Shown: positions 1 to 64,000 of the stretch, piece after piece | Layout of the letters: each line of letters starts with the position of its first letter | Position numbering within the stretch: position 1 is the first letter of the stretch | From: Halopiger goleimassiliensis | Lineage (GTDB): Archaea; Halobacteriota; Halobacteria; Halobacteriales; Natrialbaceae | Length of the DNA stretch: 64,000 nt | Direction of reading: 5' to 3' | Assembly (NCBI RefSeq): GCF_000455345.1 | Contig: NZ_HG315690.1 | Location: forward strand, 2,617,360-2,681,359 | The notes under the pieces: generated by a model | Told to the model about the DNA's origin: nothing | The model's database searches: none | What the model saw: only the letters and a program-made list of their open reading frames with translations | Position numbers and translations under genes: made by a program

Positions 1-307
1 TCTCCCGCTTCGCGCCGACGTCGAGCAGGTCGACGTCGTCGAGGGCGTCGTCCCAGACGCGGACCGCGCGGTCGGCACCCTTCGCGAGGGCCTGCCGGAT
101 GGTCTGTTCGCAGTCGTCCGGGCCGATGGTGACCGTGACGACCTCGTCCGCGATGCCGTCCTCCTGGAGCTGGACGGCCTCTTCGATCGCGTAGTCGTCC
201 CACTCGTTGAGGTCGGAACCGAGGTACTGGTCGGCGATCGACGTCCCCTCGATCTCGAACTCGTCTTCCACGGTCGCGACTTCTTTGACCGTTACGAGTA
301 TCTTCAT
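1..307 (-). CDS. etfB: Electron transfer flavoprotein subunit beta (N-terminal part, runs off window)
   Basis: The reverse strand reads from an ATG at 307 to the window edge as 102 codons beginning MKILVTVKEVATVEDEF, the conserved N-terminus of EtfB. Further on it has a QTIRQALAKGADRAVRV stretch typical of the AMP/FAD-binding alpha/beta fold. EtfB pairs with EtfA and passes electrons from acyl-CoA dehydrogenases to the respiratory chain, which fits the acyl-CoA genes later in the window. The C-terminal half and any etfA partner lie outside. The N-terminal identification is firm. Confidence 0.9.
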   Translation of the reverse strand, partial: MKILVTVKEVATVEDEFEIEGTSIADQYLGSDLNEWDDYAIEEAVQLQEDGIADEVVTVTIGPDDCEQTIRQALAKGADRAVRVWDDALDDVDLLDVGAKRE

Positions 308-508
308 CGTTCGTCTCTGCTACCTCCCTCCCGTAAACTGTTTCGAAACCGCCCGTCAGATTGGTCGAGTTCATCTACACGCGACGGAAAACTACCCACC
401 GTTTGCCGGGTACGGTTGCGATCGTTCGTCGTCCCGTCGTCCGGTGGTTCCGAGATCGGCCGCCGGAATCGAACCCCTGGGCTCGAGGTCCATCCGGAAG
501 ACGGAAAC

Positions 509-516
509 GGTTTAAC
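509..516 (+). promoter_or_regulatory. TATA-like box for the TRAM gene
   Basis: The sequence GGTTTAAC lies 22-29 bases before the ATG at 538. This is the usual haloarchaeal box distance for a leaderless transcript starting at or near the start codon. The assignment is by position and composition only. Confidence 0.4.
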
Positions 517-537
517 GCCGCCGCCGGTAATACGGGT

Positions 538-984
538 ATGGCAGACTGTCCGCTGGCCGACGACTGTCCGAGTTTTTCGGAACGGATCGCGGGAATGGGG
601 TGTCAACACTACGGCGACCGCGGCGGCAAGGAGTGGTGTCAACACTACAACCAGCCGATCGAGGACTTGAAAACGCAACCGGTCAAGGTCGGGGAGGAGG
701 TCGTCATCGACGTCGTCGACATGCACGAGAGCGGTGCTGGCGTCGGCCGCACCGACGACGGCTTCATCGTGATGGTCGACGGCCTGCTGCCCGAAGTCCG
801 CGCCCGCGTCGAGATCACGGAGGTCCACAGCAACCACGCCCGCGCCGAGGAGGTCGAGCGACTGCCCATGGAGCCGGAGGACGACGACGCCGACGCGTCG
901 GACGAGGACGACGCCGACGAGGACGACACCGATCCGACGGACCGCGAACGCCTGGGCAGCCGTGAGAACTTCTGGGGTTCGTAA
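538..984 (+). CDS. TRAM-domain RNA-binding protein with Cys-rich N-terminus
   Basis: This 148-residue acidic protein is probably a small nucleic-acid-binding protein. Residues about 1-36 carry four cysteines (C4, C10, C22, C34), suggesting a zinc site. Residues about 45-105 form a TRAM/OB fold (KVGEEVVIDVVDMHESGAGVG ... FIVMVDGLLPEVRARVEI). The tail is a low-complexity run of Asp/Glu. TRAM domains bind RNA and occur alone in archaea as possible RNA chaperones. The ATG at 538 is preferred because a TATA-like box sits just upstream; longer in-frame starts would run through it. The specific target is unknown. Confidence 0.85.
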   Translation: MADCPLADDCPSFSERIAGMGCQHYGDRGGKEWCQHYNQPIEDLKTQPVKVGEEVVIDVVDMHESGAGVGRTDDGFIVMVDGLLPEVRARVEITEVHSNHARAEEVERLPMEPEDDDADASDEDDADEDDTDPTDRERLGSRENFWGS

Positions 985-1159
985 TCGCCGCCAGGACAGT
1001 CGGACGAAACCCGGTATCGGACAGTCGTCGGAGCGGTCTTCTCGGAGCGGTCTTGTCGGAGCCGGTTTCTCGAATCTCTCGCCGTTCGAGCCACGCTACC
1101 CGTCGAGAACGAGGAATGGGTCCCGACGTTCCGGTTCAGGAAGAGTTTTCCTGTACTCC

Positions 1160-2164
1160 ATGGCACAACACTGCATGGACCGCATTCCGCTGTCGAACTC
1201 GGCGTTCGAGGGCGACAACAACGCCTACCTCTTCGACGCCGACGAGGTCGTGCTGGTCGATACCGGCGACTGGATGGCGACCACCCGCGAACAACTCGAG
1301 GCGGCCCTCGACGACCGGGGGCTGTCGTTCGCGGACGTCGATCGCATCTTGCTGACCCACTGGCACCACGATCACACCGGCCTCGCCGGCGAGATACAGG
1401 CCGAAAGCGGGGCCGAGGTCCACGCACACGCCGCTGACGCCCCGCTGATCGAGGGCGACGAGGACGCCTGGTCGGCGATGCGGGATCGACAGGAGCAATA
1501 CTTCGAAGAGTGGGGCATCCCCGAAGCGGGTCGCGAGGTGCTCCGGCAGAAGGCCGCCAGCGGGGACGTCGACGTGGCGACGCCCGAGGTAACGCCGTTC
1601 GAGGACGGCGCGACGTTCCCGGTCGGCGACACGGAGTTGACCGCGATCCACGCGTCCGGCCACGCGGCGGGCCTCACCGTCTTCGCGTTCGAGGCGGACG
1701 GCTCCCGGGAGGTGCTCTCGGGGGACGCCCTCCTGCCCGTCTACACGCCCAACGTCGGTGGCGCGGACGTCCGCGTCGAGGGTCCGCTCGAGCGGTACCT
1801 GCGCGCACTCCAGGGGATCGTCGACGCCGACTACGACCGGGCCTGGCCGGGCCACCGCGACCCGATCGACGATCCGGCCGACCGTGCGGGTCACATCATC
1901 CACCACCACGAGGAACGCGCGTTCCGGGTGCTCGACGCCCTCGACCGGTTGGGTCCCTGCGACGCCTGGACCGTCAGCGCCGACCTCTTCGGCGACCTCG
2001 AGGGCATCCACATCCTCCACGGCCCCGGCGAGTCCTACGCCCACCTCGAGCACCTCGAACGCGCGGGGACGGTCGTCCGGGAGGGCGACGAGTATCGGCT
2101 GGCCGACAGCGTCGCCGAACGACTCGCGGACCTGGAGGACGAGTGGTGGCCCCTCGAGTACTGA
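1160..2164 (+). CDS. MBL-fold metallo-hydrolase
   Basis: This 334-residue metallo-beta-lactamase-fold protein has the dinuclear metal motif LLTHWHHDHTGLAG at residues about 70-83, a downstream HASGHAAG histidine, a GDALLP aspartate and a PGHRDPI histidine, so all metal ligands appear present. A C-terminal region of about 80 residues resembles the winged-helix tail (beta-lactamase-2-type, GESYAHLEHLERAG) often fused to this group. It is likely a hydrolase of a thioester or lactone-like substrate, which is not determined here. The start could be 1160 (MAQHCMD) or the in-frame ATG at 1175. Confidence 0.85.
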   Translation: MAQHCMDRIPLSNSAFEGDNNAYLFDADEVVLVDTGDWMATTREQLEAALDDRGLSFADVDRILLTHWHHDHTGLAGEIQAESGAEVHAHAADAPLIEGDEDAWSAMRDRQEQYFEEWGIPEAGREVLRQKAASGDVDVATPEVTPFEDGATFPVGDTELTAIHASGHAAGLTVFAFEADGSREVLSGDALLPVYTPNVGGADVRVEGPLERYLRALQGIVDADYDRAWPGHRDPIDDPADRAGHIIHHHEERAFRVLDALDRLGPCDAWTVSADLFGDLEGIHILHGPGESYAHLEHLERAGTVVREGDEYRLADSVAERLADLEDEWWPLEY

Positions 2165-2248
2165 TCGGCCCGTACCGCCGGGGCGTCGGTGCCGCGACTG
2201 TGGGGGATCGGGGAAGCTTTGGTCCCACCTGCGCCTAGGCGTCGATAT

Positions 2249-2749
2249 GTGCACGCGAGTCCGACGGCCGACGAGGTGGTCGCGGTGATCGACGAGGTCG
2301 AGGAGTTGCTCGAGGAGATCGGGTTCGACCCGGAGACGAGCGTGCTGACCTACCGACAGGCACAGGTGCTCGCGTTGCGGGAACGCGGGGAGTCACAGGC
2401 CGACATCGCGGACGCGCTGGGCACGTCGCGGGCGAACGTCTCGTCGGTCGAGGCCAGCGCCCGCGAGAACCTGCGGAAGGCCCGCGAAACGGTCGCGTTC
2501 GCGGAGGCGCTTCGCGCCCCGGTTCGGGTCCGTGTGCCCGCCGGCACCGACCTCTACGACGTCCCGGAACTCGTCTACGACGCCTGCGACGAGGCCGGCG
2601 TCAAGGTCGATTACTCCGCGCCGGACCTGATGAAGGTCGTCAGCGACGCCGCGGGCGCGGCCGTCTCCGGCCGCCAGATTTCGACGCCGCTGATCGTCGG
2701 CGTCACCTCCGAAGGGATGGTTCGCGTTCGCCACCAGAACGAGGTATAG
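2249..2749 (+). CDS. Tfx family DNA-binding transcriptional regulator
   Basis: The N-terminal HTH (TYRQAQVLALRERGESQADI followed by ADALGTSRANVSSVEASA) matches the archaeal Tfx family, which was first described as an activator binding downstream of the fmdE promoter in Methanothermobacter. The C-terminal half (about residues 90-166) is the conserved Tfx ligand-type domain. No ATG precedes the conserved part in frame. The GTG at 2249 gives 166 residues and is a reasonable start, although GTG codons at 2276 and 2285 are also possible. It stands alone between hydrolase and SDR genes, so its target cannot be inferred. Confidence 0.8.
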   Translation: MHASPTADEVVAVIDEVEELLEEIGFDPETSVLTYRQAQVLALRERGESQADIADALGTSRANVSSVEASARENLRKARETVAFAEALRAPVRVRVPAGTDLYDVPELVYDACDEAGVKVDYSAPDLMKVVSDAAGAAVSGRQISTPLIVGVTSEGMVRVRHQNEV

Positions 2750-2875
2750 CGCGGGGACGAGACCCTCAGGGGGCGACGAACGCCTCGCAGAGGCATCACC
2801 GAGAGTTCGTAATTGTTCCGAAACCTCGAGGGAGCGTCCCCGAGGGCTTTGCCCCTTCGCGTGGTCGAAGCGGCC

Positions 2876-3661
2876 ATGGATCTCGGCCTCGACGACAGTG
2901 CGGCACTGGTAACGGCCTCCTCGCGGGGCCTCGGTCTGGCGAGTGCGACGGCGCTGGCCGAAGCGGATGCGAACGTGGCGATCTGTGGCCGCGACGCGGA
3001 GCGCCTCGCCGACGCTCGCGAGGACCTGGCGGCGACGGGGGGTGGCGACGTCCTCGCCGTCCGGGCCGACGTCACGGACCCGGACGACGTCGCCCGCCTC
3101 GTCGACGAGACGGTCGAAACGTTCGGCGGTCTCGATCACGTCGTCACGTCGGCCGGCGGCCCACCACGTGCGACCTTCCTCGAGACGGACGAACGGGAGT
3201 GGTACCGGGCCTACGACCTGCTGGTGATGAGCGTCGTCTGGACGCTCGAACGGGCCCATCGCCACCTGCTCGAGTCCGACCAGGGGACGATCACGGCGAT
3301 CACCTCGCGGACGGTGCGGGAGGTCACGGACGGCCTCGTGCTGTCCAACGCCGTCCGGCGGGCCGTCGAGGGACTCGTGAAGACGATCGCGCGCGAGTTC
3401 GCGCCGGAGATCCGGGCGAACACGGTCCTCCCGGGAACGATCGAGACGGGCCGCATCGAGGACCTCGTCGACGCGCGACTCGAGGAGGGGCGCTACGAGA
3501 GCCGGGAGGCGGCGCTCGCGGCGCTGACGAGCGAGATTCCGATGAACCGGCTCGGTCACCCCGAGGAGCTGGGGGACGTCGTGGCGGTTCTCGCCAGCGA
3601 GCGCGCGAGTTACGTCACCGGCGCGTCGATCCCGGTCGACGGCGGGCAGTTGCGGAGTTGA
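2876..3661 (+). CDS. SDR-fold oxidoreductase lacking the canonical Tyr/Lys pair
   Basis: This 261-residue short-chain dehydrogenase fold has an atypical cofactor motif TASSRGLGLASA, an SAGGPP motif in place of NNAG, and a C-terminal SYVTGASIPVDGG. Where classical SDRs carry YxxxK, this protein reads LSNAVRRAVEGL, so Tyr and Lys are replaced by Leu and Val. Known 3-oxoacyl-reductase-like SDR subgroups have the same lesion, so it may be a divergent enzyme or a non-catalytic relative. The N-terminus MDLGLDDSAALV is typical of the group, which supports the ATG at 2876. Confidence 0.8.
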   Translation: MDLGLDDSAALVTASSRGLGLASATALAEADANVAICGRDAERLADAREDLAATGGGDVLAVRADVTDPDDVARLVDETVETFGGLDHVVTSAGGPPRATFLETDEREWYRAYDLLVMSVVWTLERAHRHLLESDQGTITAITSRTVREVTDGLVLSNAVRRAVEGLVKTIAREFAPEIRANTVLPGTIETGRIEDLVDARLEEGRYESREAALAALTSEIPMNRLGHPEELGDVVAVLASERASYVTGASIPVDGGQLRS

Positions 3662-4070
3662 CGGCTGAGAGAGACACCGTGGAATCAGACGCGGGATGTA
3701 GAGCGTGGGTTGGAAGATACGTATCGTCCTGCTATCGTGGACTCGAGGAGTGACCACGCTGCTCACGGCTCACTCGCTCACGGCTCACTTCGTTCCCCGA
3801 TCGCTTACCGAGGGATTCGCTCCGCTCATCCCTCGCGGTCGCCGTTCGCGTTTCCGAGGCACTCACTTCGATCGCGCCTCGCCCTCCCCAACCGATTGCG
3901 GTCCTCGCTCCCTCGCGGCGCTCTGCGCCGCAGCGGTCGCTGTGGTCCTCATCCCTCGCGCGGCTTCGTCGGGCAGCCTCGTGGCACTCGGCTACCCGAC
4001 AGCACGCGCCAGTATTAAAGTGAAGCACGTACGCATCGATACCGGCTCAGTCGCTACTCAGCAGTAGCCC
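3662..4070. other. Non-coding gap with dispersed repeat
   Basis: The 409 bases between the SDR and ubaA have no convincing gene; open frames here are low-complexity Ser/Arg/Leu translations of repeat DNA. It holds a near-palindrome at 3713-3729, the dispersed repeat at 3726-3836, and further C/T-rich repeats of the CTCACTTCG/TCCCTCGCG type to about 3965. The SDR and ubaA converge here, so the gap is a gene-end region rather than a promoter. Confidence 0.6.
3726..3836 (+). repeat. Dispersed repeat copy 1 (inverted relative to 10269-10364)
   Basis: Starting with GTCCTGCTATCGTGGACTCG and ending with GGGATTCGCTCCGCTCATCC plus CTCGC, this stretch matches the reverse complement of 10269-10364 over most of its length. 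The first 32 bases are identical and the last 27 nearly so; the middle is diverged and about 15 bases longer here. Both copies sit at gene ends. No ORF or transposase is associated. Confidence 0.8.
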
Positions 4071-4928
4071 CTAATCGGCCGAGATTTCGCAGGTCCCCTC
4101 GTAGGCGACGTCCTCGACGGACTCGATCTCGGGATCGTCGCCGCAGACGGGACAGGCCGGGTTCGGACGCACGTCGACCGTCTCGAAGCTCATCTCCATC
4201 GCGTCGTACATCAGGAGTCGCCCCTCGAGCAGGTCGCCGTTCTCGAGCAGGTACTTGACGACCTCGGTGGCCTGGAGACAGCCGACGGTGCCGGGGAGGA
4301 CGCCGAGCACGCCGGTGGTCGCGCAGTCGGGAACGGTGCCGGGTTCGGGGGCCTCGGGAAAGATACAGCGGTAGCAGGGCGCGTCTCCGTCGTCTGCCAC
4401 GGTCGCGTCGTCCGAATTTCGGTCGTTCGTGAACGTCGTCACCTGCCCCTCGAAGCGGTAGATCGCGCCGTGGGAGAGCGGCGTCCCCGAGAGCACGCAG
4501 TGGTCGTTCAGGAGGTACCGGGTCGCGAAGTTGTCGCTGGCGTCGAGGACGACGTCGTAGCCGTCGACGAGGTCGGCCACGTTCTCCGCGGTGAGCCGGA
4601 TCTCGTGGGTCTCGACGTCGACGTCCGGGTTGAGCGCGGCCACGTAGTCGGCCGCGCTCTCGACCTTGGGGCGGCCGACGTCGCCGTCCGCGTGGACAAT
4701 CTGGCGCTGCAGATTCGACCGTTCGACGGCGTCGTCGTCGACGATGCCCAGTCGCCCGACGCCCGCCGCCGCCAGGTACTGGATCGCCGGCGAGCCCAGT
4801 CCACCCGCGCCGACGACCAGCACCGACCCCTCGAGCAGCCGCTTTTGCCCCTCGGGACCGATCTCGTCCATGATGACGTGTCTCGAGTAGCGATCGAGCT
4901 GGGTCGCGTCGAGGCGCAGGTCGCTCAT
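4071..4928 (-). CDS. ubaA: UbaA, E1-like (MoeB/ThiF/HesA) SAMP-activating enzyme
   Basis: This 285-residue adenylyltransferase has the nucleotide-binding loop VLVVGAGGLGSPAIQYLAAA at residues about 35-55, the conserved RSNLQRQIVH, the DASDNFATRYLLND substrate pocket, zinc pairs CYRC and CPVC, and the CATTGVLG catalytic cysteine segment. In haloarchaea this family (UbaA) adenylates the C-terminal Gly-Gly of SAMP ubiquitin-like proteins for protein modification, molybdopterin synthesis and tRNA thiolation. The start MSDLRLDATQLDRYSRH matches the family N-terminus. It is convergent with the SDR and divergent from the ABC permease. Confidence 0.9.
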   Translation of the reverse strand: MSDLRLDATQLDRYSRHVIMDEIGPEGQKRLLEGSVLVVGAGGLGSPAIQYLAAAGVGRLGIVDDDAVERSNLQRQIVHADGDVGRPKVESAADYVAALNPDVDVETHEIRLTAENVADLVDGYDVVLDASDNFATRYLLNDHCVLSGTPLSHGAIYRFEGQVTTFTNDRNSDDATVADDGDAPCYRCIFPEAPEPGTVPDCATTGVLGVLPGTVGCLQATEVVKYLLENGDLLEGRLLMYDAMEMSFETVDVRPNPACPVCGDDPEIESVEDVAYEGTCEISAD

Positions 4929-5085
4929 ATCACCTCGTTGGGCCGATACCGAGAAAAGTCCGCGGTTCGGGGCCGTACCCGTTCCGCGACGATACGACAG
5001 CCGAACGACAAGATTGTTACCGGCCGCCGACGAACGCGCAGTCGACGAACCGGAATCCGATCGCACCCCTGACGACCGGAACCCA

Positions 5086-6708
5086 ATGGACGGTACGACG
5101 ATTCGTGACGGCGTCCGGATCGCACGCGTCGAGTGGCGACGCCACCGACGCGAGCGCGGCGGTCGCTGGAGCGACCGCCTGTTCACGATCGCTCTCCTGA
5201 CTGTCGCCGTCGCGCTCGGGGCCGGCGCGTTCGCGGGCGGCCGCGCCGTCGCCTCGAGGCCGGCGCTGGCGGACGACGTCGGCCTGCTCGCGACCCTCCT
5301 CTTCGTCGCGGTGGCGTGGCGCAGCGCGAACGTAACCCACGAGCGATTCGAACGGTTGAACCCGGAGTTCCTGTTGACCACGGTGCCGGCGAGGGCCGCG
5401 GCGCTCGGGCTGGCGCTGTTCGTCTTCGCCCGCGTCGCGGTGATGCTGGCGCTCCCGACGCTCGGCGCTGCGATCGGGGCCGGGCTCGGCCTTCGATCGG
5501 CCGGCGTGGCGGTGACGGCGCTGCTGGCGATCGCGGGCGTTGCGAGCCTCGCGGTGACCGTCGGCACCCTGGGCCGCCTCGTCGCCCGCCTCGTGGGGAT
5601 GCGACTCTCTCGCGGACGGGTCCTCCGAGACCTGCTCATCGTGTTCGGGTGGCTCCCGCTGGTCGTCGGCTGGTTTCTCGTCCAGTATGTCGCCCGGGAG
5701 ACGTCGCTCTCGTTCGCCGGCCTCCTCGCCTTGATCGGCGTCCAGCCCGTGGCCTGGTTCGGCGACCTCGCGCTCGTCGGCGGATCGATCGGTGCTCCCA
5801 CCAGGGGTGTGGCCGCACTCGCCACGCTGCTCGCGATTCCCGTCCTGGTCGGGGCGACGAGTGCCGTCGTCCGCCGGATCTGGGAGACCGAGCCCGCGAG
5901 CTCGAGTCGCCCGTCCGTCTCGCGATCGGTCGTCGGCGACGGCCCGCTGGAGCGCGTCTTCGGCGGTCGGCTCCCCCGCCCCGTCCTCACCGTCGTCCGC
6001 GAACGGCTGCTGCTCGAGCGGCGGGTCCCGCGGGGACTGCTGATGACGGGCTACGTGGTGTTGATCCTCGGCGTGGTCCTCATGCCGACGTTCCTGCTGG
6101 GCGGCGGTGCGGTCTTCCTGCTCGTCGCGATCGTCCTCGGGATGGCCGCGGGCATCGCGTTCGCTACCGACCCGCTCGCGGTCGAGTACCGGACGCTGCC
6201 GATGCTCGTGACGACCGTCGACGGGCGGCAGTTCGTCGGCGGGCTGGTGCTGGCCGCGCTGATCGCCGGCGTTCCGCTGGTCGCGATCGTGATCGTCCCA
6301 CTGGGGCTGTACGGCTCCGTGGGCATCGCAGCGACGATCGGGGTCGCCCTGGTCGGGATCGCCGTCTGTGCGTGTACCGCCGCCGTGACGGCGGCGATCG
6401 ACACGAACGTCGATCGCGACGACCTCGTTCCGATGCCGTTTTTCTTCACGAGCATTCCCACCTACGGCGAACCTGGACTGGCGTCGTTCCTGCGGCTGGC
6501 CAAGACCTTCGCGATCGTCACGCTCGTCTGTCTCCCCGCGATGGCCGGGAACAGTCCGCTCGTCTACGACCACCCGGCGACGAGCGCCGTCCCGACGGGC
6601 GTCGTCCGACTCGGCTCCCTGCTGGCGACGATCCTGCTGGCGACCGCCGTCGCCGCGATCGCGTTCCGGATCGCCGTCGGACGGTTTCGCGCGATAACAC
6701 TGGACTGA
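5086..6708 (+). CDS. ABC exporter permease (ABC-2-like, haloarchaeal)
   Basis: This 540-residue polytopic membrane protein has roughly ten hydrophobic segments (for example 30-50, 60-75, 95-120, 130-155, 180-200 and clusters in the C-terminal half), separated by Arg/Asp-rich loops. The N-terminal cytoplasmic part MDGTTIRDGVRIARVEWRRH is typical of haloarchaeal ABC-2-type permeases. The ATPase gene follows after six bases, so the two form a transporter operon. The substrate is unknown. The start at 5086 is preferred over the in-frame upstream region, which lacks membrane-protein character. Confidence 0.8.
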   Translation: MDGTTIRDGVRIARVEWRRHRRERGGRWSDRLFTIALLTVAVALGAGAFAGGRAVASRPALADDVGLLATLLFVAVAWRSANVTHERFERLNPEFLLTTVPARAAALGLALFVFARVAVMLALPTLGAAIGAGLGLRSAGVAVTALLAIAGVASLAVTVGTLGRLVARLVGMRLSRGRVLRDLLIVFGWLPLVVGWFLVQYVARETSLSFAGLLALIGVQPVAWFGDLALVGGSIGAPTRGVAALATLLAIPVLVGATSAVVRRIWETEPASSSRPSVSRSVVGDGPLERVFGGRLPRPVLTVVRERLLLERRVPRGLLMTGYVVLILGVVLMPTFLLGGGAVFLLVAIVLGMAAGIAFATDPLAVEYRTLPMLVTTVDGRQFVGGLVLAALIAGVPLVAIVIVPLGLYGSVGIAATIGVALVGIAVCACTAAVTAAIDTNVDRDDLVPMPFFFTSIPTYGEPGLASFLRLAKTFAIVTLVCLPAMAGNSPLVYDHPATSAVPTGVVRLGSLLATILLATAVAAIAFRIAVGRFRAITLD

Positions 6709-6714
6709 CCACCG

Positions 6715-7566
6715 ATGACCGACCGATCACCCACCGAGACGACCGCCGACCGAACCGAGAGCCGATCGACCGGGACCGAATCGACGGACGCCGACTCCCT
6801 CGAGAGGGACGCCGACAACCCCCCGGCCGCGAACGATCCCGCGATCGTCGCGCGCGGGCTAACGAAACGGTACGGCTCGACGACGGCCGTCGACGGCCTG
6901 GACCTCGAGATCGACGCCGGGACCATCTACGGGTTCCTCGGGCCGAACGGCGCGGGGAAGACGACCACGATCCGGATGCTGGCGTCCCTGACCCCGCCGA
7001 CCGAGGGAGCGGGTCGCGTCGCCGGCGTCCCGATCACCGACCGCGAGCGCCTCGTCGACCACATCGGCTACCTCCCCGAGTCGCCGCCGATCCACGAGGA
7101 ACTCACCGCCCGCGAGCAACTCGAGTACCACGGCGGCCTCCGCGGGATGGACCCCGCAGCGATCGACGACCGGATCGACGCCCTGCTCGAGCGGTTCGAC
7201 CTCGCCGACGACGCCGACGACCGGATCGTCACCTACTCGAAGGGGATGCGTCAGAAGACGGGGCTGATCCAGGCGATCATGCACGACCCCGACGTGGTCT
7301 TCCTCGACGAACCGACCGGCGGCCTCGACCCGCGAGCCACGCGGACGGTCCGCGAAGTGCTGACCGAGCTGGCCGACGAGGGCACGACCGTCTTCCTCTC
7401 GACGCACGTCCTTCCGGTCGTCGAGCAGGTTGCGACCGAGGTCGGCATCCTCTACGACGGGACGCTCGTCGAATCCGGTCCGCCAGACGAGTTGATCGAG
7501 CGACTCGAGCACGGCGCGGACTCGACGCTCGAGGACGTCTTCCTCGAAGTGACGACCGACGAGTGA
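6715..7566 (+). CDS. ABC transporter ATP-binding protein
   Basis: This 283-residue ATPase energizes the preceding permease. After an acidic, probably disordered N-terminal extension of about 42 residues come Walker A GPNGAGKTT, the Q-loop/YLPESPPIHEE region, signature YSKGMRQK, Walker B VVFLDEPTGGLD and the switch His in LSTHVLP. The DrrA/CcmA-like order and the STHVL switch point to an exporter (ABC-2) class. Six bases separate it from the permease stop, indicating co-transcription. Confidence 0.9.
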   Translation: MTDRSPTETTADRTESRSTGTESTDADSLERDADNPPAANDPAIVARGLTKRYGSTTAVDGLDLEIDAGTIYGFLGPNGAGKTTTIRMLASLTPPTEGAGRVAGVPITDRERLVDHIGYLPESPPIHEELTAREQLEYHGGLRGMDPAAIDDRIDALLERFDLADDADDRIVTYSKGMRQKTGLIQAIMHDPDVVFLDEPTGGLDPRATRTVREVLTELADEGTTVFLSTHVLPVVEQVATEVGILYDGTLVESGPPDELIERLEHGADSTLEDVFLEVTTDE

Positions 7567-7578
7567 GCCACGAGAGGG

Positions 7579-8049
7579 TCAGGCAGGGAACCACAGCATC
7601 GCGATCGTCACGAGGAGGACCACGACCATCGTGCCGACGACCGTCACGGCCACCTCCCGCATCGACGGCTCTCGATCGGTCGTCTGCGGGCCGGACCGGA
7701 GTCTGAAGCCCCCGGTCGCCGCGAAGGCGAGGCCGGCGACGACGTTCAGCGCGTCCAGCCTTGACACCGAGCCGTCGGCGACGCCGGAGGCCGCCATGTA
7801 GACGCCCAAGGCGACGAAGCCCACGGCGTGGAACTGCCACCACTCGAGCGTCCGGCCGGCGACGACGACCCGCTCTCGCAGGCCGGCTAGCAGGAACGCG
7901 ACCGCGCCGGTCGCGATCGCCGCCGCGCCGACACCTTCCGCCAACGAGAGCGCGGCCGGGTCGACGTCCCCGAGCACGGCCATCGCTACGAGCAACCCGA
8001 AAAGCACCACCCCCAGCGCGAGGCTGATCCGCCGTTCGTACTCGGACAT
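7579..8049 (-). CDS. Small multi-pass membrane protein of unknown function
   Basis: This 156-residue protein has four strong hydrophobic helices (about residues 8-27, 36-56, 70-88 and 130-152) joined by short polar loops, with an N-terminus of MSEYERRISLALG. No enzyme motif is visible. It is convergent with the ABC ATPase, 12 bases apart, so it belongs to a separate transcript. Similar hypothetical membrane proteins are common in haloarchaea. Confidence 0.7.
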   Translation of the reverse strand: MSEYERRISLALGVVLFGLLVAMAVLGDVDPAALSLAEGVGAAAIATGAVAFLLAGLRERVVVAGRTLEWWQFHAVGFVALGVYMAASGVADGSVSRLDALNVVAGLAFAATGGFRLRSGPQTTDREPSMREVAVTVVGTMVVVLLVTIAMLWFPA

Positions 8050-8206
8050 ACCCCGCACTACGTGTCGGACGGGTAATAAGTGTGGACATACGTAGTCGAT
8101 CGCGAGGATTCCGCGTAAATCGATCCCTGGCGCGACGAGTCGCGGAATCTCGAGTGGGCGTCGGTATCTGTCGGTGCAGCAGGTGGCGTCGGGCGTCCGC
8201 GCAGAG

Positions 8207-8260
8207 CTACTGTTCCGCGCAGATCTCGACGACGTTCCGCAGACTGCGCAGCCCCGTCTC
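8207..8260 (-). repeat. Partial duplication of the hisH 3' end
   Basis: These 54 bases match the last 54 bases of hisH (8364-8417) at 48 positions, in the same orientation. On the reverse strand they still encode ETGLRSLRNVVEICAEQ followed by a stop, compared with ETGLRILRNFVEICSEQ in hisH. The copy begins in mid-gene, so it is a relic and not a gene. Confidence 0.85.
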
Positions 8261-8271
8261 ACGCGCCCACC

Positions 8272-8315
8272 TTTTTGCCGCTCGGGTCGGCAACGCCGAC
8301 CGCTCGCGGCAAAAA
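8272..8315. repeat. Long imperfect palindrome between the two hisH ends
   Basis: Outer arms TTTTTGCCGC and GCGGCAAAAA (10 bp) enclose inner arms GGTCGGC and GCCGACC around an AAC loop, so the whole 44 bases can fold into one hairpin. The U run precedes and the A run follows the stem on both strands, unlike a classical intrinsic terminator. It looks like a mobile or repeated palindromic unit. Confidence 0.7.
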
Positions 8316-8363
8316 CCCGGACCAAAAAGCACCGCTCACTCCCACTGGTCGTTCGCGGTCCAA

Positions 8364-9026
8364 CTACTGTTCACTACAGATCTCGACGAAGTTCCGCAGA
8401 ATGCGCAGCCCCGTCTCGCCGCTCTTCTCGGGGTGGAACTGCGTGCCGAAGACGTTGCCGGCGTCGTTGGCGACGATCGACGGGAACTCACGGCCGTAGT
8501 CGGTGCTCGCGACCGTCGCGAAGCCGTCGTCGGGAACCGCGTAGTAGGAGTGGACGAAGTAGGCGTACTCCCCGTCGATACCCTCCACGAGCGGGTGGTC
8601 GCGCTCGACCTCGAGTTCGTTCCAGCCCATGTGGGGGACCTTCTGGCCCTCGGCGAAGCGGACGTTCGTGCCCGGGATGAGGTCCAGTCCCTCGACGGCC
8701 GACTCGCCGTCGGTCGTTCCCTCCTCGCTGTCGGTCAGTAACATCTGCATGCCGAGGCAGATACCGAACAGCGGCTGGTCGCGTTCGGCGACCGCGAGCA
8801 GGTCCTCGCGGATGGGGGCGGCGTTCTCGACGCCCTCACGGAACGCGCCGACGCCCGGCAGGACGACGCCGTCGGCCGCGGCGAAGGCGTCCGGATCGTC
8901 GGTGATCTCGACGGCCGCGCCGGCCCGCTCGAGCCCGCGGGTGACGCTGCGCAAGTTGCCCAGGCCGTAGTCGACGACGACCACGGACGCCAGCGCCTCC
9001 TCGGGCGGTTCAGTGGCGATGCTCAT
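8364..9026 (-). CDS. hisH: Imidazole glycerol phosphate synthase subunit HisH
   Basis: This glutamine amidotransferase subunit supplies ammonia to HisF in histidine biosynthesis. The 220-residue protein has the class I amidotransferase features: VVDYGLGNLRSV near residue 18, VLPGVGAF, the nucleophile elbow GICLGMQM with its catalytic Cys, and the His/Glu of TQFHPEKSG near the C-terminus. MSIATEPPEEALASVVVVDY gives a plausible start at 9026. It stands alone, as is usual for dispersed his genes in haloarchaea. Its last 18 codons are partly duplicated downstream. Confidence 0.95.
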   Translation of the reverse strand: MSIATEPPEEALASVVVVDYGLGNLRSVTRGLERAGAAVEITDDPDAFAAADGVVLPGVGAFREGVENAAPIREDLLAVAERDQPLFGICLGMQMLLTDSEEGTTDGESAVEGLDLIPGTNVRFAEGQKVPHMGWNELEVERDHPLVEGIDGEYAYFVHSYYAVPDDGFATVASTDYGREFPSIVANDAGNVFGTQFHPEKSGETGLRILRNFVEICSEQ

Positions 9027-9162
9027 ACCGGAACTGGGGAGCCAGCGGGTAAGTGCGTTGCCCTTCGTGCAATCGGCAGCCCGACGGTTCAGTCCCGACG
9101 GCGGGCGCTCGAGCGCCGCGCCGACAGCGACGAACGGCGCAGCCGACGGCGCGAAACGGACG

Positions 9163-9972
9163 TCAGCGCGTCGACTCCGGAAGCCGACCGACGGTGACGA
9201 AAAACGGGACCGTCTCGGACCGCCTGTACGCGCGCTCTTCCATCTGATCGACCACGTCACGGCCCATCTCGCGCCACGCGCCCCGGAGGTCGTCGTACTC
9301 CGCGGGGTCCATCGACCCGGCGAGCATCGTCTCCCGGTCGTCGGCCAGCCCGGAGCCGACGGCTTTGCGCCGCGCGGCCAGCAGCGCGGCCTCGCTGTAG
9401 GGCGGTTCGACCGTCCGCACGTGATCGTACCGTCGCGTCTCGAGCACCTCGAGTCCCGCCGCGTCGAACGCGTCGGCCGCGTCGGCTCCGAGGGCGACGT
9501 CCGTGTCGACGCCCTCGAGGTAGGCCTCCCGGGCGCGGCGCTCGAGGCGATCCTCGCTCTCGACGCTCGAGTCGACCTCGACGGCGGCGTTGTTCGGTTC
9601 GACCGCGGCCACGAGGTCCCGCGAGACGCGGGCGAACTCAGCGACGGCCTCGCCCGGGTCGGGCAGGTTGATCAACAGCGCCTGACAGACCACCAGATCG
9701 AACGCGTCGTCGGCGAACGGCAACGACAGCGCGTCGCCAGCGACGACGGGGACGTGCTCGCGAGCAGCCGCGAGCAGTTCCGGGTCAGCGTCGCAGCCGA
9801 GCACCTCGCCCGGCGACTCGGCGTCCAAGACGCGGCTCAACTCGCCGGTCCCACAGCCGACGTCGAGGATTCGCTCGCGATCCCCGAGCGACAGCGGCTC
9901 GAGGGCCTCCCGGGAGTCGTCCCACATCCCTTCGCGGGTTCGCTCGAGGTACGATTCGGAGAACGTCCGCAC
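9163..9972 (-). CDS. Class I SAM-dependent methyltransferase
   Basis: This methyltransferase of about 269 residues has the SAM-binding motif ILDVGCGTGELSRVL, an acidic GCDADPE at the end of strand 2, the motif AGDALSLPFADDAFDLVVCQ, and the following LLINLPDPG. I chose the GTG at 9972 (MRTFSESYLERTREGMWDD) because the conserved domain starts there. The next ATG, at 9927, would cut off the N-terminal helix, and longer readings run into hairpin repeats. The substrate is not predictable. Confidence 0.8.
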   Translation of the reverse strand: MRTFSESYLERTREGMWDDSREALEPLSLGDRERILDVGCGTGELSRVLDAESPGEVLGCDADPELLAAAREHVPVVAGDALSLPFADDAFDLVVCQALLINLPDPGEAVAEFARVSRDLVAAVEPNNAAVEVDSSVESEDRLERRAREAYLEGVDTDVALGADAADAFDAAGLEVLETRRYDHVRTVEPPYSEAALLAARRKAVGSGLADDRETMLAGSMDPAEYDDLRGAWREMGRDVVDQMEERAYRRSETVPFFVTVGRLPESTR

Positions 9973-10146
9973 GGCCGACCCTTCGATGGATTCGAGTAAA
10001 AACGGGTCGGTTTGGATCGATCCGAACCAGCTACTACCGAATTCCTGCTCAGTGGCAGTGGCGTGCGCTGTCGATCGGCCGAGAGATTGCGAGGCCGATC
10101 GACGAAACCGCGCGAGGTCTTCACGAACGGAGTGAGTGAAGTCGTT

Positions 10147-10220
10147 CGAGACGGCTTCGCCGTCTCGTGATGCGGAAAATCTCCGATTTTTCAGCAGGTT
10201 GGAAGACGCTTGCGTCTTCC
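10147..10220. repeat. Array of three short perfect hairpins
   Basis: Three palindromes follow each other: CGAGACGGC-TTC-GCCGTCTCG (10147-10167), AAAATC-TCC-GATTTT (10176-10190) and GGAAGACGC-TT-GCGTCTTCC (10201-10220). A degenerate form of the third occurs at 3713-3729 next to the other repeat copy. Confidence 0.75.
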
Positions 10221-10268
10221 AGTGGACGAGTGAGGGAGCGGAGCGACCGAACGAGTCGGCTGGGGAGT

Positions 10269-10364
10269 GCGAGGGATGAGCGGAGCGAATCCCTCGGCTA
10301 GCGAACGGTGAACGGAGTGAGACGTGAGCACCGTGGTCACTCCTCGAGTCCACGATAGCAGGAC
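10269..10364 (-). repeat. Dispersed repeat copy 2 (inverted relative to 3726-3836)
   Basis: The reverse complement begins GTCCTGCTATCGTGGACTCG and ends with GGGATTCGCTCCGCTCATCC plus CTCGC, like copy 1. The two copies face each other 6.4 kb apart and bracket ubaA to the methyltransferase, so recombination between them would invert that block. Confidence 0.8.
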
Positions 10365-10444
10365 GGTCCCTCAGTTGGTGGGTATCTACTAGTCGCTGGG
10401 TTCGAATGGAAGCCGCCCGGCCGACGCTCGACTGTGTTTCGGGG

Positions 10445-11449
10445 CTACTCGTCGTCGGGTGCCAGCGCGGTCATCGTCTCGCGGATCTGCTCCTCGTTGG
10501 CTCCGCGCGGGAAACTGACCCAGACCGCGTCGATGCCGTCGACGGCCTCGTAGCGCTCCATGCTCTCGCGAGCCGTCTCGAGGTCGCCGGCCGCACAGAG
10601 CTGATCGAGCAGGTCGTCGCCGATCAACTCGAGGGCGCGTTCCCGGTCGCCCTCCTGCCAGGCCTCGTGGACGTCGACGGCCTCGTCGTAGCCCTGTCGC
10701 TCGAGGGCGTCCCGGTAGAAGGTGCCCATGCCGCCGATGTAGAAGGCAGTGTGCTGGCGGGCGAGTTCGCGGGCGCGCTCGGCGTCCTCGAGGACGCAGG
10801 CCGTGACGCCGACACGGACCGAGACGTCCTCCGGATCGCGGTCGCCCAGTTCGGCACCGCGTTCGATGTCCTCGAGACGGTCGCGGGCACCGTCGGGAGT
10901 GAGCATGATGCCGTGCCAGCCGTCCGCGAACCGGCCGGCGAGTTCGACCGCCTTGGGACCCATGCCGGTGACTTCGATCGGCGGCATCGGTTCCGGCGGC
11001 TCACAGCGGAGCCGGAAGCCCGACAGCGAGAAGTTCTCGCCGTCGTACTCGACCTCCTCGCCCGAGAGGACCTGCCGAACGATATCGACGGTCTCGCGGG
11101 TTCGCCGGAGAGGATTGCCGTACTCCCGGCCGTGCCAGTTCTCGATCACGATGGGACCGCTCGGGCCGATTCCGAGCCGGAACCGGCCGTCGGAGACCTC
11201 CTGGAGGGTGGCGGCGGTCTGACCCAGCAGCGCCGGCGAGCGCGAGTAGGTGTTGACGATGCTCGGCCCGAGGTCGATCGAGTCGGTGTGCTCGGCGATC
11301 GAGGTCAGGACGGTCACCGCGTCCCGACCCCAGGTCTCGGGGAGCCAGGCGCAGTCGTAGCCCAGTTCTTCGGCGGTCTGGGCGTAGTCGACCAGCGCGT
11401 CGACCGTCGGCTGTGCGGCGACCGGAAGGTGAACCTCTCTGTCAGTCAT
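10445..11449 (-). CDS. LLM class (luciferase-like) F420-dependent oxidoreductase
   Basis: This 334-residue protein has a bacterial-luciferase-type TIM barrel. Diagnostic stretches are AEELGYDCAWLPETWGRDA, LGPSIVNTYSRSPALLGQTA (bulge with cofactor contacts), RFRLGIGPSGPIVIENWHG and IEVTGMGPKAVELAG. In haloarchaea these proteins generally use F420 or FMN; the substrate is unknown. I use the ATG at 11449 (MTDREVHLPVAAQ); an in-frame ATG at 11476 would add nine residues. Confidence 0.85.
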   Translation of the reverse strand: MTDREVHLPVAAQPTVDALVDYAQTAEELGYDCAWLPETWGRDAVTVLTSIAEHTDSIDLGPSIVNTYSRSPALLGQTAATLQEVSDGRFRLGIGPSGPIVIENWHGREYGNPLRRTRETVDIVRQVLSGEEVEYDGENFSLSGFRLRCEPPEPMPPIEVTGMGPKAVELAGRFADGWHGIMLTPDGARDRLEDIERGAELGDRDPEDVSVRVGVTACVLEDAERARELARQHTAFYIGGMGTFYRDALERQGYDEAVDVHEAWQEGDRERALELIGDDLLDQLCAAGDLETARESMERYEAVDGIDAVWVSFPRGANEEQIRETMTALAPDDE

Positions 11450-11556
11450 CACCTCGCAGAAAATACGCCAATCCATTTGGGTGTATGGGAACCGATCGCT
11501 CGATCACTCCCGTTTACGCACGCCGCCGTCAGAAAACGGAACGCATCGCCGGATCG

Positions 11557-12195
11557 TCAGTAGCCGACGCCGAGTCGCGAGTGGATCGCCTCGCCGTCCT
11601 CGAGTTCGTCGACGAACGCGATGGCGAAGTCCTCCATCGAGACGTAGCTCTCGCCGTCCTCGTCGACGACGAGTTCGCCCTCGGCGGTCCGGTACTCGCC
11701 GGTCCGCTCGCCGGGTTCGATCATGGCGGCCGGCGCGACGTAGCTCCACCGGACGTCCTCCGCCTCGCGGAAGGCCTCGAGCGCGTCGAGGGCCGCGCTG
11801 GCGACCGGTTCGAACGCCTCGGGGAAGTCGTCGGTCTCGATGAGCAGCGTGTCCTCGTCGACGTGCAGGCCGCCAGCGCCGCCCGTCCAGACGAGGCGGT
11901 CGACGCCGGCCTCCCGCAGGCCCTCGACGACCGCCTCGGCCATCTCCGGGAGGACGTCGGGATCCTCGTCCTTGGAGGGACCCAGCGCCGAGGCGACCGC
12001 GTCGTGGCCCGCGGCTAGGTCGGCGACCCCGTCTGCGTCCGTTGCGTCGCCGGCGACCGCCTCGAAGTCGGGGTCGTCGATTCCGTCGACCTCTCCGCTG
12101 CGGGAGACGCCGGTCACCGCGTGTCCGCGCTCGAGCAGTTCCGTCGCGATTCGTCGGCCGATTCGTCCGCTCGCACCGAGTAGGAGTACCTTCAT
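11557..12195 (-). CDS. NAD(P)-binding atypical SDR (NmrA/BVR-like)
   Basis: This 212-residue single Rossmann-domain protein starts MKVLLLGASGRIGRRIATEL, with the GxxGxxG motif of atypical short-chain dehydrogenases (NAD(P)H-binding, biliverdin reductase-B or NmrA type). It lacks YxxxK, as is usual for the group. It is divergently transcribed from an HxlR regulator 165 bases away. HxlR-type regulators often control a neighbouring redox gene, so this is a likely target. Confidence 0.8.
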   Translation of the reverse strand: MKVLLLGASGRIGRRIATELLERGHAVTGVSRSGEVDGIDDPDFEAVAGDATDADGVADLAAGHDAVASALGPSKDEDPDVLPEMAEAVVEGLREAGVDRLVWTGGAGGLHVDEDTLLIETDDFPEAFEPVASAALDALEAFREAEDVRWSYVAPAAMIEPGERTGEYRTAEGELVVDEDGESYVSMEDFAIAFVDELEDGEAIHSRLGVGY

Positions 12196-12330
12196 GGTGA
12201 GATCTATCGTCAGTCGGTCGGCTTCGATACTGGCTTCGACGACCCGTTCGTCAAGGCGGCCGCGCTCTCGCGCACCCGCCCCGAACGACGGTGGTTACAT
12301 CGTCATACCTGGTGTTGAATCGTGACCGTC

Positions 12331-12340
12331 ATATAGTTCA
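12331..12340 (+). promoter_or_regulatory. TATA-like box for the HxlR gene
   Basis: ATATAGTTCA lies 21-30 bases before the GTG at 12361, the correct distance for leaderless transcription, and supports the GTG as the true start. The 165-base divergent region also serves the oxidoreductase on the other strand. Confidence 0.45.
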
Positions 12341-12360
12341 GCGAACGTCGGCATGACCAC

Positions 12361-12702
12361 GTGACGTCGACGTCATCAGGATCGGATCTGGAGGCGAAGT
12401 ACGAGGACTGCCCGGTGATCGAGACGCTCGAGGAGGTCGGTTCCCGGTGGCGGCTGACGGTCATCCACGTCCTCCGGGAGGGCGAGTTGCGGTTCAACGA
12501 ACTCAAGCGCGCGACCGGTGCGAACGCCCAGACCCTCTCGCGCGTCCTCGAGGACCTCGAGGAACACGGCTACGTCGACCGGCGGGTCGAGGAGGAGAGC
12601 CCGGTCGCGGTCTACTACTCGCTGACCCGGAAGGGGGAGGAACTGCTCACGGCGTTCGACGAAATCGCCGTATGGGGCGAGAAGTGGATCGACGAGGACT
12701 GA
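12361..12702 (+). CDS. HxlR family winged-helix transcriptional regulator
   Basis: This 113-residue MarR/HxlR-like winged helix has YEDCPVIETLEEVGSRWRLT near the N-terminus, with the single Cys typical of HxlR proteins, then the recognition region RFNELKRATGANAQTLSRVL and the wing YVDRRVEEESPVAVYYSLT. The family senses aldehydes or redox-active compounds and usually regulates an adjacent oxidoreductase, here the divergent NAD(P)-binding gene. It starts with GTG, as supported by a box 21-30 bases upstream. Confidence 0.85.
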   Translation: MTSTSSGSDLEAKYEDCPVIETLEEVGSRWRLTVIHVLREGELRFNELKRATGANAQTLSRVLEDLEEHGYVDRRVEEESPVAVYYSLTRKGEELLTAFDEIAVWGEKWIDED

Positions 12703-12726
12703 TCGGAACCGATGCGGCGCGATCGC

Positions 12727-13503
12727 TTAGACGTCGTGTTCCTCGCTGATCTGGGGGACGCCCTGGACCGTGATGGTCTCGCCGACGAGGTACGAGGCGG
12801 CGGGGCTGGCGAGGAACTGGGTGACGTCGGCGATCTCCTCGACGGTCCCGATGCGGCGGGCGACCTCCTCCCGGTCGATGTTGTCCGCGGAGACGCCCAT
12901 CTGGCTCTCGACGCCCGGCGTGGCGACGAACCCCGGCGCGATGCAGTTGACGCGGACGTCGTCCTCTGCCCACTCGTAGGACAGCGTCGTCGTGAAGTTG
13001 ATGACCGCGGCCTTGGCCGCGCCGTAGTGGCTCATCAGCGGCGACCCGCGCTGGCCGGCGACGCTGGCGAAGTTGATCACCGAGCCGCCGCCGTCCTTGA
13101 GGTGGTCGGCGGCCGCCTGCACGCAGTTGTAGGTACCGTGGAGGTTGATGTCGACGATGGTCTTCCAGCCGTTCTCGGAGATGTCGTCGAACTCGGCCAT
13201 GAACGACGCGCCGGCGTTGTTGACCAGCACGTCGACGCCACCGAACTGCTCGACGGTCGCCTCGACGAGCGCGTCGACGGCCTCGCGGTCGGTGACGTCA
13301 CACTCGACCGCCAGCGCCTCGCCGTCGGCGTCGCTGTCGTTGATCTCATCCGCGACGGGGTCGACGTTGTCCTGTTCGCGCGAACAGACCACGACGTCGA
13401 CGCCGTCCTCGGCGAACCGTTCCGCGATACCGCGTCCGATGCCGCTCGAGGAACCGGTGACGATGGCGACGTCGCCATCGACGCTGAACTGCTCGGTGCT
13501 CAT
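12727..13503 (-). CDS. SDR family oxidoreductase (3-oxoacyl-reductase/glucose-dehydrogenase type)
   Basis: This 258-residue classical short-chain dehydrogenase has a complete set of motifs: TGSSSGIGRGIA, NNAGASF, catalytic Ser in INFASVAGQ and the YGAAK Tyr/Lys pair, with a C-terminal substrate loop. It is divergent from the acyl-CoA dehydrogenase. A role as a 3-hydroxyacyl or alcohol dehydrogenase in the same acyl-CoA pathway is possible but not shown. It is convergent with the HxlR gene, 24 bases away. Confidence 0.9.
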   Translation of the reverse strand: MSTEQFSVDGDVAIVTGSSSGIGRGIAERFAEDGVDVVVCSREQDNVDPVADEINDSDADGEALAVECDVTDREAVDALVEATVEQFGGVDVLVNNAGASFMAEFDDISENGWKTIVDINLHGTYNCVQAAADHLKDGGGSVINFASVAGQRGSPLMSHYGAAKAAVINFTTTLSYEWAEDDVRVNCIAPGFVATPGVESQMGVSADNIDREEVARRIGTVEEIADVTQFLASPAASYLVGETITVQGVPQISEEHDV

Positions 13504-13698
13504 ACGTCCTCACTCGAGGAGTCGAAGTCGGAAGTTACCATTGTTATGCTACACAGACGTGTTCGAAGCAATTGTTAATAAATATGTGTGGCGACGCGCC
13601 GTCGCGAGAAACGCCAGTCAACCGACGAGGAGTGGAAAACTGGCCGACTGCGGGAGGATGGAGGAACACCTATATGCGAAATCGTCCAAGCTAGTCCC

Positions 13699-14841
13699 AT
13701 GGATTTCCGTCTCACGGACGAGCAGCGACAGATCACCGAGACCGTCGCGGAGTTCGTCGACGAGGAGGTCGTCCCCGTCGCCGACGAAATCGACGAGACG
13801 GACGAGTTCCCACACGACCTGGTCGACGAACTCGCCGAGTTGGGACTGATGGGGATGCCGTTCCCCGAGGAGTACGGTGGGGCCGGCCTCGACTACCACG
13901 CGTATCCGGCCGCCTTAGAGGAGATCGCTCGCGGGTCGGGCGGCCTGGGGACGATCGTCGCGGCCCACATCTCACTGGCGGGTAACATGCTCTACGAGTT
14001 CGGCGACGAGCGACAGAAGGAACGGTTCCTGACGCCGCTGGCCGAGGGTGAGGACATCGGCGCGTTCGCCCTCTCGGAGGCCGGTGCCGGCAGCGACGTG
14101 CCCTCGATGGAGACGACCGCTTCTCGGGACGGCGACGGCTACCGGGTAAACGGCGGCAAACTGTGGATCTCCAACGGGTCGGTCGCGGACACCGTCACCC
14201 TGTTCGCGAAGACGGACCCGGACGCCGGGCGGGACGGCATCTCCTCGTTCGTCGTCCGCCCCGAGGAGGACGACGGCTTCATCGTCGAGGGGACGGAGGA
14301 CAAACTCGGCGACAAGGGCTGTCCGACCGCCGAACTCCGCTTCGACGACCTCTGGCTCCCCGAGGACCGCCTGCTCGGCGAGGAGGGCGACGGCTTCATC
14401 CAGGCGCTGAAGACCCTGAACGGCGGTCGCATTACGATCGCCGCCCGATCGATCGGCATCGCGCAGGCCGCCCTCGACGAGGCGCTCCAGTACAGCAAGG
14501 ACCGCGAGCAGTTCGACCAGCCCATCGCCGAGTTCCAGTCGATCCAGCACAAACTGGCCGACATGGACACGAAGATCCGCGCCGCGCGCCTGCTGATGCA
14601 CGACGCCGCCGACAGGAAGATGCGCGGCGAGAACTTCGTCAAGGAGGCCGCCCAGGCGAAACTCTACGCCAGCGAGATCTCCCGCGAGGTCGCCAACGAG
14701 GGAATCCAGATCCACGGCGGCTACGGCTACACGAAGGACTTCGCCGCCGAGCGCTTCTACCGCGACGCCAAACTCAACGAGATCTACGAGGGCACCAGCG
14801 AAGTGCTCCGGAACACCATCGCACAGCAACTGCTGGCCTGA
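13699..14841 (+). CDS. Acyl-CoA dehydrogenase
   Basis: This 380-residue FAD enzyme oxidizes acyl-CoA to enoyl-CoA and passes electrons to ETF. The order is an N-terminal helical domain (MDFRLTDEQRQITETVAEFV), the mid-domain signature FALSEAGAGSDVPSMETTA, WISNGSVADTVTLFAKT, and the C-terminal FDQPIAEFQSIQHKLADM and QIHGGYGYTKDFAAERFYRD. The catalytic-base region IYEGTSEVLRNTIA is complete. Length is normal for short-chain enzymes. The start ATG 13699 fits the family N-terminus. Confidence 0.95.
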   Translation: MDFRLTDEQRQITETVAEFVDEEVVPVADEIDETDEFPHDLVDELAELGLMGMPFPEEYGGAGLDYHAYPAALEEIARGSGGLGTIVAAHISLAGNMLYEFGDERQKERFLTPLAEGEDIGAFALSEAGAGSDVPSMETTASRDGDGYRVNGGKLWISNGSVADTVTLFAKTDPDAGRDGISSFVVRPEEDDGFIVEGTEDKLGDKGCPTAELRFDDLWLPEDRLLGEEGDGFIQALKTLNGGRITIAARSIGIAQAALDEALQYSKDREQFDQPIAEFQSIQHKLADMDTKIRAARLLMHDAADRKMRGENFVKEAAQAKLYASEISREVANEGIQIHGGYGYTKDFAAERFYRDAKLNEIYEGTSEVLRNTIAQQLLA

Positions 14842-14942
14842 TCGCGGACCCGTCTTCTCCGGCGAACAGCCGATCGGCTATCCCTCGTTCTCGAGTTCTC
14901 GCCTGACCCAACACCTTTGGTCTCGACGTGGAAGAAGGCCCC

Positions 14943-15717
14943 ATGCCAGGTGATACCGTCTCGCTCGAGTTCGATGGCGACGTCGCGACGCTGACCGTGG
15001 ATCGACCGGACGCACTGAACGCGTTGAACGTGGAGACGCTCGAGGCGATGGCCGACGCGCTCGGGGAGGCCGAAGCCGAGGACGCCCGCGCGTTGATCCA
15101 TCACGGGTGCCGGCGACGACGCGTTCATCGCGGGCGCGGACATCGCGTACATGCAGGACCTCTCGGTCGCGGAGGCCCAGGAGTGGGGCACGCTCGGTCA
15201 CGCGGTCGCCGACGCCCTCGAGTCGTTCCCCGCGCCGACGATCGCGGCGGTCAACGGCTACGCCTTCGGCGGCGGCTGTGAGATGGCGCTGGCCTGCGAC
15301 CTGCGGATCGCGAGCGAGTCGGCGGTGATCGGCAACACGGAGATCGACCTCGGGATCATTCCGGGCTGGGGCGCGACCCAGCGGCTTCCGCGCCTCGTCG
15401 GCGACGAGACGGCCCGGCGGATGATCTACCTCGGCGAGCGACTGGACGCCGAGAGCGCCGCCGAAGCGGGACTCGTCGGCGAGGTGGTCGCCGATGACGA
15501 CCTCGAGGCCGTCGCATTCGACCTCGCCGAGCGCCTCGCGGCCCAGCCCGCCTTCGCGCTCCGGGCGGCGAAAGCGGCGATCAACCAGGGGCTCGAGGGA
15601 TCGCAGGCGGCCGCGCTGGAGTACGAGCAACGGGCGTTCGCGGGCTGTTTCGGGACGCCGGACCAGCGCGAGGGAATGACCGCGTTCCTCGAGGATCGCG
15701 ACCCCGAGTTCGAGTGA
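14943..15717 (+). pseudogene. Enoyl-CoA hydratase/isomerase family protein, single-base frameshift
   Basis: The crotonase-fold gene starts at the ATG at 14943 (MPGDTVSLEFDGDVATLTVD) and continues in the +1 frame to the stop at 15717. One extra C at 15098-15099 breaks the frame after ARALI. Removing it restores ITGAGDDAFIAGADIAYMQD and a 257-residue protein. The downstream part keeps both oxyanion and acid sites (GGGCEMALACD, NTEIDLGIIPG). Everything else is intact, so the lesion is very recent, a sequencing error, or a programmed shift (least likely). It lies directly after the acyl-CoA dehydrogenase and is a natural partner in beta-oxidation. Confidence 0.85.
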
Positions 15718-15769
15718 GCGTCCGCCGCCGGCCCCGCGGAACGGACCTTTCAAGTAACCTCCACGAGAG

Positions 15770-15916
15770 ATGGGCACCGAGTACGCCGGCCGGACGCCGG
15801 ACGACGAGACAGCCATGACTGCTCGAGGCACACGGGAGGCGACGGGAGGAATCGCCAGCGATCGACCACAGCGCGTCGCGAAGAGTCGTCGATACGAGCG
15901 GGTGAGTCGCCGATGA
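15770..15916 (+). CDS. Possible small basic protein or leader ORF overlapping the HAD start
   Basis: This 48-codon ORF begins ATGGGCACCGAGTACG and ends TGA inside the ATGA that starts the HAD gene. A TTTCAAGTAA stretch lies 13-23 bases upstream. The peptide is Arg-rich at its end (RVAKSRRYERVSRR), unlike typical acidic haloarchaeal proteins, and has no recognisable domain. It could be a translation-coupling leader or chance. Confidence 0.3.
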   Translation: MGTEYAGRTPDDETAMTARGTREATGGIASDRPQRVAKSRRYERVSRR

Positions 15917-16653
15917 ACGCCGACCGCAGCGACGGAGCCGACGAAGCGGACGCGGACTCGAGCCCGTGGGAGGCCGTCTTCTGGGACATCGGCGGCGTCA
16001 TCCTCGATCTGGAGTCCGTCCAGTCGGCCCACGCGGCGTTCGTCGCGGACCTCGTCGCCGAGTACGACCTCGAGGTGGACGTCGACGAGGCCGTCGAGAC
16101 GTGGCGGACCGCGGTCGGGGACTACTTCCGCGAGCGCGACGGCACGGAGTTCCGATCGGCCCGCGAGGGCTACGCGAGGGGCGTCGAAGCCATCGTCGGC
16201 GAATCTCTCCCGGAAGAGGCGTGGAAACCGACGTTCGACGAGCACGTCCAGTCGTCGATCCGGCCGATCCCGGGGGCCGTCGAGGCGATCGAGGAACTCG
16301 CCGAGCGGGACCTCCACGTCGGCGTGATCAGCGACGTCGACGACGACGCCGGCAGGGAGATGCTCGAGGCCTTCGACGTCCGCGAGGCGTTCGACTCGAT
16401 CACGACCTCCGAGGAAGTCGGCCGGACGAAACCCGATCCCGCGATCTTCGAGACCGCCCTCGAGAAAGCGGGCGTCGATCCCGGTCGCTCGCTGATGATC
16501 GGCGATCGCTACGATCACGACGTGAAGGGGGCCGACGAGATGGGAATGCACGGCGTCGCCTTCGGGGCCGAGGACGGCCCCGCCGTCGGCTACCGGATCG
16601 ACTCGCCCGAGGAGATCCTTGCCGTCGTCGACGACGAGCGACCGAGTCAGTAA
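15913..16653 (+). CDS. HAD family hydrolase (HAD-IA)
   Basis: This 246-residue haloacid-dehalogenase-like hydrolase, probably a phosphatase, has motif I FWDIGGVILDLE with the nucleophile Asp, motif II VGVISDVDD, motif III Lys in GRTKPDPAIFETAL, and motif IV MIGDRYDHDVKGADEMGM. The DxGGV form of motif I is common in the HAD-IA group. The cap domain lies between motifs I and II. The start overlaps the stop of a short upstream ORF in an ATGA arrangement. Confidence 0.85.
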   Translation: MNADRSDGADEADADSSPWEAVFWDIGGVILDLESVQSAHAAFVADLVAEYDLEVDVDEAVETWRTAVGDYFRERDGTEFRSAREGYARGVEAIVGESLPEEAWKPTFDEHVQSSIRPIPGAVEAIEELAERDLHVGVISDVDDDAGREMLEAFDVREAFDSITTSEEVGRTKPDPAIFETALEKAGVDPGRSLMIGDRYDHDVKGADEMGMHGVAFGAEDGPAVGYRIDSPEEILAVVDDERPSQ

Positions 16654-16710
16654 GCGACGACGGCCGCTATCCAAACCCTTTTCCCGCGGTTTTCCGACGG
16701 ACGAACTAGC

Positions 16711-17337
16711 ATGGGGCTACACGGCGACGGGGAGCCCGCGGACACCGAGGAAGCGATCATGCAGGCGACCTACCGGGCGCTGTGCAACCACGGCTACACG
16801 AACCTGACGATGCAGGCGATCGCCGACGAGTTCGACAAGACGAAAGGCGTCCTGCACTACCACTACGACACCAAGGAGGGGCTGCTGGTCGCGTTCCTCG
16901 AGTACCTGCTCGACGCGTTCGAGCGGAGCATCGTCGTCGACGAGACGGTCCCGCCGGACGAGCGCCTCGAGGCACTGATCGATCGACTGCTGTTCGGTCC
17001 CCCGGAACGGACCGAGGTCGACCAGTGGGAACTCACGACGGCGATGCTCGAGATCCGATCGGAAGCGCCGCACAACGCCGAGTTCCGGCGACAGTGGGAG
17101 CGAAACTACGAGACCGTCGAGGCGACGGTGATCGCCATCGTCGAGGACGGCATCGAACAGGGCCTGTTCCGCGACGTCGATCCCGAACACGTCGCGACGC
17201 TCGTGTTGACGGCCATCAACGGCGCGCGGATCTACCAGGTAACCCTCCAGCGGGACGACGTGGCCGAGACTGCTCGTGCGAGTCTCGACTCGATCGTCCG
17301 CGACTGGCTGGAAGCGCCGGAACGCGACGAGGAGTGA
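16711..17337 (+). CDS. TetR/AcrR family transcriptional regulator
   Basis: This 208-residue regulator has an N-terminal HTH (MQATYRALCNHGYTNLTMQA then IADEFDKTKGVLHYHYDTKE) and an all-helical ligand domain. TetR proteins near acyl-CoA dehydrogenase and crotonase genes often respond to acyl-CoA esters, as FadR-type regulators do in archaea and Bacillus. That role is likely here but not demonstrated. It is followed by a 196-base gap with promoter-like sequence for the phosphotransferase gene. Confidence 0.85.
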   Translation: MGLHGDGEPADTEEAIMQATYRALCNHGYTNLTMQAIADEFDKTKGVLHYHYDTKEGLLVAFLEYLLDAFERSIVVDETVPPDERLEALIDRLLFGPPERTEVDQWELTTAMLEIRSEAPHNAEFRRQWERNYETVEATVIAIVEDGIEQGLFRDVDPEHVATLVLTAINGARIYQVTLQRDDVAETARASLDSIVRDWLEAPERDEE

Positions 17338-17489
17338 ACCGACCGGACGGCACACGCGACGGCATTCGGGGTGAAAGCGGCAGTTCCGACTGCCCAGACC
17401 AGTCACCGTCCGACACCGTCGCGACGAGGTCCCGTTTTCCCGGCTCCTGCGGCGCTTTACTCCAACATTGTAAAGATACTGCCAGTTCG

Positions 17490-17506
17490 AAAATACTTTC
17501 GTTAAG
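17490..17506 (+). promoter_or_regulatory. AT-rich promoter-like stretch
   Basis: AAATACTTTCGTTAAGC is the most AT-rich segment in the gap and ends 28 bases before the ATG at 17534, so it predicts a leaderless start at the short upstream ORF rather than at the phosphotransferase. Confidence 0.35.
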
Positions 17507-17533
17507 CAGCAGCTAGCGATAGCGTACGTGATC

Positions 17534-17605
17534 ATGGCTGCTGTGAACCGGCGTCGAGACGACGATTCGACAGACTCCGTCCGAGCCAACGGGGAACACG
17601 CATGA
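17534..17605 (+). CDS. Possible 23-residue leader peptide coupled to the phosphotransferase
   Basis: The ORF MAAVNRRRDDDSTDSVRANG-EHA ends with TGA inside the ATGA that starts the next gene. It has the right spacing to an AT-rich promoter-like stretch. If translated, it would couple translation into the phosphotransferase. No homologue is recognised. Confidence 0.3.
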   Translation: MAAVNRRRDDDSTDSVRANGEHA

Positions 17606-18663
17606 GCGACGACTACTACGACCGTCTCGTCGACGAGGACGCGCTGGCCGCGTACCTCGAGGACGAACTCGGCGAGGCCGACGACTACGACGTGCGCCGT
17701 CACGAGGAAGGGCACTCGAACGAGACGCTGTTCGTCACGTGGGGCGACCGCGAACTGGTCGTCCGTCGGCCGCCGCCGGGCGAGACCGCCGACACGGCCC
17801 ACGACGTCATTCGGGAGTACACCGTGATGAACGCGGTCGCGGACACCGACGTGCCCGTCCCCGACCCCGTTCTCGCGTGTGAGGACCACGACGTCATCGG
17901 CAGCGACTTCTACGTGATGGGTCGGCTCGAGGGCGACGTGCTCCGGGAGGCGGAACCCGACCGGTTCGCCGACCCCGCCCACCGCGAACGCATCGGCGAA
18001 CAACTGGTCGACACGCTCGCGAAGATCCACCGCCTCGACTACGAGGAGATCGGTCTCGGCGAGTTCGGTCGCCCCGAGGGGTACACGCAGCGCCAGGTCG
18101 ACCGCTGGGGCAAACAGCTGTCGTGGGCCTTCGAGGTCACCGAGGACGAACGGGAGGTGCCGGACCTCCACGAGGTCGGCGACTGGCTCCGGGAGAACGT
18201 CCCAGAGGACCACCCGCACACGCTCGTCCACGGCGACTACAAACTCGACAACGTCATGTTCGCGCCCGGGACGCCGCCGGAACTGAACGCCGTCTTCGAC
18301 TGGGAGATGGCCACGCTCGGCGATCCCCGGGCCGATCTGGGCTGGATGCTCTCCTACTGGCGCGACGCCAAGGACCCCGACCCCGAACTGCCGGAACTCG
18401 TGACCCAGTTCATGGAACGCGAGGGGTATCCCACCCGCGTCGAACTCGTCTCCCGCTGGGAGGAGTTGACCGGCCTCGAGTTCGAACGCGAGCGGTTCTA
18501 CCGCACGCTCGCGGTCTACAAGCTGGCGGGGCTGGGCGAGATGTTCTTCCGCCGGCACCTCGAGGGCAACGCCGACAACCCGCTGTACCCGAAGATGCGG
18601 GATCGGGTGCCGGCGTTGGCCGCGCGGGCGAAACGGATCATCGAGGGCGACGAACCGCTGTAG
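17602..18663 (+). CDS. Aminoglycoside-phosphotransferase-fold protein (ACAD10/11-type kinase)
   Basis: This 353-residue APH-fold kinase has an ATP-binding lobe (RHEEGHSNETLFVTWG, LVVRRPP with the Lys position altered to Arg), the catalytic loop LVHGDYKLDNVMF and the metal-binding Asp in FDWEMATLGDPRADLGWM. In animals and bacteria, this subgroup is fused or linked to acyl-CoA dehydrogenases and phosphorylates 4-hydroxy acyl-CoAs. Its place beside acyl-CoA genes supports a similar hydroxyacyl role over antibiotic resistance. The start is ATG 17602. Confidence 0.85.
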   Translation: MSDDYYDRLVDEDALAAYLEDELGEADDYDVRRHEEGHSNETLFVTWGDRELVVRRPPPGETADTAHDVIREYTVMNAVADTDVPVPDPVLACEDHDVIGSDFYVMGRLEGDVLREAEPDRFADPAHRERIGEQLVDTLAKIHRLDYEEIGLGEFGRPEGYTQRQVDRWGKQLSWAFEVTEDEREVPDLHEVGDWLRENVPEDHPHTLVHGDYKLDNVMFAPGTPPELNAVFDWEMATLGDPRADLGWMLSYWRDAKDPDPELPELVTQFMEREGYPTRVELVSRWEELTGLEFERERFYRTLAVYKLAGLGEMFFRRHLEGNADNPLYPKMRDRVPALAARAKRIIEGDEPL

Positions 18664-18707
18664 GAGCCGACATCCGGTTCAGGACGACACAGTTCCTTCC
18701 GGTTGCG

Positions 18708-19032
18708 TCACAGTACTCCTTCGCTCTCGAGAAAGTTGTATACGTCGACCAGAAAGTCACGGTAGCGCGAAAGGTCTTGCAGCGCCTCGAAGACGATTTC
18801 GTCGTTCCGACTCGGGAACCGAGTACTCGAGGTCGACGAGCAGTATCCGGGCGATATCGAGACACGCCTGCGTCATCGTTTCGAACCGGCGTTCGACGAC
18901 ATCTCGAAGTTCCCGATCGGCGACGTACGCGTCGAAATCGACCGCTTGCTTCGACGACAGAACCGCGAGATACTCCTCGATGTACTCCGCGATATCGACG
19001 ATCCGGTCGACGCGGATCGACCGATCGGTCAT
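18708..19032 (-). pseudogene. HEPN (HepT-like) toxin remnant, internal deletion and frameshift
   Basis: From ATG 19032 the reverse strand encodes MTDRSIRVDRIVDIAEYIEE and the helix FETMTQACLDIARILLVDLE, typical of HepT N-termini. It then reaches VPESERR and goes out of frame, stopping at 18757. The +1 frame continues as EIVFEALQDLSRYRDFLVDV and YNFLESEGVL to a stop at 18708, which looks like the family's C-terminal helix. The segment that should carry RX4-6H (RNxxxH) is missing, so an internal deletion plus frameshift probably removed the RNase site. It lies one base after the MNT gene, as in intact HEPN/MNT pairs. Confidence 0.7.
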
Positions 19033-19033
19033 G

Positions 19034-19465
19034 CTATCCCTCGAGATGGGCGTCGATCCGTTCGAGAACGGCGTCGAACCGATCTCCCGGGGACGCATCG
19101 TTTCGTTCGCCGAGTTCGCGCTCGAATCGATCGCGGTGATCCAGCAGGCGATCCGACGAGCCGACGAGGATGATCCCGTTGGTCGTCGCGTCGTACCCGA
19201 CTCGAGGATCGAGATCGGAAAGAACGGAGAGGTCGATATCGTTTCGCTCGAGCGTCGTCGAGAGGGCGGTGGCCAGGGTGAGTCGAGCCTCGCCGACCTC
19301 GTCGACCGATCGGTCGAATTCGACAGCGATGTCGATATCACTGTGTGGATGCGTGTGGCCATCTACGGCGGACCCGAAAAGCACCGCGAGGCGGACGGGC
19401 TGGTCCCGAAGAACGCGCTCGACCGCGTCGCGATCGATAGCAGTGGCGTCGGTTCGGCCACTCAT
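19034..19465 (-). CDS. MntA-like nucleotidyltransferase antitoxin
   Basis: This 143-residue minimal nucleotidyltransferase has LAVLFGSAVDGHTHPHSDID followed by IAVEF: the GS motif and the DxD metal-binding pair of MNT proteins. MntA antitoxins transfer AMP from ATP onto a Tyr of the HepT toxin next to its RX4-6H site. Here the partner HEPN gene directly downstream is broken, so this gene may be an orphan or immune to loss. I prefer the ATG at 19465 (MSGRTDATAIDRDAVE); upstream in-frame extension is less typical. Confidence 0.8.
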   Translation of the reverse strand: MSGRTDATAIDRDAVERVLRDQPVRLAVLFGSAVDGHTHPHSDIDIAVEFDRSVDEVGEARLTLATALSTTLERNDIDLSVLSDLDPRVGYDATTNGIILVGSSDRLLDHRDRFERELGERNDASPGDRFDAVLERIDAHLEG

Positions 19466-19620
19466 AACGACACATTCCCGTTGCGACCGCAAACCTGTTT
19501 CGGTGATCCAGGTACCAGCGTACACGGACCGACCATTACCGGCGCTTTCTCACAGCCCGAAACGCCGTACGACCTGAACAACCGAACACAACTCACTTAA
19601 CATTGCTAATTCGTGTCGGT

Positions 19621-19629
19621 GGTATTAAG
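19621..19629 (+). promoter_or_regulatory. TATA-like box for the fused Hbd-Ech gene
   Basis: GGTATTAAG lies 25-33 bases before the ATG at 19654, a leaderless arrangement. It also supports the internal ATG as start rather than upstream codons. Confidence 0.45.
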
Positions 19630-19653
19630 ACCATCCTGGTTGTTCACCCGGGT

Positions 19654-21612
19654 ATGTCACTCGACAGCATCGACCGCGTCGCGGTTCTGGGCGCGGGCAA
19701 CATGGGACACGGGATCACCGAAGTCACCGCCATGGGCGGCTACGAGGTCACGATGCGGGACATCGAGGAGGACCTCGTCGCGGACGGCTACCAGGACATC
19801 GAGTGGAGCCTCCGGAAACTCGAGGAGAAAGAGCTAATCGAGGAGTCCGCCGACGACGTCCTCGATCGTATCGAGACGACCACCGACCTCGAGGAGGCCG
19901 TCAGGGACGCCGACCTCGTCATCGAGGCCGCGCCCGAGGACCTCGAACTGAAACACGACATCTTCAGCGACCTCGAGGAGTACACGACCGGCGACACGCT
20001 GCTGGCGACCAACACCTCGAGTCTGCCGATCACGGACATCGCGGAGGCCGTCGACACGCCCGAGCGCGTGCTCGGCCTGCACTTTTTCAATCCGCCGGTG
20101 AAGATGGACCTGGTCGAGGTCATCTACGGCGAGGAAACGGGCGACGAGGCGGCCGAAGCGGGCTACGAGTGGGTCGAATCCGTCGGCAAGACGCCCATCT
20201 ACGTCCGCAAGGACGTCCGCGGCTTCGTCGTCAACACCATCGTCGGGCCGTTCAACGACGAACCGGCCTGGATGGTCTCGAACGACGAGACGACGATCCG
20301 AGAGGCCGACGCGACGATGGTCCACGAGCGGGGGTATCCGATGGGACCGTTCGAACTCTCGGACCTCACCGGCATCGACGTCGGCTACCACGTCCGGAAG
20401 GAAGGCGGCCGACCGATCCCGCCGATCACCGAGGAGAAAGTCGAGAACGAGGAGCTCGGCCAGAAGACCGGCAAGGGCTTCTACGACTACGAGGACGGCG
20501 ACGGTGCCGACTACGGCCCCGACGACGTGGACGACTTCGACTGGCTCCGCGTCGAGGCCCGGATGATCAACCGCGCCGCGTTCCTCGTCGGCGAGGACGT
20601 CGCCACGCCCGAGGAGGTCGACACCGGCGTCCAACTGGGGCTGGGCTTCCCCGAGGGGATCTGCCGCCGCGCAGACAAGATCGGCCTCGACGAGGTGCTC
20701 GAGAAACTCGAGACCCTCCACGCGGGGACCGGATCCGACCGGTTCGAACCCCACCCGTACCTCGAGCGACTCGTCGAGGAGGGCAAGACCGGCGAGGACG
20801 CCGGCGAAGGGTTCTACGAGTACGACGGGGACGACGGCGACCTCGACGCCTACCACAACCTGAACGTCACGCTCGAGGACGAGGTCCTGCAGGTCGAACT
20901 CGACCGTCCCTCGCGGATGAACGCCCTCAACGGGGAACTGCTCGAGGAACTCGACGACCTCTTCTCGTCGGTCGACGTCGACGAGGTCCGCTGTGCGACC
21001 ATCGAAGGGGCCGGCGACCGCGCGTTCTGTGCCGGTGCCGACGTCACCGACTTCTCGAGCGCCGAGCCGACCGACCTGATGGACGTGACGCCGACGTTCG
21101 AGACGATCAACGACTTCGATCGACCCGTCGTCGCGAAGATCGACGGCTTCTGTCTCGGCGGCGGTCTCGAACTCGCGCTGGCCTGTGATCTGCGGCTCGC
21201 GACCGAGCGCTCGGAGTTCGGCTCCCCGGAGATCAACCTCGGCCTCATCCCCGGTGGCGGCGGGACCCAGCGTCTCGTCCGCGTCCTCGGCGAGACCCGT
21301 GCGAAGGAACTGGTCTTCCGCGGCGAGCACATCGACGCCGAGCGCGCCGAGGAGTGGGGCCTGATCAACCGCGCCGTCTCCCGCGAGGAGTTCGACGACC
21401 TCGTCGAAGAGTGGGTCGACGACCTCGCCGGCGGCCCGCCGATCGGCCTCAAAGTCGCCAAGAAGGTCATGAACGAGGGCCAGGACGCCAGCATGGAGGC
21501 GGCCCTCGCGATGGAGAGCCAGGGCTTCGGCCTGCTCTCGAGCACCGAGGACGTGATGGAGGGCGCGATGGCCTTCGCCGAGGACCGCGAGCCCGAGTTC
21601 GAAGGCAAGTGA
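19654..21612 (+). CDS. 3-hydroxyacyl-CoA dehydrogenase / enoyl-CoA hydratase fusion
   Basis: This 652-residue bifunctional enzyme carries out hydration of enoyl-CoA and NAD-dependent oxidation of 3-hydroxyacyl-CoA. The N-terminal half has the NAD motif VAVLGAGNMGHGI, the catalytic His in LGLHFFNPPVKMDLVEV, two HAD-C domains (about 185-280 and 300-385), then a crotonase domain (about 395-652) with RAFCAGADVTDF, GGGLELALACD and FGSPEINLGLIPGGGGTQRL containing both catalytic Glu positions. The order dehydrogenase-hydratase is the reverse of the bacterial FadB. It could serve fatty acid or phenylacetate (PaaH/PaaF-like) oxidation. A thioesterase follows with one base between. Confidence 0.93.
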   Translation: MSLDSIDRVAVLGAGNMGHGITEVTAMGGYEVTMRDIEEDLVADGYQDIEWSLRKLEEKELIEESADDVLDRIETTTDLEEAVRDADLVIEAAPEDLELKHDIFSDLEEYTTGDTLLATNTSSLPITDIAEAVDTPERVLGLHFFNPPVKMDLVEVIYGEETGDEAAEAGYEWVESVGKTPIYVRKDVRGFVVNTIVGPFNDEPAWMVSNDETTIREADATMVHERGYPMGPFELSDLTGIDVGYHVRKEGGRPIPPITEEKVENEELGQKTGKGFYDYEDGDGADYGPDDVDDFDWLRVEARMINRAAFLVGEDVATPEEVDTGVQLGLGFPEGICRRADKIGLDEVLEKLETLHAGTGSDRFEPHPYLERLVEEGKTGEDAGEGFYEYDGDDGDLDAYHNLNVTLEDEVLQVELDRPSRMNALNGELLEELDDLFSSVDVDEVRCATIEGAGDRAFCAGADVTDFSSAEPTDLMDVTPTFETINDFDRPVVAKIDGFCLGGGLELALACDLRLATERSEFGSPEINLGLIPGGGGTQRLVRVLGETRAKELVFRGEHIDAERAEEWGLINRAVSREEFDDLVEEWVDDLAGGPPIGLKVAKKVMNEGQDASMEAALAMESQGFGLLSSTEDVMEGAMAFAEDREPEFEGK

Positions 21613-21613
21613 G

Positions 21614-22051
21614 ATGACCGAAGACGAGGGGTGGCCCGGCTGGCAGTCGTTCGTCCAGCGCCACGGGTATCTCTCGTGGCTCGGAGTAGAGGTCGACCAC
21701 CTCGAGGACGGACGGGCCGTCCTCGTCGTCGAACGCGATGCGGACTTCGAGAACCCCGTCGGATCGGACGGCTACGATCCGATCCACGGCGGGATCGTCG
21801 CGTCGCTGGTGGACACGGCCAGCGCGTTCGCGCTGCGAAGTACGTTCGCACAGCCGGAGGCCGTCGGGCTGACGACGACCGACCTCAACGTCTCGTATCT
21901 CCGCCCGGCGACGGGCGACCTCCGGGCCGAAGCCGAGGTGCTGCGGGTCGGCGGTTCGACGGGCGTGACCGACGTCAGCGTCGTCGGTGCGGACGGCGAG
22001 GCGGCCGTCGGGCGTACGACCTACCGACTGTTCCGCCCCGAGGGGAGCTAA
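21614..22051 (+). CDS. Hotdog-fold PaaI-like thioesterase
   Basis: This 145-residue protein has the signature YDPIHGGIVASLVDTASAFAL, characteristic of PaaI/4HBT hotdog thioesterases that hydrolyse acyl- or aryl-CoA to free CoA. The start follows the stop of the fused Hbd-Ech gene by one base, so the two are co-transcribed and translationally close. It may relieve accumulation of dead-end acyl-CoA. It is convergent with the Lrp-like regulator. Confidence 0.85.
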   Translation: MTEDEGWPGWQSFVQRHGYLSWLGVEVDHLEDGRAVLVVERDADFENPVGSDGYDPIHGGIVASLVDTASAFALRSTFAQPEAVGLTTTDLNVSYLRPATGDLRAEAEVLRVGGSTGVTDVSVVGADGEAAVGRTTYRLFRPEGS

Positions 22052-22061
22052 CGCGGCACCA

Positions 22062-22580
22062 TCACTCGTCGGCTTCCTCGCGCAGGTCCTCGTAGATCCG
22101 CGGATCGGTGCGGAACTTGAGGACGTTGTGGATCGCGGAGTTGCGCAGGTTCGCGATCACGTCGCCGTGTTCCTTGTAGCAGTCGTGGATCCACCGCGAG
22201 ACCTGCTGGCGATTGCGAAACATCATAATCGACTTCCACTGGTACTCGCCGTCCGAGAGGAAGAAAAACAGGGTGTGTTTGTCCTGTTCGATGTACTCCA
22301 TGGCGTCCTGCCAGTTCTCGGCGAAATTCTCCGGGTTGAACTTGAACTCGAACAACGCGAAGATGTAGTAGTCCTCGTTCGGGATGATCGCCTCCCGGAA
22401 GACGCCCTCGTCGCGCATCCGGCGGATCGACTCGCTGACCGTCACGTGCGAGACGTCGATTCCGTACTGCGCCTCGAGGACGTCCGTCAGCTCCCGCGAG
22501 GAGAGCTGTGGGTCCTTGGACAGTTCACACAGGATCGCGATGTCGCGATCCTTGAAGTCCCAGTTCGGCGGTTCGTCCAT
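22062..22580 (-). CDS. Lrp/AsnC-like winged-helix regulator
   Basis: This 172-residue regulator has an N-terminal winged helix (DRDIAILCELSKDPQLSSRE then LTDVLEAQYGIDVSHVTVSE) followed by an aromatic-rich C-terminal domain, unlike the usual RAM domain. It diverges from the first Liv transporter operon with 227 bases between, and is the obvious candidate to control it. The ATG at 22580 (MDEPPNWDFKDRDI) gives a compact start. Confidence 0.75.
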   Translation of the reverse strand: MDEPPNWDFKDRDIAILCELSKDPQLSSRELTDVLEAQYGIDVSHVTVSESIRRMRDEGVFREAIIPNEDYYIFALFEFKFNPENFAENWQDAMEYIEQDKHTLFFFLSDGEYQWKSIMMFRNRQQVSRWIHDCYKEHGDVIANLRNSAIHNVLKFRTDPRIYEDLREEADE

Positions 22581-22752
22581 ACCCGAACATCCAGCCGGTA
22601 TTACGTGTTCGTTTCGGTCACTCTTCGAGCGCCGAACCGACCCTCCTCGAGACCGAACCCCGTCCCGAGACGGACACCTACCGTCGGTCGAGGACACCCA
22701 TCGACGTCACGGTCCGCTTGCCCTATCAGCAGCAATGGGGATGACGGACAGA

Positions 22753-22760
22753 TTTAATAT
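22753..22760 (+). promoter_or_regulatory. TATA-like box upstream of first transporter operon
   Basis: TTTAATAT lies about 50 bases before the solute-binding protein start. It predicts a transcript with a 20-30 base leader, in contrast to the leaderless genes elsewhere. Confidence 0.5.
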
Positions 22761-22797
22761 GTGTGAAAAATAACCGAGATGTTGAGGCGCGTTAACC

Positions 22798-22803
22798 AGG
22801 AGG
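22798..22803 (+). promoter_or_regulatory. Shine-Dalgarno site AGGAGG
   Basis: AGGAGG is separated by four bases from the ATG at 22808 and by seven bases from the in-frame ATG at 22811. Seven is the better spacing, so 22811 is the preferred start. Confidence 0.6.
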
Positions 22804-22810
22804 ATAAATG

Positions 22811-24142
22811 ATGGACAACGATACTAACAGAAGTGGGGATAACTCGATCGAATCGAAGGGTGTCGACCGACGTCGCTTCCTTGCAGTCGCGGGAACGGGA
22901 GCGATGGCAACTACCGTCGCGGGCTGTCTCGACCTGAGCGGCGAGGGGGATGACGACGGCGAGATCACCATCGGCGTCCTGGCTCCGCTCGGTCAGGACC
23001 AGGGCCTCGGTGCCGAGAACTCCGCCGAGTTGGCCGTCGACGAGGTCAACGAGGACGGCGGCATCGACGGCAGAGACGTGACTCTCGAGGTCGTCGACAC
23101 GCAGAGCGACCCCGGGACGACACAGAACGAAACCGAGCGCCTGATCGAGGAGAACAACGCGGATCTGCTCGTCGGGACGTTCTCCAGCGAGGCGACCCAG
23201 GGTGCGCTCGAGTCGATCGGCGACTACGGCATTCCGTTCATCATTACGGGTTCGGCGTCACCGACACTGACGCGTGACTACGCCGGTGACGATTACGAGC
23301 GGTACAAGAGCGTCTTCCGGAACGGCCCGATCAACTCGGACTACCAGGCCGAGGCGATGGGCGACTACGCGGAGTACCTGAACGAACGCCACGGCTGGGA
23401 GGAGTTCGCGTTCCTCGCGGACAACGCCTCCTGGACCGAGCCGTTCGCCCAGCAACTACCCGGCATTCTCGAGGACCGCGGCTTCGAGGTCGTCCTCGAG
23501 GACCGGCTCCAGCCCGGACTCGACGACTGGAGTTCGGTGATCGGCGAACTACAAAGCACCGATCCCGACGCTCTCTTCCGGTTTTTCGCGCACAACGTCG
23601 CGACCGAGCTGCTGGGTGCCTGGCACCAGGAAGAGCTCGATTTCGGCATCGAGGGGATCCACGTCGCCTCGATGACGCCGGACTTCTTCGACGCCATGCA
23701 AGGAGCCGCGAGCTTCGAGACGACGTCCCAGTCGGGTGCCGCCGGCGCTGCCCCCATCACCGAGAAGACCCAGGACTTCGTCGAGCGCTACCAGGAGGAG
23801 TTCGACAGCCCGGAACTCCCGATGTACATGGGGTTCAACACGTACGACGCGGTCTACGTCTACAAGAACGCCGTCGAGCGCGCCGGCACGACCGACTACG
23901 AGAACGATCTCGACGAGATCGTCGACGCGATGCTCGAGACGGACTTCACCGGGACGGCCGGCCAGATCGAGTTCTACGGCGAGGACCACGAGTACCCCCA
24001 CGACGTCATGGAAGCCCGCGACGAGGACGACCGGATCTCGAACTTCCCGATCACCCAGTGGACCCCCGAGGGCGACATCGAGTGCGTCTATCCCGAGCAG
24101 CACCGTACAGCCGATCACCAGGCACCGCCGTGGATGGGATAA
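22811..24142 (+). CDS. Branched-chain-type ABC transporter solute-binding lipoprotein
   Basis: This 443-residue periplasmic-binding protein of the Leu/Ile/Val type (type I fold) captures a substrate outside the cell. The N-terminus has twin arginines and a lipobox (DRRRFLAVAGTGAMATTVAG then C), so it is a Tat-exported lipoprotein. The mature part begins ITIGVLAPLGQDQGLGAENS. It heads a five-gene operon with LivHMGF-like partners. Family members bind amino acids, aromatic acids or short-chain acids; the acyl-CoA and phenylacetate genes nearby make a carboxylic acid more likely. Confidence 0.9.
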   Translation: MDNDTNRSGDNSIESKGVDRRRFLAVAGTGAMATTVAGCLDLSGEGDDDGEITIGVLAPLGQDQGLGAENSAELAVDEVNEDGGIDGRDVTLEVVDTQSDPGTTQNETERLIEENNADLLVGTFSSEATQGALESIGDYGIPFIITGSASPTLTRDYAGDDYERYKSVFRNGPINSDYQAEAMGDYAEYLNERHGWEEFAFLADNASWTEPFAQQLPGILEDRGFEVVLEDRLQPGLDDWSSVIGELQSTDPDALFRFFAHNVATELLGAWHQEELDFGIEGIHVASMTPDFFDAMQGAASFETTSQSGAAGAAPITEKTQDFVERYQEEFDSPELPMYMGFNTYDAVYVYKNAVERAGTTDYENDLDEIVDAMLETDFTGTAGQIEFYGEDHEYPHDVMEARDEDDRISNFPITQWTPEGDIECVYPEQHRTADHQAPPWMG

Positions 24143-24145
24143 GGA

Positions 24146-25096
24146 ATGCTGGATGCACTCCTCACAGTACTGGTCACCGGGGCGATCATCAGCGCCCTGT
24201 ACGCGCTGATCGCCATCGGATTCACGATGATCTTCGGCGTCGGCGGGGTGTTGAACCTCGCGCACGGTGCCCTGATCATGGCCGGCAGCTACATGTTCTG
24301 GTACGTTCAACGCGGGCTCCTCGAGGACGTCCCGCTGAACTCGGTGATCGCCTTCCCGGTGACGATACTCGGTATCGCCGTCGCCTCGTACCTGCTGTAC
24401 GTGCTGCTCGTCAGGTTCATCGAGGACGACGTCGTGATCACCTTCCTGGCGACGGTCGTCGTGGCGACGGCCTTCACCGAGGCCATGATCTGGGCGGTCG
24501 GTCAGAACCCCCAGCGGTTCACGATCATCGCGGAGGATCCGGGATTCGGGCCGCTCACACTGCCCGGAAGCGGCGTTTCGGTGCTCGGAACCTACGTCTC
24601 CTACACCGAGATGGCGGCGTTCGCCGCCTCGTGGATCGCGATCGGCCTGCTGTGGTACTACGTGAACAAGACCGACAGCGGCCGATCGATCCTCGCGACG
24701 TCGATGAGCGAACGCGGTGCCCGACTCACGGGCGTCGACGTCCGCGCCGTTCAGGCGCGTACGTGGTTCATCGCCGGCGCGCTCGCGGCGGTCGCTGGGG
24801 TCTTCCTCATCGGCACCGATACGTACGCGCTGACGCCGTTGATGTGGCTGAATCCGCTGGCGCTGGCGTTCATCATCGTCGTCATCGGCGGCATCGGGTC
24901 GATCAAGGGATCGATCCTCGCGGCGTACCTGATCGGCTACCTCGAGACCGTGGTCGTCTACGGGCCCGAGATCGGGCTCCCCGTACTCGACATGCTGGGC
25001 TCGAGTTTCCGCGGGATCTTCTCGTTGATCGTGCTCGTGATCGTCCTGCTCGTCCTGCCGGAAGGCATCTACGGGAGGGAGTTCGTCCATGATTGA
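24146..25096 (+). CDS. livH: ABC transporter permease, LivH-like
   Basis: This 316-residue permease has about eight membrane helices and the LivH features ALIAIGFTMIFGVGGVLNLA, then HGALIMAG near the N-terminus and the EAA-like loop near ERGARLTGVDVRAVQARTW. It forms the channel with the next gene. It starts three bases after the binding protein stop and overlaps livM by eight bases, so all five genes are one operon. Confidence 0.9.
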   Translation: MLDALLTVLVTGAIISALYALIAIGFTMIFGVGGVLNLAHGALIMAGSYMFWYVQRGLLEDVPLNSVIAFPVTILGIAVASYLLYVLLVRFIEDDVVITFLATVVVATAFTEAMIWAVGQNPQRFTIIAEDPGFGPLTLPGSGVSVLGTYVSYTEMAAFAASWIAIGLLWYYVNKTDSGRSILATSMSERGARLTGVDVRAVQARTWFIAGALAAVAGVFLIGTDTYALTPLMWLNPLALAFIIVVIGGIGSIKGSILAAYLIGYLETVVVYGPEIGLPVLDMLGSSFRGIFSLIVLVIVLLVLPEGIYGREFVHD

Positions 25097-26234
25097 TACG
25101 ACACGACAGATCGGCGGAACGGCACAACAGGTCATCCGGCGCGCCGGCGGAACCGTACACCGGTCGATCGTCGGCCCGATCGGACGCGGACTCGCTCGCG
25201 GACTCACACCGGTCGACCGGGCGTTCGACCCGCTGGCGGGCGCGTTCAATCGACGGTTCGGACCGTACGTGGGCACGTTGACCGGACTTCAGTTGTTCGC
25301 GTTGCTCGCGTCGCTGGTCGTCCTGCTCGCCGCGCCCGTGTGGACGCCGTTCCTGATCGGCAACTACATGCGAACGCTCGCGCTGGCGTCCATCTGGGCC
25401 ATCTTCGCGATGGGCTGGGACATCCAGAGCGGCTACACCGGCTACATCAGCTTCGGTCACTCGGTGCTGTCCGGCGGCGCAGCCTACGCGACCGCACTGT
25501 TGATAACCCACGTCGACGCGGGACTGAGCCTGTGGGTGACGATTCCGCTGTCGGTTCTGGCTGCGGTCGTCATCGGCATCGTGATCGGCCTGCCGTCGTT
25601 GCGGCTCCACGGACCGTACTTCTCGCTGATCACGTTCGTCGCCGTGTTGCTGTTCTACCGGCTGACCTACGCGTTCCCGAGCCTGCTCGGGGGCGAAACC
25701 GGGTTCAGTCGCGGTATCGAGACGTGGTACACGGGTGCCGAGCCGATAGCCCGCTACTACGTGATGCTGTTCCCGATGCTGGGAATCGCGCTCCTGCTAA
25801 CGATCATCGCGCGGTCGAACGTCGGGATGATCCTCGTGGCGATCCGCGAGAACGAGGCCGCCGTCTCGGCCGCCGGGCTCAACCCAACCAAGTTCAAGCT
25901 CTGGGCGTTCGCCATCAGTTCCTTCGTGATGGGGATCGGCGGCGTGATGCTGGCTCACTTCTACGGCAACGTCGACCCGACGACGTTCATCGTGGTCGAC
26001 AACAGCATCGAGATGATCGCGATGGCAGTGATCGGCGGCATGAGTTCGATCATCGGCGCGCTGGGCGGTGCGTTCCTCTTCATCGTCTTGCGAGACGAGG
26101 TCCTCCACGGCCTCGGCCACGCTCGCTGGCTGGTGTTGTGGCTGCTCGTCCTCGCCGTGCTCGTGATCGCTCGAGACGGCCTGTTCCGACTTCTCTGGCA
26201 CGCGCTGGGACGTATCGGAGGTGACGAGGAATGA
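25089..26234 (+). CDS. livM: ABC transporter permease, LivM-like
   Basis: This 381-residue permease has an N-terminal polar extension of about 65 residues, then about nine helices. LivM landmarks are GYTGYISFGHSVLSGGAAYA, LPSLRLHGPYFSLITFVAVL and the cytoplasmic loop AIRENEAAVSAAGLNPTKFK. It pairs with LivH. The start overlaps the livH end, and its stop overlaps livG in ATGA, pointing to coupled translation. Confidence 0.9.
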   Translation: MIDTTRQIGGTAQQVIRRAGGTVHRSIVGPIGRGLARGLTPVDRAFDPLAGAFNRRFGPYVGTLTGLQLFALLASLVVLLAAPVWTPFLIGNYMRTLALASIWAIFAMGWDIQSGYTGYISFGHSVLSGGAAYATALLITHVDAGLSLWVTIPLSVLAAVVIGIVIGLPSLRLHGPYFSLITFVAVLLFYRLTYAFPSLLGGETGFSRGIETWYTGAEPIARYYVMLFPMLGIALLLTIIARSNVGMILVAIRENEAAVSAAGLNPTKFKLWAFAISSFVMGIGGVMLAHFYGNVDPTTFIVVDNSIEMIAMAVIGGMSSIIGALGGAFLFIVLRDEVLHGLGHARWLVLWLLVLAVLVIARDGLFRLLWHALGRIGGDEE

Positions 26235-26959
26235 GTCTGCTCGAGATCGACGGCCTGACCAAGCGGTTCGGCGGCCTCACCGCCGTCGACGACGTCTCGT
26301 TCGGCGTCGATCGCGGCGAGATCGTGGGCCTGATCGGCCCCAACGGCTCGGGCAAGTCCACCGTCTTCAACTGCATCATGAGCGTCTACGACGTCACCGA
26401 CGGCGCGATCCGGTTCGACGGCGAGGAGATCACCGACGTGTCGACCCACGAGGTCGTCAACCGCGGGGTCGCCCGCGTCTCCCAGGAGTCGAACCCGATC
26501 GAGCGCTACTCCGTCGCCGGCAACATCAAGCTGTTCACCCTGCCGAACACCGTGCGGTCGTTCTACGGCGGGGCTGACGAACAGGAGATCTACGGCTACG
26601 CCGACCGCGTCGGCCTCGGGGACAAACTCGAGGAACAGCCCGACGAACTCCCACACGCCGACGTTCGACGGCTCGAGATCGCGAAGGCGCTGGCGACCGA
26701 ACCCGAGGTGCTGTTGCTCGACGAGCCCTTCGCCGGGATGAACCAGGCCGAGATCTCGACCCTCGCCGAGCAGATCGAAGCCATGCGCGAGGAGGGAATG
26801 ACCATGGTCGTCGTCGATCACAACATGAGCGGACTGATGTCACTGGTCGATCGAACCGTCGTCCTGCACAACGGCTCCAAACTGGCCGCCGGCCTGCCGG
26901 AGGAGATCGTCGAAGACGAGTCCGTCCAGGAAGCCTACCTGGCCGGGGAGGGGATCTAG
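26231..26959 (+). CDS. livG: ABC transporter ATP-binding protein, LivG-like
   Basis: This 242-residue ATPase has Walker A GPNGSGKST, the region ARVSQESNPIERYSVAGNIK, signature-like LPHADVRRLEIAKAL (LSGGQ degenerate, as is frequent in LivG), Walker B VLLLDEPFAGMN and switch His VVDHNM. It energizes LivHM together with LivF. It is directly followed by livF without a gap. Confidence 0.92.
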   Translation: MSLLEIDGLTKRFGGLTAVDDVSFGVDRGEIVGLIGPNGSGKSTVFNCIMSVYDVTDGAIRFDGEEITDVSTHEVVNRGVARVSQESNPIERYSVAGNIKLFTLPNTVRSFYGGADEQEIYGYADRVGLGDKLEEQPDELPHADVRRLEIAKALATEPEVLLLDEPFAGMNQAEISTLAEQIEAMREEGMTMVVVDHNMSGLMSLVDRTVVLHNGSKLAAGLPEEIVEDESVQEAYLAGEGI

Positions 26960-27679
26960 ATGAGCGGCGATCCACTCCTCGAGATCGAGGACGTCCACGT
27001 CTACTACGGGAAGTCCCACGCGTTGAGGGGCGTCTCCGAGACGATCCACGAGGGCGAGATCGTCGGCATCATCGGCCCCAACGGCGCAGGGAAGACGACG
27101 CTGTTGAACGCCATCGCCGGCTTCGTCGACTACGAGGGGACGATCCGGTTCAAGGGTCGGGACCTCAGAACGATGACCGAGCGGGAGGCCGTCGAGAACG
27201 GCCTCATCTACACCACCGAGGATCGGGATCTGTTCCCCTTCTTCTCCGTCCACGAGAACCTGCTGATGGGCGCGCAGTTCCGCGACGACCGCGAGGCCGT
27301 CGAGCGGGACCTCGAGATGGTCTACGACCTGTTCCCCCGACTGGACGAACGCCGCGACCAGGAAGCCGAGACGATGAGCGGCGGCGAACAGCAGATGCTC
27401 GCCATCGGCCGCGCGCTGATGGGCGACCCCGACCTGCTGATGCTCGACGAACCGACCATCGGCCTCGCGCCGGTGATCATCGAGGACATCGAGCGGGCGA
27501 TCGAACGCCTCCACGACGAAGGGCTGACGATCTTCCTCGCGGAACAGAACTCTACGTTCGCGCTCAACCACGCCCAGCGGCTCTCCCTGCTCGAGACCGG
27601 TGAGGTGGAACTCTCCGGCAGCGTCGAGGAGTTCCGCGACGACGACTACATCCGCGAGGCCTACATCGGGGTCCACTGA
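26960..27679 (+). CDS. livF: ABC transporter ATP-binding protein, LivF-like
   Basis: This 239-residue ATPase has Walker A GPNGAGKTT, signature MSGGEQQMLAIGRALM, Walker B LLMLDEPTIGLAP and LAEQNS. These are typical LivF features. It is the last gene of the first transporter operon, abutting livG. A short hairpin with a following T-rich run lies just after the stop. Confidence 0.92.
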   Translation: MSGDPLLEIEDVHVYYGKSHALRGVSETIHEGEIVGIIGPNGAGKTTLLNAIAGFVDYEGTIRFKGRDLRTMTEREAVENGLIYTTEDRDLFPFFSVHENLLMGAQFRDDREAVERDLEMVYDLFPRLDERRDQEAETMSGGEQQMLAIGRALMGDPDLLMLDEPTIGLAPVIIEDIERAIERLHDEGLTIFLAEQNSTFALNHAQRLSLLETGEVELSGSVEEFRDDDYIREAYIGVH

Positions 27680-27681
27680 TT

Positions 27682-27702
27682 CGGAACCCCGTTCCGATTT
27701 TC
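27682..27702 (+). terminator. Candidate intrinsic terminator after livF
   Basis: CGGAAC-CCC-GTTCCG forms a perfect 6-bp stem, followed by ATTTTC. It starts three bases after the livF stop. Confidence 0.45.
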
Positions 27703-27820
27703 TGGGGTAACGGAAACGGAGTGAGTGGATCGTGCCGAAACCGACGCTACAGGTGTGAGAGAGCATCAGCTAGGCGTCGATACTAGTGGCGAAAATCATC
27801 AGTTTCAGCACCAACTAAGC

Positions 27821-28071
27821 GGTGGTGTTAAGTTAGGAACGAGGCGGTCGAAGCTTCGGATGTCTACGGCCTTCTCGGTGGACTTCGTCAAGAAGGCTTC
27901 AGCTACCGCGTCCAATTACACGGCGATAGAAACCACGTTGAACGTATCGTTAGAGAAGTCCAACGACGAACCTCTTCGTTTTCAAACTGCGTTAGCCACG
28001 TCGATCCAGCCACCGCAGAAACCTGGCTCCAAGCCCACGCCGTCTGGTGGAATCATGCTTAAGTTAACACG
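27821..28071 (+). mobile_element. Internally deleted IS6-family insertion sequence (MITE-like)
   Basis: The 251-bp element is flanked by an 11-bp direct repeat ACCAACTAAGC (27810-27820 and 28072-28082). The ends are imperfect inverted repeats: GGTGTTAAGTTAGG at 27824 against CGTGTTAACTTAAG read from the other end. Inside is only the C-terminal part of a transposase. The long direct repeat and retained ends show it was an insertion that lost most of its interior. Confidence 0.75.
27832..28062 (+). pseudogene. IS6-family transposase C-terminal remnant
   Basis: The frame ending TAA at 28060-28062 encodes YRVQLHGDRNHVERIVREVQ, RRTSSFSNCVSHVDPATAET and WLQAHAVWWNHA. This matches the C-terminus of haloarchaeal IS6-family DDE transposases (GDRNxVERxFREVKRRTSSFSN, with the catalytic Glu in VER). 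About 76 codons remain and there is no start codon or upstream DD part, so it cannot be active. Confidence 0.75.
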
Positions 28072-28149
28072 ACCAACTAAGCTAACCATCTTCGGTAGGT
28101 TTTGATCGATCTCGAGGTTCGTCTATCGTGTGTAATACTCACAATTTCA

Positions 28150-28278
28150 CTAACCAGTTCTCCTGTTCGTCTCCAATACGTCGTAGAGAGACTCGATCGA
28201 CTCGTGGAGAGGCCGAATCCACGCGATAGAGTGGGCAGAGTGATCGTCGAGTTCGCCACGCACTAATAGAGCGATCAT
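28150..28278 (-). CDS. Small ORF of unknown status
   Basis: The 42-codon reading MIALLVRGELDDHSAHSIAW continues with IRPLHESIESLYDVLETNRR. It has ordinary haloarchaeal acidity and could be the tail of a decayed regulator. There is no clear promoter or neighbour support. Confidence 0.2.
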   Translation of the reverse strand: MIALLVRGELDDHSAHSIAWIRPLHESIESLYDVLETNRRTG

Positions 28279-28404
28279 CTCCCGCCGTCTGAACGATAAG
28301 CGTGAAACGGGCTAATACCGCGTAATTACCTCGGTACTGGTGGTGATTCGGCGTCGTCGATCGGTGAAGCCGCGAACTCGCAGTCCGACGCAAAAGCAAC
28401 CAGC

Positions 28405-28429
28405 TATATTGTTTTAATAGAACAATATA
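28405..28429. promoter_or_regulatory. Perfect AT-rich inverted repeat
   Basis: TATATTGTT-TTAATAG-AACAATATA has 9-bp perfect arms in a GC-rich genome. It may be an operator or part of an older element; no start codon follows at promoter distance on either strand. Confidence 0.4.
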
Positions 28430-28761
28430 ACCGGCCGTTCCTCCTCCCTGGCCCGTCGGTCGGCCTCGAGACGGAAACGGTATTGTCGATCACATATCTA
28501 TGCCTGGCATGCGATATACCCGGCACACATCCCATCCAACGAAGTAGGTCACGTGCGTCAGCGAACGCCGGTCGCTCGTGGAGCGAACGCAACGTCTGCG
28601 AAGGCGGAGGTATCGTCGGTGGCGTCGGTCGCCCGGCGATGGTCGGCCGAGGTGAACCGACGGCACGAACTCGTCTCGAGTGGTCGTCCCGTCGCGAATG
28701 GGACGCTGATGGCTCTATCGGAGACGCGACCGCCGTCGTCGGCGGCCCGAACCCCGCAGCG

Positions 28762-29220
28762 TTACGCCTTGCGTTTGATGAGGAACTTCATGTCGCCCTG
28801 GAAGACGACGGTGTCGTCCTGGTTCGTCATCTCGGTGTCGAGGACGACGATGCCCGCGTCGTCGTGGTCGACGTCCTTCGTCTCGGTGACCTCCATCTCG
28901 AGCGAGATGGTGTCGCCGATGTAGACGGGGTTGGGCAGGTCCATGTAGTTCATCCCGAGGAAGGCGTAGGCCGTGCGCTCGACGATTCCCGACCGGTAGA
29001 CGAACCCCGTCGCGTGGACGAACGTCATCGGACCGTGTGCGATGCGACCGTCGAAAGGGCCGTCTTCCGCGTACTCCTCGTTGGTGTGCAGTTCCGTCCA
29101 GTCGCCCGACAGCGCCGAGTGCATCACGAAGTCGGCCTCGGTGACGGTCCGGCCGACGCTCTGGAACTCCTGGCCCTCCTCGAAGTCCTCGAAGTGGTGT
29201 GGCTCGTAACTGTATGCCAT
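28762..29220 (-). CDS. MaoC-like (R)-specific enoyl-CoA hydratase
   Basis: This 152-residue hotdog hydratase has the MaoC pattern EADFVMHSALSGDWTELHTN (Asp/His catalytic region), then RIAHGPMTFVHATGFVYRSG. MaoC domains hydrate enoyl-CoA, and in PaaZ the MaoC domain hydrolyses the oxepin ring. Its closeness to paaK and the absence of a full paaZ in the window suggest a role in phenylacetate or acyl-CoA turnover. The start at 29220 has a box upstream on the reverse strand. Confidence 0.85.
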   Translation of the reverse strand: MAYSYEPHHFEDFEEGQEFQSVGRTVTEADFVMHSALSGDWTELHTNEEYAEDGPFDGRIAHGPMTFVHATGFVYRSGIVERTAYAFLGMNYMDLPNPVYIGDTISLEMEVTETKDVDHDDAGIVVLDTEMTNQDDTVVFQGDMKFLIKRKA

Positions 29221-29244
29221 ACGTGGACATCCCAATCGCGGCAC

Positions 29245-29254
29245 AAATAAGTTA
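29245..29254 (-). promoter_or_regulatory. TATA-like box for maoC
   Basis: Reverse strand TAACTTATTT lies 25-34 bases before the ATG at 29220, consistent with a leaderless transcript. Confidence 0.45.
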
Positions 29255-29366
29255 CCTCGCTTCCGCCGTTCGGCGACGGAGCGGAGGATTGATAGGCGCG
29301 ATACAGACCGGGACGCGTCGCTCCCCGGACCCGATCGCGGTCCGGCGTGGGGGTCGCTCGAGACGG

Positions 29367-30653
29367 TTAGCGGTGGTCGTAGACGCGCTTGACCTTCCCG
29401 ACCTCCGTGCGTTCGATGCTCCCTGGTTCGACGAGGTCGAGTTCGTCCGGGGTGAACGAGAGCACGTTCTCCAGACGGGTGAGCACGCGATCGCGGAGTT
29501 CGGGACGGTCACCGTCGGCCCCGTCGTCCAGTTCGAGGGTCAACTCCAGCCTGTCGAGGGTGTCCTCGCGGTAGAGGTCGATCCGGTAGTGAGGGGCGAT
29601 CTGGTCGAACTCGAGGACGACGTCCTCGATCTCGCTCGGGTAGAGGTTGACGCCGCGAACGATGATCAGGTCGTCCGCGCGGCCGGTGACGTTGTCCATC
29701 CGGACCATCGTGCGGCCACACTCGCACTCCTCGGAGGTGAGCGTGGTGAGGTCGCCGGTCCGGTACCGCAACACGGGCAACGCCTCCTTCGTGAGCGTCG
29801 TCAGGACGAGTTCCCCCTCCTCGCCTTCGGGCAGGGGTTCCCCGGTCTGGGGGTCGACCACCTCCGGATAGAAGTGGTCTTCCCAGATGTGGAGCCCCTC
29901 TTGAGCCTCGTGACACTCGTTGGAGACGCCGGGACCGATGATCTCCGAGAGGCCGTAGATGTCGATCCCGGTGACGTCCAGGCGCTCCTCGATCTCCTCG
30001 CGCATCGGATCGGTACACGGTTCGGCCCCGAAGATCACCGTCGAGACCGGTAGCTCCGAGACGTCGACGCCCATCTCCTCGGCCGTCTCCGCCAGGTACA
30101 GCGAGTACGACGGCGTACAGGAGAGCACGTCGCTCTCCAGGTCCTCGAGCAGTTCGACCTGGCGCTGGGTCTGTCCGCCGCCGATCGGGATGACCGTCGC
30201 ACCTAGTTCCTCGATCCCGTAGTGGAGGCCGAGCCCGCCCGTGAACAGCCCGTAGCCGTACCCGTTCTGGACCGTATCGCCCGGCTCGACCCCGGAGGCG
30301 ACGAGACACCGGGCGACGACCTCGCTCCAGACCTCGAGGTCGGATTCGGTATAGGAGACGATCTTCGGTTTCCCGGTGGTCCCCGACGACGCGTGGATGC
30401 GGCGGATCTCCTCGTCGTCGACGGCGAAGAGGCCGTCGGGGTACTCGTCGCGGAAGTCCTCCTTGGTCGTAAACGGCAGCTTCTGGATGTCGTCGACCGA
30501 CTGGACGTCCGCCGGCGCGACGCCGGCCTCGTCGAGCGCCTCCCGGTAGAACGGGACGTTCTCGTAGGCGTGCTGGACCGTTTCGCGGAGCCGTTCGTTC
30601 TGCAGCTCCCGGATCTCGTCCCGCGGAGCTGTCTCTATCTGCTTATAACTCAT
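29367..30653 (-). CDS. paaK: Phenylacetate-CoA ligase (first copy)
   Basis: This 428-residue adenylate-forming ligase converts phenylacetate, ATP and CoA to phenylacetyl-CoA. Family motifs are HAYENVPFYREALDEAGV, the P-loop RIHASSGTTGKPKIVSYTES, IYGLSEIIGPGVSNECHEA, LRYRTGDLTTL and the C-terminal RGVNLYPSEIEDVVLEF. It closely resembles the second copy at 41060-42343 along its whole length. It probably forms its own unit with its own promoter. A different aryl acid specificity between the copies is possible. Confidence 0.93.
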   Translation of the reverse strand: MSYKQIETAPRDEIRELQNERLRETVQHAYENVPFYREALDEAGVAPADVQSVDDIQKLPFTTKEDFRDEYPDGLFAVDDEEIRRIHASSGTTGKPKIVSYTESDLEVWSEVVARCLVASGVEPGDTVQNGYGYGLFTGGLGLHYGIEELGATVIPIGGGQTQRQVELLEDLESDVLSCTPSYSLYLAETAEEMGVDVSELPVSTVIFGAEPCTDPMREEIEERLDVTGIDIYGLSEIIGPGVSNECHEAQEGLHIWEDHFYPEVVDPQTGEPLPEGEEGELVLTTLTKEALPVLRYRTGDLTTLTSEECECGRTMVRMDNVTGRADDLIIVRGVNLYPSEIEDVVLEFDQIAPHYRIDLYREDTLDRLELTLELDDGADGDRPELRDRVLTRLENVLSFTPDELDLVEPGSIERTEVGKVKRVYDHR

Positions 30654-30679
30654 CCTCACTCAACAATCCGTAATACCCC

Positions 30680-30689
30680 GATAAAAATC
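30680..30689 (-). promoter_or_regulatory. TATA-like box for paaK copy 1
   Basis: Reverse strand GATTTTTATC lies 27-36 bases before the ATG at 30653. Confidence 0.4.
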
Positions 30690-30881
30690 ATGGGGTACGT
30701 GTACAGTGCACTGAGTACCACGGGAACCGAAACGAATCGGGGTGTCGGTCGAACGACCAGCGACGTCGGGACGCCGCTCGGTCAGTCCCCGTCGTTCCGG
30801 CCTGGGGCGTCCGTACCAGGTCGACAGAAGCCGGCGGAGACGACCGCGAGATACTCGAGTCGCCGGCGGTCGCTCGAGGCT

Positions 30882-31472
30882 TTAGGCCGGCCGCTGGGCC
30901 GGCGGGAGTCGAACCGTCTCGACGATCGGTTCGTCGAACGGGAGTCGCATTCGAAGGTCGTTACCGGCGCGTTCGATCGTCTCGAAGCCCATCCGGCGGT
31001 AGACGTGGATGGCACGCTCGTTGGCCGCGTCGACGTCGAGCACGAGCGCGTCACGGCCGTCGTCGGCGGCGTAGGCGATCACGTGCCGACAGAGTTCGGT
31101 CCCGATTCCGCGGTCGTGGTACGCGGGATCGACGAAGACGACGAACTGGGGTTCGAGACTCGAGCGTGGCGTGTAGGCCGCGTGGCCGACGACGGTTCCG
31201 TCGTGGCGGGCGACGACGTTGAAGCCGCGGTCGTGCAGGCGCTCGAGCCACGAGACGATGCGATCGCGAGTCGTCGGCGGGACTCCCATCGACCGATGTG
31301 GCTCGGGATACTCGTCGTACATCGAGACGAGGTCGTCGAACCGGTCCGATTCGAACGGTTCGATCAGGATCGGCGTGCCGCGTTTGTCGATGAAGCGGGG
31401 ACACCGCGGGGGACAGTTCGTCGTCCCCTCACACCCCGCCGGATCCCAGGCCGGGCAGGTTGCGGACGTCAT
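30882..31472 (-). CDS. GNAT family N-acetyltransferase with Cys-rich head
   Basis: This 196-residue protein has a GNAT domain (about residues 35-180) with the acetyl-CoA loop YHDRGIGTELCRHVI and the late helix NERAIHVYRRMGFET. Residues 1-27 hold cysteines in C-x7-C-x5-C-x3-C spacing (TCPAWDPAGCEGTTNCPPRC), suggesting a metal site. The same head-plus-GNAT layout recurs in haloarchaea. The acceptor substrate is unknown. Confidence 0.85.
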   Translation of the reverse strand: MTSATCPAWDPAGCEGTTNCPPRCPRFIDKRGTPILIEPFESDRFDDLVSMYDEYPEPHRSMGVPPTTRDRIVSWLERLHDRGFNVVARHDGTVVGHAAYTPRSSLEPQFVVFVDPAYHDRGIGTELCRHVIAYAADDGRDALVLDVDAANERAIHVYRRMGFETIERAGNDLRMRLPFDEPIVETVRLPPAQRPA

Positions 31473-31565
31473 CTGTACGTGCAGGTTCGTCCCGCGATAC
31501 GATGATTCCAGGCCCGCGTATCTACGGGCTTTATACGATCGGCGAGACGGTCCGCGCTGGCGGGG

Positions 31566-31961
31566 TCACTCCTCTGGACTGACGGTGACGACCGGCAACT
31601 CGCTGCTGAGGATGACCGACTGCGTGACGCTGCCGAAGATGACCTTGCCCGTCGGCGTCCGCCGACGACCCGACAGACAGATCATGTCCGCCCCGGTCTC
31701 GTCGGCGGCGCGGATCAGTTCGGGGGCCGGGTCCCCGCTCGTTTCGTAGTACTCGTAGTCGACGCCGTGGTCCTCGAGCGACGCCGCGACGCGTCGAACG
31801 GTCTCGAGTTGCTGGACCGGTTTCCCCTCCGGGTTCTCCTGGAACACGTGTGCGAGAATCGCCGTAATTTCGTCGCTCGCCGCCGGCAGCGACGTTATCG
31901 TCGACGCCTGTGCCCTCGCCCGATCCGTACTGGTGTCCAGACCGACAAGGATCCGATACAT
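31566..31961 (-). CDS. Universal stress protein (UspA family)
   Basis: This 131-residue single-domain Usp has MYRILVGLDTSTDRA at the N-terminus and the ATP-binding loop in GRRRTPTGKVIFGSVTQSVI (G-2x-G-9x-GS pattern slightly altered). Usp proteins dimerize and respond to stress or energy state. In haloarchaea they are often next to transporters, as here before the second Liv system. Confidence 0.88.
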   Translation of the reverse strand: MYRILVGLDTSTDRARAQASTITSLPAASDEITAILAHVFQENPEGKPVQQLETVRRVAASLEDHGVDYEYYETSGDPAPELIRAADETGADMICLSGRRRTPTGKVIFGSVTQSVILSSELPVVTVSPEE

Positions 31962-32225
31962 GGTCGATCAGTCGCCGTGCGAACGCATAACGCTCGACCG
32001 CTACGTATCCGGGTTTTAAGTAGGTGAGACGTGCCGAAGAACGGCGCATAGACCGGCCGAAAACCGGACATCGAGGCGAGACTGGACAAGTTCCCGGTTG
32101 GTTCTCGGTACGGAGTGGAACGGCCTCTCCCGCCCCAGGAATCCGATGGGAACGCCCGGCTATCCGAGTAGGTATCGGACGTTCTTGCCGGACACACATA
32201 TAAAACCGCCATAAGACGGGGTCGA

Positions 32226-32235
32226 TTTTTATAAG
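32226..32235 (+). promoter_or_regulatory. TATA-like box for second transporter operon
   Basis: TTTTTATAAG lies 22-31 bases before the ATG at 32257, a strong leaderless promoter match. Confidence 0.6.
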
Positions 32236-32256
32236 ACGCTGTACGCTACTGAAGGT

Positions 32257-33519
32257 ATGTCGCGAGATGGCATGCCACAGGGGAGTAGACGGTACGTTCT
32301 CAGAGCCGTGACTGCAGGTGGCGTCGCCGGCCTCTCGGGGGTCGCCGGCTGCGTCGGTCAACCGGAAGAGACGGACGGAGAGGACGGGGATCTCGACACG
32401 GTTCAGTTCGGCGTTCTGGAGCCGTTCACCGGTGAGTACAGCGATCTCGCCGAGGAACGACACCAGGGAACCGAACTCGCGATCAAACAGATCAACGAGA
32501 GCGACGAGTACGAGTTCACGATCGAGTACACCGACTACGACACCCAGCTCGATCCGGCGACGGCGACCCAGCGCGCCGAAGAGGCGGTCCAGTCAGACGG
32601 CGCGCAGTTTCTCACCGGATGCATCTCGAGTTCGTCGGCCCTCGCGATCAACGACTTCGCGCTCGAGAACGAGGTCGTCTACACGCCGGGTGCCGCGGAC
32701 ATCTCGATCACCGGCGAGGAGTGCAACGAGTACGTGTTCCGGTTCGAGACGAGTACTGCCCAGATCGCGGAGGTAATGGCCCAGTGGACCGCCGACGAAC
32801 TCGGCGATCGAATCCTCTATCACATCGCGGACTACGCCTACGGGGAGTCGGTGCTCACCGAGGTCGAAACGCGCATGGAGTCGATCAGCGACGGCTACGA
32901 ACGGGTCGACGTCACCCGATCGGACCAGGGATCGACCAACTTCGAGGCATTCATCAGTCAGCTCTCCGACGCGAGCGACGACGCCGACGCCCTCGTCGTC
33001 GGGATGACCGGGGCCGACCTCGCCATCTTCCTCTCGCAGGCGGCCGCACGCGGATTACAGGACGAGATCCCCATCGTCACCACGACGGGATCGTTCCAGG
33101 CCGTTCGGGCCGGCGCGGGCGACGGTGCGTACGACGTCTACAGCGGCGTTCGGTACGTTCCGGACCTCGAGACGGGCGACAACGAGGCGTTCGTCGACGC
33201 CTACGAGGCGGAGTACGGAGCGCTCCCGGACAACTTCTCGCGGGTGGGATACGAATCGATTCGGATGGTCGCGAACGGGATCAGGGAGGCCGGGTCCGGC
33301 GATCCGACGACGGTTCGAGAGACCCTCTCGGGGATGGAACACGAGACCATCTTCGGCCCGAACCGGTTCAGGGAGTGTGACCAGCAGGCACTGAACCCGG
33401 TCTGGATGGGCGAATGCGTCGAACCGGAGTCGGGCGAACTCGCCGACGTGGAACTGCTCACCGAACTCTCCGGCGAAGAGGCCGCCCCGGACTGTGCGGA
33501 GACCGGGTGTGAGCTGTAA
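32257..33519 (+). CDS. ABC transporter solute-binding lipoprotein (second Liv-type system)
   Basis: This 420-residue type I binding protein has a twin-arginine lipoprotein signal: SRRYVLRAVTAGGVAGLSGV then AGC. The mature part starts VQFGVLEPFTGEYSDLAEER. It contains DPATATQRAEEAVQSDGAQF and further family landmarks. It heads an operon with a fused permease and two ATPases, just before the paa cluster. Uptake of phenylacetate or a related acid is plausible, but amino acids cannot be excluded. C-terminal Cys residues (33400-33519) may form a disulfide. Confidence 0.9.
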   Translation: MSRDGMPQGSRRYVLRAVTAGGVAGLSGVAGCVGQPEETDGEDGDLDTVQFGVLEPFTGEYSDLAEERHQGTELAIKQINESDEYEFTIEYTDYDTQLDPATATQRAEEAVQSDGAQFLTGCISSSSALAINDFALENEVVYTPGAADISITGEECNEYVFRFETSTAQIAEVMAQWTADELGDRILYHIADYAYGESVLTEVETRMESISDGYERVDVTRSDQGSTNFEAFISQLSDASDDADALVVGMTGADLAIFLSQAAARGLQDEIPIVTTTGSFQAVRAGAGDGAYDVYSGVRYVPDLETGDNEAFVDAYEAEYGALPDNFSRVGYESIRMVANGIREAGSGDPTTVRETLSGMEHETIFGPNRFRECDQQALNPVWMGECVEPESGELADVELLTELSGEEAAPDCAETGCEL

Positions 33520-33536
33520 CTCATGTCCGTGAAACG

Positions 33537-35504
33537 ATGATCGTCGGTTCGCTCCTCCAATCGCTGGTCGACGGGCTGACCGTCGGCGTCGTATACGTCC
33601 TGCTGGCCGCCGGACTCTCGGTCATCTTCGGGGTCATGAACGTGATCAACTTCGCCCACGGCGAACTGTTCGCGCTGGGGGCGTACTTCGCGCTGGCGCT
33701 CGTCGGTCCGCTCGGCGGCAACGGCTTCTTCGTCGCCTTGCTCGTCGCGCCGCTGGCTGTCGGCGTCGTCGGCGTCGCCATCGAGCGCTACACGGTGCAA
33801 CCGCTGTACGGACGGAATCCGCTCTATCACATCCTGCTGACGTTCGGACTGGTGCTGGTGATTAACGACCTCATCTACCTCCTCTGGGGACCGGGATACG
33901 TCAGCCTCGTCGTGCCGACCGTTCTGACCGGAACCGTCGACGCGTTCGGACTCAGTGCGAGCGTCTACAACGTGTTCATCGTCGTCTTCGGCGCTGCAAC
34001 GGCGCTCGCCGTCTGGGCGATGCTCGAATATACGAAGTACGGCCTGATCGTCCGCGCCGGCTCGCAGGATCGACAGATGGTCCGCACCCTCGGGATCGAC
34101 ATCGATCGGTACTACTCGCTGGTCTTCGGCGTCGGCGCGGCCCTGGCCGCGGTGGCGGGGATCATCCTCGGCGGCTACCAGACCGTCAGTCCGGAGATGG
34201 GGATGGGAGTCATCATCCCGGCGTTCGTCATCGTCGTGCTCGGCGGGCTCGGCAGCTTCAAGGGTGCCGTCGTCGGCGGGCTACTCGTCGGGATCATCCA
34301 GACGCTCGTGCGGACGTACGTCCCGTTCCTCGAGGGGTTGGTGATCGTCCTGTTGATGATCGCCGTGCTCCTGGTGCGACCCCACGGGCTGTTCGGGACC
34401 GAAGCACCGGAGAGCGAGGACGACGGCGACCTCCTCGCCGGCACCGAGGGCGGCATCCTCGATCCGACGACGCGAACGTACCTCGGGATCGGGATGGTCG
34501 GGCTGGCGGCGCTCGTGCCGCTCGGTGCCGGCACGCTGTACTCGACGTACGTCGTCACGCTCGTGATCGAGGTCCTCATCTGGGGGCTGTTCGCCCTCAG
34601 CCTGGATTTCGTCATGGGATACACCGGGCTGGTCTCGCTGGGTCACGCGCTGTTCTACGCGCTCGGTGCGTACGCCGTCGCGCTCGTGTTGTTACACGTG
34701 ACCCAGTCCGCGGTCGTCGCGATCGCCCTCGCGATCCTCGTCAGCGCGGCGATCGCGTGGGTCGTCGGCTACCTCTCGATCCGCGTCTCCGGCGTCTACT
34801 TCGCGATGATCACGCTCGCGTTCGCCGAGTTGTTCTACACCATGCTCCGCCGGCTCGAGATCACCGGCGGCTCCGAGGGGCTGTTCGGCCTCTCGACGTA
34901 CTACGGGATCGCCGGCCTGGGGATCTCCCTCGACGACGTCGCGATCTTCGTCGGTCCCGTCGAGCTCACCGGCCAGGCGCTGTTCTACTACGTCGCGCTC
35001 GCGGCGCTGGTCGCGGCGTTCCTGCTCACCCGGCGGATGCTCGAGTCGCCGTTCGGCGCGGTGCTGAAGTCGATCCGCGAGAACGAGCAGCGGGCCACGT
35101 TCATCGGCTACGAGACGACCCGCTACAAGCGACGGGCGTTCGTCGTCAGCGGCGCGCTGGCGGGCCTCGCCGGCGGCCTGTTCACGCTCAACGCCGGCTA
35201 CGCGACGCCGTCGTTCGGCTACTGGCTCCACTCCGGCGAGGTGATCGTCATGGTCATTCTCGGCGGCATGGGGACGCTGTACGGGCCGATCATCGGCTCG
35301 GGGGTGTTCTTCGGGCTCGAGGAGCTCCTCACCGGGTTCACCGAGCGCTGGCGGCTCGTCCTCGGGACGATCTTCGTCCTGTTCGTCATCTTCCTGCCGC
35401 GTGGCCTGGTCTCGCTGCCGGCCCAACTCGCACCGTACGTGGGCGGCTCCGGACCGGGTCCGGAGCCTGCGCCCGACGAATCGCACGTTCGAGGTGACGA
35501 TTGA
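33537..35504 (+). CDS. Fused LivH-LivM ABC permease
   Basis: This 655-residue membrane protein contains two complete permease domains in one chain. Residues about 1-285 match LivH (GLSVIFGVMNVINFAHGELF, RAGSQDRQMVRTLGIDIDRY). A polar acidic linker near 285-305 (EAPESEDDGDLLAG) follows. Residues about 310-640 match LivM (DFVMGYTGLVSLGHALFYAL, SIRENEQRATFIGYETTRYK). The same two proteins are separate genes in the operon at 24.1-26.2 kb. No frameshift is needed, so the fusion is real in this sequence. It follows the binding protein by 17 bases and overlaps livG by one base. Confidence 0.92.
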   Translation: MIVGSLLQSLVDGLTVGVVYVLLAAGLSVIFGVMNVINFAHGELFALGAYFALALVGPLGGNGFFVALLVAPLAVGVVGVAIERYTVQPLYGRNPLYHILLTFGLVLVINDLIYLLWGPGYVSLVVPTVLTGTVDAFGLSASVYNVFIVVFGAATALAVWAMLEYTKYGLIVRAGSQDRQMVRTLGIDIDRYYSLVFGVGAALAAVAGIILGGYQTVSPEMGMGVIIPAFVIVVLGGLGSFKGAVVGGLLVGIIQTLVRTYVPFLEGLVIVLLMIAVLLVRPHGLFGTEAPESEDDGDLLAGTEGGILDPTTRTYLGIGMVGLAALVPLGAGTLYSTYVVTLVIEVLIWGLFALSLDFVMGYTGLVSLGHALFYALGAYAVALVLLHVTQSAVVAIALAILVSAAIAWVVGYLSIRVSGVYFAMITLAFAELFYTMLRRLEITGGSEGLFGLSTYYGIAGLGISLDDVAIFVGPVELTGQALFYYVALAALVAAFLLTRRMLESPFGAVLKSIRENEQRATFIGYETTRYKRRAFVVSGALAGLAGGLFTLNAGYATPSFGYWLHSGEVIVMVILGGMGTLYGPIIGSGVFFGLEELLTGFTERWRLVLGTIFVLFVIFLPRGLVSLPAQLAPYVGGSGPGPEPAPDESHVRGDD

Positions 35505-36304
35505 TGGCTATGGAATCCCCAGCACGAGCACAGCAGGCGACCGGCGAAACGATCCTCCGAACCGAGGGGCTGGTCAAGAAGTTCGGCCAGTTCATCGCGA
35601 CGGACCACGTCGAGATCGCGGTCGACCGCGGCGAGTTCCGGAGCATCATCGGTCCGAACGGCGCGGGGAAGACTACGCTGTTCAACCTGATCACCGGTGC
35701 GTTACCGGTCACGGAAGGAGCGATCTACTTCGACGGCGAGGAGATCACCTCGCTGTCGCCCGCCGAACGGGTCCGTCGTGGGATCGGCCGTTCGTTCCAG
35801 ATCTCCAATATCTTCGGCGGACTCACCGTTCGCGAAAACGTCCGTCTGGCCGCGCAGTCGATGGATCGGGACCGGTACAGCTTCGCCGAGTCGTTGTTCA
35901 AGCCGACCGATCGATACGACCGGATGAACGAGCGGACCGACGACGTGCTCTCGCGGATCGGCCTCCGGGACGTCGCCGACGAACGGGCCGACGCGCTCGC
36001 GTACGGCGACAAGCGACGTCTCGAGATCGGCGTCGTACTGGCGACCGATCCCGACCTGGTGCTGTTCGACGAACCCACCGCCGGGATGAGTGCCGAGGAA
36101 ACGCACGCGACGATCGACCTGATCGAGGGGGTGCTCGTCGATCAGACGCTGTTGCTCATCGAACACGACATCGAACTCGTGATGGAACTCTCGGACCGTA
36201 TCACGGTGTTGAACCGCGGCGAGGTCCTCGCCGAGGGGACGCCCGAGGAGATCGCCGCGGACCAGGACGTCCAGGACGCCTACCTCGGGGGGATGACCGA
36301 ATGA
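35504..36304 (+). CDS. livG: ABC transporter ATP-binding protein, LivG-like (second system)
   Basis: This 266-residue ATPase has Walker A GPNGAGKTT, the LivG-specific GIGRSFQISNIFGGLTVREN, Walker B LVLFDEPTAGMS and LIEHDIELVMELSDRI. The signature region is ADALAYGDKRRLEIG, as usual in LivG. The ATG at 35504 overlaps the permease stop; an in-frame ATG at 35510 is an alternative. The stop overlaps livF in ATGA. Confidence 0.92.
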   Translation: MAMESPARAQQATGETILRTEGLVKKFGQFIATDHVEIAVDRGEFRSIIGPNGAGKTTLFNLITGALPVTEGAIYFDGEEITSLSPAERVRRGIGRSFQISNIFGGLTVRENVRLAAQSMDRDRYSFAESLFKPTDRYDRMNERTDDVLSRIGLRDVADERADALAYGDKRRLEIGVVLATDPDLVLFDEPTAGMSAEETHATIDLIEGVLVDQTLLLIEHDIELVMELSDRITVLNRGEVLAEGTPEEIAADQDVQDAYLGGMTE

Positions 36305-37023
36305 GCGCCGAACCGCTGCTGTCGGTCGAGTCGGTCGACGCCGGATACGGCGAGACGCAGGTGCTGCACGACCTCTCGCTGTCGGTCGGCGAGGGCGAAA
36401 TCGTCTCGCTCGTCGGGCGCAACGGGGCGGGGAAGACGACCACGTTGCGGACCATCATGGGCATCATCCAGCCCCGGAGCGGCCGCGTGACATACCGCGG
36501 CGAGGACGTCGGTGGGCTGGACGCGACGAAGACGGCCCAGCGCGGGATCGCGCTCGTTCCGGAAGAGCGGCGGATCTTCCCCGAACTCACGGTCACGGAG
36601 AACCTCGAGATCGCAGCGCACGGCGGCGCGCCGGAGGCCGACTCGCTGTCGGTCGGCGAGGCGCTGGCGATGTTCGAGAACCTGCAGGACCGCGCCGGAA
36701 ACGCCGGGTCGTCGCTGTCGGGGGGCGAACAGCAGATGCTCGCGATCGCCCGTGCGCTGGTCGGCGGGGCCGACCTCGTGCTCCTGGACGAACCGACCGA
36801 GGGGTTGGCACCCTATATCGTCCAGGACGTCATGGAGATCGTCGCGGAACTCAACGAGCAGGGAATCACCGTGTTGCTCGTCGAGCAGAACGTCCACGTC
36901 TGTCTGGAACTCGCCGACCGTAACTACGTCATCAACCAGGGAGAGATCGTCTACGAAGGGACGTCGGCGGAGCTGGAGGCCGACGAGGAGATCCTCGACG
37001 AGTACCTCGGCGTCACGGCCTGA
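36301..37023 (+). CDS. livF: ABC transporter ATP-binding protein, LivF-like (second system)
   Basis: This 240-residue ATPase has Walker A GRNGAGKTT, the LivF stretch ALVPEERRIFPELTVTENLE, signature LSGGEQQMLAIARALV, Walker B LVLLDEPTEGLAP and VEQNVHVCLELADR. It is the last gene of the second transporter operon. The ATGA overlap with livG makes translational coupling likely. It is convergent with the hotdog thioesterase. Confidence 0.92.
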   Translation: MSAEPLLSVESVDAGYGETQVLHDLSLSVGEGEIVSLVGRNGAGKTTTLRTIMGIIQPRSGRVTYRGEDVGGLDATKTAQRGIALVPEERRIFPELTVTENLEIAAHGGAPEADSLSVGEALAMFENLQDRAGNAGSSLSGGEQQMLAIARALVGGADLVLLDEPTEGLAPYIVQDVMEIVAELNEQGITVLLVEQNVHVCLELADRNYVINQGEIVYEGTSAELEADEEILDEYLGVTA

Positions 37024-37079
37024 GTCGGGCTGTATCGGTTCCAGCCGATCTGGGTATTCGACCGTTCGGCCGATCGAGA

Positions 37080-37472
37080 TCAGGGCTTGTAGACCCGCCC
37101 GCGAAAGGTCGCGACTCGCCGGTCCGTCTCGTCGGTGACCCGTACCTCGTACTCCGCGGTGCGGCCGGCGTCGTGGCTCTCCTCGGCCGTCGCGGTGAGG
37201 ACGGTCCCGACCTCGACGGCCTCCAGGTACGAGATGTTCGTCTCGAGCGCGACCGCCGTCTCCCCGCGGGAGTTCGACGCGGCGGCGAAGGCCGCGTCGG
37301 CCAGCGAGTAGATCGCGCCGCCGTGGGGCGTCCCGTGGAAGTTCGTCAACGCCTCGGTGATCTCGAGGCGGGTCGTCGCGGCTCCCGGATCGAGCGCGAC
37401 GAGTTCGATTCCGAGCGTCTCGCAGTAGGTGTCGCTCTCGATCCGTTCCCTGACGGCCCTCGTATCTGTCAT
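37080..37472 (-). CDS. paaI: PaaI-like hotdog thioesterase
   Basis: This 130-residue hotdog protein has the PaaI signature NFHGTPHGGAIYSLADAAFA and LETNISYLEAVEVG. PaaI hydrolyses stalled aryl-CoA intermediates of phenylacetate catabolism to rescue CoA. Its placement beside paaA and the regulator supports that role. The start ATG 37472 gives MTDTRAVRERIESDTYCETL, normal for the family. Confidence 0.85.
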   Translation of the reverse strand: MTDTRAVRERIESDTYCETLGIELVALDPGAATTRLEITEALTNFHGTPHGGAIYSLADAAFAAASNSRGETAVALETNISYLEAVEVGTVLTATAEESHDAGRTAEYEVRVTDETDRRVATFRGRVYKP

Positions 37473-37524
37473 GTGCTAGCTCACCGATAGCGGGCGTAAA
37501 GTATCTAGCGGAACCGGAACCCGC

Positions 37525-38163
37525 TTAGCCGAAGATCTGCTGAAACAGCGCGTGTTCGCCCCGGCGCAGGCGCTCGAGGAACGCGGACTTGCTGATGTCG
37601 AGTTCGGCGGCCACCTCGTCGGTCGACACCGCGCGTGGAATCTCGAAGTAGCCCATCTCGAGGGCCGTCCGGAGACACTCCTCCTGGGCGGGCGTCAGGT
37701 CCCACCGCTGACTCGGCACCTCCTGGGCCTCCGACTGGAGGGGATAGATCCGCTCGAGTTGGACGCCGACGGTGTCGCCGGCGGCTTCCATGACCCCCTT
37801 GAGGACGTCACGACCGACGACGGCCCCGAAAATTTTCGCGACGCCGTCCCGATAGCGGAGCGTCTCGATGATGAGTCCGTCGTCGATCAGTCGGTGGACG
37901 ACGCAGGGGTGTTTCGAGAGACAGCGGTACCGGTAGCGCCCGTCACTCTTCGAGACGTGCAGGTACGAGATGCGATCGTCCTCGTCGAGGACCGTCGTGA
38001 GCCGCTCACTCCGGGCCGAACTGAACTGTAGGAGGTCGTACCCGTCGCTACGTCGCTGGGGCGGCTGGGCGTCGACCTCTACGTCGACCGCGCCGGTGGC
38101 CTCCGCGAGCGGGCAATCGTCGTTCTGCACGCGAAATTCCACCGCGAGACACTCCTCGATCAT
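37525..38163 (-). CDS. Bacterio-opsin-activator-type (HTH-10) transcriptional regulator
   Basis: This 212-residue protein has a sensor-like N-terminal domain (about 1-150, with several Cys and His) and a C-terminal HTH-10/Bat domain: DLTPAQEECLRTALEMGYFE, then VSTDEVAAELDISKSAFLER. Such regulators control neighbouring catabolic genes in haloarchaea. It diverges from paaA across 90 bases, so it is the prime candidate regulator of the paa operon. Confidence 0.85.
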   Translation of the reverse strand: MIEECLAVEFRVQNDDCPLAEATGAVDVEVDAQPPQRRSDGYDLLQFSSARSERLTTVLDEDDRISYLHVSKSDGRYRYRCLSKHPCVVHRLIDDGLIIETLRYRDGVAKIFGAVVGRDVLKGVMEAAGDTVGVQLERIYPLQSEAQEVPSQRWDLTPAQEECLRTALEMGYFEIPRAVSTDEVAAELDISKSAFLERLRRGEHALFQQIFG

Positions 38164-38184
38164 ACGAGGGCGGTACGTCGGTCA

Positions 38185-38196
38185 CGTATAAAAAAC
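38185..38196 (-). promoter_or_regulatory. TATA-like box in the regulator-paaA divergent region
   Basis: Reverse strand GTTTTTTATACG lies 22-33 bases before the regulator ATG at 38163. On the forward strand GTTATATGG (38200-38208) could serve paaA with a leader of about 25 bases. The regulator and paaA promoters overlap closely, so cross-control is likely. Confidence 0.5.
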
Positions 38197-38253
38197 CGCG
38201 TTATATGGCGGTGAACTGCTAAGGCCGTTACCACCGATTATTCATGTGAAACC

Positions 38254-39195
38254 ATGGATCTGGAGACCGTCGAAGAACGGGCGGGGCCGCGGGAGTTCAG
38301 TCCCGCCGACGACCTTCCCGAGGAGTATCGGAAGGCGGCGACGCGAATGATCGAGTTCCACGCCAACAGCGAGATCATGGGCGCGTACCTGGAGCGCCCG
38401 TTCATCCGCCAGGCACCGAGCATCGATCGGAAGCTGGCCTTCTCCGCGAAGGTGCAGGACGAGATCGGTCACGGACAGTTGCTGTATCGGGCCGCGGAGT
38501 CGCTGGGGATCAAGACCCGCGAGGAGATGCTCGACGACCTCGCGAACGGCGACGGGAAGTTCCTCAACTGCTTCCACTACCCGATGGAGAGCTGGGTCGA
38601 GACGCCGATGATCGCGTTCTTCGTCGACGGCGCAGCGATGCGCCGCCAGGCGACGCTCCGCCGAACGAGCTGGGAACCGTACGCCCACGCGATGGACAAG
38701 GTGTGCTTCGAGGAGGGATTCCACGTCAAACACGGCGAGGACATCCTCCGCGAGCTGATGACCGGCTCCCGGAAGGAACAGCGGCTGACCCAGGAAGCCT
38801 TCGAGACGTGGTGGCCCCGCATCATCCAGTTCTTCGGGCCGACCGACGACCAGAGCACGCACCACGACTTCGCGGCCTCGGTCGGGCTGAAACAGAAGTC
38901 CAACGACGAGCTTCGGAACGCCTTCCTCGATCAGTACATCCCGAAAGCGCGGAAGTACGGCCTCGAGATTCCTGACGAGCCCCGCATTCGGGAACGGGAC
39001 GACGGCACCTACGAGGTCGAAGAGGACGATCTGGACTGGGACGAGTTCTTCGCCATCGCGAAGAACGACTACGAGCCGGGCGTCGGGCAGATCGAGGGCC
39101 GGAAGGCCGCACAGGAGGCAGTCGAATGGGTCCGCGAGACGATCGAGAGCGATTCGCCAACCGCCGGCGGCCACGCGCCGACGGCGGCCGACTGA
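38254..39195 (+). CDS. paaA: 1,2-phenylacetyl-CoA epoxidase catalytic subunit PaaA
   Basis: This 313-residue diiron monooxygenase subunit epoxidizes phenylacetyl-CoA. It has the four-helix-bundle iron ligand patterns: KVQDEIGHGQLLYRAAE (ExxH) and VCFEEGFHVKHGED (ExxxxH region), with a further acidic helix around EIMGAYLERP. Length and layout match bacterial PaaA. It heads paaABCD plus a zinc ribbon gene, with 2-base gaps or overlaps throughout. Confidence 0.95.
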   Translation: MDLETVEERAGPREFSPADDLPEEYRKAATRMIEFHANSEIMGAYLERPFIRQAPSIDRKLAFSAKVQDEIGHGQLLYRAAESLGIKTREEMLDDLANGDGKFLNCFHYPMESWVETPMIAFFVDGAAMRRQATLRRTSWEPYAHAMDKVCFEEGFHVKHGEDILRELMTGSRKEQRLTQEAFETWWPRIIQFFGPTDDQSTHHDFAASVGLKQKSNDELRNAFLDQYIPKARKYGLEIPDEPRIRERDDGTYEVEEDDLDWDEFFAIAKNDYEPGVGQIEGRKAAQEAVEWVRETIESDSPTAGGHAPTAAD

Positions 39196-39197
39196 CC

Positions 39198-39515
39198 ATG
39201 ATCTGGGAAGTGTTCCGACAGGCGGAATCGGGCGAGTATCACACCCACTGCGGCAACGTCCACGCGCCGGACCGCGAGATGGCGAAACAGTTCGCGGCGA
39301 TCCAGCACGGCCGGCGCAAGCCGACGAACAGCCTCTGGGTCGTCCCCAAGGAAGAGATCGGCGAGATCGACGCCGAGGACGTCACGTTCGGCGGGACGAC
39401 CGACAAGAGCTACCGCTGGGCGACGACCTACCGGACGACCGGCCAGGACGCCCGCGAGGTCGTCGAGTCCGAGGACGAACAGGCGACCGCCGAGAAACAG
39501 CGGGGTGATGCCTGA
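39198..39515 (+). CDS. paaB: 1,2-phenylacetyl-CoA epoxidase subunit PaaB
   Basis: This 105-residue subunit bridges PaaAC dimers. It starts MIWEVFRQAESGEYHTHCGN and contains RRKPTNSLWVVPKEEI and the C-terminal SYRWATTYRTTGQ region. The start is two bases after the paaA stop, and its stop overlaps paaC in TGATG. It is slightly longer than bacterial PaaB because of an acidic tail. Confidence 0.92.
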   Translation: MIWEVFRQAESGEYHTHCGNVHAPDREMAKQFAAIQHGRRKPTNSLWVVPKEEIGEIDAEDVTFGGTTDKSYRWATTYRTTGQDAREVVESEDEQATAEKQRGDA

Positions 39516-40414
39516 TGACGGCAAGCTTCGACGACCCCGAGAATCTGGGCGAGCGCGAGCGGATCGCCCTCGAGACGCTGTGCAAGCGACTCGGTGACGA
39601 CGAGTTCGTCCTGGCCGAGCGCTACACGGAGTGGCAGGTCCGCGCGCCGACGCTCGAGTCCGACCTGGCGCTGGCCAACAACGCCCAGGACGAACTCGGT
39701 CACGCGCGGCTGTGGTACGACGTGCTCGCGGACGTCGGACTCGACGAGCGGGACCTCGTCTACGAGCGCGACCCGGCCGACTTCCGCCACAGCACGCTCG
39801 TCGAACGCCCCTTCGACGAGGGCGCGTGGGACGACGCCGTCCTCCGGTCGTACCTGTACGACGTCGCCGAGGACGTCCGTCTCGAGGCGCTGGAGGACTC
39901 GGCACACCCGAAGATCGTCGACCGCGTCGGCAAGATCCGCAGCGAAGAGGAGTACCACCTCGAGCACGCCCAGAACTGGCTGGAGCGGCTCGCCGACGAC
40001 GAGGAGGGCCGCGATCGCCTCCAGGAGACGCTCGACGAGCTGTTCCCGCACGCGTTGACGCTGTTCGAGCCGTGCGCGCCGCCTGGCGGCGCGAACGCGA
40101 GCGGCGACGAGCCGCGAGCGGCCGACGTCGAGGACGACATCGTCGAGTTCGGCCTGCGTCACGCGACCCTCGAGGAGCTGGGCGAGGAGTGGCTGTCGAT
40201 CGTCGTCCCGTTCCTCGAGTCGCTGGACCTGGTCGTTCCCGTCGACGCGGACGACGACCTCGAGGTCGCGGTCACCGAGGACCTGCTCCCCGACGAGCGG
40301 GGCCGCGACGGGACCCACACCGACGCGTGGGCCGACCTCTACGACGAGTTCACGCACACGTACCGCGAACTCGAGCGGAGCGAACCGACCACGATCATGG
40401 ACAAACCCCAATGA
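39515..40414 (+). CDS. paaC: 1,2-phenylacetyl-CoA epoxidase structural subunit PaaC
   Basis: This 299-residue ferritin-like subunit is paralogous to PaaA but structural in function. It carries ALANNAQDELGHARLWYDVL, VERPFDEGAWDDAVLRSYLY and EEEYHLEHAQNWLERL. The acidic C-terminal part is haloarchaeal. It overlaps paaB by one base and paaD by four. Confidence 0.93.
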   Translation: MTASFDDPENLGERERIALETLCKRLGDDEFVLAERYTEWQVRAPTLESDLALANNAQDELGHARLWYDVLADVGLDERDLVYERDPADFRHSTLVERPFDEGAWDDAVLRSYLYDVAEDVRLEALEDSAHPKIVDRVGKIRSEEEYHLEHAQNWLERLADDEEGRDRLQETLDELFPHALTLFEPCAPPGGANASGDEPRAADVEDDIVEFGLRHATLEELGEEWLSIVVPFLESLDLVVPVDADDDLEVAVTEDLLPDERGRDGTHTDAWADLYDEFTHTYRELERSEPTTIMDKPQ

Positions 40415-40824
40415 GCAGTAACGTCCCGGACCGCGACGCGACGCCCTGTGCGTACACCGACTACAGCGAGGGCGACGCCGTCGACGACCTCCCGGCGACC
40501 GGCGAGGACGCCAGCGGCGTCGAAGCCGACGTATGGGACGTCCTCTACGAGATCGAAGACCCCGAGATGCCGATCAGCATCGTCGACCTCGGGCTGATCT
40601 ACGGGGTCGCCGTCGCGGACGGCGTCGCGACCGTCGACATGACCCTGACCTACTCGGGCTGTCCCGCCAGGGACATGCTCACCGACGAGGTCCGGGAGCG
40701 GGTCGCCGCCGTCGATGGCGTCGAGGAGGTCGACCTGCGCCTGGTCTGGAGTCCGGAGTGGACCGTCGAGCTGGTGACCGAACGAGGCAAGGAAGACCTG
40801 CGGGAGTTCGGGCTGAGCATATGA
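40411..40824 (+). CDS. paaD: 1,2-phenylacetyl-CoA epoxidase subunit PaaD, MIP18 (DUF59) part
   Basis: This 137-residue protein contains only the MIP18-family Fe-S maturation domain: VLYEIEDPEMPISIVDLGLI then YGVAVADG, with the conserved Cys in YSGCPARDMLTDEVRERV. Bacterial PaaD continues into a C-terminal zinc ribbon; here that part is the next ORF. PaaD likely matures or inserts a metal cluster needed by the epoxidase. Overlaps at both ends are of the ATGA type. Confidence 0.9.
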   Translation: MSSNVPDRDATPCAYTDYSEGDAVDDLPATGEDASGVEADVWDVLYEIEDPEMPISIVDLGLIYGVAVADGVATVDMTLTYSGCPARDMLTDEVRERVAAVDGVEEVDLRLVWSPEWTVELVTERGKEDLREFGLSI

Positions 40825-40991
40825 GACGGAGTCGCGATCCGAGCGTGACGACCGGCGGGGAAGACGTCGGCGCAGAGTGCCCGTACTGCGAGTCGACGAA
40901 CACCGTCCGCGAACACCCGAAGGGACCGTCGCTCTGTCGGTCGATACACTACTGCAACGACTGCGAGCAACCCTTCGAGCGCTTCGAGTGA
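40821..40991 (+). CDS. PaaD C-terminal zinc ribbon as a separate small protein
   Basis: This 56-residue protein has ECPYCESTNTVREHPKGPSL then CRSIHYCNDCEQPFERFE. It is a four-Cys zinc ribbon (plus one Cys) with the EPFE-like ending found at the C-terminus of bacterial PaaD. It overlaps paaD by four bases. The split means that the two halves are made as two coupled chains. It probably binds the PaaD MIP18 domain or the epoxidase. Confidence 0.85.
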   Translation: MRRSRDPSVTTGGEDVGAECPYCESTNTVREHPKGPSLCRSIHYCNDCEQPFERFE

Positions 40992-41059
40992 ACGCGGGGA
41001 TAGCCGACGGCTGCACCGCGGACGAAGAGTTTTGGTGCATGCTATCATTGCACAGGAAT

Positions 41060-42343
41060 ATGGCAGCGTCCATCCAGCGGACCGCACGCGAGGAGCTGCG
41101 AGCACTCCAATCGGAGCGACTTCGGGAGACGGTCCGGCACGCCTACGAGAACGTCCCGTTCTACCGGGAGCGGCTCGAGGAGGCCGGCATCGGCCCCGAC
41201 GACGTCGACGGGATCGACGATATTCAGAACCTGCCGTTTACGACCAAGGAGGATTTCCGCGACGAGTATCCCGACGGCCTCTTCGCCGTCGACGACGACG
41301 AACTTCTCCGGATTCACGCCTCCTCGGGGACGACGGGGAAGCCCAAGATCGTCGCCTACACCGAGAGCGATCTCGAGCTGTGGGACGAGGTGATGGCCAG
41401 GTCGCTGGCGGCGGCGGGCATCGAGCCGGGCGAGACGTTCCAGAACGCTTACGGCTACGGCCTGTTCACGGGCGGGCTCGGGTTCCACGGCGGCGCGGAG
41501 GAACGCGGCCTCACCGTCGTCCCCACGGGCAGCGGTAACACCCAGCGGCAGGTCGAACTGGCGCGGGACCTCGAGAGCGACGCCATCGGCTGTACGCCCT
41601 CCTACGCGCTGTACTTCGCCGAGACCGCCGCGGGGATGGGCGTCGATCCCCGCGAGCTACCGCTCTCGACGGTGCTGTACGGCGCGGAACCGTGCACCGA
41701 GCCGATGCGCGAGGAGATCGAAAACCGTCTCGGGGCGACCGGCATCGAGAACTACGGCCTCTCGGAGCTGATCGGGCCGGGCGTCGCCGTCGAGTGTCAC
41801 GAGGCCCAGGACGGGATGCACGTCTGGGAGGATCACTTCTATCCGGAGGTAGTCGATCCCCGGACCGGCGAACCCCTCCCCGAGGGCGAGGAGGGCGAAC
41901 TCGTCCTGACGTCGCTGTCGAAGGAGGCCCTGCCCGTGTTGCGGTACCGGACCGGCGACCTCACGACGCTCACCGCCGAGAAGTGCGACTGCGGCCGCAC
42001 GATGGTCCGCATGGACAGCGTTACGGGCCGCGCGGACGACCTGCTCATCGTCCGTGGGGTCAACCTCTATCCCAGCCAGATCGAGGACGTCGTCCTCGAG
42101 TTCGACGAGATCGCCCCGCACTACCGGATCGACCTCTACCGCGAGAACGCCCTCGACCGCATGGAACTCACCGTCGAACTCGTCGAGGGGTTCGACGGCG
42201 ATCGCGAGGCGCTCCGTGAGGCGATCGGGGAGCGGTTGCACAACGCGCTGTCGTTCACGCCGGACGAACTCGAGTTGGTCGAACACGGGGCGATCGAGCG
42301 CACGGAGGTGGGGAAAGTCAAGCGCGTCTACGATCACCGGTGA
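41060..42343 (+). CDS. paaK: Phenylacetate-CoA ligase (second copy, paa operon)
   Basis: This 427-residue AMP-forming ligase has LPFTTKEDFRDEYPDGLFAV, the P-loop RIHASSGTTGKPKIVAYTES, NYGLSELIGPGVAVECHEA, LRYRTGDLTTL and RGVNLYPSQIEDVVLEF. It activates phenylacetate for the epoxidase encoded just upstream. A box-like GAGTTTTGG (41028-41036) lies 24-32 bases before the ATG 41060, so it may also have its own leaderless promoter. It has a close paralogue at 29367-30653. Confidence 0.94.
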   Translation: MAASIQRTAREELRALQSERLRETVRHAYENVPFYRERLEEAGIGPDDVDGIDDIQNLPFTTKEDFRDEYPDGLFAVDDDELLRIHASSGTTGKPKIVAYTESDLELWDEVMARSLAAAGIEPGETFQNAYGYGLFTGGLGFHGGAEERGLTVVPTGSGNTQRQVELARDLESDAIGCTPSYALYFAETAAGMGVDPRELPLSTVLYGAEPCTEPMREEIENRLGATGIENYGLSELIGPGVAVECHEAQDGMHVWEDHFYPEVVDPRTGEPLPEGEEGELVLTSLSKEALPVLRYRTGDLTTLTAEKCDCGRTMVRMDSVTGRADDLLIVRGVNLYPSQIEDVVLEFDEIAPHYRIDLYRENALDRMELTVELVEGFDGDREALREAIGERLHNALSFTPDELELVEHGAIERTEVGKVKRVYDHR

Positions 42344-42432
42344 GGTCGAGCCGCGAACCGATTGCGGGGAACGGGGCCGGAATCACATCGATACCCGGGA
42401 GCCGCGACGTGACGATCGTTCGGTCTCAGTGG

Positions 42433-42442
42433 TACTTTTATT
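42433..42442 (+). promoter_or_regulatory. TATA-like box for thioesterase
   Basis: TACTTTTATT lies 27-36 bases before the ATG at 42469. Confidence 0.45.
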
Positions 42443-42468
42443 GTGATCCGCGAGAAATCGTGGCGTGC

Positions 42469-42855
42469 ATGGACATCGAAGCCTTCTTCGAGGGGATGCC
42501 CTTCGCGTCCCTGCTCGGAATCGAGGTCACCGAGTGCGCCGACGGGCACGCCGAGGGGCGGCTCGAGATGACCGAGGAACTGTCCTGGAACGAGGACGAG
42601 CTGATGGCCCACGGCGGCGTCACCTTCACGCTCGCGGACACCGTCGGCGGCGCGGCGCTGGTCTCGCTGGTCGACCAGCCCGTCCCGACGGTCGACATGC
42701 GGATCGACTACCTCGACGCGGGGACGGGCGACCTCTACGCGGAGGCGGACGTGGTCCGTTGCGGCGGGGACGTGGGCGTCGTCGACGTCGACGTCTACGC
42801 CGACGCAGACGACACGCTCATCGCCGACGCCCGGGGCGTCTACAAGACCGGCTAA
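42469..42855 (+). CDS. PaaI-like hotdog thioesterase (paa operon end)
   Basis: This 128-residue hotdog thioesterase has ELMAHGGVTFTLADTVGGAA and TVDMRIDYLDAGTGD. It is the third such enzyme in the window. It lies 125 bases after paaK and has a box of its own, so it may be separately controlled. A CoA-rescue role in phenylacetate catabolism is likely. It is convergent with the penicillin acylase family gene. Confidence 0.85.
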   Translation: MDIEAFFEGMPFASLLGIEVTECADGHAEGRLEMTEELSWNEDELMAHGGVTFTLADTVGGAALVSLVDQPVPTVDMRIDYLDAGTGDLYAEADVVRCGGDVGVVDVDVYADADDTLIADARGVYKTG

Positions 42856-42909
42856 CCCAACTGCCACCCGACGGCGAAATCCGGGGGTGCCCTCGAGCGC
42901 GACCGGCGA

Positions 42910-45519
42910 TCAGTCGTCGTCGGCGGGCGACTCGCCCGAACCCCCCGATCGATCGGAGCTGTCGTGCCCCGACGCGCCGTCGGGTCGGAGCACCGTCCGC
43001 TCGACCGTCGCGGCGGCGACCTCGCCGTCCTCGAATCGCAGGTCTTTGTACTCGAAGTCGCGGAACAGCGCGAGCTGATCGTCGTAGTGGCGATCGGGTT
43101 CCCCGTCGGGCGCGAGGTAGCCGGAGTTGCCGGGCGGCAACACGTTCTCGGCGCGTGCGACGCCGCCCTCGTCGCCGATCCGGACGAAGTGGTTCTCCGT
43201 GCCGCGGTTAACGAACGGCATCTCGCCGGCGTCGCCGACGCCGACGGGCATCCCGAACAGCACGACGTTGCCGAGGTCGTCGGTCTCGACGTCGGCGCGC
43301 CAGGCGGCGACGTCCGGGCCGTACTCGTCCTCGAGGGCGGCAACGGCCTCGCGGAACGCGGCGCGGAAGACGGCGTCGCGGTCCCCGTCGAAGTACTCGA
43401 CGGCGGTGTCCAGCGCCGTCTCCTCGGGGTAGAGCGCGCGCATGAGCGTGGGACGGCCGTACCGGAAGTTCAGGAACGTCAGCGCCGTCTCGAACTCCTC
43501 GCCGAACGTCGGCGCGAACGTCCGCTCCAGCAGCCGCGGGAAGAACGCGTCGAAGACCGTGTACCCGACCGGGTATCGGCCCGCGTAGCCCGGGCCGTCC
43601 GCCTGGCGGTAATCGTCCCACCGCTCGAGCGCTGCTTTCGCCTCGGCTTCGGTCGCCGAGAGGTCGGCGTCCTCGAGCGCCTCGAGCAGGAACCGCTTGT
43701 ATCGGATCGCTCGTAGGTCGACGAACGAGGTGTCGTAAACCAGCTCCTTCAGGTTCTCGTAGCTCACCGTCCCGCTCGTCTCGAGTTCGCGCTCGACCCG
43801 GTTGATCAGCCGCTGGACGCGGTGGTCGACGCCCCACGAGTAGCTCCGATCGCCGTTGTCCCAGTCGGGCGCGGGCTTGTTGTTCCACTGCGCAGAGTAG
43901 CCGGCGGGCGGATCGATGCTGTATGGGACCTCGCCGTCGGCCGCTCGCAGGAAGTCGTCGTCGGTCAGTTCGTGCTCGGTCCCGTCGGCCGGCAGCCGGG
44001 TGTCCCAGGGGACCGCCTCGGCGTCGGGATACCGACCGACGTGGAAGTAGCCGATGCCGCCCGCGCCGGCCCACACGAAGTTGAGCGAGTAGTCGCACTG
44101 TCGGGCCGCCTCGCCGTACGATTCGACGTCGTCGGCGAACTGCGCGTCGTAGAACGCCCGGAACGAGCGCATGTCTCGCCCGTCGTAGGCCCGCGTCTGG
44201 GCGATCGCCTCGCCGTTCTCGGGATCGTAGTCGGTGACGACGCCGTGGCGCGTCCGGCGGACGGTCTGGGTGACGTTCTGACCGTCGGCCACCTCGATGA
44301 CCTGCTCGTCGGTCTCGATCGGATACCACTGGTCACGGAACTCGTACTCGTCCGGGCCGTCTTCGGTCGTGCGAATCGACTCGACGAACGTCTGGATGCT
44401 CTTGTCGACCCCCGCCGTCGAGGTGAATGCGCCGTCCCCGTTGTGCCCGAACATGACCGCCGGGTAGCCCGCGACGGTGATCCCGGCGATATCGAAGTCC
44501 GGGCCGTGGAGACCGACCTCGTACATCACCGAGGGCGTGGAGAACTCCATCTGCGGCCCGCCCATCAGCAGGTGGTCGCCGCTCTCCGTGATATCGCCGT
44601 GGACGGCCAGGGCCTTCGAGCCGACCGTCGTCGGGATACCCAGATCGCGAGCGCCCGTCACGAGCGTCTCGAGGCGCTCCTGCTGTCGCTCGAACGCGGC
44701 CCCGGGATCGCTCGAGAGCCGAGACTCGCCGCCGGTGATGCGGTTGCTGGTGCCCCCGCGTTCGCCGTTCGAGAGTCGGTCCTCGTAGATGCCGGCCTCG
44801 GCGGTCGGCGGCCGGAAGCCGGGATTGGGGACGTCGCCCGAGGTCGGCGCGTCCGGATCGTCGCCCCACTGCAGGTCCTCGAACAGGTCCCAGGCGGTCT
44901 CCTCGTCGTAGCGCTCCTCGAGCCCGGCCAGGACGGCCGCGTTCAGCGACTCGAGGTTCACGCCCGAGAAGAAGGCCATCGTCGCGACGAAGACGCCGGC
45001 GACGTCGACGGCGTCCCAGGGGTCGGGTTCGAAGCCGTGTTCGACGAACCCCCGGTGAAAGCCCGCGCGGTCGCTCTCGCCGGAGCGTACCGCCTCGATG
45101 TGGCGGTTGATCCCGTCGGCGTAGGCCCGCAGCACCGTCCGGTGTTCGGCGTCCAGTTGCGTCGCTATCTGATCCTCGAGAGGCACGCCACTGTCGTGGG
45201 TGAGTCGCGCCTCGCGGTCGAAGTCGACCCACTCCGCGCCCAGCACCGCGGCGACGGTGCCGTGGTAGTAGCGGCGGTACAGCTCGAGCTGGTAGAGCCG
45301 GTCCCGGGCCGTCGCGTACCCGTAGCCGTAGAAGACGGGTGCCGGACCGTCCGCACCGCGGGCGTAGACGTGGGGAACGCCGTACTCGTCGCGTCTGATC
45401 CGCACGGCCGTCTCGCGACCGTCGTCGCCGTACGCGAGCGTCGTCGTGCTGACGAAACTCCCCGCGGTAGCCGCCGCGCCGCCCCGCAAGAGGGCGCGCC
45501 TACTGATAGGTGCTACCAT
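42910..45519 (-). CDS. Penicillin acylase family protein, Tat-exported
   Basis: This 869-residue Ntn-hydrolase precursor starts MVAPISRRALLRGGAAATAG, a twin-arginine signal, then the alpha-chain part VRIRRDEYGVPHVYARGADG. The autocleavage Gly-Ser is in TTVGSKALAVHGDITESGDH, followed by LMGGPQMEFSTPSVMYEVGL and VMFGHNGDGAFTSTAGVDKS. The family hydrolyses amide bonds (phenylacetyl- or acyl-amides, penicillin G, homoserine lactones). Next to the phenylacetate genes, release of phenylacetate or fatty acyl groups from amides is attractive, but the GSK instead of GSN at the cleavage point marks a divergent member. Confidence 0.88.
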   Translation of the reverse strand: MVAPISRRALLRGGAAATAGSFVSTTTLAYGDDGRETAVRIRRDEYGVPHVYARGADGPAPVFYGYGYATARDRLYQLELYRRYYHGTVAAVLGAEWVDFDREARLTHDSGVPLEDQIATQLDAEHRTVLRAYADGINRHIEAVRSGESDRAGFHRGFVEHGFEPDPWDAVDVAGVFVATMAFFSGVNLESLNAAVLAGLEERYDEETAWDLFEDLQWGDDPDAPTSGDVPNPGFRPPTAEAGIYEDRLSNGERGGTSNRITGGESRLSSDPGAAFERQQERLETLVTGARDLGIPTTVGSKALAVHGDITESGDHLLMGGPQMEFSTPSVMYEVGLHGPDFDIAGITVAGYPAVMFGHNGDGAFTSTAGVDKSIQTFVESIRTTEDGPDEYEFRDQWYPIETDEQVIEVADGQNVTQTVRRTRHGVVTDYDPENGEAIAQTRAYDGRDMRSFRAFYDAQFADDVESYGEAARQCDYSLNFVWAGAGGIGYFHVGRYPDAEAVPWDTRLPADGTEHELTDDDFLRAADGEVPYSIDPPAGYSAQWNNKPAPDWDNGDRSYSWGVDHRVQRLINRVERELETSGTVSYENLKELVYDTSFVDLRAIRYKRFLLEALEDADLSATEAEAKAALERWDDYRQADGPGYAGRYPVGYTVFDAFFPRLLERTFAPTFGEEFETALTFLNFRYGRPTLMRALYPEETALDTAVEYFDGDRDAVFRAAFREAVAALEDEYGPDVAAWRADVETDDLGNVVLFGMPVGVGDAGEMPFVNRGTENHFVRIGDEGGVARAENVLPPGNSGYLAPDGEPDRHYDDQLALFRDFEYKDLRFEDGEVAAATVERTVLRPDGASGHDSSDRSGGSGESPADDD

Positions 45520-45599
45520 ACCCCGTGCATCACGTTCCCGGTGAAAGGGCTACCGGTGGCGGAAGCCGTTACCGGCGGCCGTCCGGCGGCAGCGGTAGG

Positions 45600-46607
45600 C
45601 TACCGAACCCGGGGCGCTACCTCGTCGCCGAGGCGATGCACACAGTCGACCATCGCTTCGGTGCCGACGCCAGGGTGGTAGGTCCGGAGAATGAAGTGAA
45701 CGTCGTCGCCCAGCGCCTGGCGGTACGTCTCGAGTTCGTCGACGACCTGGTCGGGCGTGCCGAAGATCGCCTGCTCCTTCAGTTCGCGCTTGCGCTCGTC
45801 GTCGAGTTCGGCGACGGACTCGCCGGAGAAGATCTCCTCGTACCGTCGCTGGACGTAGAAGTAGCCGTCGCGCATCGTCTCCCAGGCGTCCGCCCGGGAG
45901 TCGCCGACCCAGCCGTGCTGGAGGACGTAGAGCTCGAACTCGCCGTCGATGCCCTCCTCGGCTCGAACGTGGCGGATATCCTCGACGCGTTTGCGGACCC
46001 CCTCGACCGAGAGCGCGGAGGGCGCACACCAGGCGTCGGCGGTCCGGGCGGCCCGCCGAACCGCCGGCTTGGCCGCGCCGCCGAGCATGATCGGGACGTC
46101 GCCACCCGGCGGCTTGGGCGTGATCGAGACGTCCGCCGGCACGTCGCGGAAGTCCGACTCGTACTCGAGAGGACCCTTGCTCCAGGCGTTCCGGAGGAAC
46201 GCCACGAGGTCCGCGAGCCGGTCGGCCCGCTCCTCGCGCGGGACGCCGAAGGCGTCGAACTCCCGCGGGTTCGAACCGATCGCCAGCCCGAGCGTGAGCC
46301 GGTCGTCCGCGAGCAGGTCGACGGTGGCAGCGTCCTCCGCCAGACGGATCGGGTCGTACAGCGGCCCGAGCGCGACGCAGCTGCCGATCTCGAGGGCGTC
46401 GGTCTCGGCGGCCATCGCGCCGAGGGTCGGCATCGTGGCGGAGAGGTAGCCGTCGTCGGCGAAGTGGTGTTCGGAGACCCACGCGCTGTCGAGGCCGGCG
46501 GCCTCGATCTCGCGGGTCAGCGTCAGGAGGTCGTCGTACACCTCGCTGGGCTCGCGGTCGTCGTCGGGGCGTTGCTGCGCCGTGAACAGTCCGGTTCCGA
46601 GTTTCAT
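45600..46607 (-). CDS. LLM class (luciferase-like) flavin/F420 oxidoreductase
   Basis: This 335-residue TIM-barrel oxidoreductase has MKLGTGLFTAQQRPDDDREP, DSAWVSEHHFADDGYLSATM and LGLAIGSNPREFDAFGVP. These are luciferase-like features with the bacterial luciferase alpha-type WVSEHHF motif. It follows the M24 gene by three bases on the same strand, so the two are probably co-transcribed. The substrate is unknown. Confidence 0.87.
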   Translation of the reverse strand: MKLGTGLFTAQQRPDDDREPSEVYDDLLTLTREIEAAGLDSAWVSEHHFADDGYLSATMPTLGAMAAETDALEIGSCVALGPLYDPIRLAEDAATVDLLADDRLTLGLAIGSNPREFDAFGVPREERADRLADLVAFLRNAWSKGPLEYESDFRDVPADVSITPKPPGGDVPIMLGGAAKPAVRRAARTADAWCAPSALSVEGVRKRVEDIRHVRAEEGIDGEFELYVLQHGWVGDSRADAWETMRDGYFYVQRRYEEIFSGESVAELDDERKRELKEQAIFGTPDQVVDELETYRQALGDDVHFILRTYHPGVGTEAMVDCVHRLGDEVAPRVR

Positions 46608-46610
46608 GGG

Positions 46611-47885
46611 TCAGTAGTCGATGACGGTGATCTCCTCGACGGGCCACTGGCTCAGGATCTCGACGCCGTTCTCGCGGACGACGACCATCTCCTCGACGCG
46701 GACGCCCTGGCGACCGGCCGGCTCCTGGGTCTCGACGGCCATCGTCATCCCCTCCTCGATCTCGATGGGGTGGTCCGGCGAGAGGCCGCGCCAGATCAGC
46801 GGCACCTCGTACAGCTGGAGGCCGAGCCCGTGCGCCCAGTGGTTCGTGGTCAGCTGCCAGTGCTCGTCGGCCCCGTAGTAGTCGGCGTGTTCGCCCGCCA
46901 TGTCCGGGAACCCCTCGGCGATCTCGTCGGTCGTCGCGCCGGGTTCGATCCGCTCCAGGACGTCGTAGAGGGTGTCCCGCGCGGTCTCGTACGCATCCCG
47001 TTGTTCCCGCGTCGGTTCGCCCAGCGAGAAGGTGCGGTAGTAACACGACCGGTAGCCGAGGTAGCCGACGTTGTAGAAGTCGGCGTAGACGAGGTCGCCG
47101 GGTCGGAGCGCGCGATCGGTCGTGTTCGCCTGGTGCTTGGGCCAGGTGTTCGGGCCGGACGTGAGGTAGCCGCCGCCGACGAACGCGCCGTGTCGCCACA
47201 GTTCCCGCACCGCTTCGCCCCACACCTCGTTCTCGCGGGCTCCCGGCTCGGCGGCGTTCGTGATCCGCTGGAAGCCCGCTTCACAGATCGCCGCGACCAT
47301 CCGCAGACACTCGATCTCGTCCTCGGTCTTGGTCGTGCGCGCCTCGAGCATCGCCTCCCGGGCGGTCCCGGTCTCGACTGCGAGCCCCTGGGCTTCGAGC
47401 GCCTCGACGAGGCCGGCGTTCCCGACGTCGATGCCGAGTTTCTCGTCGGCGACGCCGTACTCTTCGGCGGCCTCGGCGACGGTCTCGGCCATCGTCGAGA
47501 GCAAAAACCGCCGCGCCGAAGCGCTCCCCGACGCGCGCGGGACGTTCCCGAGTCCGGGGCAGGCGTACCGGACGTCCTCGAGCCAGGGGCAGTTCGCCCG
47601 CTGGTTGCTCGCGTGGTCGGCCGTGTCCCAGTGGACGACGTCGCCGTCCTCGGTCAGCAGCGTGTAGTGGTCCGCGCCGCTGCCGCCGGTCATCGCGAGC
47701 CCGGTCACGTAGCGGATGTTCGGATCCGAGAGCAGCAACATCGCGCCCAGATCGGTCTCCCGCAGCCGCTCGAGGGCCTTCTGCTTGCGTTCCTCGCGGA
47801 GGCGCTGGGTATCGATCCGTTGCTCCCAGTCGACGGCCTGGGTCCCGAGCGTGCCTTCCATGTACTCCCGTTCGTAGAACGGCAT
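46611..47885 (-). CDS. M24 (creatinase/aminopeptidase P-like) family protein with altered metal site
   Basis: This 424-residue protein has a creatinase N-terminal domain and a pita-bread M24 domain. Ligand regions are LVYADFYNVGYLGYRSCYYR (first Asp present, the second Asp of SDxTR replaced by Cys), TTNHWAHGLGLQLYEVP (His), MAVETQEPAG (Glu) and VRVEEMVVV (Glu). With one metal ligand changed it is not a standard Xaa-Pro peptidase; creatinase-like hydrolases or DMSP-lyase-like proteins are alternatives. It is co-directional with the LLM oxidoreductase. Confidence 0.85.
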   Translation of the reverse strand: MPFYEREYMEGTLGTQAVDWEQRIDTQRLREERKQKALERLRETDLGAMLLLSDPNIRYVTGLAMTGGSGADHYTLLTEDGDVVHWDTADHASNQRANCPWLEDVRYACPGLGNVPRASGSASARRFLLSTMAETVAEAAEEYGVADEKLGIDVGNAGLVEALEAQGLAVETGTAREAMLEARTTKTEDEIECLRMVAAICEAGFQRITNAAEPGARENEVWGEAVRELWRHGAFVGGGYLTSGPNTWPKHQANTTDRALRPGDLVYADFYNVGYLGYRSCYYRTFSLGEPTREQRDAYETARDTLYDVLERIEPGATTDEIAEGFPDMAGEHADYYGADEHWQLTTNHWAHGLGLQLYEVPLIWRGLSPDHPIEIEEGMTMAVETQEPAGRQGVRVEEMVVVRENGVEILSQWPVEEITVIDY

Positions 47886-47987
47886 GGGTCGACGTATCAC
47901 GGGAGCGTACTAAATCGTACTGCTCCCGGTGACCGTCCGTGTCGGACGAGCGACACCGATAAGGCGATCGGAGATGTGTGTTATCGC

Positions 47988-48191
47988 ATGCCAATCCCCG
48001 GATACGATCCCGACGACATCGACGACAAGCTCGAAGGGTCGCTCACCGACGACCAGCTCGAGTCGCACCTCTCCGACGCGGAACTCGAGGCCTACCGCGA
48101 CGGCGACGAGAGCCTGATCGACCTCCTCGAGGAGGACGAGGTCCGGCGGATCGTCGACGACGAGGACCCGCCGCTCGACGCGTCCGACTGA
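47988..48191 (+). CDS. Small acidic protein of unknown function
   Basis: This 67-residue, very acidic protein (MPIPGYDPDDIDDKLEGSLT at the N-terminus) has a helical middle (LSDAELEAYRDGDESLIDLL) and no Cys or known domain. Codon use is like neighbouring genes. It is divergent from the M24 gene across 102 bases. Confidence 0.65.
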   Translation: MPIPGYDPDDIDDKLEGSLTDDQLESHLSDAELEAYRDGDESLIDLLEEDEVRRIVDDEDPPLDASD

Positions 48192-48261
48192 GTCGCGTCC
48201 GCGGCCGCTCACCCGGCGAGAGCGGCGTCGAAACCGGCACCTAACGCGTCGAACGGACCGA

Positions 48262-49230
48262 TTAGACCGGCTCGAGACCGGCCTCCTCGCGCAGCACGTT
48301 GACGTACTTGCGGAAGCCGCGCTCGAGGTCGTACCGGACCTCGTAACCCAGATCCTCCTGTGCCTTCGTCATGTCCAGGTTCTGGGTCCAGGGGAGTTCT
48401 CCGTCGTCGGAGACGTCGACGTCGGCGTCGGGCACGATCGACTCGACGGTCTCGGCCGCCTCCCGGACCGTCGCGAGCACGCCGCGGACGTTGTAGACGC
48501 GCTGGGTGAGGTCCGCTTCGGGCGTGAACGCCGCCTTCCGAAACGCCTGGGCGATGTCCTCGACGTGCTGCCAGTCGACGTACTGGTCACCGTAGTCGAC
48601 GCTGTAGGACTCGCCGAGCGCCGGCTTCTCGACGATGTTCGCGAGGAATGCGGAACCCCCGGTCTCCCGGTAGGGGCCGTAGGCGACCGTCGGGCGAAGC
48701 GCCACGTGGTCGAGCCCGTAGTCCTCGTAGTAGACCCGCGCCTGGTGCTCGTTGTACTCCTTGGTCGCGCCGTAGAGGGTGTCGGGATAGACGAGTTCGC
48801 CCTCGTCGACCCACTCGGCGTCGTAGTTCTCCGGCGGCGCGTAGACGGCCGCCGAGGACGCCCAGGCGACGCGCTCGACCTGATCGTCGAGCGTGCGGGC
48901 CGCCTCGAAGACGTTGTTCGTCCCCATGACGTTCACGTCGGCCGCCGCACGCGGGTTCTCGCGTGCGGTCGTCGTCAACAAGGCAGCCAGGTGGACGACG
49001 TGGGTCGCGCCCGTCTCCTTGATCGCCCGGATCACGTCGGTCGGCTCGGAGACGTCGCCGCGTCTGACCGTCACGTCGTCGGCGACGCCGAGGTTCTCGA
49101 GGATCTCCGTGTCCGTCGAGAGGTCGTAGGCGACCACGTCGTGGCCGTGTTCGAGCAGGTCCTGTACCACGTAGGAACCGATGAACCCGGTTCCGCCCGT
49201 CACCAGTACCGTTGCGTCGGTGTCGTTCAT
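48262..49230 (-). CDS. NAD-dependent epimerase/dehydratase (extended SDR)
   Basis: This 322-residue extended SDR has the GGTGFIG cofactor motif near residue 12, VVHLAALLTTTARENP, ASSAAVYAPPENYDAEW and the YGATK catalytic pair. It is UDP-sugar epimerase-like, but related enzymes also act on non-sugar substrates. Its placement in the second catabolic region argues for a role there. It precedes the ThDP enzyme by strand order, with 64 bases between. Confidence 0.85.
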   Translation of the reverse strand: MNDTDATVLVTGGTGFIGSYVVQDLLEHGHDVVAYDLSTDTEILENLGVADDVTVRRGDVSEPTDVIRAIKETGATHVVHLAALLTTTARENPRAAADVNVMGTNNVFEAARTLDDQVERVAWASSAAVYAPPENYDAEWVDEGELVYPDTLYGATKEYNEHQARVYYEDYGLDHVALRPTVAYGPYRETGGSAFLANIVEKPALGESYSVDYGDQYVDWQHVEDIAQAFRKAAFTPEADLTQRVYNVRGVLATVREAAETVESIVPDADVDVSDDGELPWTQNLDMTKAQEDLGYEVRYDLERGFRKYVNVLREEAGLEPV

Positions 49231-49294
49231 GCGTTATGGTTTCTCGATCGCGTACGTATATCTTGGTGGTCGTTCGCACGATTCGTGTCCGTCG

Positions 49295-50989
49295 TCACTC
49301 GTGGAGCCCTCCGATCGATTCGTAGAACGAGGAGGCAAGGGTGTCGGCCATGTCTTCCTCGCGGTCGATGCGGACGTCGAGGACGTAGGGGATGTCCGCG
49401 GCCGTCGCTTCCTCGAGCGCCGGAACGAGGTCAGCGGGATCGATCACGCGCCGGCCGACGGCACCGAACGCCTCGGCGACCGTCACGAAGTCGGTGTCGT
49501 GGAACTCGACGCCGGCGATCTCGCCCTCGTCCTGCATCTGGCGGACCATGCCGAGGCTGGTGTCGTTCAGGACGACGAACGTCGGCGCGACGCCGTACTC
49601 GACGGCGGTTTCGACGCTGTTCATCGTCATCGCGAAGCCCCCGTCGCCGGCGACCGAGATCACGTCGTCGTCGGTCGTCAGCGCCGCGGCCACCGCGGCC
49701 GGCTGTGCCCACCCCATTCCGCCGACGCCGCCGCTGCCGAAGTAGGTCCGGACCGCCGGCGTCTGGAGGTAGTACAGCAGCCAGAACCGGTTGTTCCCCG
49801 AGTCGGCGGTGACGATCGTCTCCGCGTCGACGACCGACTCGATCGCGTCGACCGCGCGCTGGGGCTTGATCGGCGTCGAGTCGGCGTCGCACTCGGGCGC
49901 GTCGAACCACTCGCGGGCCGCGGCGGCCCGCTCGAGCGCCCAGTCGTTCGCGGCCCCGCCGGCGTCGGAAAGCGCCGCGAGGCTCTCGGCTGCGTCGCCG
50001 ATCAGGCCGACGTCCGCCGGGTAGACCCACCCGGCGTTGCGCGTATCGACGTCCGCGTGGACGATCGTCTGCTCGTCGGGCCGGATGAACGACGGGGCCT
50101 GCCAGTTGGTGTCCATCGGGTTCAGCCGACAGCCGACTACGAGCAGCGTATCGGCCTCGCTGACGACCCGGTTCGCTCCCTCGTGACCGAACGAGCCGAT
50201 GACGCCGGCGGCACGCTCGTCGGTCTCCGGGAACGTCGACTTCCCGAGGTAGGAGGTAACGACGGCGCAGTCGTAGGCCTCGGCGACCGCCGCGAGTTCG
50301 TCGTACGCCCCCGCGGCGTGGACGCCGTTGCCCGCGATGATCACCGGTCGATCGGCCGCCTCGAGCGCGTCAGCGGCCGCGGCGACGTCCTCGTCGGTCG
50401 GCGCGGCGTCCCACGTCCGCGTCTGGGCGCGGGCGTCCCAGGCGGGTGGGGTCGGGTCCTCGGGGACGTCGGCCGTGATCGCGTTGCCGTCCAGGATCAC
50501 CGCGGTGGGTCCGGGCCGGCCGGCAACGGCGTGCTTGAACGCCAACTGCGTCGACCGCACCGTCTCGACGGGCGTGCGCGGGAACCACCACTCCTTCGCG
50601 ACGCCGTCGAGGATGTCGGGCAGGCTGAGCCCGCCGTAGTCCCCGCGGGACTGCTGGTAGGGGGCCAGCGTCGAGTACTCGCCGCGCTCCGAGGCCTCGG
50701 TGAGCACGACCATCGGCGACGAGGACAGTCGCGCCTCCATCTGGCCGATCGAGCCCAGGCTACCGATCCACGGCCCCTGGCCGGTGAGCACGCCCGGCCG
50801 ACCCGTCAGCCGACCGTACGTCTCGGCCATGACGCTGGCCTCGCGCTCGTCGCGCGGCCTGACGACGTCGACCTCGGAGTCGGGGAGGTGCTCGAACAGT
50901 TCGATGACCCGACCGCCCGGGTAGCCGAAGACGTACTCGACGCCCAACTGCTCGAGCGTCTCGACGAGCGCGGACGCGGTCGTCGTCAT
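49295..50989 (-). CDS. Thiamine diphosphate-dependent enzyme (acetolactate synthase/decarboxylase-like)
   Basis: This 564-residue ThDP enzyme has three domains. The N-terminal Pyr domain starts MTTTASALVETLEQLGVEYV with the catalytic Glu in RPRDEREASVMAETYGRL. The central nucleotide-type domain has VIIAGNGVHAAGAYDELAAV. The C-terminal PP domain has VAGDGGFAMTMNSVETAVEY and VVLNDTSLGMVRQM. It could be a 2-oxoacid decarboxylase or carboligase; standard AHAS is less likely outside an ilv operon. It overlaps an EthD gene by four bases. Confidence 0.87.
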   Translation of the reverse strand: MTTTASALVETLEQLGVEYVFGYPGGRVIELFEHLPDSEVDVVRPRDEREASVMAETYGRLTGRPGVLTGQGPWIGSLGSIGQMEARLSSSPMVVLTEASERGEYSTLAPYQQSRGDYGGLSLPDILDGVAKEWWFPRTPVETVRSTQLAFKHAVAGRPGPTAVILDGNAITADVPEDPTPPAWDARAQTRTWDAAPTDEDVAAAADALEAADRPVIIAGNGVHAAGAYDELAAVAEAYDCAVVTSYLGKSTFPETDERAAGVIGSFGHEGANRVVSEADTLLVVGCRLNPMDTNWQAPSFIRPDEQTIVHADVDTRNAGWVYPADVGLIGDAAESLAALSDAGGAANDWALERAAAAREWFDAPECDADSTPIKPQRAVDAIESVVDAETIVTADSGNNRFWLLYYLQTPAVRTYFGSGGVGGMGWAQPAAVAAALTTDDDVISVAGDGGFAMTMNSVETAVEYGVAPTFVVLNDTSLGMVRQMQDEGEIAGVEFHDTDFVTVAEAFGAVGRRVIDPADLVPALEEATAADIPYVLDVRIDREEDMADTLASSFYESIGGLHE

Positions 50990-51309
50990 TCGTCCGCGTC
51001 GACGTGAACCGTTTCTTCGACGATCAGGCGCGGCCCCGCGCCCACGTCGACGAACTCCGCGGCGTCGGTCTGGACCTCCTGCCCGACGTCGGAGGCGAAC
51101 GCTTCCTGCAGCGCCTCGGGACTCTCGAAGGTGAGTTCGAGGACGCCGTCGTACTCGGTCTCCTCGGGGGAGACGGGGACGGAAGTGCTGTACCGCGTTA
51201 GTCCAGGGAGTTCGCGGGCGATCTCCGCGTGCTCGCCCTGCCAGCGTTCGACGAACTCGTCGTGACTGTACTCGTCGCTCCGGACGAGGAACTCGACCAG
51301 TTTTGTCAT
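50986..51309 (-). CDS. EthD-domain protein
   Basis: This 107-residue protein of the EthD fold (dimeric alpha/beta barrel) starts MTKLVEFLVRSDEYSHDEFV and has ERWQGEHAEIARELPGLTRY. EthD proteins accompany oxygenases and other catabolic enzymes and may isomerise or channel substrates. It is translationally coupled (ATGA) to the ThDP enzyme, so the two probably act together. Confidence 0.85.
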   Translation of the reverse strand: MTKLVEFLVRSDEYSHDEFVERWQGEHAEIARELPGLTRYSTSVPVSPEETEYDGVLELTFESPEALQEAFASDVGQEVQTDAAEFVDVGAGPRLIVEETVHVDADE

Positions 51310-51494
51310 GCACGTACACTGTTGCGTGCCGGCGACTTTGTTCTAACGGTGCGGTGTGTCCACGTTCCGCACGGCACGCATCGCGGCCGCCGGGCACGCG
51401 TCCCCGAACCGCTCGTCGCCGTCGCGTCGCCGGGCGCGCTCGAAACCCGGACCGTCCGGAACACCTATGTAGGTTGCTATGATCCCACACGGGC

Positions 51495-51971
51495 ATGGAG
51501 GAGAACCGCGAGCTGCCAGCGACGCGCGTCGACCACGTCGGGATCGCCGTCGAGTCTATCGAATCCGCCGAAGCGCTGCTGTTCGCGCTCGGCTGCGAGA
51601 AGATCCACGAGGAAGCCAGCGAGTACGGATCGTTCACCTGGGCGACGTACGTGCTCGGCGGTGCTTCCCGGCTCGAACTGATCGCCCCCGAAGACGGGTC
51701 CGAGTCGTTCCTGACCGAGTACCTCGAGCGCGAGGGGCCGGGCCTCCACCACGTCACGCTGGAAGTGAGCGACCTCGAGCGCGCCGTCGAGGTGCTCGAG
51801 GCCGACGACGTCCCCGTCGCGGAGCGTGCCGAGTTCGATCACTGGGGTGAGGCGTTCGTCCCCCCGTCGAACCCGACCGGGGCGCTGTTCCAGCTGATGG
51901 AGTACTACGACGGGTACGCGGAGCATCGCGAGGCCGGTCGGCGGCTGTTCGTCGACGGAGAGCGGCTCTGA
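51495..51971 (+). CDS. VOC family protein (methylmalonyl-CoA epimerase-like)
   Basis: This 158-residue vicinal-oxygen-chelate protein has two beta-alpha-beta3 halves. Metal ligand candidates are His in RVDHVGIAV, Glu in SRLELIAP, His in GLHHVTLEV and Glu in FQLMEYYDG, the pattern of methylmalonyl-CoA epimerases and glyoxalases. It is divergent from the EthD gene across 185 bases. Substrate assignment needs comparison. Confidence 0.85.
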   Translation: MEENRELPATRVDHVGIAVESIESAEALLFALGCEKIHEEASEYGSFTWATYVLGGASRLELIAPEDGSESFLTEYLEREGPGLHHVTLEVSDLERAVEVLEADDVPVAERAEFDHWGEAFVPPSNPTGALFQLMEYYDGYAEHREAGRRLFVDGERL

Positions 51972-52040
51972 GGTCGAGCTACGTCGGTTATCGATGGGGA
52001 GCGGCGGGAGCAACTCCGTGCGAACTGCTCGCAGACCTCA

Positions 52041-52050
52041 TCATTTATTG
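52041..52050 (+). promoter_or_regulatory. TATA-like box for the tandem EthD gene
   Basis: TCATTTATTG lies 25-34 bases before the ATG at 52075. Confidence 0.5.
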
Positions 52051-52074
52051 TACCGTGCGGAAAACGAACGGGTG

Positions 52075-52791
52075 ATGTACAAGCACGTCGCCCTCCTGGT
52101 CCGACAGGACGGCATGTCCCACGCGGAGTTCGTCGACTACTGGCAGACCGAGCACACCCCCATCGCCCGCGATATCGAGGGGGTCGTCCGCTACCAGCAG
52201 GTCCTGCCGACCGACCCGGACCACGCGGAGTTCGACGGCCTGGCGGAGCTGTACTTCGAGGATCTCGAGGCCCTCCACGACGCGCTGGGCAGCCCCGGCT
52301 CCCGGGACTACGACCCGACGAAGGAGGTCGCGGCCGAGGCCCGCGAGGACGTCGACAACTTCCTGGCGATCGAGGAGCGACCGCGCTTTATCGGCGAGGA
52401 GGTAGTCCAGAAGGACGAGGTCGACGGCGACACGAACGGCCTGTACAAGCACTCGGCGTTTCTCGTCCGCCAGGAGGGGATGTCCCACGAGGAGTTCGTC
52501 GACTACTGGCAGACCAACCACACCCCGATCGCCAGGGAGATCGAGGGCGTCGTGAAGTACAACACGATCCTGCCGACCGATCCCGAGAACGCGGAGTTCG
52601 ACGGCGTCGCCGAACTCTACTTCGAGGACGTAGAGAAGCTGTACGACGCGCTGGGCAGCGAGGGATCGCGGGACTACGCCCCCGACAAGGGGAAGGCCAG
52701 GGAGGCCCGCGAGGACGTCGACAACTTCCTGGCGATCGACGAGCGGCCCCGATTCATCGGCCGCGAACGGGTCGTCACGAACGAGCGCTGA
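52075..52791 (+). CDS. Tandem EthD protein (internal duplication)
   Basis: This 238-residue protein is made of two near-identical EthD domains. MYKHVALLVRQDGMSHAEFV / DYWQTEHTPIARDIEGVVRY is repeated as LYKHSAFLVRQEGMSHEEFV / DYWQTNHTPIAREIEGVVKY, each ending in EDVDNFLAI-ERPRFIG. EthD proteins normally dimerize, so the duplication makes a single-chain pseudo-dimer. It is followed by the HD gene after five bases. Confidence 0.88.
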   Translation: MYKHVALLVRQDGMSHAEFVDYWQTEHTPIARDIEGVVRYQQVLPTDPDHAEFDGLAELYFEDLEALHDALGSPGSRDYDPTKEVAAEAREDVDNFLAIEERPRFIGEEVVQKDEVDGDTNGLYKHSAFLVRQEGMSHEEFVDYWQTNHTPIAREIEGVVKYNTILPTDPENAEFDGVAELYFEDVEKLYDALGSEGSRDYAPDKGKAREAREDVDNFLAIDERPRFIGRERVVTNER

Positions 52792-52796
52792 TCGCC

Positions 52797-53402
52797 ATGT
52801 CCGACACCGACTCCGACGTCGACTTCGAGCGCCAGGTCCGCGACGCCTTCCCCGAACTCGAACGGATCGAGGACGACGACCTGCGCGAGCGCGTCGTCGA
52901 GGCCTGGGTACTGGGCCTGGAGCGAGGAGGATGGCGGGACGTCGAGGACGTCCCCTACGCCTGGAACATCCACGAGGTGACGAACGTCGAGCACGTCCGC
53001 GGCGTCACCCGCATCGCCGTCGAGTCAGCCCGCGAACAGCGGGAGTTCCACGGGGCCGATCCGGACGTCGACGCGATCGTCGCGGCCTGTCTCCTCCACG
53101 ACGTCGGGAAGTGCTACGAGTATCCGGAGTTCGTGGACGACGAACTGCTCGCCGATCCCGACCCGCGGTACGTCAGCGAGGAGATTCCCCACTCCATCTC
53201 GGGGTACGCGCTGGCCCACGAGGTCGGCTGTCCGCTTGCCGTCCAGCGTGCGATCCCACACTTCCTGGGCGAAGTGCCGACGCGAACGCTGGAAGCCGAA
53301 CTCGTCAAGAGCGCCAACTCGGCGTCGTCGAACGCCATCACGCAAGCGACGATGGGGATCACGCTCCAGGAGTGGGTCGAGGAGTACTCCCAGACGTCGT
53401 AG
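52797..53402 (+). CDS. HD-domain phosphohydrolase
   Basis: This 201-residue HD-superfamily protein has the metal His/Asp in VEHVRGVTRIAVESAREQ and ACLLHDVGKCYEYPEFVDDE, then IPHSISGYALAHEVG. It probably hydrolyses a phosphoester, though HD proteins in catabolic clusters may act on other bonds. It is in an operon with the tandem EthD gene. Confidence 0.85.
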   Translation: MSDTDSDVDFERQVRDAFPELERIEDDDLRERVVEAWVLGLERGGWRDVEDVPYAWNIHEVTNVEHVRGVTRIAVESAREQREFHGADPDVDAIVAACLLHDVGKCYEYPEFVDDELLADPDPRYVSEEIPHSISGYALAHEVGCPLAVQRAIPHFLGEVPTRTLEAELVKSANSASSNAITQATMGITLQEWVEEYSQTS

Positions 53403-53594
53403 GACGAGGAACCATCCTCCGGATCAACGCCGAACTACCGCGGACGGTCGACCACATTCCAGTCCCGCAGGAGCCACGAAAAGGAGCGAACGCAGTCCGT
53501 TTCGGGACGGTGAAACGGCGGCGACGACTCGAGTGACGGTTCACGTCGTTCGAGTCATGGAAACGAATCGCGAAACCGTTCGAATAGCGGAAAC

Positions 53595-53603
53595 AAGTTT
53601 TTT
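53595..53603 (+). promoter_or_regulatory. TATA-like box for the IclR gene
   Basis: AAGTTTTTT lies 26-34 bases before the ATG at 53629 and only 5 bases before an in-frame ATG at 53608, which favours 53629 as start. Confidence 0.5.
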
Positions 53604-53628
53604 GTCAATGCACAATGAGCAGTTGCAC

Positions 53629-54396
53629 ATGGCAACCGACGCGCGTCACCGGCCCGTCGAAACCGTCGAGACGGCATTCGACATCGTCGACGTCGTCAAA
53701 CGCTCCGAGGGAGTCGGTATCACTGCGATCGCCGACGAACTCGACCTCGCGAAGAGTACGGTCCACCGGCACGTGAAGACGCTCGAGTCCCGTGGGCTCC
53801 TCGTACAGGAGGGGGACGGCTACAGACTCAGCGCGTGGTTTCTCGACTACGGCGGTCACGTCCGCAAGCAGCATCGCCTGTACGACGTCGCCAAGCCGAA
53901 AGTCGAGGAACTCGCCGCCGAGACCGACGAGAAAGTCTGGTGCGTGATCGAGGAACACGGCGTCGGCGTTCACGTCTACGGTGCCGAAGGTCGACACTCC
54001 GTCAAGACGCACGCTCGAGTCGGGCAGCGCACCCACCTCCACCAGTTCGCCGCCGGGAAAGCGATCCTCGCCCACCTCCCCGACGAGCGGATCGAACGGA
54101 TCCTCGAGGAGTACGGCCTGTCCGCCCAGACGGACAAGACGATCACCGATCGAACGGCCCTCCGGGAGGAACTCGAGACGATCCGCGAGCGCGGCTACGC
54201 GTTCAACCGCGAGGAGTCGGTGATCGGCGTTCACGCCGTCGGGGCCCCGGTCAGGGACGAGTCGGGCACCGCCATCGGCGCGATCAGCGTCGCCGGTCCC
54301 GCCAACCGCCTTCACGGCGAGTTGATGACCGACGAACTGCCGGCCCTCCTCCTCGGGGCCACCAACGAAGTGGAGATCAACCTCGCCCACTCGTAG
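53629..54396 (+). CDS. IclR family transcriptional regulator
   Basis: This 255-residue regulator has a winged helix at the N-terminus (TAFDIVDVVKRSEGVGITAI then ADELDLAKSTVHRHVKTLES) and an IclR effector domain with KVWCVIEEHGVGVHVYG, LHQFAAGKAILAHLPDE and HAVGAPVRDESGTAIGAISV. IclR proteins control aromatic and small-acid catabolism. The genes flanking it on both sides are probable targets. Confidence 0.9.
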   Translation: MATDARHRPVETVETAFDIVDVVKRSEGVGITAIADELDLAKSTVHRHVKTLESRGLLVQEGDGYRLSAWFLDYGGHVRKQHRLYDVAKPKVEELAAETDEKVWCVIEEHGVGVHVYGAEGRHSVKTHARVGQRTHLHQFAAGKAILAHLPDERIERILEEYGLSAQTDKTITDRTALREELETIRERGYAFNREESVIGVHAVGAPVRDESGTAIGAISVAGPANRLHGELMTDELPALLLGATNEVEINLAHS

Positions 54397-54722
54397 CCCG
54401 GACGTCTCGAAGCGTCTCGGACGGTCCGCGACGCGACTGCGGTACCTGCTGTTCGTATTACTCGAACGCCATCTGTGGTTCGGCCACGAGTTGATTACAA
54501 TAGTACGGCTGTAAATAACACAGCAGTACGCCGCTCGTTACATCCATACGGGTGTAATGTACAGCGGTGACCCCCCGGCCATGCGTCGTAGGCGTCGGCT
54601 ATCGGACAGAGCGTTTCCATAACTCGAACGCGATCGCAGGTCGCTGATCCGCAAAGGTGCCGTGGAGCCGTTTGTTCGGCTGAGAGGCAGTTGGACGGGA
54701 CCACAACCGACGAGACGACGCG
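54397..54722. other. Non-coding gap between convergent IclR and amidohydrolase genes
   Basis: The 326 bases contain no credible gene. An AT-richer patch at 54487-54555 includes GTAATGTAC-type short symmetry. I see no terminator with a clear T run. Confidence 0.5.
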
Positions 54723-55592
54723 TTAGAGCTCCAGGAAGGACTCGGCGTTCTCCCAGAGGATCTTCCGCTGGATCTCCTCGTCGAAGTCGAGTTCGGCGAA
54801 CTGCTCGAGCCACGGTCCCGGCTCGAGCATCGGGTAATCGGTGCCGAACATGACCTTGTCCGAGAGCAGCGTTTTCGCGTAGTGGAGTACCTGCTCGTCG
54901 ATGTATCGGGGCATCCAGCCGGAGAGGTCCATGTAGACGTTGCCCTTCTGCTGGCAGATCGCGAGCTGTTCTTTCTCCCAGGGGTAAGCGGGGTGGGCGA
55001 TGAGGATCTGGAGGTCGGGATGGGCGGCGGCGACGTCGTCGATCAGCATCGGATTCCCGTACTTGATCTGTAGCCCGCGACCGCCCGGTGAGCAGGCACC
55101 CAGGGTGGAGTTCCCGCCGTGGAAGACGACCGGCACGCCGAGGTCTTCGATCGTGTCCCAGAGCTGCTCGTGCTCGGGATCGGACGGATCGAACCCCTGG
55201 GCGATCTGCTGGAACTTGAACCCGGAGAGATCGAGGTCCTCGACGCAGCGGATCGCCTCCTCGACGCAGTCGTCTTTGAGCGGATCGACGGAACCGAATC
55301 CGACGAAGAAGTCGGCGTACTCGTCGCGAACCTCGGCCACGTAGTCGTTCGGAACGGGCGGGTTCCCGGTGTTCGTCTCCGCGTCCCAGCCGAGCAGGAC
55401 GGCGCGACCGACGCCCGCCTCGCGATACTCGGCGATCATGTTCTCGTACGTGTCCGTCTCGAGGTCGGCACCGAACCGGTCGGCGGCGTCTCGCATCATC
55501 TGGCCGCCGGCGTCGTGGAGGAACTCGCTGGTCGGCTGGTGGGCGTGCGTATCGATCGCTCGCGGCTCGTCGAGTACCGTAGGCGAACCCAT
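54723..55592 (-). CDS. Amidohydrolase-2 family metal-dependent hydrolase/decarboxylase
   Basis: This 289-residue TIM-barrel protein of the amidohydrolase_2 group has the N-terminal metal motif AIDTHAHQPT, then VPVVFHGGNSTLG, LQILIAHPAYPWEKEQLAI and the C-terminal MFGTDYPMLEPG Asp. The family includes nonoxidative aromatic acid decarboxylases (ACMSD, gamma-resorcylate) and lactone hydrolases. With EthD, ThDP and IclR genes nearby, an aromatic or dicarboxylic substrate is plausible. Confidence 0.87.
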   Translation of the reverse strand: MGSPTVLDEPRAIDTHAHQPTSEFLHDAGGQMMRDAADRFGADLETDTYENMIAEYREAGVGRAVLLGWDAETNTGNPPVPNDYVAEVRDEYADFFVGFGSVDPLKDDCVEEAIRCVEDLDLSGFKFQQIAQGFDPSDPEHEQLWDTIEDLGVPVVFHGGNSTLGACSPGGRGLQIKYGNPMLIDDVAAAHPDLQILIAHPAYPWEKEQLAICQQKGNVYMDLSGWMPRYIDEQVLHYAKTLLSDKVMFGTDYPMLEPGPWLEQFAELDFDEEIQRKILWENAESFLEL

Positions 55593-56155
55593 ACGACGGT
55601 CAACGTGGTACCGCTACATGTATTTTTGTCCGGCTAGTGACTCGTCTCGTTCGTTCCGGGACGACGGTTCCGGCCACCCGACCAACGACCAATACAATTC
55701 CATACATATCTTCACAAGAACCAGATTAAATATCATTCCGTTCGCGGAGATAGACTCCGACACAGGATCGGTCGATTACTATTTCGAACAGCCATATTCC
55801 AGAATTCGTAATTTCGTCGTCTGCATTTCGATAGAATCCAACCGCCGTGATTTGACCCGATGTGCTTCGTTCGCGCCGCCATAATCGCGTTTTCGTCTCT
55901 CCCCCGTCGACATCCACGATTAGTAACTCAGCATAAGTAAGTATCCGCTCATGATCCCCGGTGGATACCACGGTGTTCTCCGATCCGAAATCGAGAAGAT
56001 AATGATCAAATATACCTCATTGACTGTATACTGATATTACTCGCCATGTCGTCGGCTCGAGAGTCCCCTCGACGACCGCAACCGACGGAGAACGCTACCG
56101 CTCGAACAGGGGTTCCACGGGAAGTTCCGACCAGTAGCTAGTCCCTCCGCCTCCG
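55593..56155. other. AT-rich intergenic stretch
   Basis: The 563 bases between the amidohydrolase promoter and the lhr stop have markedly lower GC at about 55680-56040 than the flanks. A reverse-strand ORF at 55726-55971 (81 codons, ends LRERNDI) has no recognised domain and no clear promoter. The composition suggests a remnant of acquired DNA. Confidence 0.5.
55616..55627 (-). promoter_or_regulatory. TATA-like box for the amidohydrolase gene
   Basis: Reverse strand AAAAATACATGT lies 24-35 bases before the ATG at 55592. Confidence 0.5.
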
Positions 56156-59100
56156 TCAGTCCACGGGTTCAGACGAGAGGCCGCGCAGCGACTCCTCGCC
56201 GATCTCCTCTAAGACGTGGTCGTGGAACGATTGCAACGCGGCGCTCTCGTCCTCGGCGAGGACGACGTCGCTGGCCGACAGCGTCGCGAGGCCGAACGCT
56301 CGCGGCGTCGGCGAGTCCAGCAGGTGGCGCTCGACGTCGATCTCACCCTCGGAGATGGCCTCGACGGCGGCCTCGATCTCGGCGACGTTGAGTTTGTCCT
56401 CTAATATCTCGCGGTAGGTCTCCTCGATCACCGCGAAGTCCTCGAGATCCTCGGCGAAGCCCAGCAGCATCTCGCTCGAGACTTGCTGCTCGCTGGCCGA
56501 CTTCTCGTAGCCCTTGTAGCGTTTGAGGATCATCAGCGACCGGGTGGCGTTGATCCGGAAGTACCGCTGGAGCAGGTCGGTGCCCGAGAGCGCCGCACGG
56601 AGGTCCTCGCGCACCTCGTCCGGGTCGAGGTCGTCGATGATCCCCTCGATGTCGACCTTCCGGTTCAGGGGCATCGTGAGCACGACGCCGTTGTCCGCGA
56701 CCGCGACGCGGACGTTGGCGGTCGCCTCCCGGGCGCACCGGTACGCCAGGAGCCGGGAGAAGCCGTCGTTGAACTTCCGGCCGTAGGTGGAGTGGACGTA
56801 GTAGTGGCGTTCGTACTCCTCGCGGTCGCGGACGACCTCGATCGAGAGGCGGTCGTCGGTGCTGACGCTCTCGGCTCCCGCGTACCGGAGCTGATAGTCG
56901 AACAGCCGAGCGATCGCCCGCACGCTGTCGTCGTCGAGGGGGAACTCGCGGAGCCAGGCCCGTACCCGCGGCGGGCCACCCTCGTCGTAATGCTCGAGCA
57001 ACTCGCCCTGGAACGCGAGGATCTCGCGGCCGAGATCGTAGGAGAGCGGCAGGCGTTCGGAGTACCAGGAGGGGACGGTCGGTCGGGCGCTCGTGCGATC
57101 GACGTAGACCTTCGAGCCCCGGCGATAGCGGTACTCGAAGTGGTCGCCCCCGAGGACGAAGACGTCGCCTTTCTCGAGGGTGTCGAGGTAGTCCTCGTCG
57201 AGTTGGCCGACCCACTCGTCGCCCGCACGGGTGTAGACGTCGCAGGTGAACGAATCCGGAATCGTGCCGATGTTGGTCATGTAGATAACCCGGGCGAGGC
57301 GGCCCCGCTTGCCGATCAGCGACTCGCCCACGGGGTACTCCTCGTAGTGGTGCTGGCCGCTGGGCGGGTCGTTCTCGTCGCGCCAGATCTTCGCGTAGAC
57401 GTTGCGGTCCTCCAGGCCGGCGTAGTCGGCGGTGAGGTAGCGACAGAGCGACGCCCACTCCTCGTCGCCGTAGTCGCGGTAGGGGTAGGCCCGCCGGAGG
57501 GTGGCGAGGACGTCTTCTTCGGGCCGGACCTCCGCGATCGCCATCCCGTAGACGTGCTGGGCGGCGACGTCCTGGGCGTTCTCCGGGATCGAGACGGAGT
57601 CGACGAACCCCTCCTCGGCCTTCTTCAGCATGACGGCGCACTCGAGCAGTTCGTCACGGTCGAGCGCGATCACCCGGCCGGTGACGGTCTGGCCGACGCG
57701 GTGGCCCGCGCGACCGATCCGCTGGAGCAGGGCGGCGACAGACTTGGGCGAACCGACCTGCACCACGAGGTCGACGTGTGGCATGTCGATGCCCAGCTCG
57801 AGGCTGGTCGAGGAGGTGACCACGTCGAGGCTTCCCTCCTTGAGCCGCTCTTCGATGTCGTGGCGGACGTCCTTCGAGAGGCTGCCGTGGTGACAGCCCG
57901 AGTTTGTCTCGTCGTAGGCGTCGAACCGCTCGCGGAGGTTGTGCAGGACGCGTTCGGCACCCGACCGGGTGTTGGTGAACACGAGCGTGTTCGTGTGCTC
58001 CTGGACGTGCTCGTGGAGCATCCGGTAGAACCGCTCCTGAACGATCTCGCGGGGCGTGTTGATCAGGTCGTCGGTCGGACACTCGAGTTCCATGTCGAAC
58101 TCGCGGGCGAAGCGGGCGTCCACGATGTCATACTCTCTCGACTCTCCCCCGGGTTCCTCCTGGCCGACCAGAAACTCGGCCACCTGCGACAGCGGCTCGA
58201 TCGTCGCCGAACAGCCGATCCGCGTAACGTCGTGATCGACCATCGACTCGAGGCGCTCTAAGCTCACCGACAGGTGAGTTCCGCGCTTGCCCGACGCCAG
58301 CGAGTGGATCTCGTCGACGATGACGTACTCGACGGTCCGCAGTTTCTCGCGGAACTTCGGCGAATTGAGGAGGATCGCGAGCGTCTCTGGCGTCGTGTTG
58401 AGGATGTGGGGCGTCTCCTCGAGCATCTTCTGCCGGTCGCTCGAGGAGGTGTCGCCGTGGCGGATCGCGTGGCGGATCTCGCCCATCTCCTGGTCGTCGC
58501 GCTCCTCCACGATGGATTCGATCCCCTCGAGGGGGACCTCGAGGTTCCGGTGGATGTCGTTCGCGAGCGACTTCAGCGGCGAGACGTACAGGCAGTAGAC
58601 GGAGTTCTCGAGGCCGCCAGCGCGCTCGCGGTCACGTCTGTAGAGTTCGTCGATGATAGACGTGAAAGATGCGAGCGTGTTGTGAAGGTACAATCCGCCG
58701 CGACCGCCGACGAAGTTGTGCGTATCCGGAACGCTGAGATCGACAATCTGACCGCTGTAGTGGGACGGCTCGTTCGATTCGACAGTTACCCAAGCGATGT
58801 TTCGGCTGCGGATATCGTCGATCTTCGCGGCGAGTTCTCGCGTCGTCTCGTCGGACGGCAGCGACTGGAGTTTCGTAGATAGCTTGTCCAGCGCCCGTTC
58901 CGTGAGATATCCGCTTCGTCTGGCCACTTCGTAGATGTTGCCCAGTTCAGCATTGAATTCTCGATCGTTCTCGAAGTACGCCGATAGCGCACGAACGTCC
59001 CGATAGTCGAACGCGTGCCGTCCGATGTGGTTTCCGTTACTCTGTCCAGAAGCGTGCGCCTTCAATTCGTCGACGTTTGGATGGACGATCGAGCACTCCG

Positions 59101-60619
59101 ACAGAAGTTTCGATAGGTTCTCGATTCCTCGAATGGTGAGTGAATGATACGCTCGCCGGGTCTGTTCGTCCGTATTCGTCGCGTACTTCTCCCGACGGTT
59201 GCGAGCGGGGAGAATCCCGAACGAGAGCAAGAGATACGTCAACTGCTCTATTTTCAACTCGTTGGCCTGAACGAGACGGACTTCGTTGGACCGAATCTCG
59301 CCCTCCAACGATAAAAACGTCGAGAGGAACGACCGTTTGATCGGTTTTGTCGCATTCAGCACCCAGTTTGGGAGCGGTACCTCACGGCCCGGACCCGATC
59401 CGATATCTAGCAGTTCCGTAAAGAAGACGGAAAACGCTGCGTTGGAAATAACGTAATCGATCTCCGACTTCCGCTCGAATTCGATTCCGAACTGCTCTCG
59501 CATCGTCTCCATCGCGCGTTCGAGAAGTTCGCTCCGATTCTTCTGGGAGATCATCACGAATCTGGTCCGTTCGTACTCACCGACAAGCCCCTCCGCGAGG
59601 ACGAACGCAGCCAGTTCTGCGAGTTCGGAATCTACCGTCGTCGGATAGCGAAAGCGGGTAACGCGACCATTGTCCGTTTTAACGAGTACCTCACCGGGCT
59701 CGAGCGGCGTATACGCTTCTCGAAGGATCGAGAGAAATTCTTCGGAGCGGTACTCGCTCGTCCCGTTTACGAGCTTCGAGACGGATGCGAGGCTAATCGA
59801 CAATCGATCCGCCACGTCCGAGAAGGTGAGATCTGCGAGTGCGAGTGCGAGCCATCGTTCGTACTCGTCGAATGCTGAGATGGGGTCCCCTTCTTCGAGA
59901 CGAGCGACGACTCGATCGGACTCCGCCTCGGTCGCAACCAGCGGGAATTCCGATCGCAGCCGATCGAGTGCCGAACCCACGTCGAGTTCGATGTCGCGCT
60001 CGGGAAGATCGATGCGCGTCGGAATTCCTATCCGGTCGCCGTCTTGGATCTCGCTTGCCGACCGCCACTCGGGTCCGGACGCCGTCTCGACGAGGAGGGG
60101 ATGATCCGGCGTAACCTCGACTTCCCTCCCGTACGACGTTTGAATTCGATGGATCGGTCCGTCGTAAGATTCCGAGTACACCATCGACTGACGGAGCGAG
60201 ACCTCACCTTCGTCGAGCGAGTATGCCTCGACCGAACTCGTGTACAGTTCTCCGTCTTCGTCGACGTCCGTGACTTTCCGATTTCGCCGTTCGAGAAGGT
60301 CTTTCGCCCGAAGAACCGCTGCCTCCCCGTCGTCTCGAACGATCATCGGCGTATCCGGTTTGACGCACTTTCCGCTTCCAGTCGGCGCACAGATCAGCGT
60401 GTTCTGCCCCTCGTGGATCTTCGGAATCGCGCCGCGCTGTGGCGGCGTGAAGAAGCCCTCGTTCTCGGGGACGAACTCGCCGAACTCCTCGAGCCACCAC
60501 TCCTGGACCGCGGGCTCGAGCGACGCGAAGACGTCCCCGTCCTCGATCGTGGTTCGGTCCGGATCGAACGGCAGGGAGTCGTCGGCGACGGGCAACTCGA
60601 GGCCCTCGGGACCGCTCAT
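56156..60619 (-). CDS. lhr: ATP-dependent helicase Lhr, interrupted by an intein
   Basis: This 1487-residue precursor becomes a 924-residue superfamily 2 helicase after splicing. Extein features are FFTPPQRGAIPKIHEGQNTL, Walker A ICAPTGSGK/T (split after Lys by the intein), YVIVDEIHSLASGKRGTHLS (DEIH box), IGCSATIEPLSQ, SSTSLELGIDMPHVDLVVQV and LLQRIGRAGHRVGQ, then the long Lhr-core C-terminus. Lhr proteins unwind DNA:RNA or DNA hybrids and act in repair or recombination. The start MSGPEGLELPVADD is used; longer readings run into the divergent promoter. Without splicing the P-loop is disrupted and the enzyme cannot hydrolyse ATP. Confidence 0.93.
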   Translation of the reverse strand: MSGPEGLELPVADDSLPFDPDRTTIEDGDVFASLEPAVQEWWLEEFGEFVPENEGFFTPPQRGAIPKIHEGQNTLICAPTGSGKCVKPDTPMIVRDDGEAAVLRAKDLLERRNRKVTDVDEDGELYTSSVEAYSLDEGEVSLRQSMVYSESYDGPIHRIQTSYGREVEVTPDHPLLVETASGPEWRSASEIQDGDRIGIPTRIDLPERDIELDVGSALDRLRSEFPLVATEAESDRVVARLEEGDPISAFDEYERWLALALADLTFSDVADRLSISLASVSKLVNGTSEYRSEEFLSILREAYTPLEPGEVLVKTDNGRVTRFRYPTTVDSELAELAAFVLAEGLVGEYERTRFVMISQKNRSELLERAMETMREQFGIEFERKSEIDYVISNAAFSVFFTELLDIGSGPGREVPLPNWVLNATKPIKRSFLSTFLSLEGEIRSNEVRLVQANELKIEQLTYLLLSFGILPARNRREKYATNTDEQTRRAYHSLTIRGIENLSKLLSECSIVHPNVDELKAHASGQSNGNHIGRHAFDYRDVRALSAYFENDREFNAELGNIYEVARRSGYLTERALDKLSTKLQSLPSDETTRELAAKIDDIRSRNIAWVTVESNEPSHYSGQIVDLSVPDTHNFVGGRGGLYLHNTLASFTSIIDELYRRDRERAGGLENSVYCLYVSPLKSLANDIHRNLEVPLEGIESIVEERDDQEMGEIRHAIRHGDTSSSDRQKMLEETPHILNTTPETLAILLNSPKFREKLRTVEYVIVDEIHSLASGKRGTHLSVSLERLESMVDHDVTRIGCSATIEPLSQVAEFLVGQEEPGGESREYDIVDARFAREFDMELECPTDDLINTPREIVQERFYRMLHEHVQEHTNTLVFTNTRSGAERVLHNLRERFDAYDETNSGCHHGSLSKDVRHDIEERLKEGSLDVVTSSTSLELGIDMPHVDLVVQVGSPKSVAALLQRIGRAGHRVGQTVTGRVIALDRDELLECAVMLKKAEEGFVDSVSIPENAQDVAAQHVYGMAIAEVRPEEDVLATLRRAYPYRDYGDEEWASLCRYLTADYAGLEDRNVYAKIWRDENDPPSGQHHYEEYPVGESLIGKRGRLARVIYMTNIGTIPDSFTCDVYTRAGDEWVGQLDEDYLDTLEKGDVFVLGGDHFEYRYRRGSKVYVDRTSARPTVPSWYSERLPLSYDLGREILAFQGELLEHYDEGGPPRVRAWLREFPLDDDSVRAIARLFDYQLRYAGAESVSTDDRLSIEVVRDREEYERHYYVHSTYGRKFNDGFSRLLAYRCAREATANVRVAVADNGVVLTMPLNRKVDIEGIIDDLDPDEVREDLRAALSGTDLLQRYFRINATRSLMILKRYKGYEKSASEQQVSSEMLLGFAEDLEDFAVIEETYREILEDKLNVAEIEAAVEAISEGEIDVERHLLDSPTPRAFGLATLSASDVVLAEDESAALQSFHDHVLEEIGEESLRGLSSEPVD
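58679..60367 (-). mobile_element. Intein with LAGLIDADG homing endonuclease in the Lhr Walker A loop
   Basis: The 563-residue intein occupies precursor residues 85-647. The N-terminus Cys1 is in CVKPDTPMIV (block A) and block B is GREVEVTPDHPLLV. LAGLIDADG motifs are ELAAFVLAEGLV (intein residue about 250) and LSTFLSLEGEI (about 348), both with the acidic residue retained. Block F/G is VDLSVPDTHNFVGG...GLYLHN, followed by Thr as +1. It interrupts GSGK^T of the P-loop. An HTH-like segment (ADLTFSDVADRLSISLASVS) lies at about 178-197. Base composition is clearly lower in GC than the exteins. Confidence 0.92.
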
Positions 60620-60736
60620 TGGCGTCGTCTCGGGGACGGGTATGTAAGAGGGTTTGGCCAGCGGAGCGAAAGTGAAACCCGATCCCGTCCTCCGCTCGCC
60701 CTCGCCGGATGGGAACGAATGTGACACCTCCGGAAG

Positions 60737-60744
60737 GTATTTTC
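60737..60744 (+). promoter_or_regulatory. TATA-like box for the CPBP gene
   Basis: GGTATTTT lies 24-31 bases before the ATG at 60768, a leaderless arrangement. Confidence 0.45.
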
Positions 60745-60767
60745 TCCGTCGGAGAGATCCACGGAGC

Positions 60768-61442
60768 ATGACACGAACGGCGGAGGAGACGAGTCCGCGA
60801 ACGGGACTCGCGGAGATGCCCGTCGTAACGGCACTAACGCTCGTCGTCGCGCTCGGCGCGCTGCCGGCACTCTCGTACGCGAGCGAGGCGCTTGAGTTCT
60901 CGCAACCGCTGGCGATGGCGCTCCAGTGGCTCGTCCTCGCCGCGGTCCTCGCGGTCGCGCTGGGCGTCGAAGGCCTGTCGCCGCCGTCGATCGGGTTTCG
61001 CCGTCCGGCGTGGATCGACCTCGGCTATCTGCTCGGGACGGCGGCCGTCGCGTTGCTGATCTACGTCGCGACGGATCCGCTCGTACGAGCGCTCGGCCTG
61101 CCCCTCGAGGCGGGAACGAGCGGTCTCGAGGAACTGCCGAGTCCGCTGGTGGGGCTAGCGGCGGCGATCACGACCGGCGTCGTCGAAGAACTGCTGTACA
61201 GGGGGTACGCGATCGAACGGCTCCTCGCGTTCACCGACAGCCCCCTCACTGCCGGCGGGCTGACGTGGATCGCCTTCACCCTCGTCCACGCCGTCGTCTG
61301 GCCGCTCGGCAACCTGGTCCAGACCGCAGCGGTCGCCGCGCTATTCGTCGTCGTCTACCTGCGACGCCGTACGCTGGTGCCCGTCGTCGGTGCGCACGTG
61401 CTGATCTGGCTTCTTCCGGTTCTCGCACTGTTCGCCGAGTAA
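60768..61442 (+). CDS. CPBP family intramembrane metalloprotease
   Basis: This 224-residue multi-pass protease has the CAAX-type motifs GVVEELLYRGYAIERLL (EExxxR), WIAFTLVHAVVW (FxxxH) and VGAHVLIW (HxxxD/N-like). Six to seven helices are visible. The family cleaves prenylated or other membrane substrates, or is involved in immunity or stress; the specific role is unknown. It is divergent from lhr. Confidence 0.88.
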   Translation: MTRTAEETSPRTGLAEMPVVTALTLVVALGALPALSYASEALEFSQPLAMALQWLVLAAVLAVALGVEGLSPPSIGFRRPAWIDLGYLLGTAAVALLIYVATDPLVRALGLPLEAGTSGLEELPSPLVGLAAAITTGVVEELLYRGYAIERLLAFTDSPLTAGGLTWIAFTLVHAVVWPLGNLVQTAAVAALFVVVYLRRRTLVPVVGAHVLIWLLPVLALFAE

Positions 61443-61478
61443 CAGTCGTCGGATCCCCTTCAGGACCGGACGACCGTT

Positions 61479-62552
61479 CTACCGACCGTCGAACCGCGTC
61501 ACGACCTCGAGTCCCGTCGTCCCGTACTCGGTCATCGCGGCGAGGCGATCGGAGACGTTCTCGAGCGCCACCTCCCGCGTCACCAGCACGGACGGCTCGA
61601 GGCGGCCGGCGTCGATCAGCCGCAGGAGTTCGTCGTACCGGGAGGGCGGCATCCCGCGGGAGCCGACGACGGTGACGTCCCAGCGGGTGATCTCGTCGAT
61701 CGGCAGCGACACCTCGCCGCGCTCGGCGTCGGTCGTCAGCCCCACCTGAACGTGCGTGCCGCGCGTCCGGAGGGAATCGAGGCTGTTTCGGCAGGTTTCC
61801 GCGCGGCCGAGCGCGTCGACGGAGACGTGGGTGCCGCCGTCGGTGATCGCCTCGATTTCCGCGGGAACGTCGCCCTCGAGCGCGCTCGCGTCGACGGTCG
61901 CCTCGGCACCCAGGTCGGTCGCTAGCTCGAGCGGCTCCTCGCGGACGTCGACGGCGACGACCCGGCCGCCGAGTGCAGTCGCGATCTGGACGGCCGCGAG
62001 TCCGAGCCCGCCGCAGCCGTAGATGGCGACCCAGTCGCCCCCGGCGACGTCGGCCCGGTGGGCCAGGGCGTGAAAGGCCGTCACGTACCGACAGCCCAGC
62101 GCGGCGGCCGCAATCGCGGAGACGCCGTCCGGAAGCCGCGCGAGGTTGAACTCCGCGTGGGGAACGTGGACCCGTTCGGCGAACGCGCCGGGAACGTCGG
62201 CCTCGAAGCCGAGCGCGTAACCGTCCTCGCACACGTTCCCGTGGCCGTTCCGACACTGGTGACACGAGCCGTCGCCGAGGTTGAACGGGACCGCCACCCG
62301 GTCTCCCGGCTCGAGCGCCGCCACTCGCTCGCCGACGCGAGCGACGCGGCCCGCGGGCTCGTGGCCGAGGATCTGTCCGAGCGGGACCCGGTCGTCCGCC
62401 CACTCGCCGTGGCCCTGCCAGGCGTGCCAGTCGCTGCGACAGATGCCACAGGCCTCGACGTCGACCACGACGCCGTGGGGCGCGGGGTCGGGGTCGTCGA
62501 CGGACTCGATCGACAGGGGCTCGCCGTAGGACTCGAGGACTGCAGCGCGCAT
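61479..62552 (-). CDS. Zinc-dependent alcohol dehydrogenase (MDR family)
   Basis: This 357-residue MDR enzyme has catalytic zinc ligands in ACGICRSDWHAWQGHG and GQILGHEPAG, a structural site GDGSCHQCRNGHGNVCED that has three of four Cys (the first is Asp), and the NAD motif VAIYGCGGLGLAAVQIA with GGRVVAVDVREE. It oxidizes a primary or secondary alcohol or sugar-like compound. Haloarchaeal MDRs often show altered structural zinc sites. Confidence 0.9.
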   Translation of the reverse strand: MRAAVLESYGEPLSIESVDDPDPAPHGVVVDVEACGICRSDWHAWQGHGEWADDRVPLGQILGHEPAGRVARVGERVAALEPGDRVAVPFNLGDGSCHQCRNGHGNVCEDGYALGFEADVPGAFAERVHVPHAEFNLARLPDGVSAIAAAALGCRYVTAFHALAHRADVAGGDWVAIYGCGGLGLAAVQIATALGGRVVAVDVREEPLELATDLGAEATVDASALEGDVPAEIEAITDGGTHVSVDALGRAETCRNSLDSLRTRGTHVQVGLTTDAERGEVSLPIDEITRWDVTVVGSRGMPPSRYDELLRLIDAGRLEPSVLVTREVALENVSDRLAAMTEYGTTGLEVVTRFDGR

Positions 62553-62577
62553 ACCGTCCGTCTCGGGGAGCGACGAG

Positions 62578-63654
62578 TTAAACGTGGGCGGTCCACACCC
62601 CCTGCCGACGGTCGAGGAGGGAGACGACGACCGCGTGTGGCAGGGTCAACACGGCGAGACAGACGAGGTAGACCCCCAGCAGCGACGGGAGCGTCGCCGG
62701 CGTCCGCGGGACGACGAGCGCCAGCCCGGCCAGCACGACGAGTCCGCCCGCCGTAAAGGGCGCGGCGTCGCGGGCGAACCGCCGGACGGCCGCCGAAACG
62801 TCGCCCTCCTCGAGCGCGGCGGCCGCGGGGGCGTCGACCAGCAGCGTCCGCAGGACGTGTCGCACGGAGTGCCAGAGCGCGAAGTAGAGCCCGACCGCGA
62901 GGATCGGCGGGACGACGGCGAAGAACGCGGCGAGTCCAAGCGTTTCGCCCGCGTCGAGCAACCACCCCCTGGAGGCCCCGCTCCGGACGAGTCCCCAGCA
63001 AAGCGAGAGGGTCACGAGCGCGGCGAATCCGACGCCGACCAAGCGCCGTACGACCGGATCGAACGCGGGATCGAGCGCCGCCGCGGCCGCTGGATCGAAC
63101 AACCCGACGGTCGCGCCGGCGACGGCCGCGTACTGATCGGGTGCGGCGACCAGCGGGACGAGCATCGGCAGTCCGCCGCGAACGACGCCCGCGAGCAGCC
63201 GCTGGCCCCGCGTCTCGAGGTGGTCGACCCCCAGCAGGGCGACGAGCGCGTAGACGTCGCCCTGTCCCCAGTGGGCGATCGTTAGCAGGACGAATCCGGC
63301 GAAGGCCACGGCCGGCGCGAAGAACCAGACCGCGGCGTAGGCCGCCGCGAGGGCGAGATAGCCCCCACAGGTGACGGCGACGGAGCGGTTCGTGACGGGA
63401 TCACCCCGCGAACGCGGGAGGACGAGGTGATCGACCGCACCGTGGGGAAGTCCGAGGACCACGACGCTCGCCGCGAGCGGAATCAACTGGACGGAAAGCG
63501 GCGGCGACTCGAGGGCGACCGAGAGCGCGACGCCGGTCAGGAGCGCGAGTGTGCCACAGCCGAGGCTGATCCGCCCGGCGGTCGCGACGGCCGTCGAACG
63601 CCGTTCCGAGGGATCCCGGGCGCGTGGCGTCGCGGGAGTCGGTTCACCGGACAT
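62578..63654 (-). CDS. blh: Brp/Blh family beta-carotene 15,15'-dioxygenase
   Basis: This 358-residue membrane protein cleaves beta-carotene to retinal. It has about nine helices and the family's conserved His set: VVLGLPHGAVDHLVLPRS, LLTIAHWGQGDVY, FALWHSVRHVLRTLL and VLTLPHAVVVSLLD. It overlaps the preceding lycopene cyclase gene by 11 bases on the same strand. This is the gene pair that makes retinal for rhodopsins in haloarchaea. Confidence 0.92.
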   Translation of the reverse strand: MSGEPTPATPRARDPSERRSTAVATAGRISLGCGTLALLTGVALSVALESPPLSVQLIPLAASVVVLGLPHGAVDHLVLPRSRGDPVTNRSVAVTCGGYLALAAAYAAVWFFAPAVAFAGFVLLTIAHWGQGDVYALVALLGVDHLETRGQRLLAGVVRGGLPMLVPLVAAPDQYAAVAGATVGLFDPAAAAALDPAFDPVVRRLVGVGFAALVTLSLCWGLVRSGASRGWLLDAGETLGLAAFFAVVPPILAVGLYFALWHSVRHVLRTLLVDAPAAAALEEGDVSAAVRRFARDAAPFTAGGLVVLAGLALVVPRTPATLPSLLGVYLVCLAVLTLPHAVVVSLLDRRQGVWTAHV

Positions 63655-64000
63655 GACGCGTCACCGCTCGAGTTCGTGTGCGGACTCGCTCGAGCGAGAG
63701 GGTGGGAAGTTCGTCTCGTCGCTCGAGCAGCCACAGGTAGAGGACGAGACACTGGACGACGAAGCCGTTCGTCGCGAGGAAGAAAACCGCCTCCTCGAGC
63801 GGGAGGCCGAGCAGGGCGTAACCGGTCGTGTGAGTCTCGGAGACGTGCCAGATGCCGAGGCCGAGCGCAATGCGGTCTGCGAGCCAGAGATAGAGCGTCG
63901 GGACGGCGACGCCGACCGCGACGGTGCGGCGGGCGTCCCAGAGGGCAGTGCAGCCGAACCCCCACTGGATCGCCAGGATCGGGCCGGCCCAGAGGAGGAT
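63644..64000 (-). CDS. crtY: Lycopene beta-cyclase, C-terminal part (runs off window)
   Basis: The reverse strand reads to the window edge in one frame ending at TGA 63644-63646. It encodes membrane segments AVGVAVPTLYLWLADRIALG, GIWHVSETHTTGYALLGLPL and EEAVFFLATNGFVVQ, typical of the CrtYc/CrtYd-type lycopene cyclase of archaea. Only the C-terminal half is inside the window (about 118 residues). It converts lycopene to beta-carotene, the substrate of the next gene, Brp/Blh. Confidence 0.88.
   Translation of the reverse strand: MLLWAGPILAIQWGFGCTALWDARRTVAVGVAVPTLYLWLADRIALGLGIWHVSETHTTGYALLGLPLEEAVFFLATNGFVVQCLVLYLWLLERRDELPTLSLERVRTRTRAVTRHVR

Follow-up and report, generated by a model that had tools for sequence, protein, structure and literature searches.

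Why should a hisH gene of Halopiger goleimassiliensis be followed, a short way past its stop codon, by a second copy of its own 3' end? In the window (the whole analysed stretch of 64,000 nucleotides), the gene for imidazole glycerol phosphate synthase subunit HisH was located on the minus strand at positions 8364-9026 as an open reading frame of 220 aa with a TAG stop at 8364-8366, and matched the NCBIfam profile TIGR01855 with 213 bits (cut-off, 105). The first-pass annotation had claimed that its last 54 bases are duplicated downstream, and this was confirmed: positions 8207-8260 and 8364-8417 form a direct repeat of 54 nt with 48/54 matches (89%) and a start-to-start spacing of 157, both copies being closed by TAG on the minus strand (CTA on the plus strand). 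Since hisH is read on the minus strand, with its end at 8364, the copy at 8364-8417, inside the open hisH frame, is its true and functional 3' end (END1); the copy at 8207-8260, with a stop of its own (END2), lies downstream of the gene. The repeat is not a chance likeness, as the same alignment scored 39-40 here versus approximately 10 for unrelated flank pairs. Read along the coding strand, END1 and its TAG are followed by 4 bases, a hairpin-rich stretch of 93 nt, 6 further bases, and END2 with its TAG. The sequence between the copies (8261-8363) gave a predicted folding energy of −53.4 kcal/mol (z = −4.2; none of 200 shuffles was as good), in agreement with the strong palindrome earlier described for the spacer.

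The spacer proved to be an element of approximately 95 nt whose two hairpins covary, which abuts stop codons and which spans the whole class Halobacteria, features that go beyond the first-pass annotation. A consensus built from 43 non-redundant copies read ACCGCGAGCGA..GAGCGAGCGGCTTTTTGGTCCAGATTTTTGCGCGAG.GGTC....GACCCGAGCGGAAAAAGGTGG. In these 43 sequences, 97.5% of the cells of the two predicted helices were paired and 11 pairs showed changes on both sides (compensatory changes in 5/8 pairs of helix 1 and in 6/11 pairs of helix 2); the covariation score was 0.267 compared with 0.109 for shuffled alignments and at most 0.055 after sliding. In the window, the core (core model positions 8267-8359, minus strand; profile and covariance model matches, covariation) begins 4 nt past the hisH stop. 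According to folding and covariation, it comprises hairpin H1 (ACCGCGAACGACC...GAGTGAGCGGT; 8331-8359), followed by a T-run on the minus strand (8324-8328), and hairpin H2 (8265-8322), which is closed by a U5/A5 helix, carries a conserved internal CGAG/CGAG motif and ends with the 3' foot GGTGG (8267-8271). END2 starts past this foot, with a filler of some 6 nt in between (8261-8266, minus-strand GCGCGT); across junctions, this filler measured 0-10 nt, mostly 3-6. Searches with Rfam covariance models gave no match to the element, even at E values of up to 5. At three loci (L014, L017 and L232), extra hairpin sequences were present inside the element, within or beside the region of H1 and the U-run, and appear to be nested further repeats.

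A GC-rich hairpin with a subsequent U-run, as expected of an intrinsic terminator, is thus positioned about 0-8 nt past the stop codon, where the element starts. The intrinsic terminators of archaea consist of a T-stretch, some of them with hairpins, as reported for Haloferax volcanii (PMC7237163). The element resembles them in its U-run near the stop codon and in a hairpin able to terminate at this place, but differs in the class-wide conservation of its sequence and structure, in the second conserved hairpin and in the associated displacement of a gene end. Judged from its sequence, the element (H1 with the U-run, then H2) probably terminates transcription just past the stop codon; this role is a predicted one.

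The first-pass annotation had suggested checking whether the same spacer accompanies duplicated 3' ends of other genes as well, and such genes were clearly found. Loci were collected by similarity to the element, and genes were called by open frame and third-position GC. The end of the respective gene was duplicated past the element in 64 of the 74 elements that start within approximately 12 nt of a stop codon; among elements not abutting stops, a duplication was confined to expanded elements and to those in the interior of an array, and some intergenic elements had neither a gene end nor a target duplication. The 64 repeats reached 24-118 nt upstream of the stop (median 54.5), a variable and gene-specific length. 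Loci within one gene family are related and not independent; the duplication affected at least 18 unrelated conserved gene families, each with its own end but with the same core. Based on profile matches or clear similarity, these included hisH, hisF, argF, etfA, pheT, gatB, sufS, purH and the genes for diphthamide synthase, an M29 peptidase, a PINA-like ATPase, a PTA-domain enzyme and an MBL-fold hydrolase. The same genes recurred outside the Natrialbaceae, e.g. argF in Halorientalis (L035) and hisH at L319. At the latter (L319:620-1010, minus strand, another family), hisH was followed by two elements, the first with a near-identical end and the second with a shorter, different one behind it, which makes three hisH ends in all and two events in succession at the same gene. 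Tandem arrays of two or three units, each of gene end plus element, were present at L019, L040, L057, L061, L074 and L314, which suggests that they grew by unequal exchange between gene ends. In several genomes, the hisH and MBL-fold genes were situated approximately 3 kb apart or less (e.g. G064:C1:1011364-1015048), and in some of them each of the two neighbours possessed a gene-end arrangement of its own.

The genome of the window contained further spacer copies, one of which (L002) is positioned between 52-nt duplicated ends (90%) of an MBL-fold hydrolase gene (Pfam PF00753) and another (L003) is without flanking repeat. According to the covariance model, the element was present in 123 of 125 Natrialbaceae genomes (1-27 or more copies each) and in 250 of 292 sampled Halobacteria genomes (73 of 77 genera), and in no sampled genome of the same phylum outside Halobacteria. 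Plasmid records gave two weak core matches only, phage records none, and a tRNA search detected no tRNA near the element. In the openly licensed literature, no description of the element together with a displaced gene end was found; the architecture of element and gene ends is solid, recurrent and apparently undescribed.

Did the element with the second end come to the gene, or did the gene end multiply in place? The relatives without the arrangement are informative on this point. About a dozen genomes showed the arrangement at hisH, and all other examined relatives lacked both the full element and a second end (L106 had a partial element only). At such empty sites, the single gene end runs directly into the same downstream DNA and no scar is visible. 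In genus g9, the empty locus L113 reads ...GAGGAGTAATCGCGGCTCGACTGC, and the occupied locus L007 has this context past END2, not past END1; comparison of the empty loci L127/L128 with the occupied L015 gave the same result, and the MBL-fold gene followed the pattern of hisH. The situation that the first-pass annotation had named as fatal to its proposal, a unit absent elsewhere and a hisH end duplicated in all relatives with no spacer, is therefore not the one encountered. The etfA relatives were more varied: some lacked a hairpin, and others had a plain hairpin-U terminator, an element not followed by END2 (L264 and L270, where it abuts the stop) or the full arrangement. Many loci contained decayed END2 copies (e.g. 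L008, L010, L016, L241).

These comparisons bear on the possibility that replication slippage or unequal exchange duplicated the gene end together with its terminator in place and that the second terminator was lost later. True tandem arrays do exist, at L319 as well as at the six array loci named above, a truncated element follows some distal ends, and etfA relatives without END2 have terminator-like hairpins past the stop, all as such a history would predict. However, the hisH and MBL-fold relatives without the duplication have no element, and their downstream DNA is the one found directly past END2; for these two genes, the empty sites led to the rejection of a simple tandem duplication after which the second spacer was lost. 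The constant position of the junction at the foot of H2 and an excess of synonymous differences (see below) also disagree with it, so that this explanation is quite unlikely.

The two readings offered by the first-pass annotation, an insertion that duplicated the gene end and a replacement of the gene after which its old 3' end remained, differ in which copy is older. An in-place duplication of the end with later drift of END2 would spread the changes over the codon positions. At 56 loci, the differences between END1 and END2 numbered 41/21/125 at codon positions 1/2/3 (9.8/4.7/34.5 when averaged by family over 18 families), and the family-averaged synonymous fraction was 0.716 (bootstrap 0.62-0.82), compared with 0.285 for neutral drift and approximately 0.42 expected, under a simple substitution model, for an in-place duplication with one constrained and one free copy. 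Differences that are mostly synonymous indicate that END2 was mostly under coding constraint until recently. In addition, five hisH loci were informative as to the last 15 nt: in four of them, END2 was closer than END1 to the nearest empty hisH of the same genus (15 versus 7, 14 versus 8, 13 versus 8 and 11 versus 8 matches). In the last 60 nt of element-bearing hisH genes, the likeness between genera (0.88) equalled that within genera, the control for this comparison being imperfect. The synonymy and the likeness of END2 to same-genus empty sites together favor displacement by an incoming allele: the distal copy looks like the displaced end of the resident gene, and END1 with the element like the incoming allele. 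Of the two earlier readings, the replacement that leaves an old 3' end behind is hence favored by the codon-position and empty-site patterns, and the duplicating insertion is not. The hisH copy in the window is neutral evidence when taken alone: its six differences between END1 and END2 are split 2/2/2 over the codon positions, non-synonymous changes in END2 turn I into S and F into V, both ends are about equally close to empty hisH sites, and a swap of alleles is here no better backed than decay. That END2 of the window is a displaced older gene end is thus read from the family-wide pattern, including the empty-site comparison at other hisH loci.

The principal alternative to an incoming allele is a non-autonomous mobile element whose insertion just past stop codons, through a staggered cut or target-primed reverse transcription, creates a long and variable target duplication (END1 = END2), both copies drifting afterwards. 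The clean empty sites from which nothing has been lost, the varying duplicated length (as in target-primed insertion), the short fillers at one junction, the existence of partial element copies and that of a dispersed MITE-like relative would all be accounted for. Against it, the differences between the copies look like those of functional alleles rather than of a freely drifting duplicate, intergenic copies occur without target duplication, no responsible enzyme was identified, and the reverse transcriptase profile PF00078 (the only reverse transcriptase model used) matched in only 2 of the 125 genomes of the family, that of the window not being among them; retro-insertion by a resident reverse transcriptase was rejected on the latter ground. 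On balance, insertion of such an element appears unlikely. It is very unlikely that END2 itself is functional, e.g. in RNA processing or as an antisense target, and that selection keeps the whole unit: the coding-like conservation and the recurrence of the unit at the same genes in several families would fit, but END2 has no start, is placed behind a probable terminator, is patchily present among close relatives and has decayed in many copies.

Some integrative elements and phages use a gene's 3' end as their target and restore the gene, with one attachment sequence per integrase. The arrangement described here has a like logic, as the gene would be restored by an incoming end and its former end would come to lie beyond the insert, and END2 does resemble the empty sites of the same genus. 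A remnant of a site-specific integrative element whose attachment site was the 3' end of the gene and which supplied the restoring copy is nevertheless extremely improbable: one element of this small size is present at 18 or more genes that are unrelated to one another and have unrelated, not shared, attachment sequences, it comes with no recombinase and has no room for an integrase inside, there is no tRNA nearby, and phage records did not match. In its plain form, this explanation is already refuted by the many unrelated target genes.

How might an incoming allele then have displaced the resident gene end? On the element side, the junction was always the foot of H2; the entry point into the gene varied between genes and between lineages (hisH: −54 to −57, −33, −69; argF: −48 to −55, −67; etfA: −35, −45). 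A fixed H2 foot combined with varying entry points fits a free 3' end at the foot that meets a nearby site of the resident allele. Short, imperfect microhomology at the junctions exceeded that of shuffled pairs (P = 0.002, 27 junctions), the effect being small. A candidate entry motif, GAGAC at the start of END2, was restricted to the hisH, MBL-fold and diphthamide synthase genes, absent from most others, and was discarded. We propose that an incoming allele of the gene, together with the element, would be joined to the resident allele in the following way: synthesis, or a broken end, would come to a halt at the H2 foot, from where the free 3' end would re-enter the resident copy at the observed distance upstream of its stop, aided by a few bases of microhomology. 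END1 of the incoming allele would keep the gene intact, and the resident END2 with the original downstream DNA would stay past the element. From then on, the two ends could serve as homologous arms that allow copying into more strains, growth of arrays and clean loss. Because reverse transcriptase is nearly absent and the targets have no integrase-type attachment sequence in common, template switching or break repair between two alleles of a single polyploid cell is favored, and we infer that H2 acted as the trigger. That a haloarchaeal cell can hold two alleles of one locus, as prolonged heteropolyploidy, has been documented (PMC10085750), and a review covers recombination of haloarchaeal species with one another (PMC4500145). 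No donor and recipient pair was caught in the act among the sampled genomes.

Taken as a whole, we give a chance of roughly one in two to a recurrent haloarchaeal architecture of gene end, stop codon, two-hairpin element and older gene end, in which transfer of an allele, a hairpin-triggered switch and a terminator function would come together. A bolder version is tentative and somewhat doubtful: stop-abutting elements might act as class-wide gene-end cassettes that spread between strains and species, exchange the gene end for that of a new allele via arms provided by the host gene and leave the former end in place, without transposase, integrase or reverse transcriptase.

Among described repeats, the small mobile repeats (SMRs), PATEs and MITEs of Haloquadratum walsbyi are likewise short (approximately 110 bp or more), transposase-free, hairpin-bearing and dispersed in haloarchaea (PMC3119063). 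SMRs and PATEs are there reported to lack target duplications, and SMRs and MITEs to have terminal inverted repeats; in contrast, the gene-end element, which runs ACCGCG...GGTGG, has no terminal inverted repeats, is placed at stop codons and is flanked by gene-specific ends of 24-118 nt instead of by no or a short target duplication of fixed length. Bacterial REP/BIME sequences with their REP-associated transposases (PMC2817692) are comparable as short palindromic and often intergenic repeats, but differ in phylogenetic range, and duplication of a gene end is not part of their definition. A dispersed MITE-like repeat of approximately 165 nt with a variant of the two-hairpin core was observed in G077 (L170:1458-1621, two copies in L215, L175, L178, L182; copies 95-98% identical) and also in G073 (L169, L173, L207). 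Helix 2 of this variant has GTA/TAC in place of the CCA/TGG end; the repeat has imperfect inverted ends (CASTACAG...CTGTAGTG), is located away from stop codons and has no gene-end repeat.

The arrangement points to a so far undescribed way of swapping gene ends and leaving the old ones behind. The element constitutes a class-wide, structured RNA-like family without Rfam counterpart, and the arrangement explains apparent 3'-end gene fragments that are annotated beside housekeeping genes. If the proposed reading is true, the loci would be directional scars of allele exchange in haloarchaea, with the incoming end next to the displaced one in a single genome; through them, recombination between lineages could be studied directly, as could the way in which replication or repair is redirected by hairpins in polyploid archaea.
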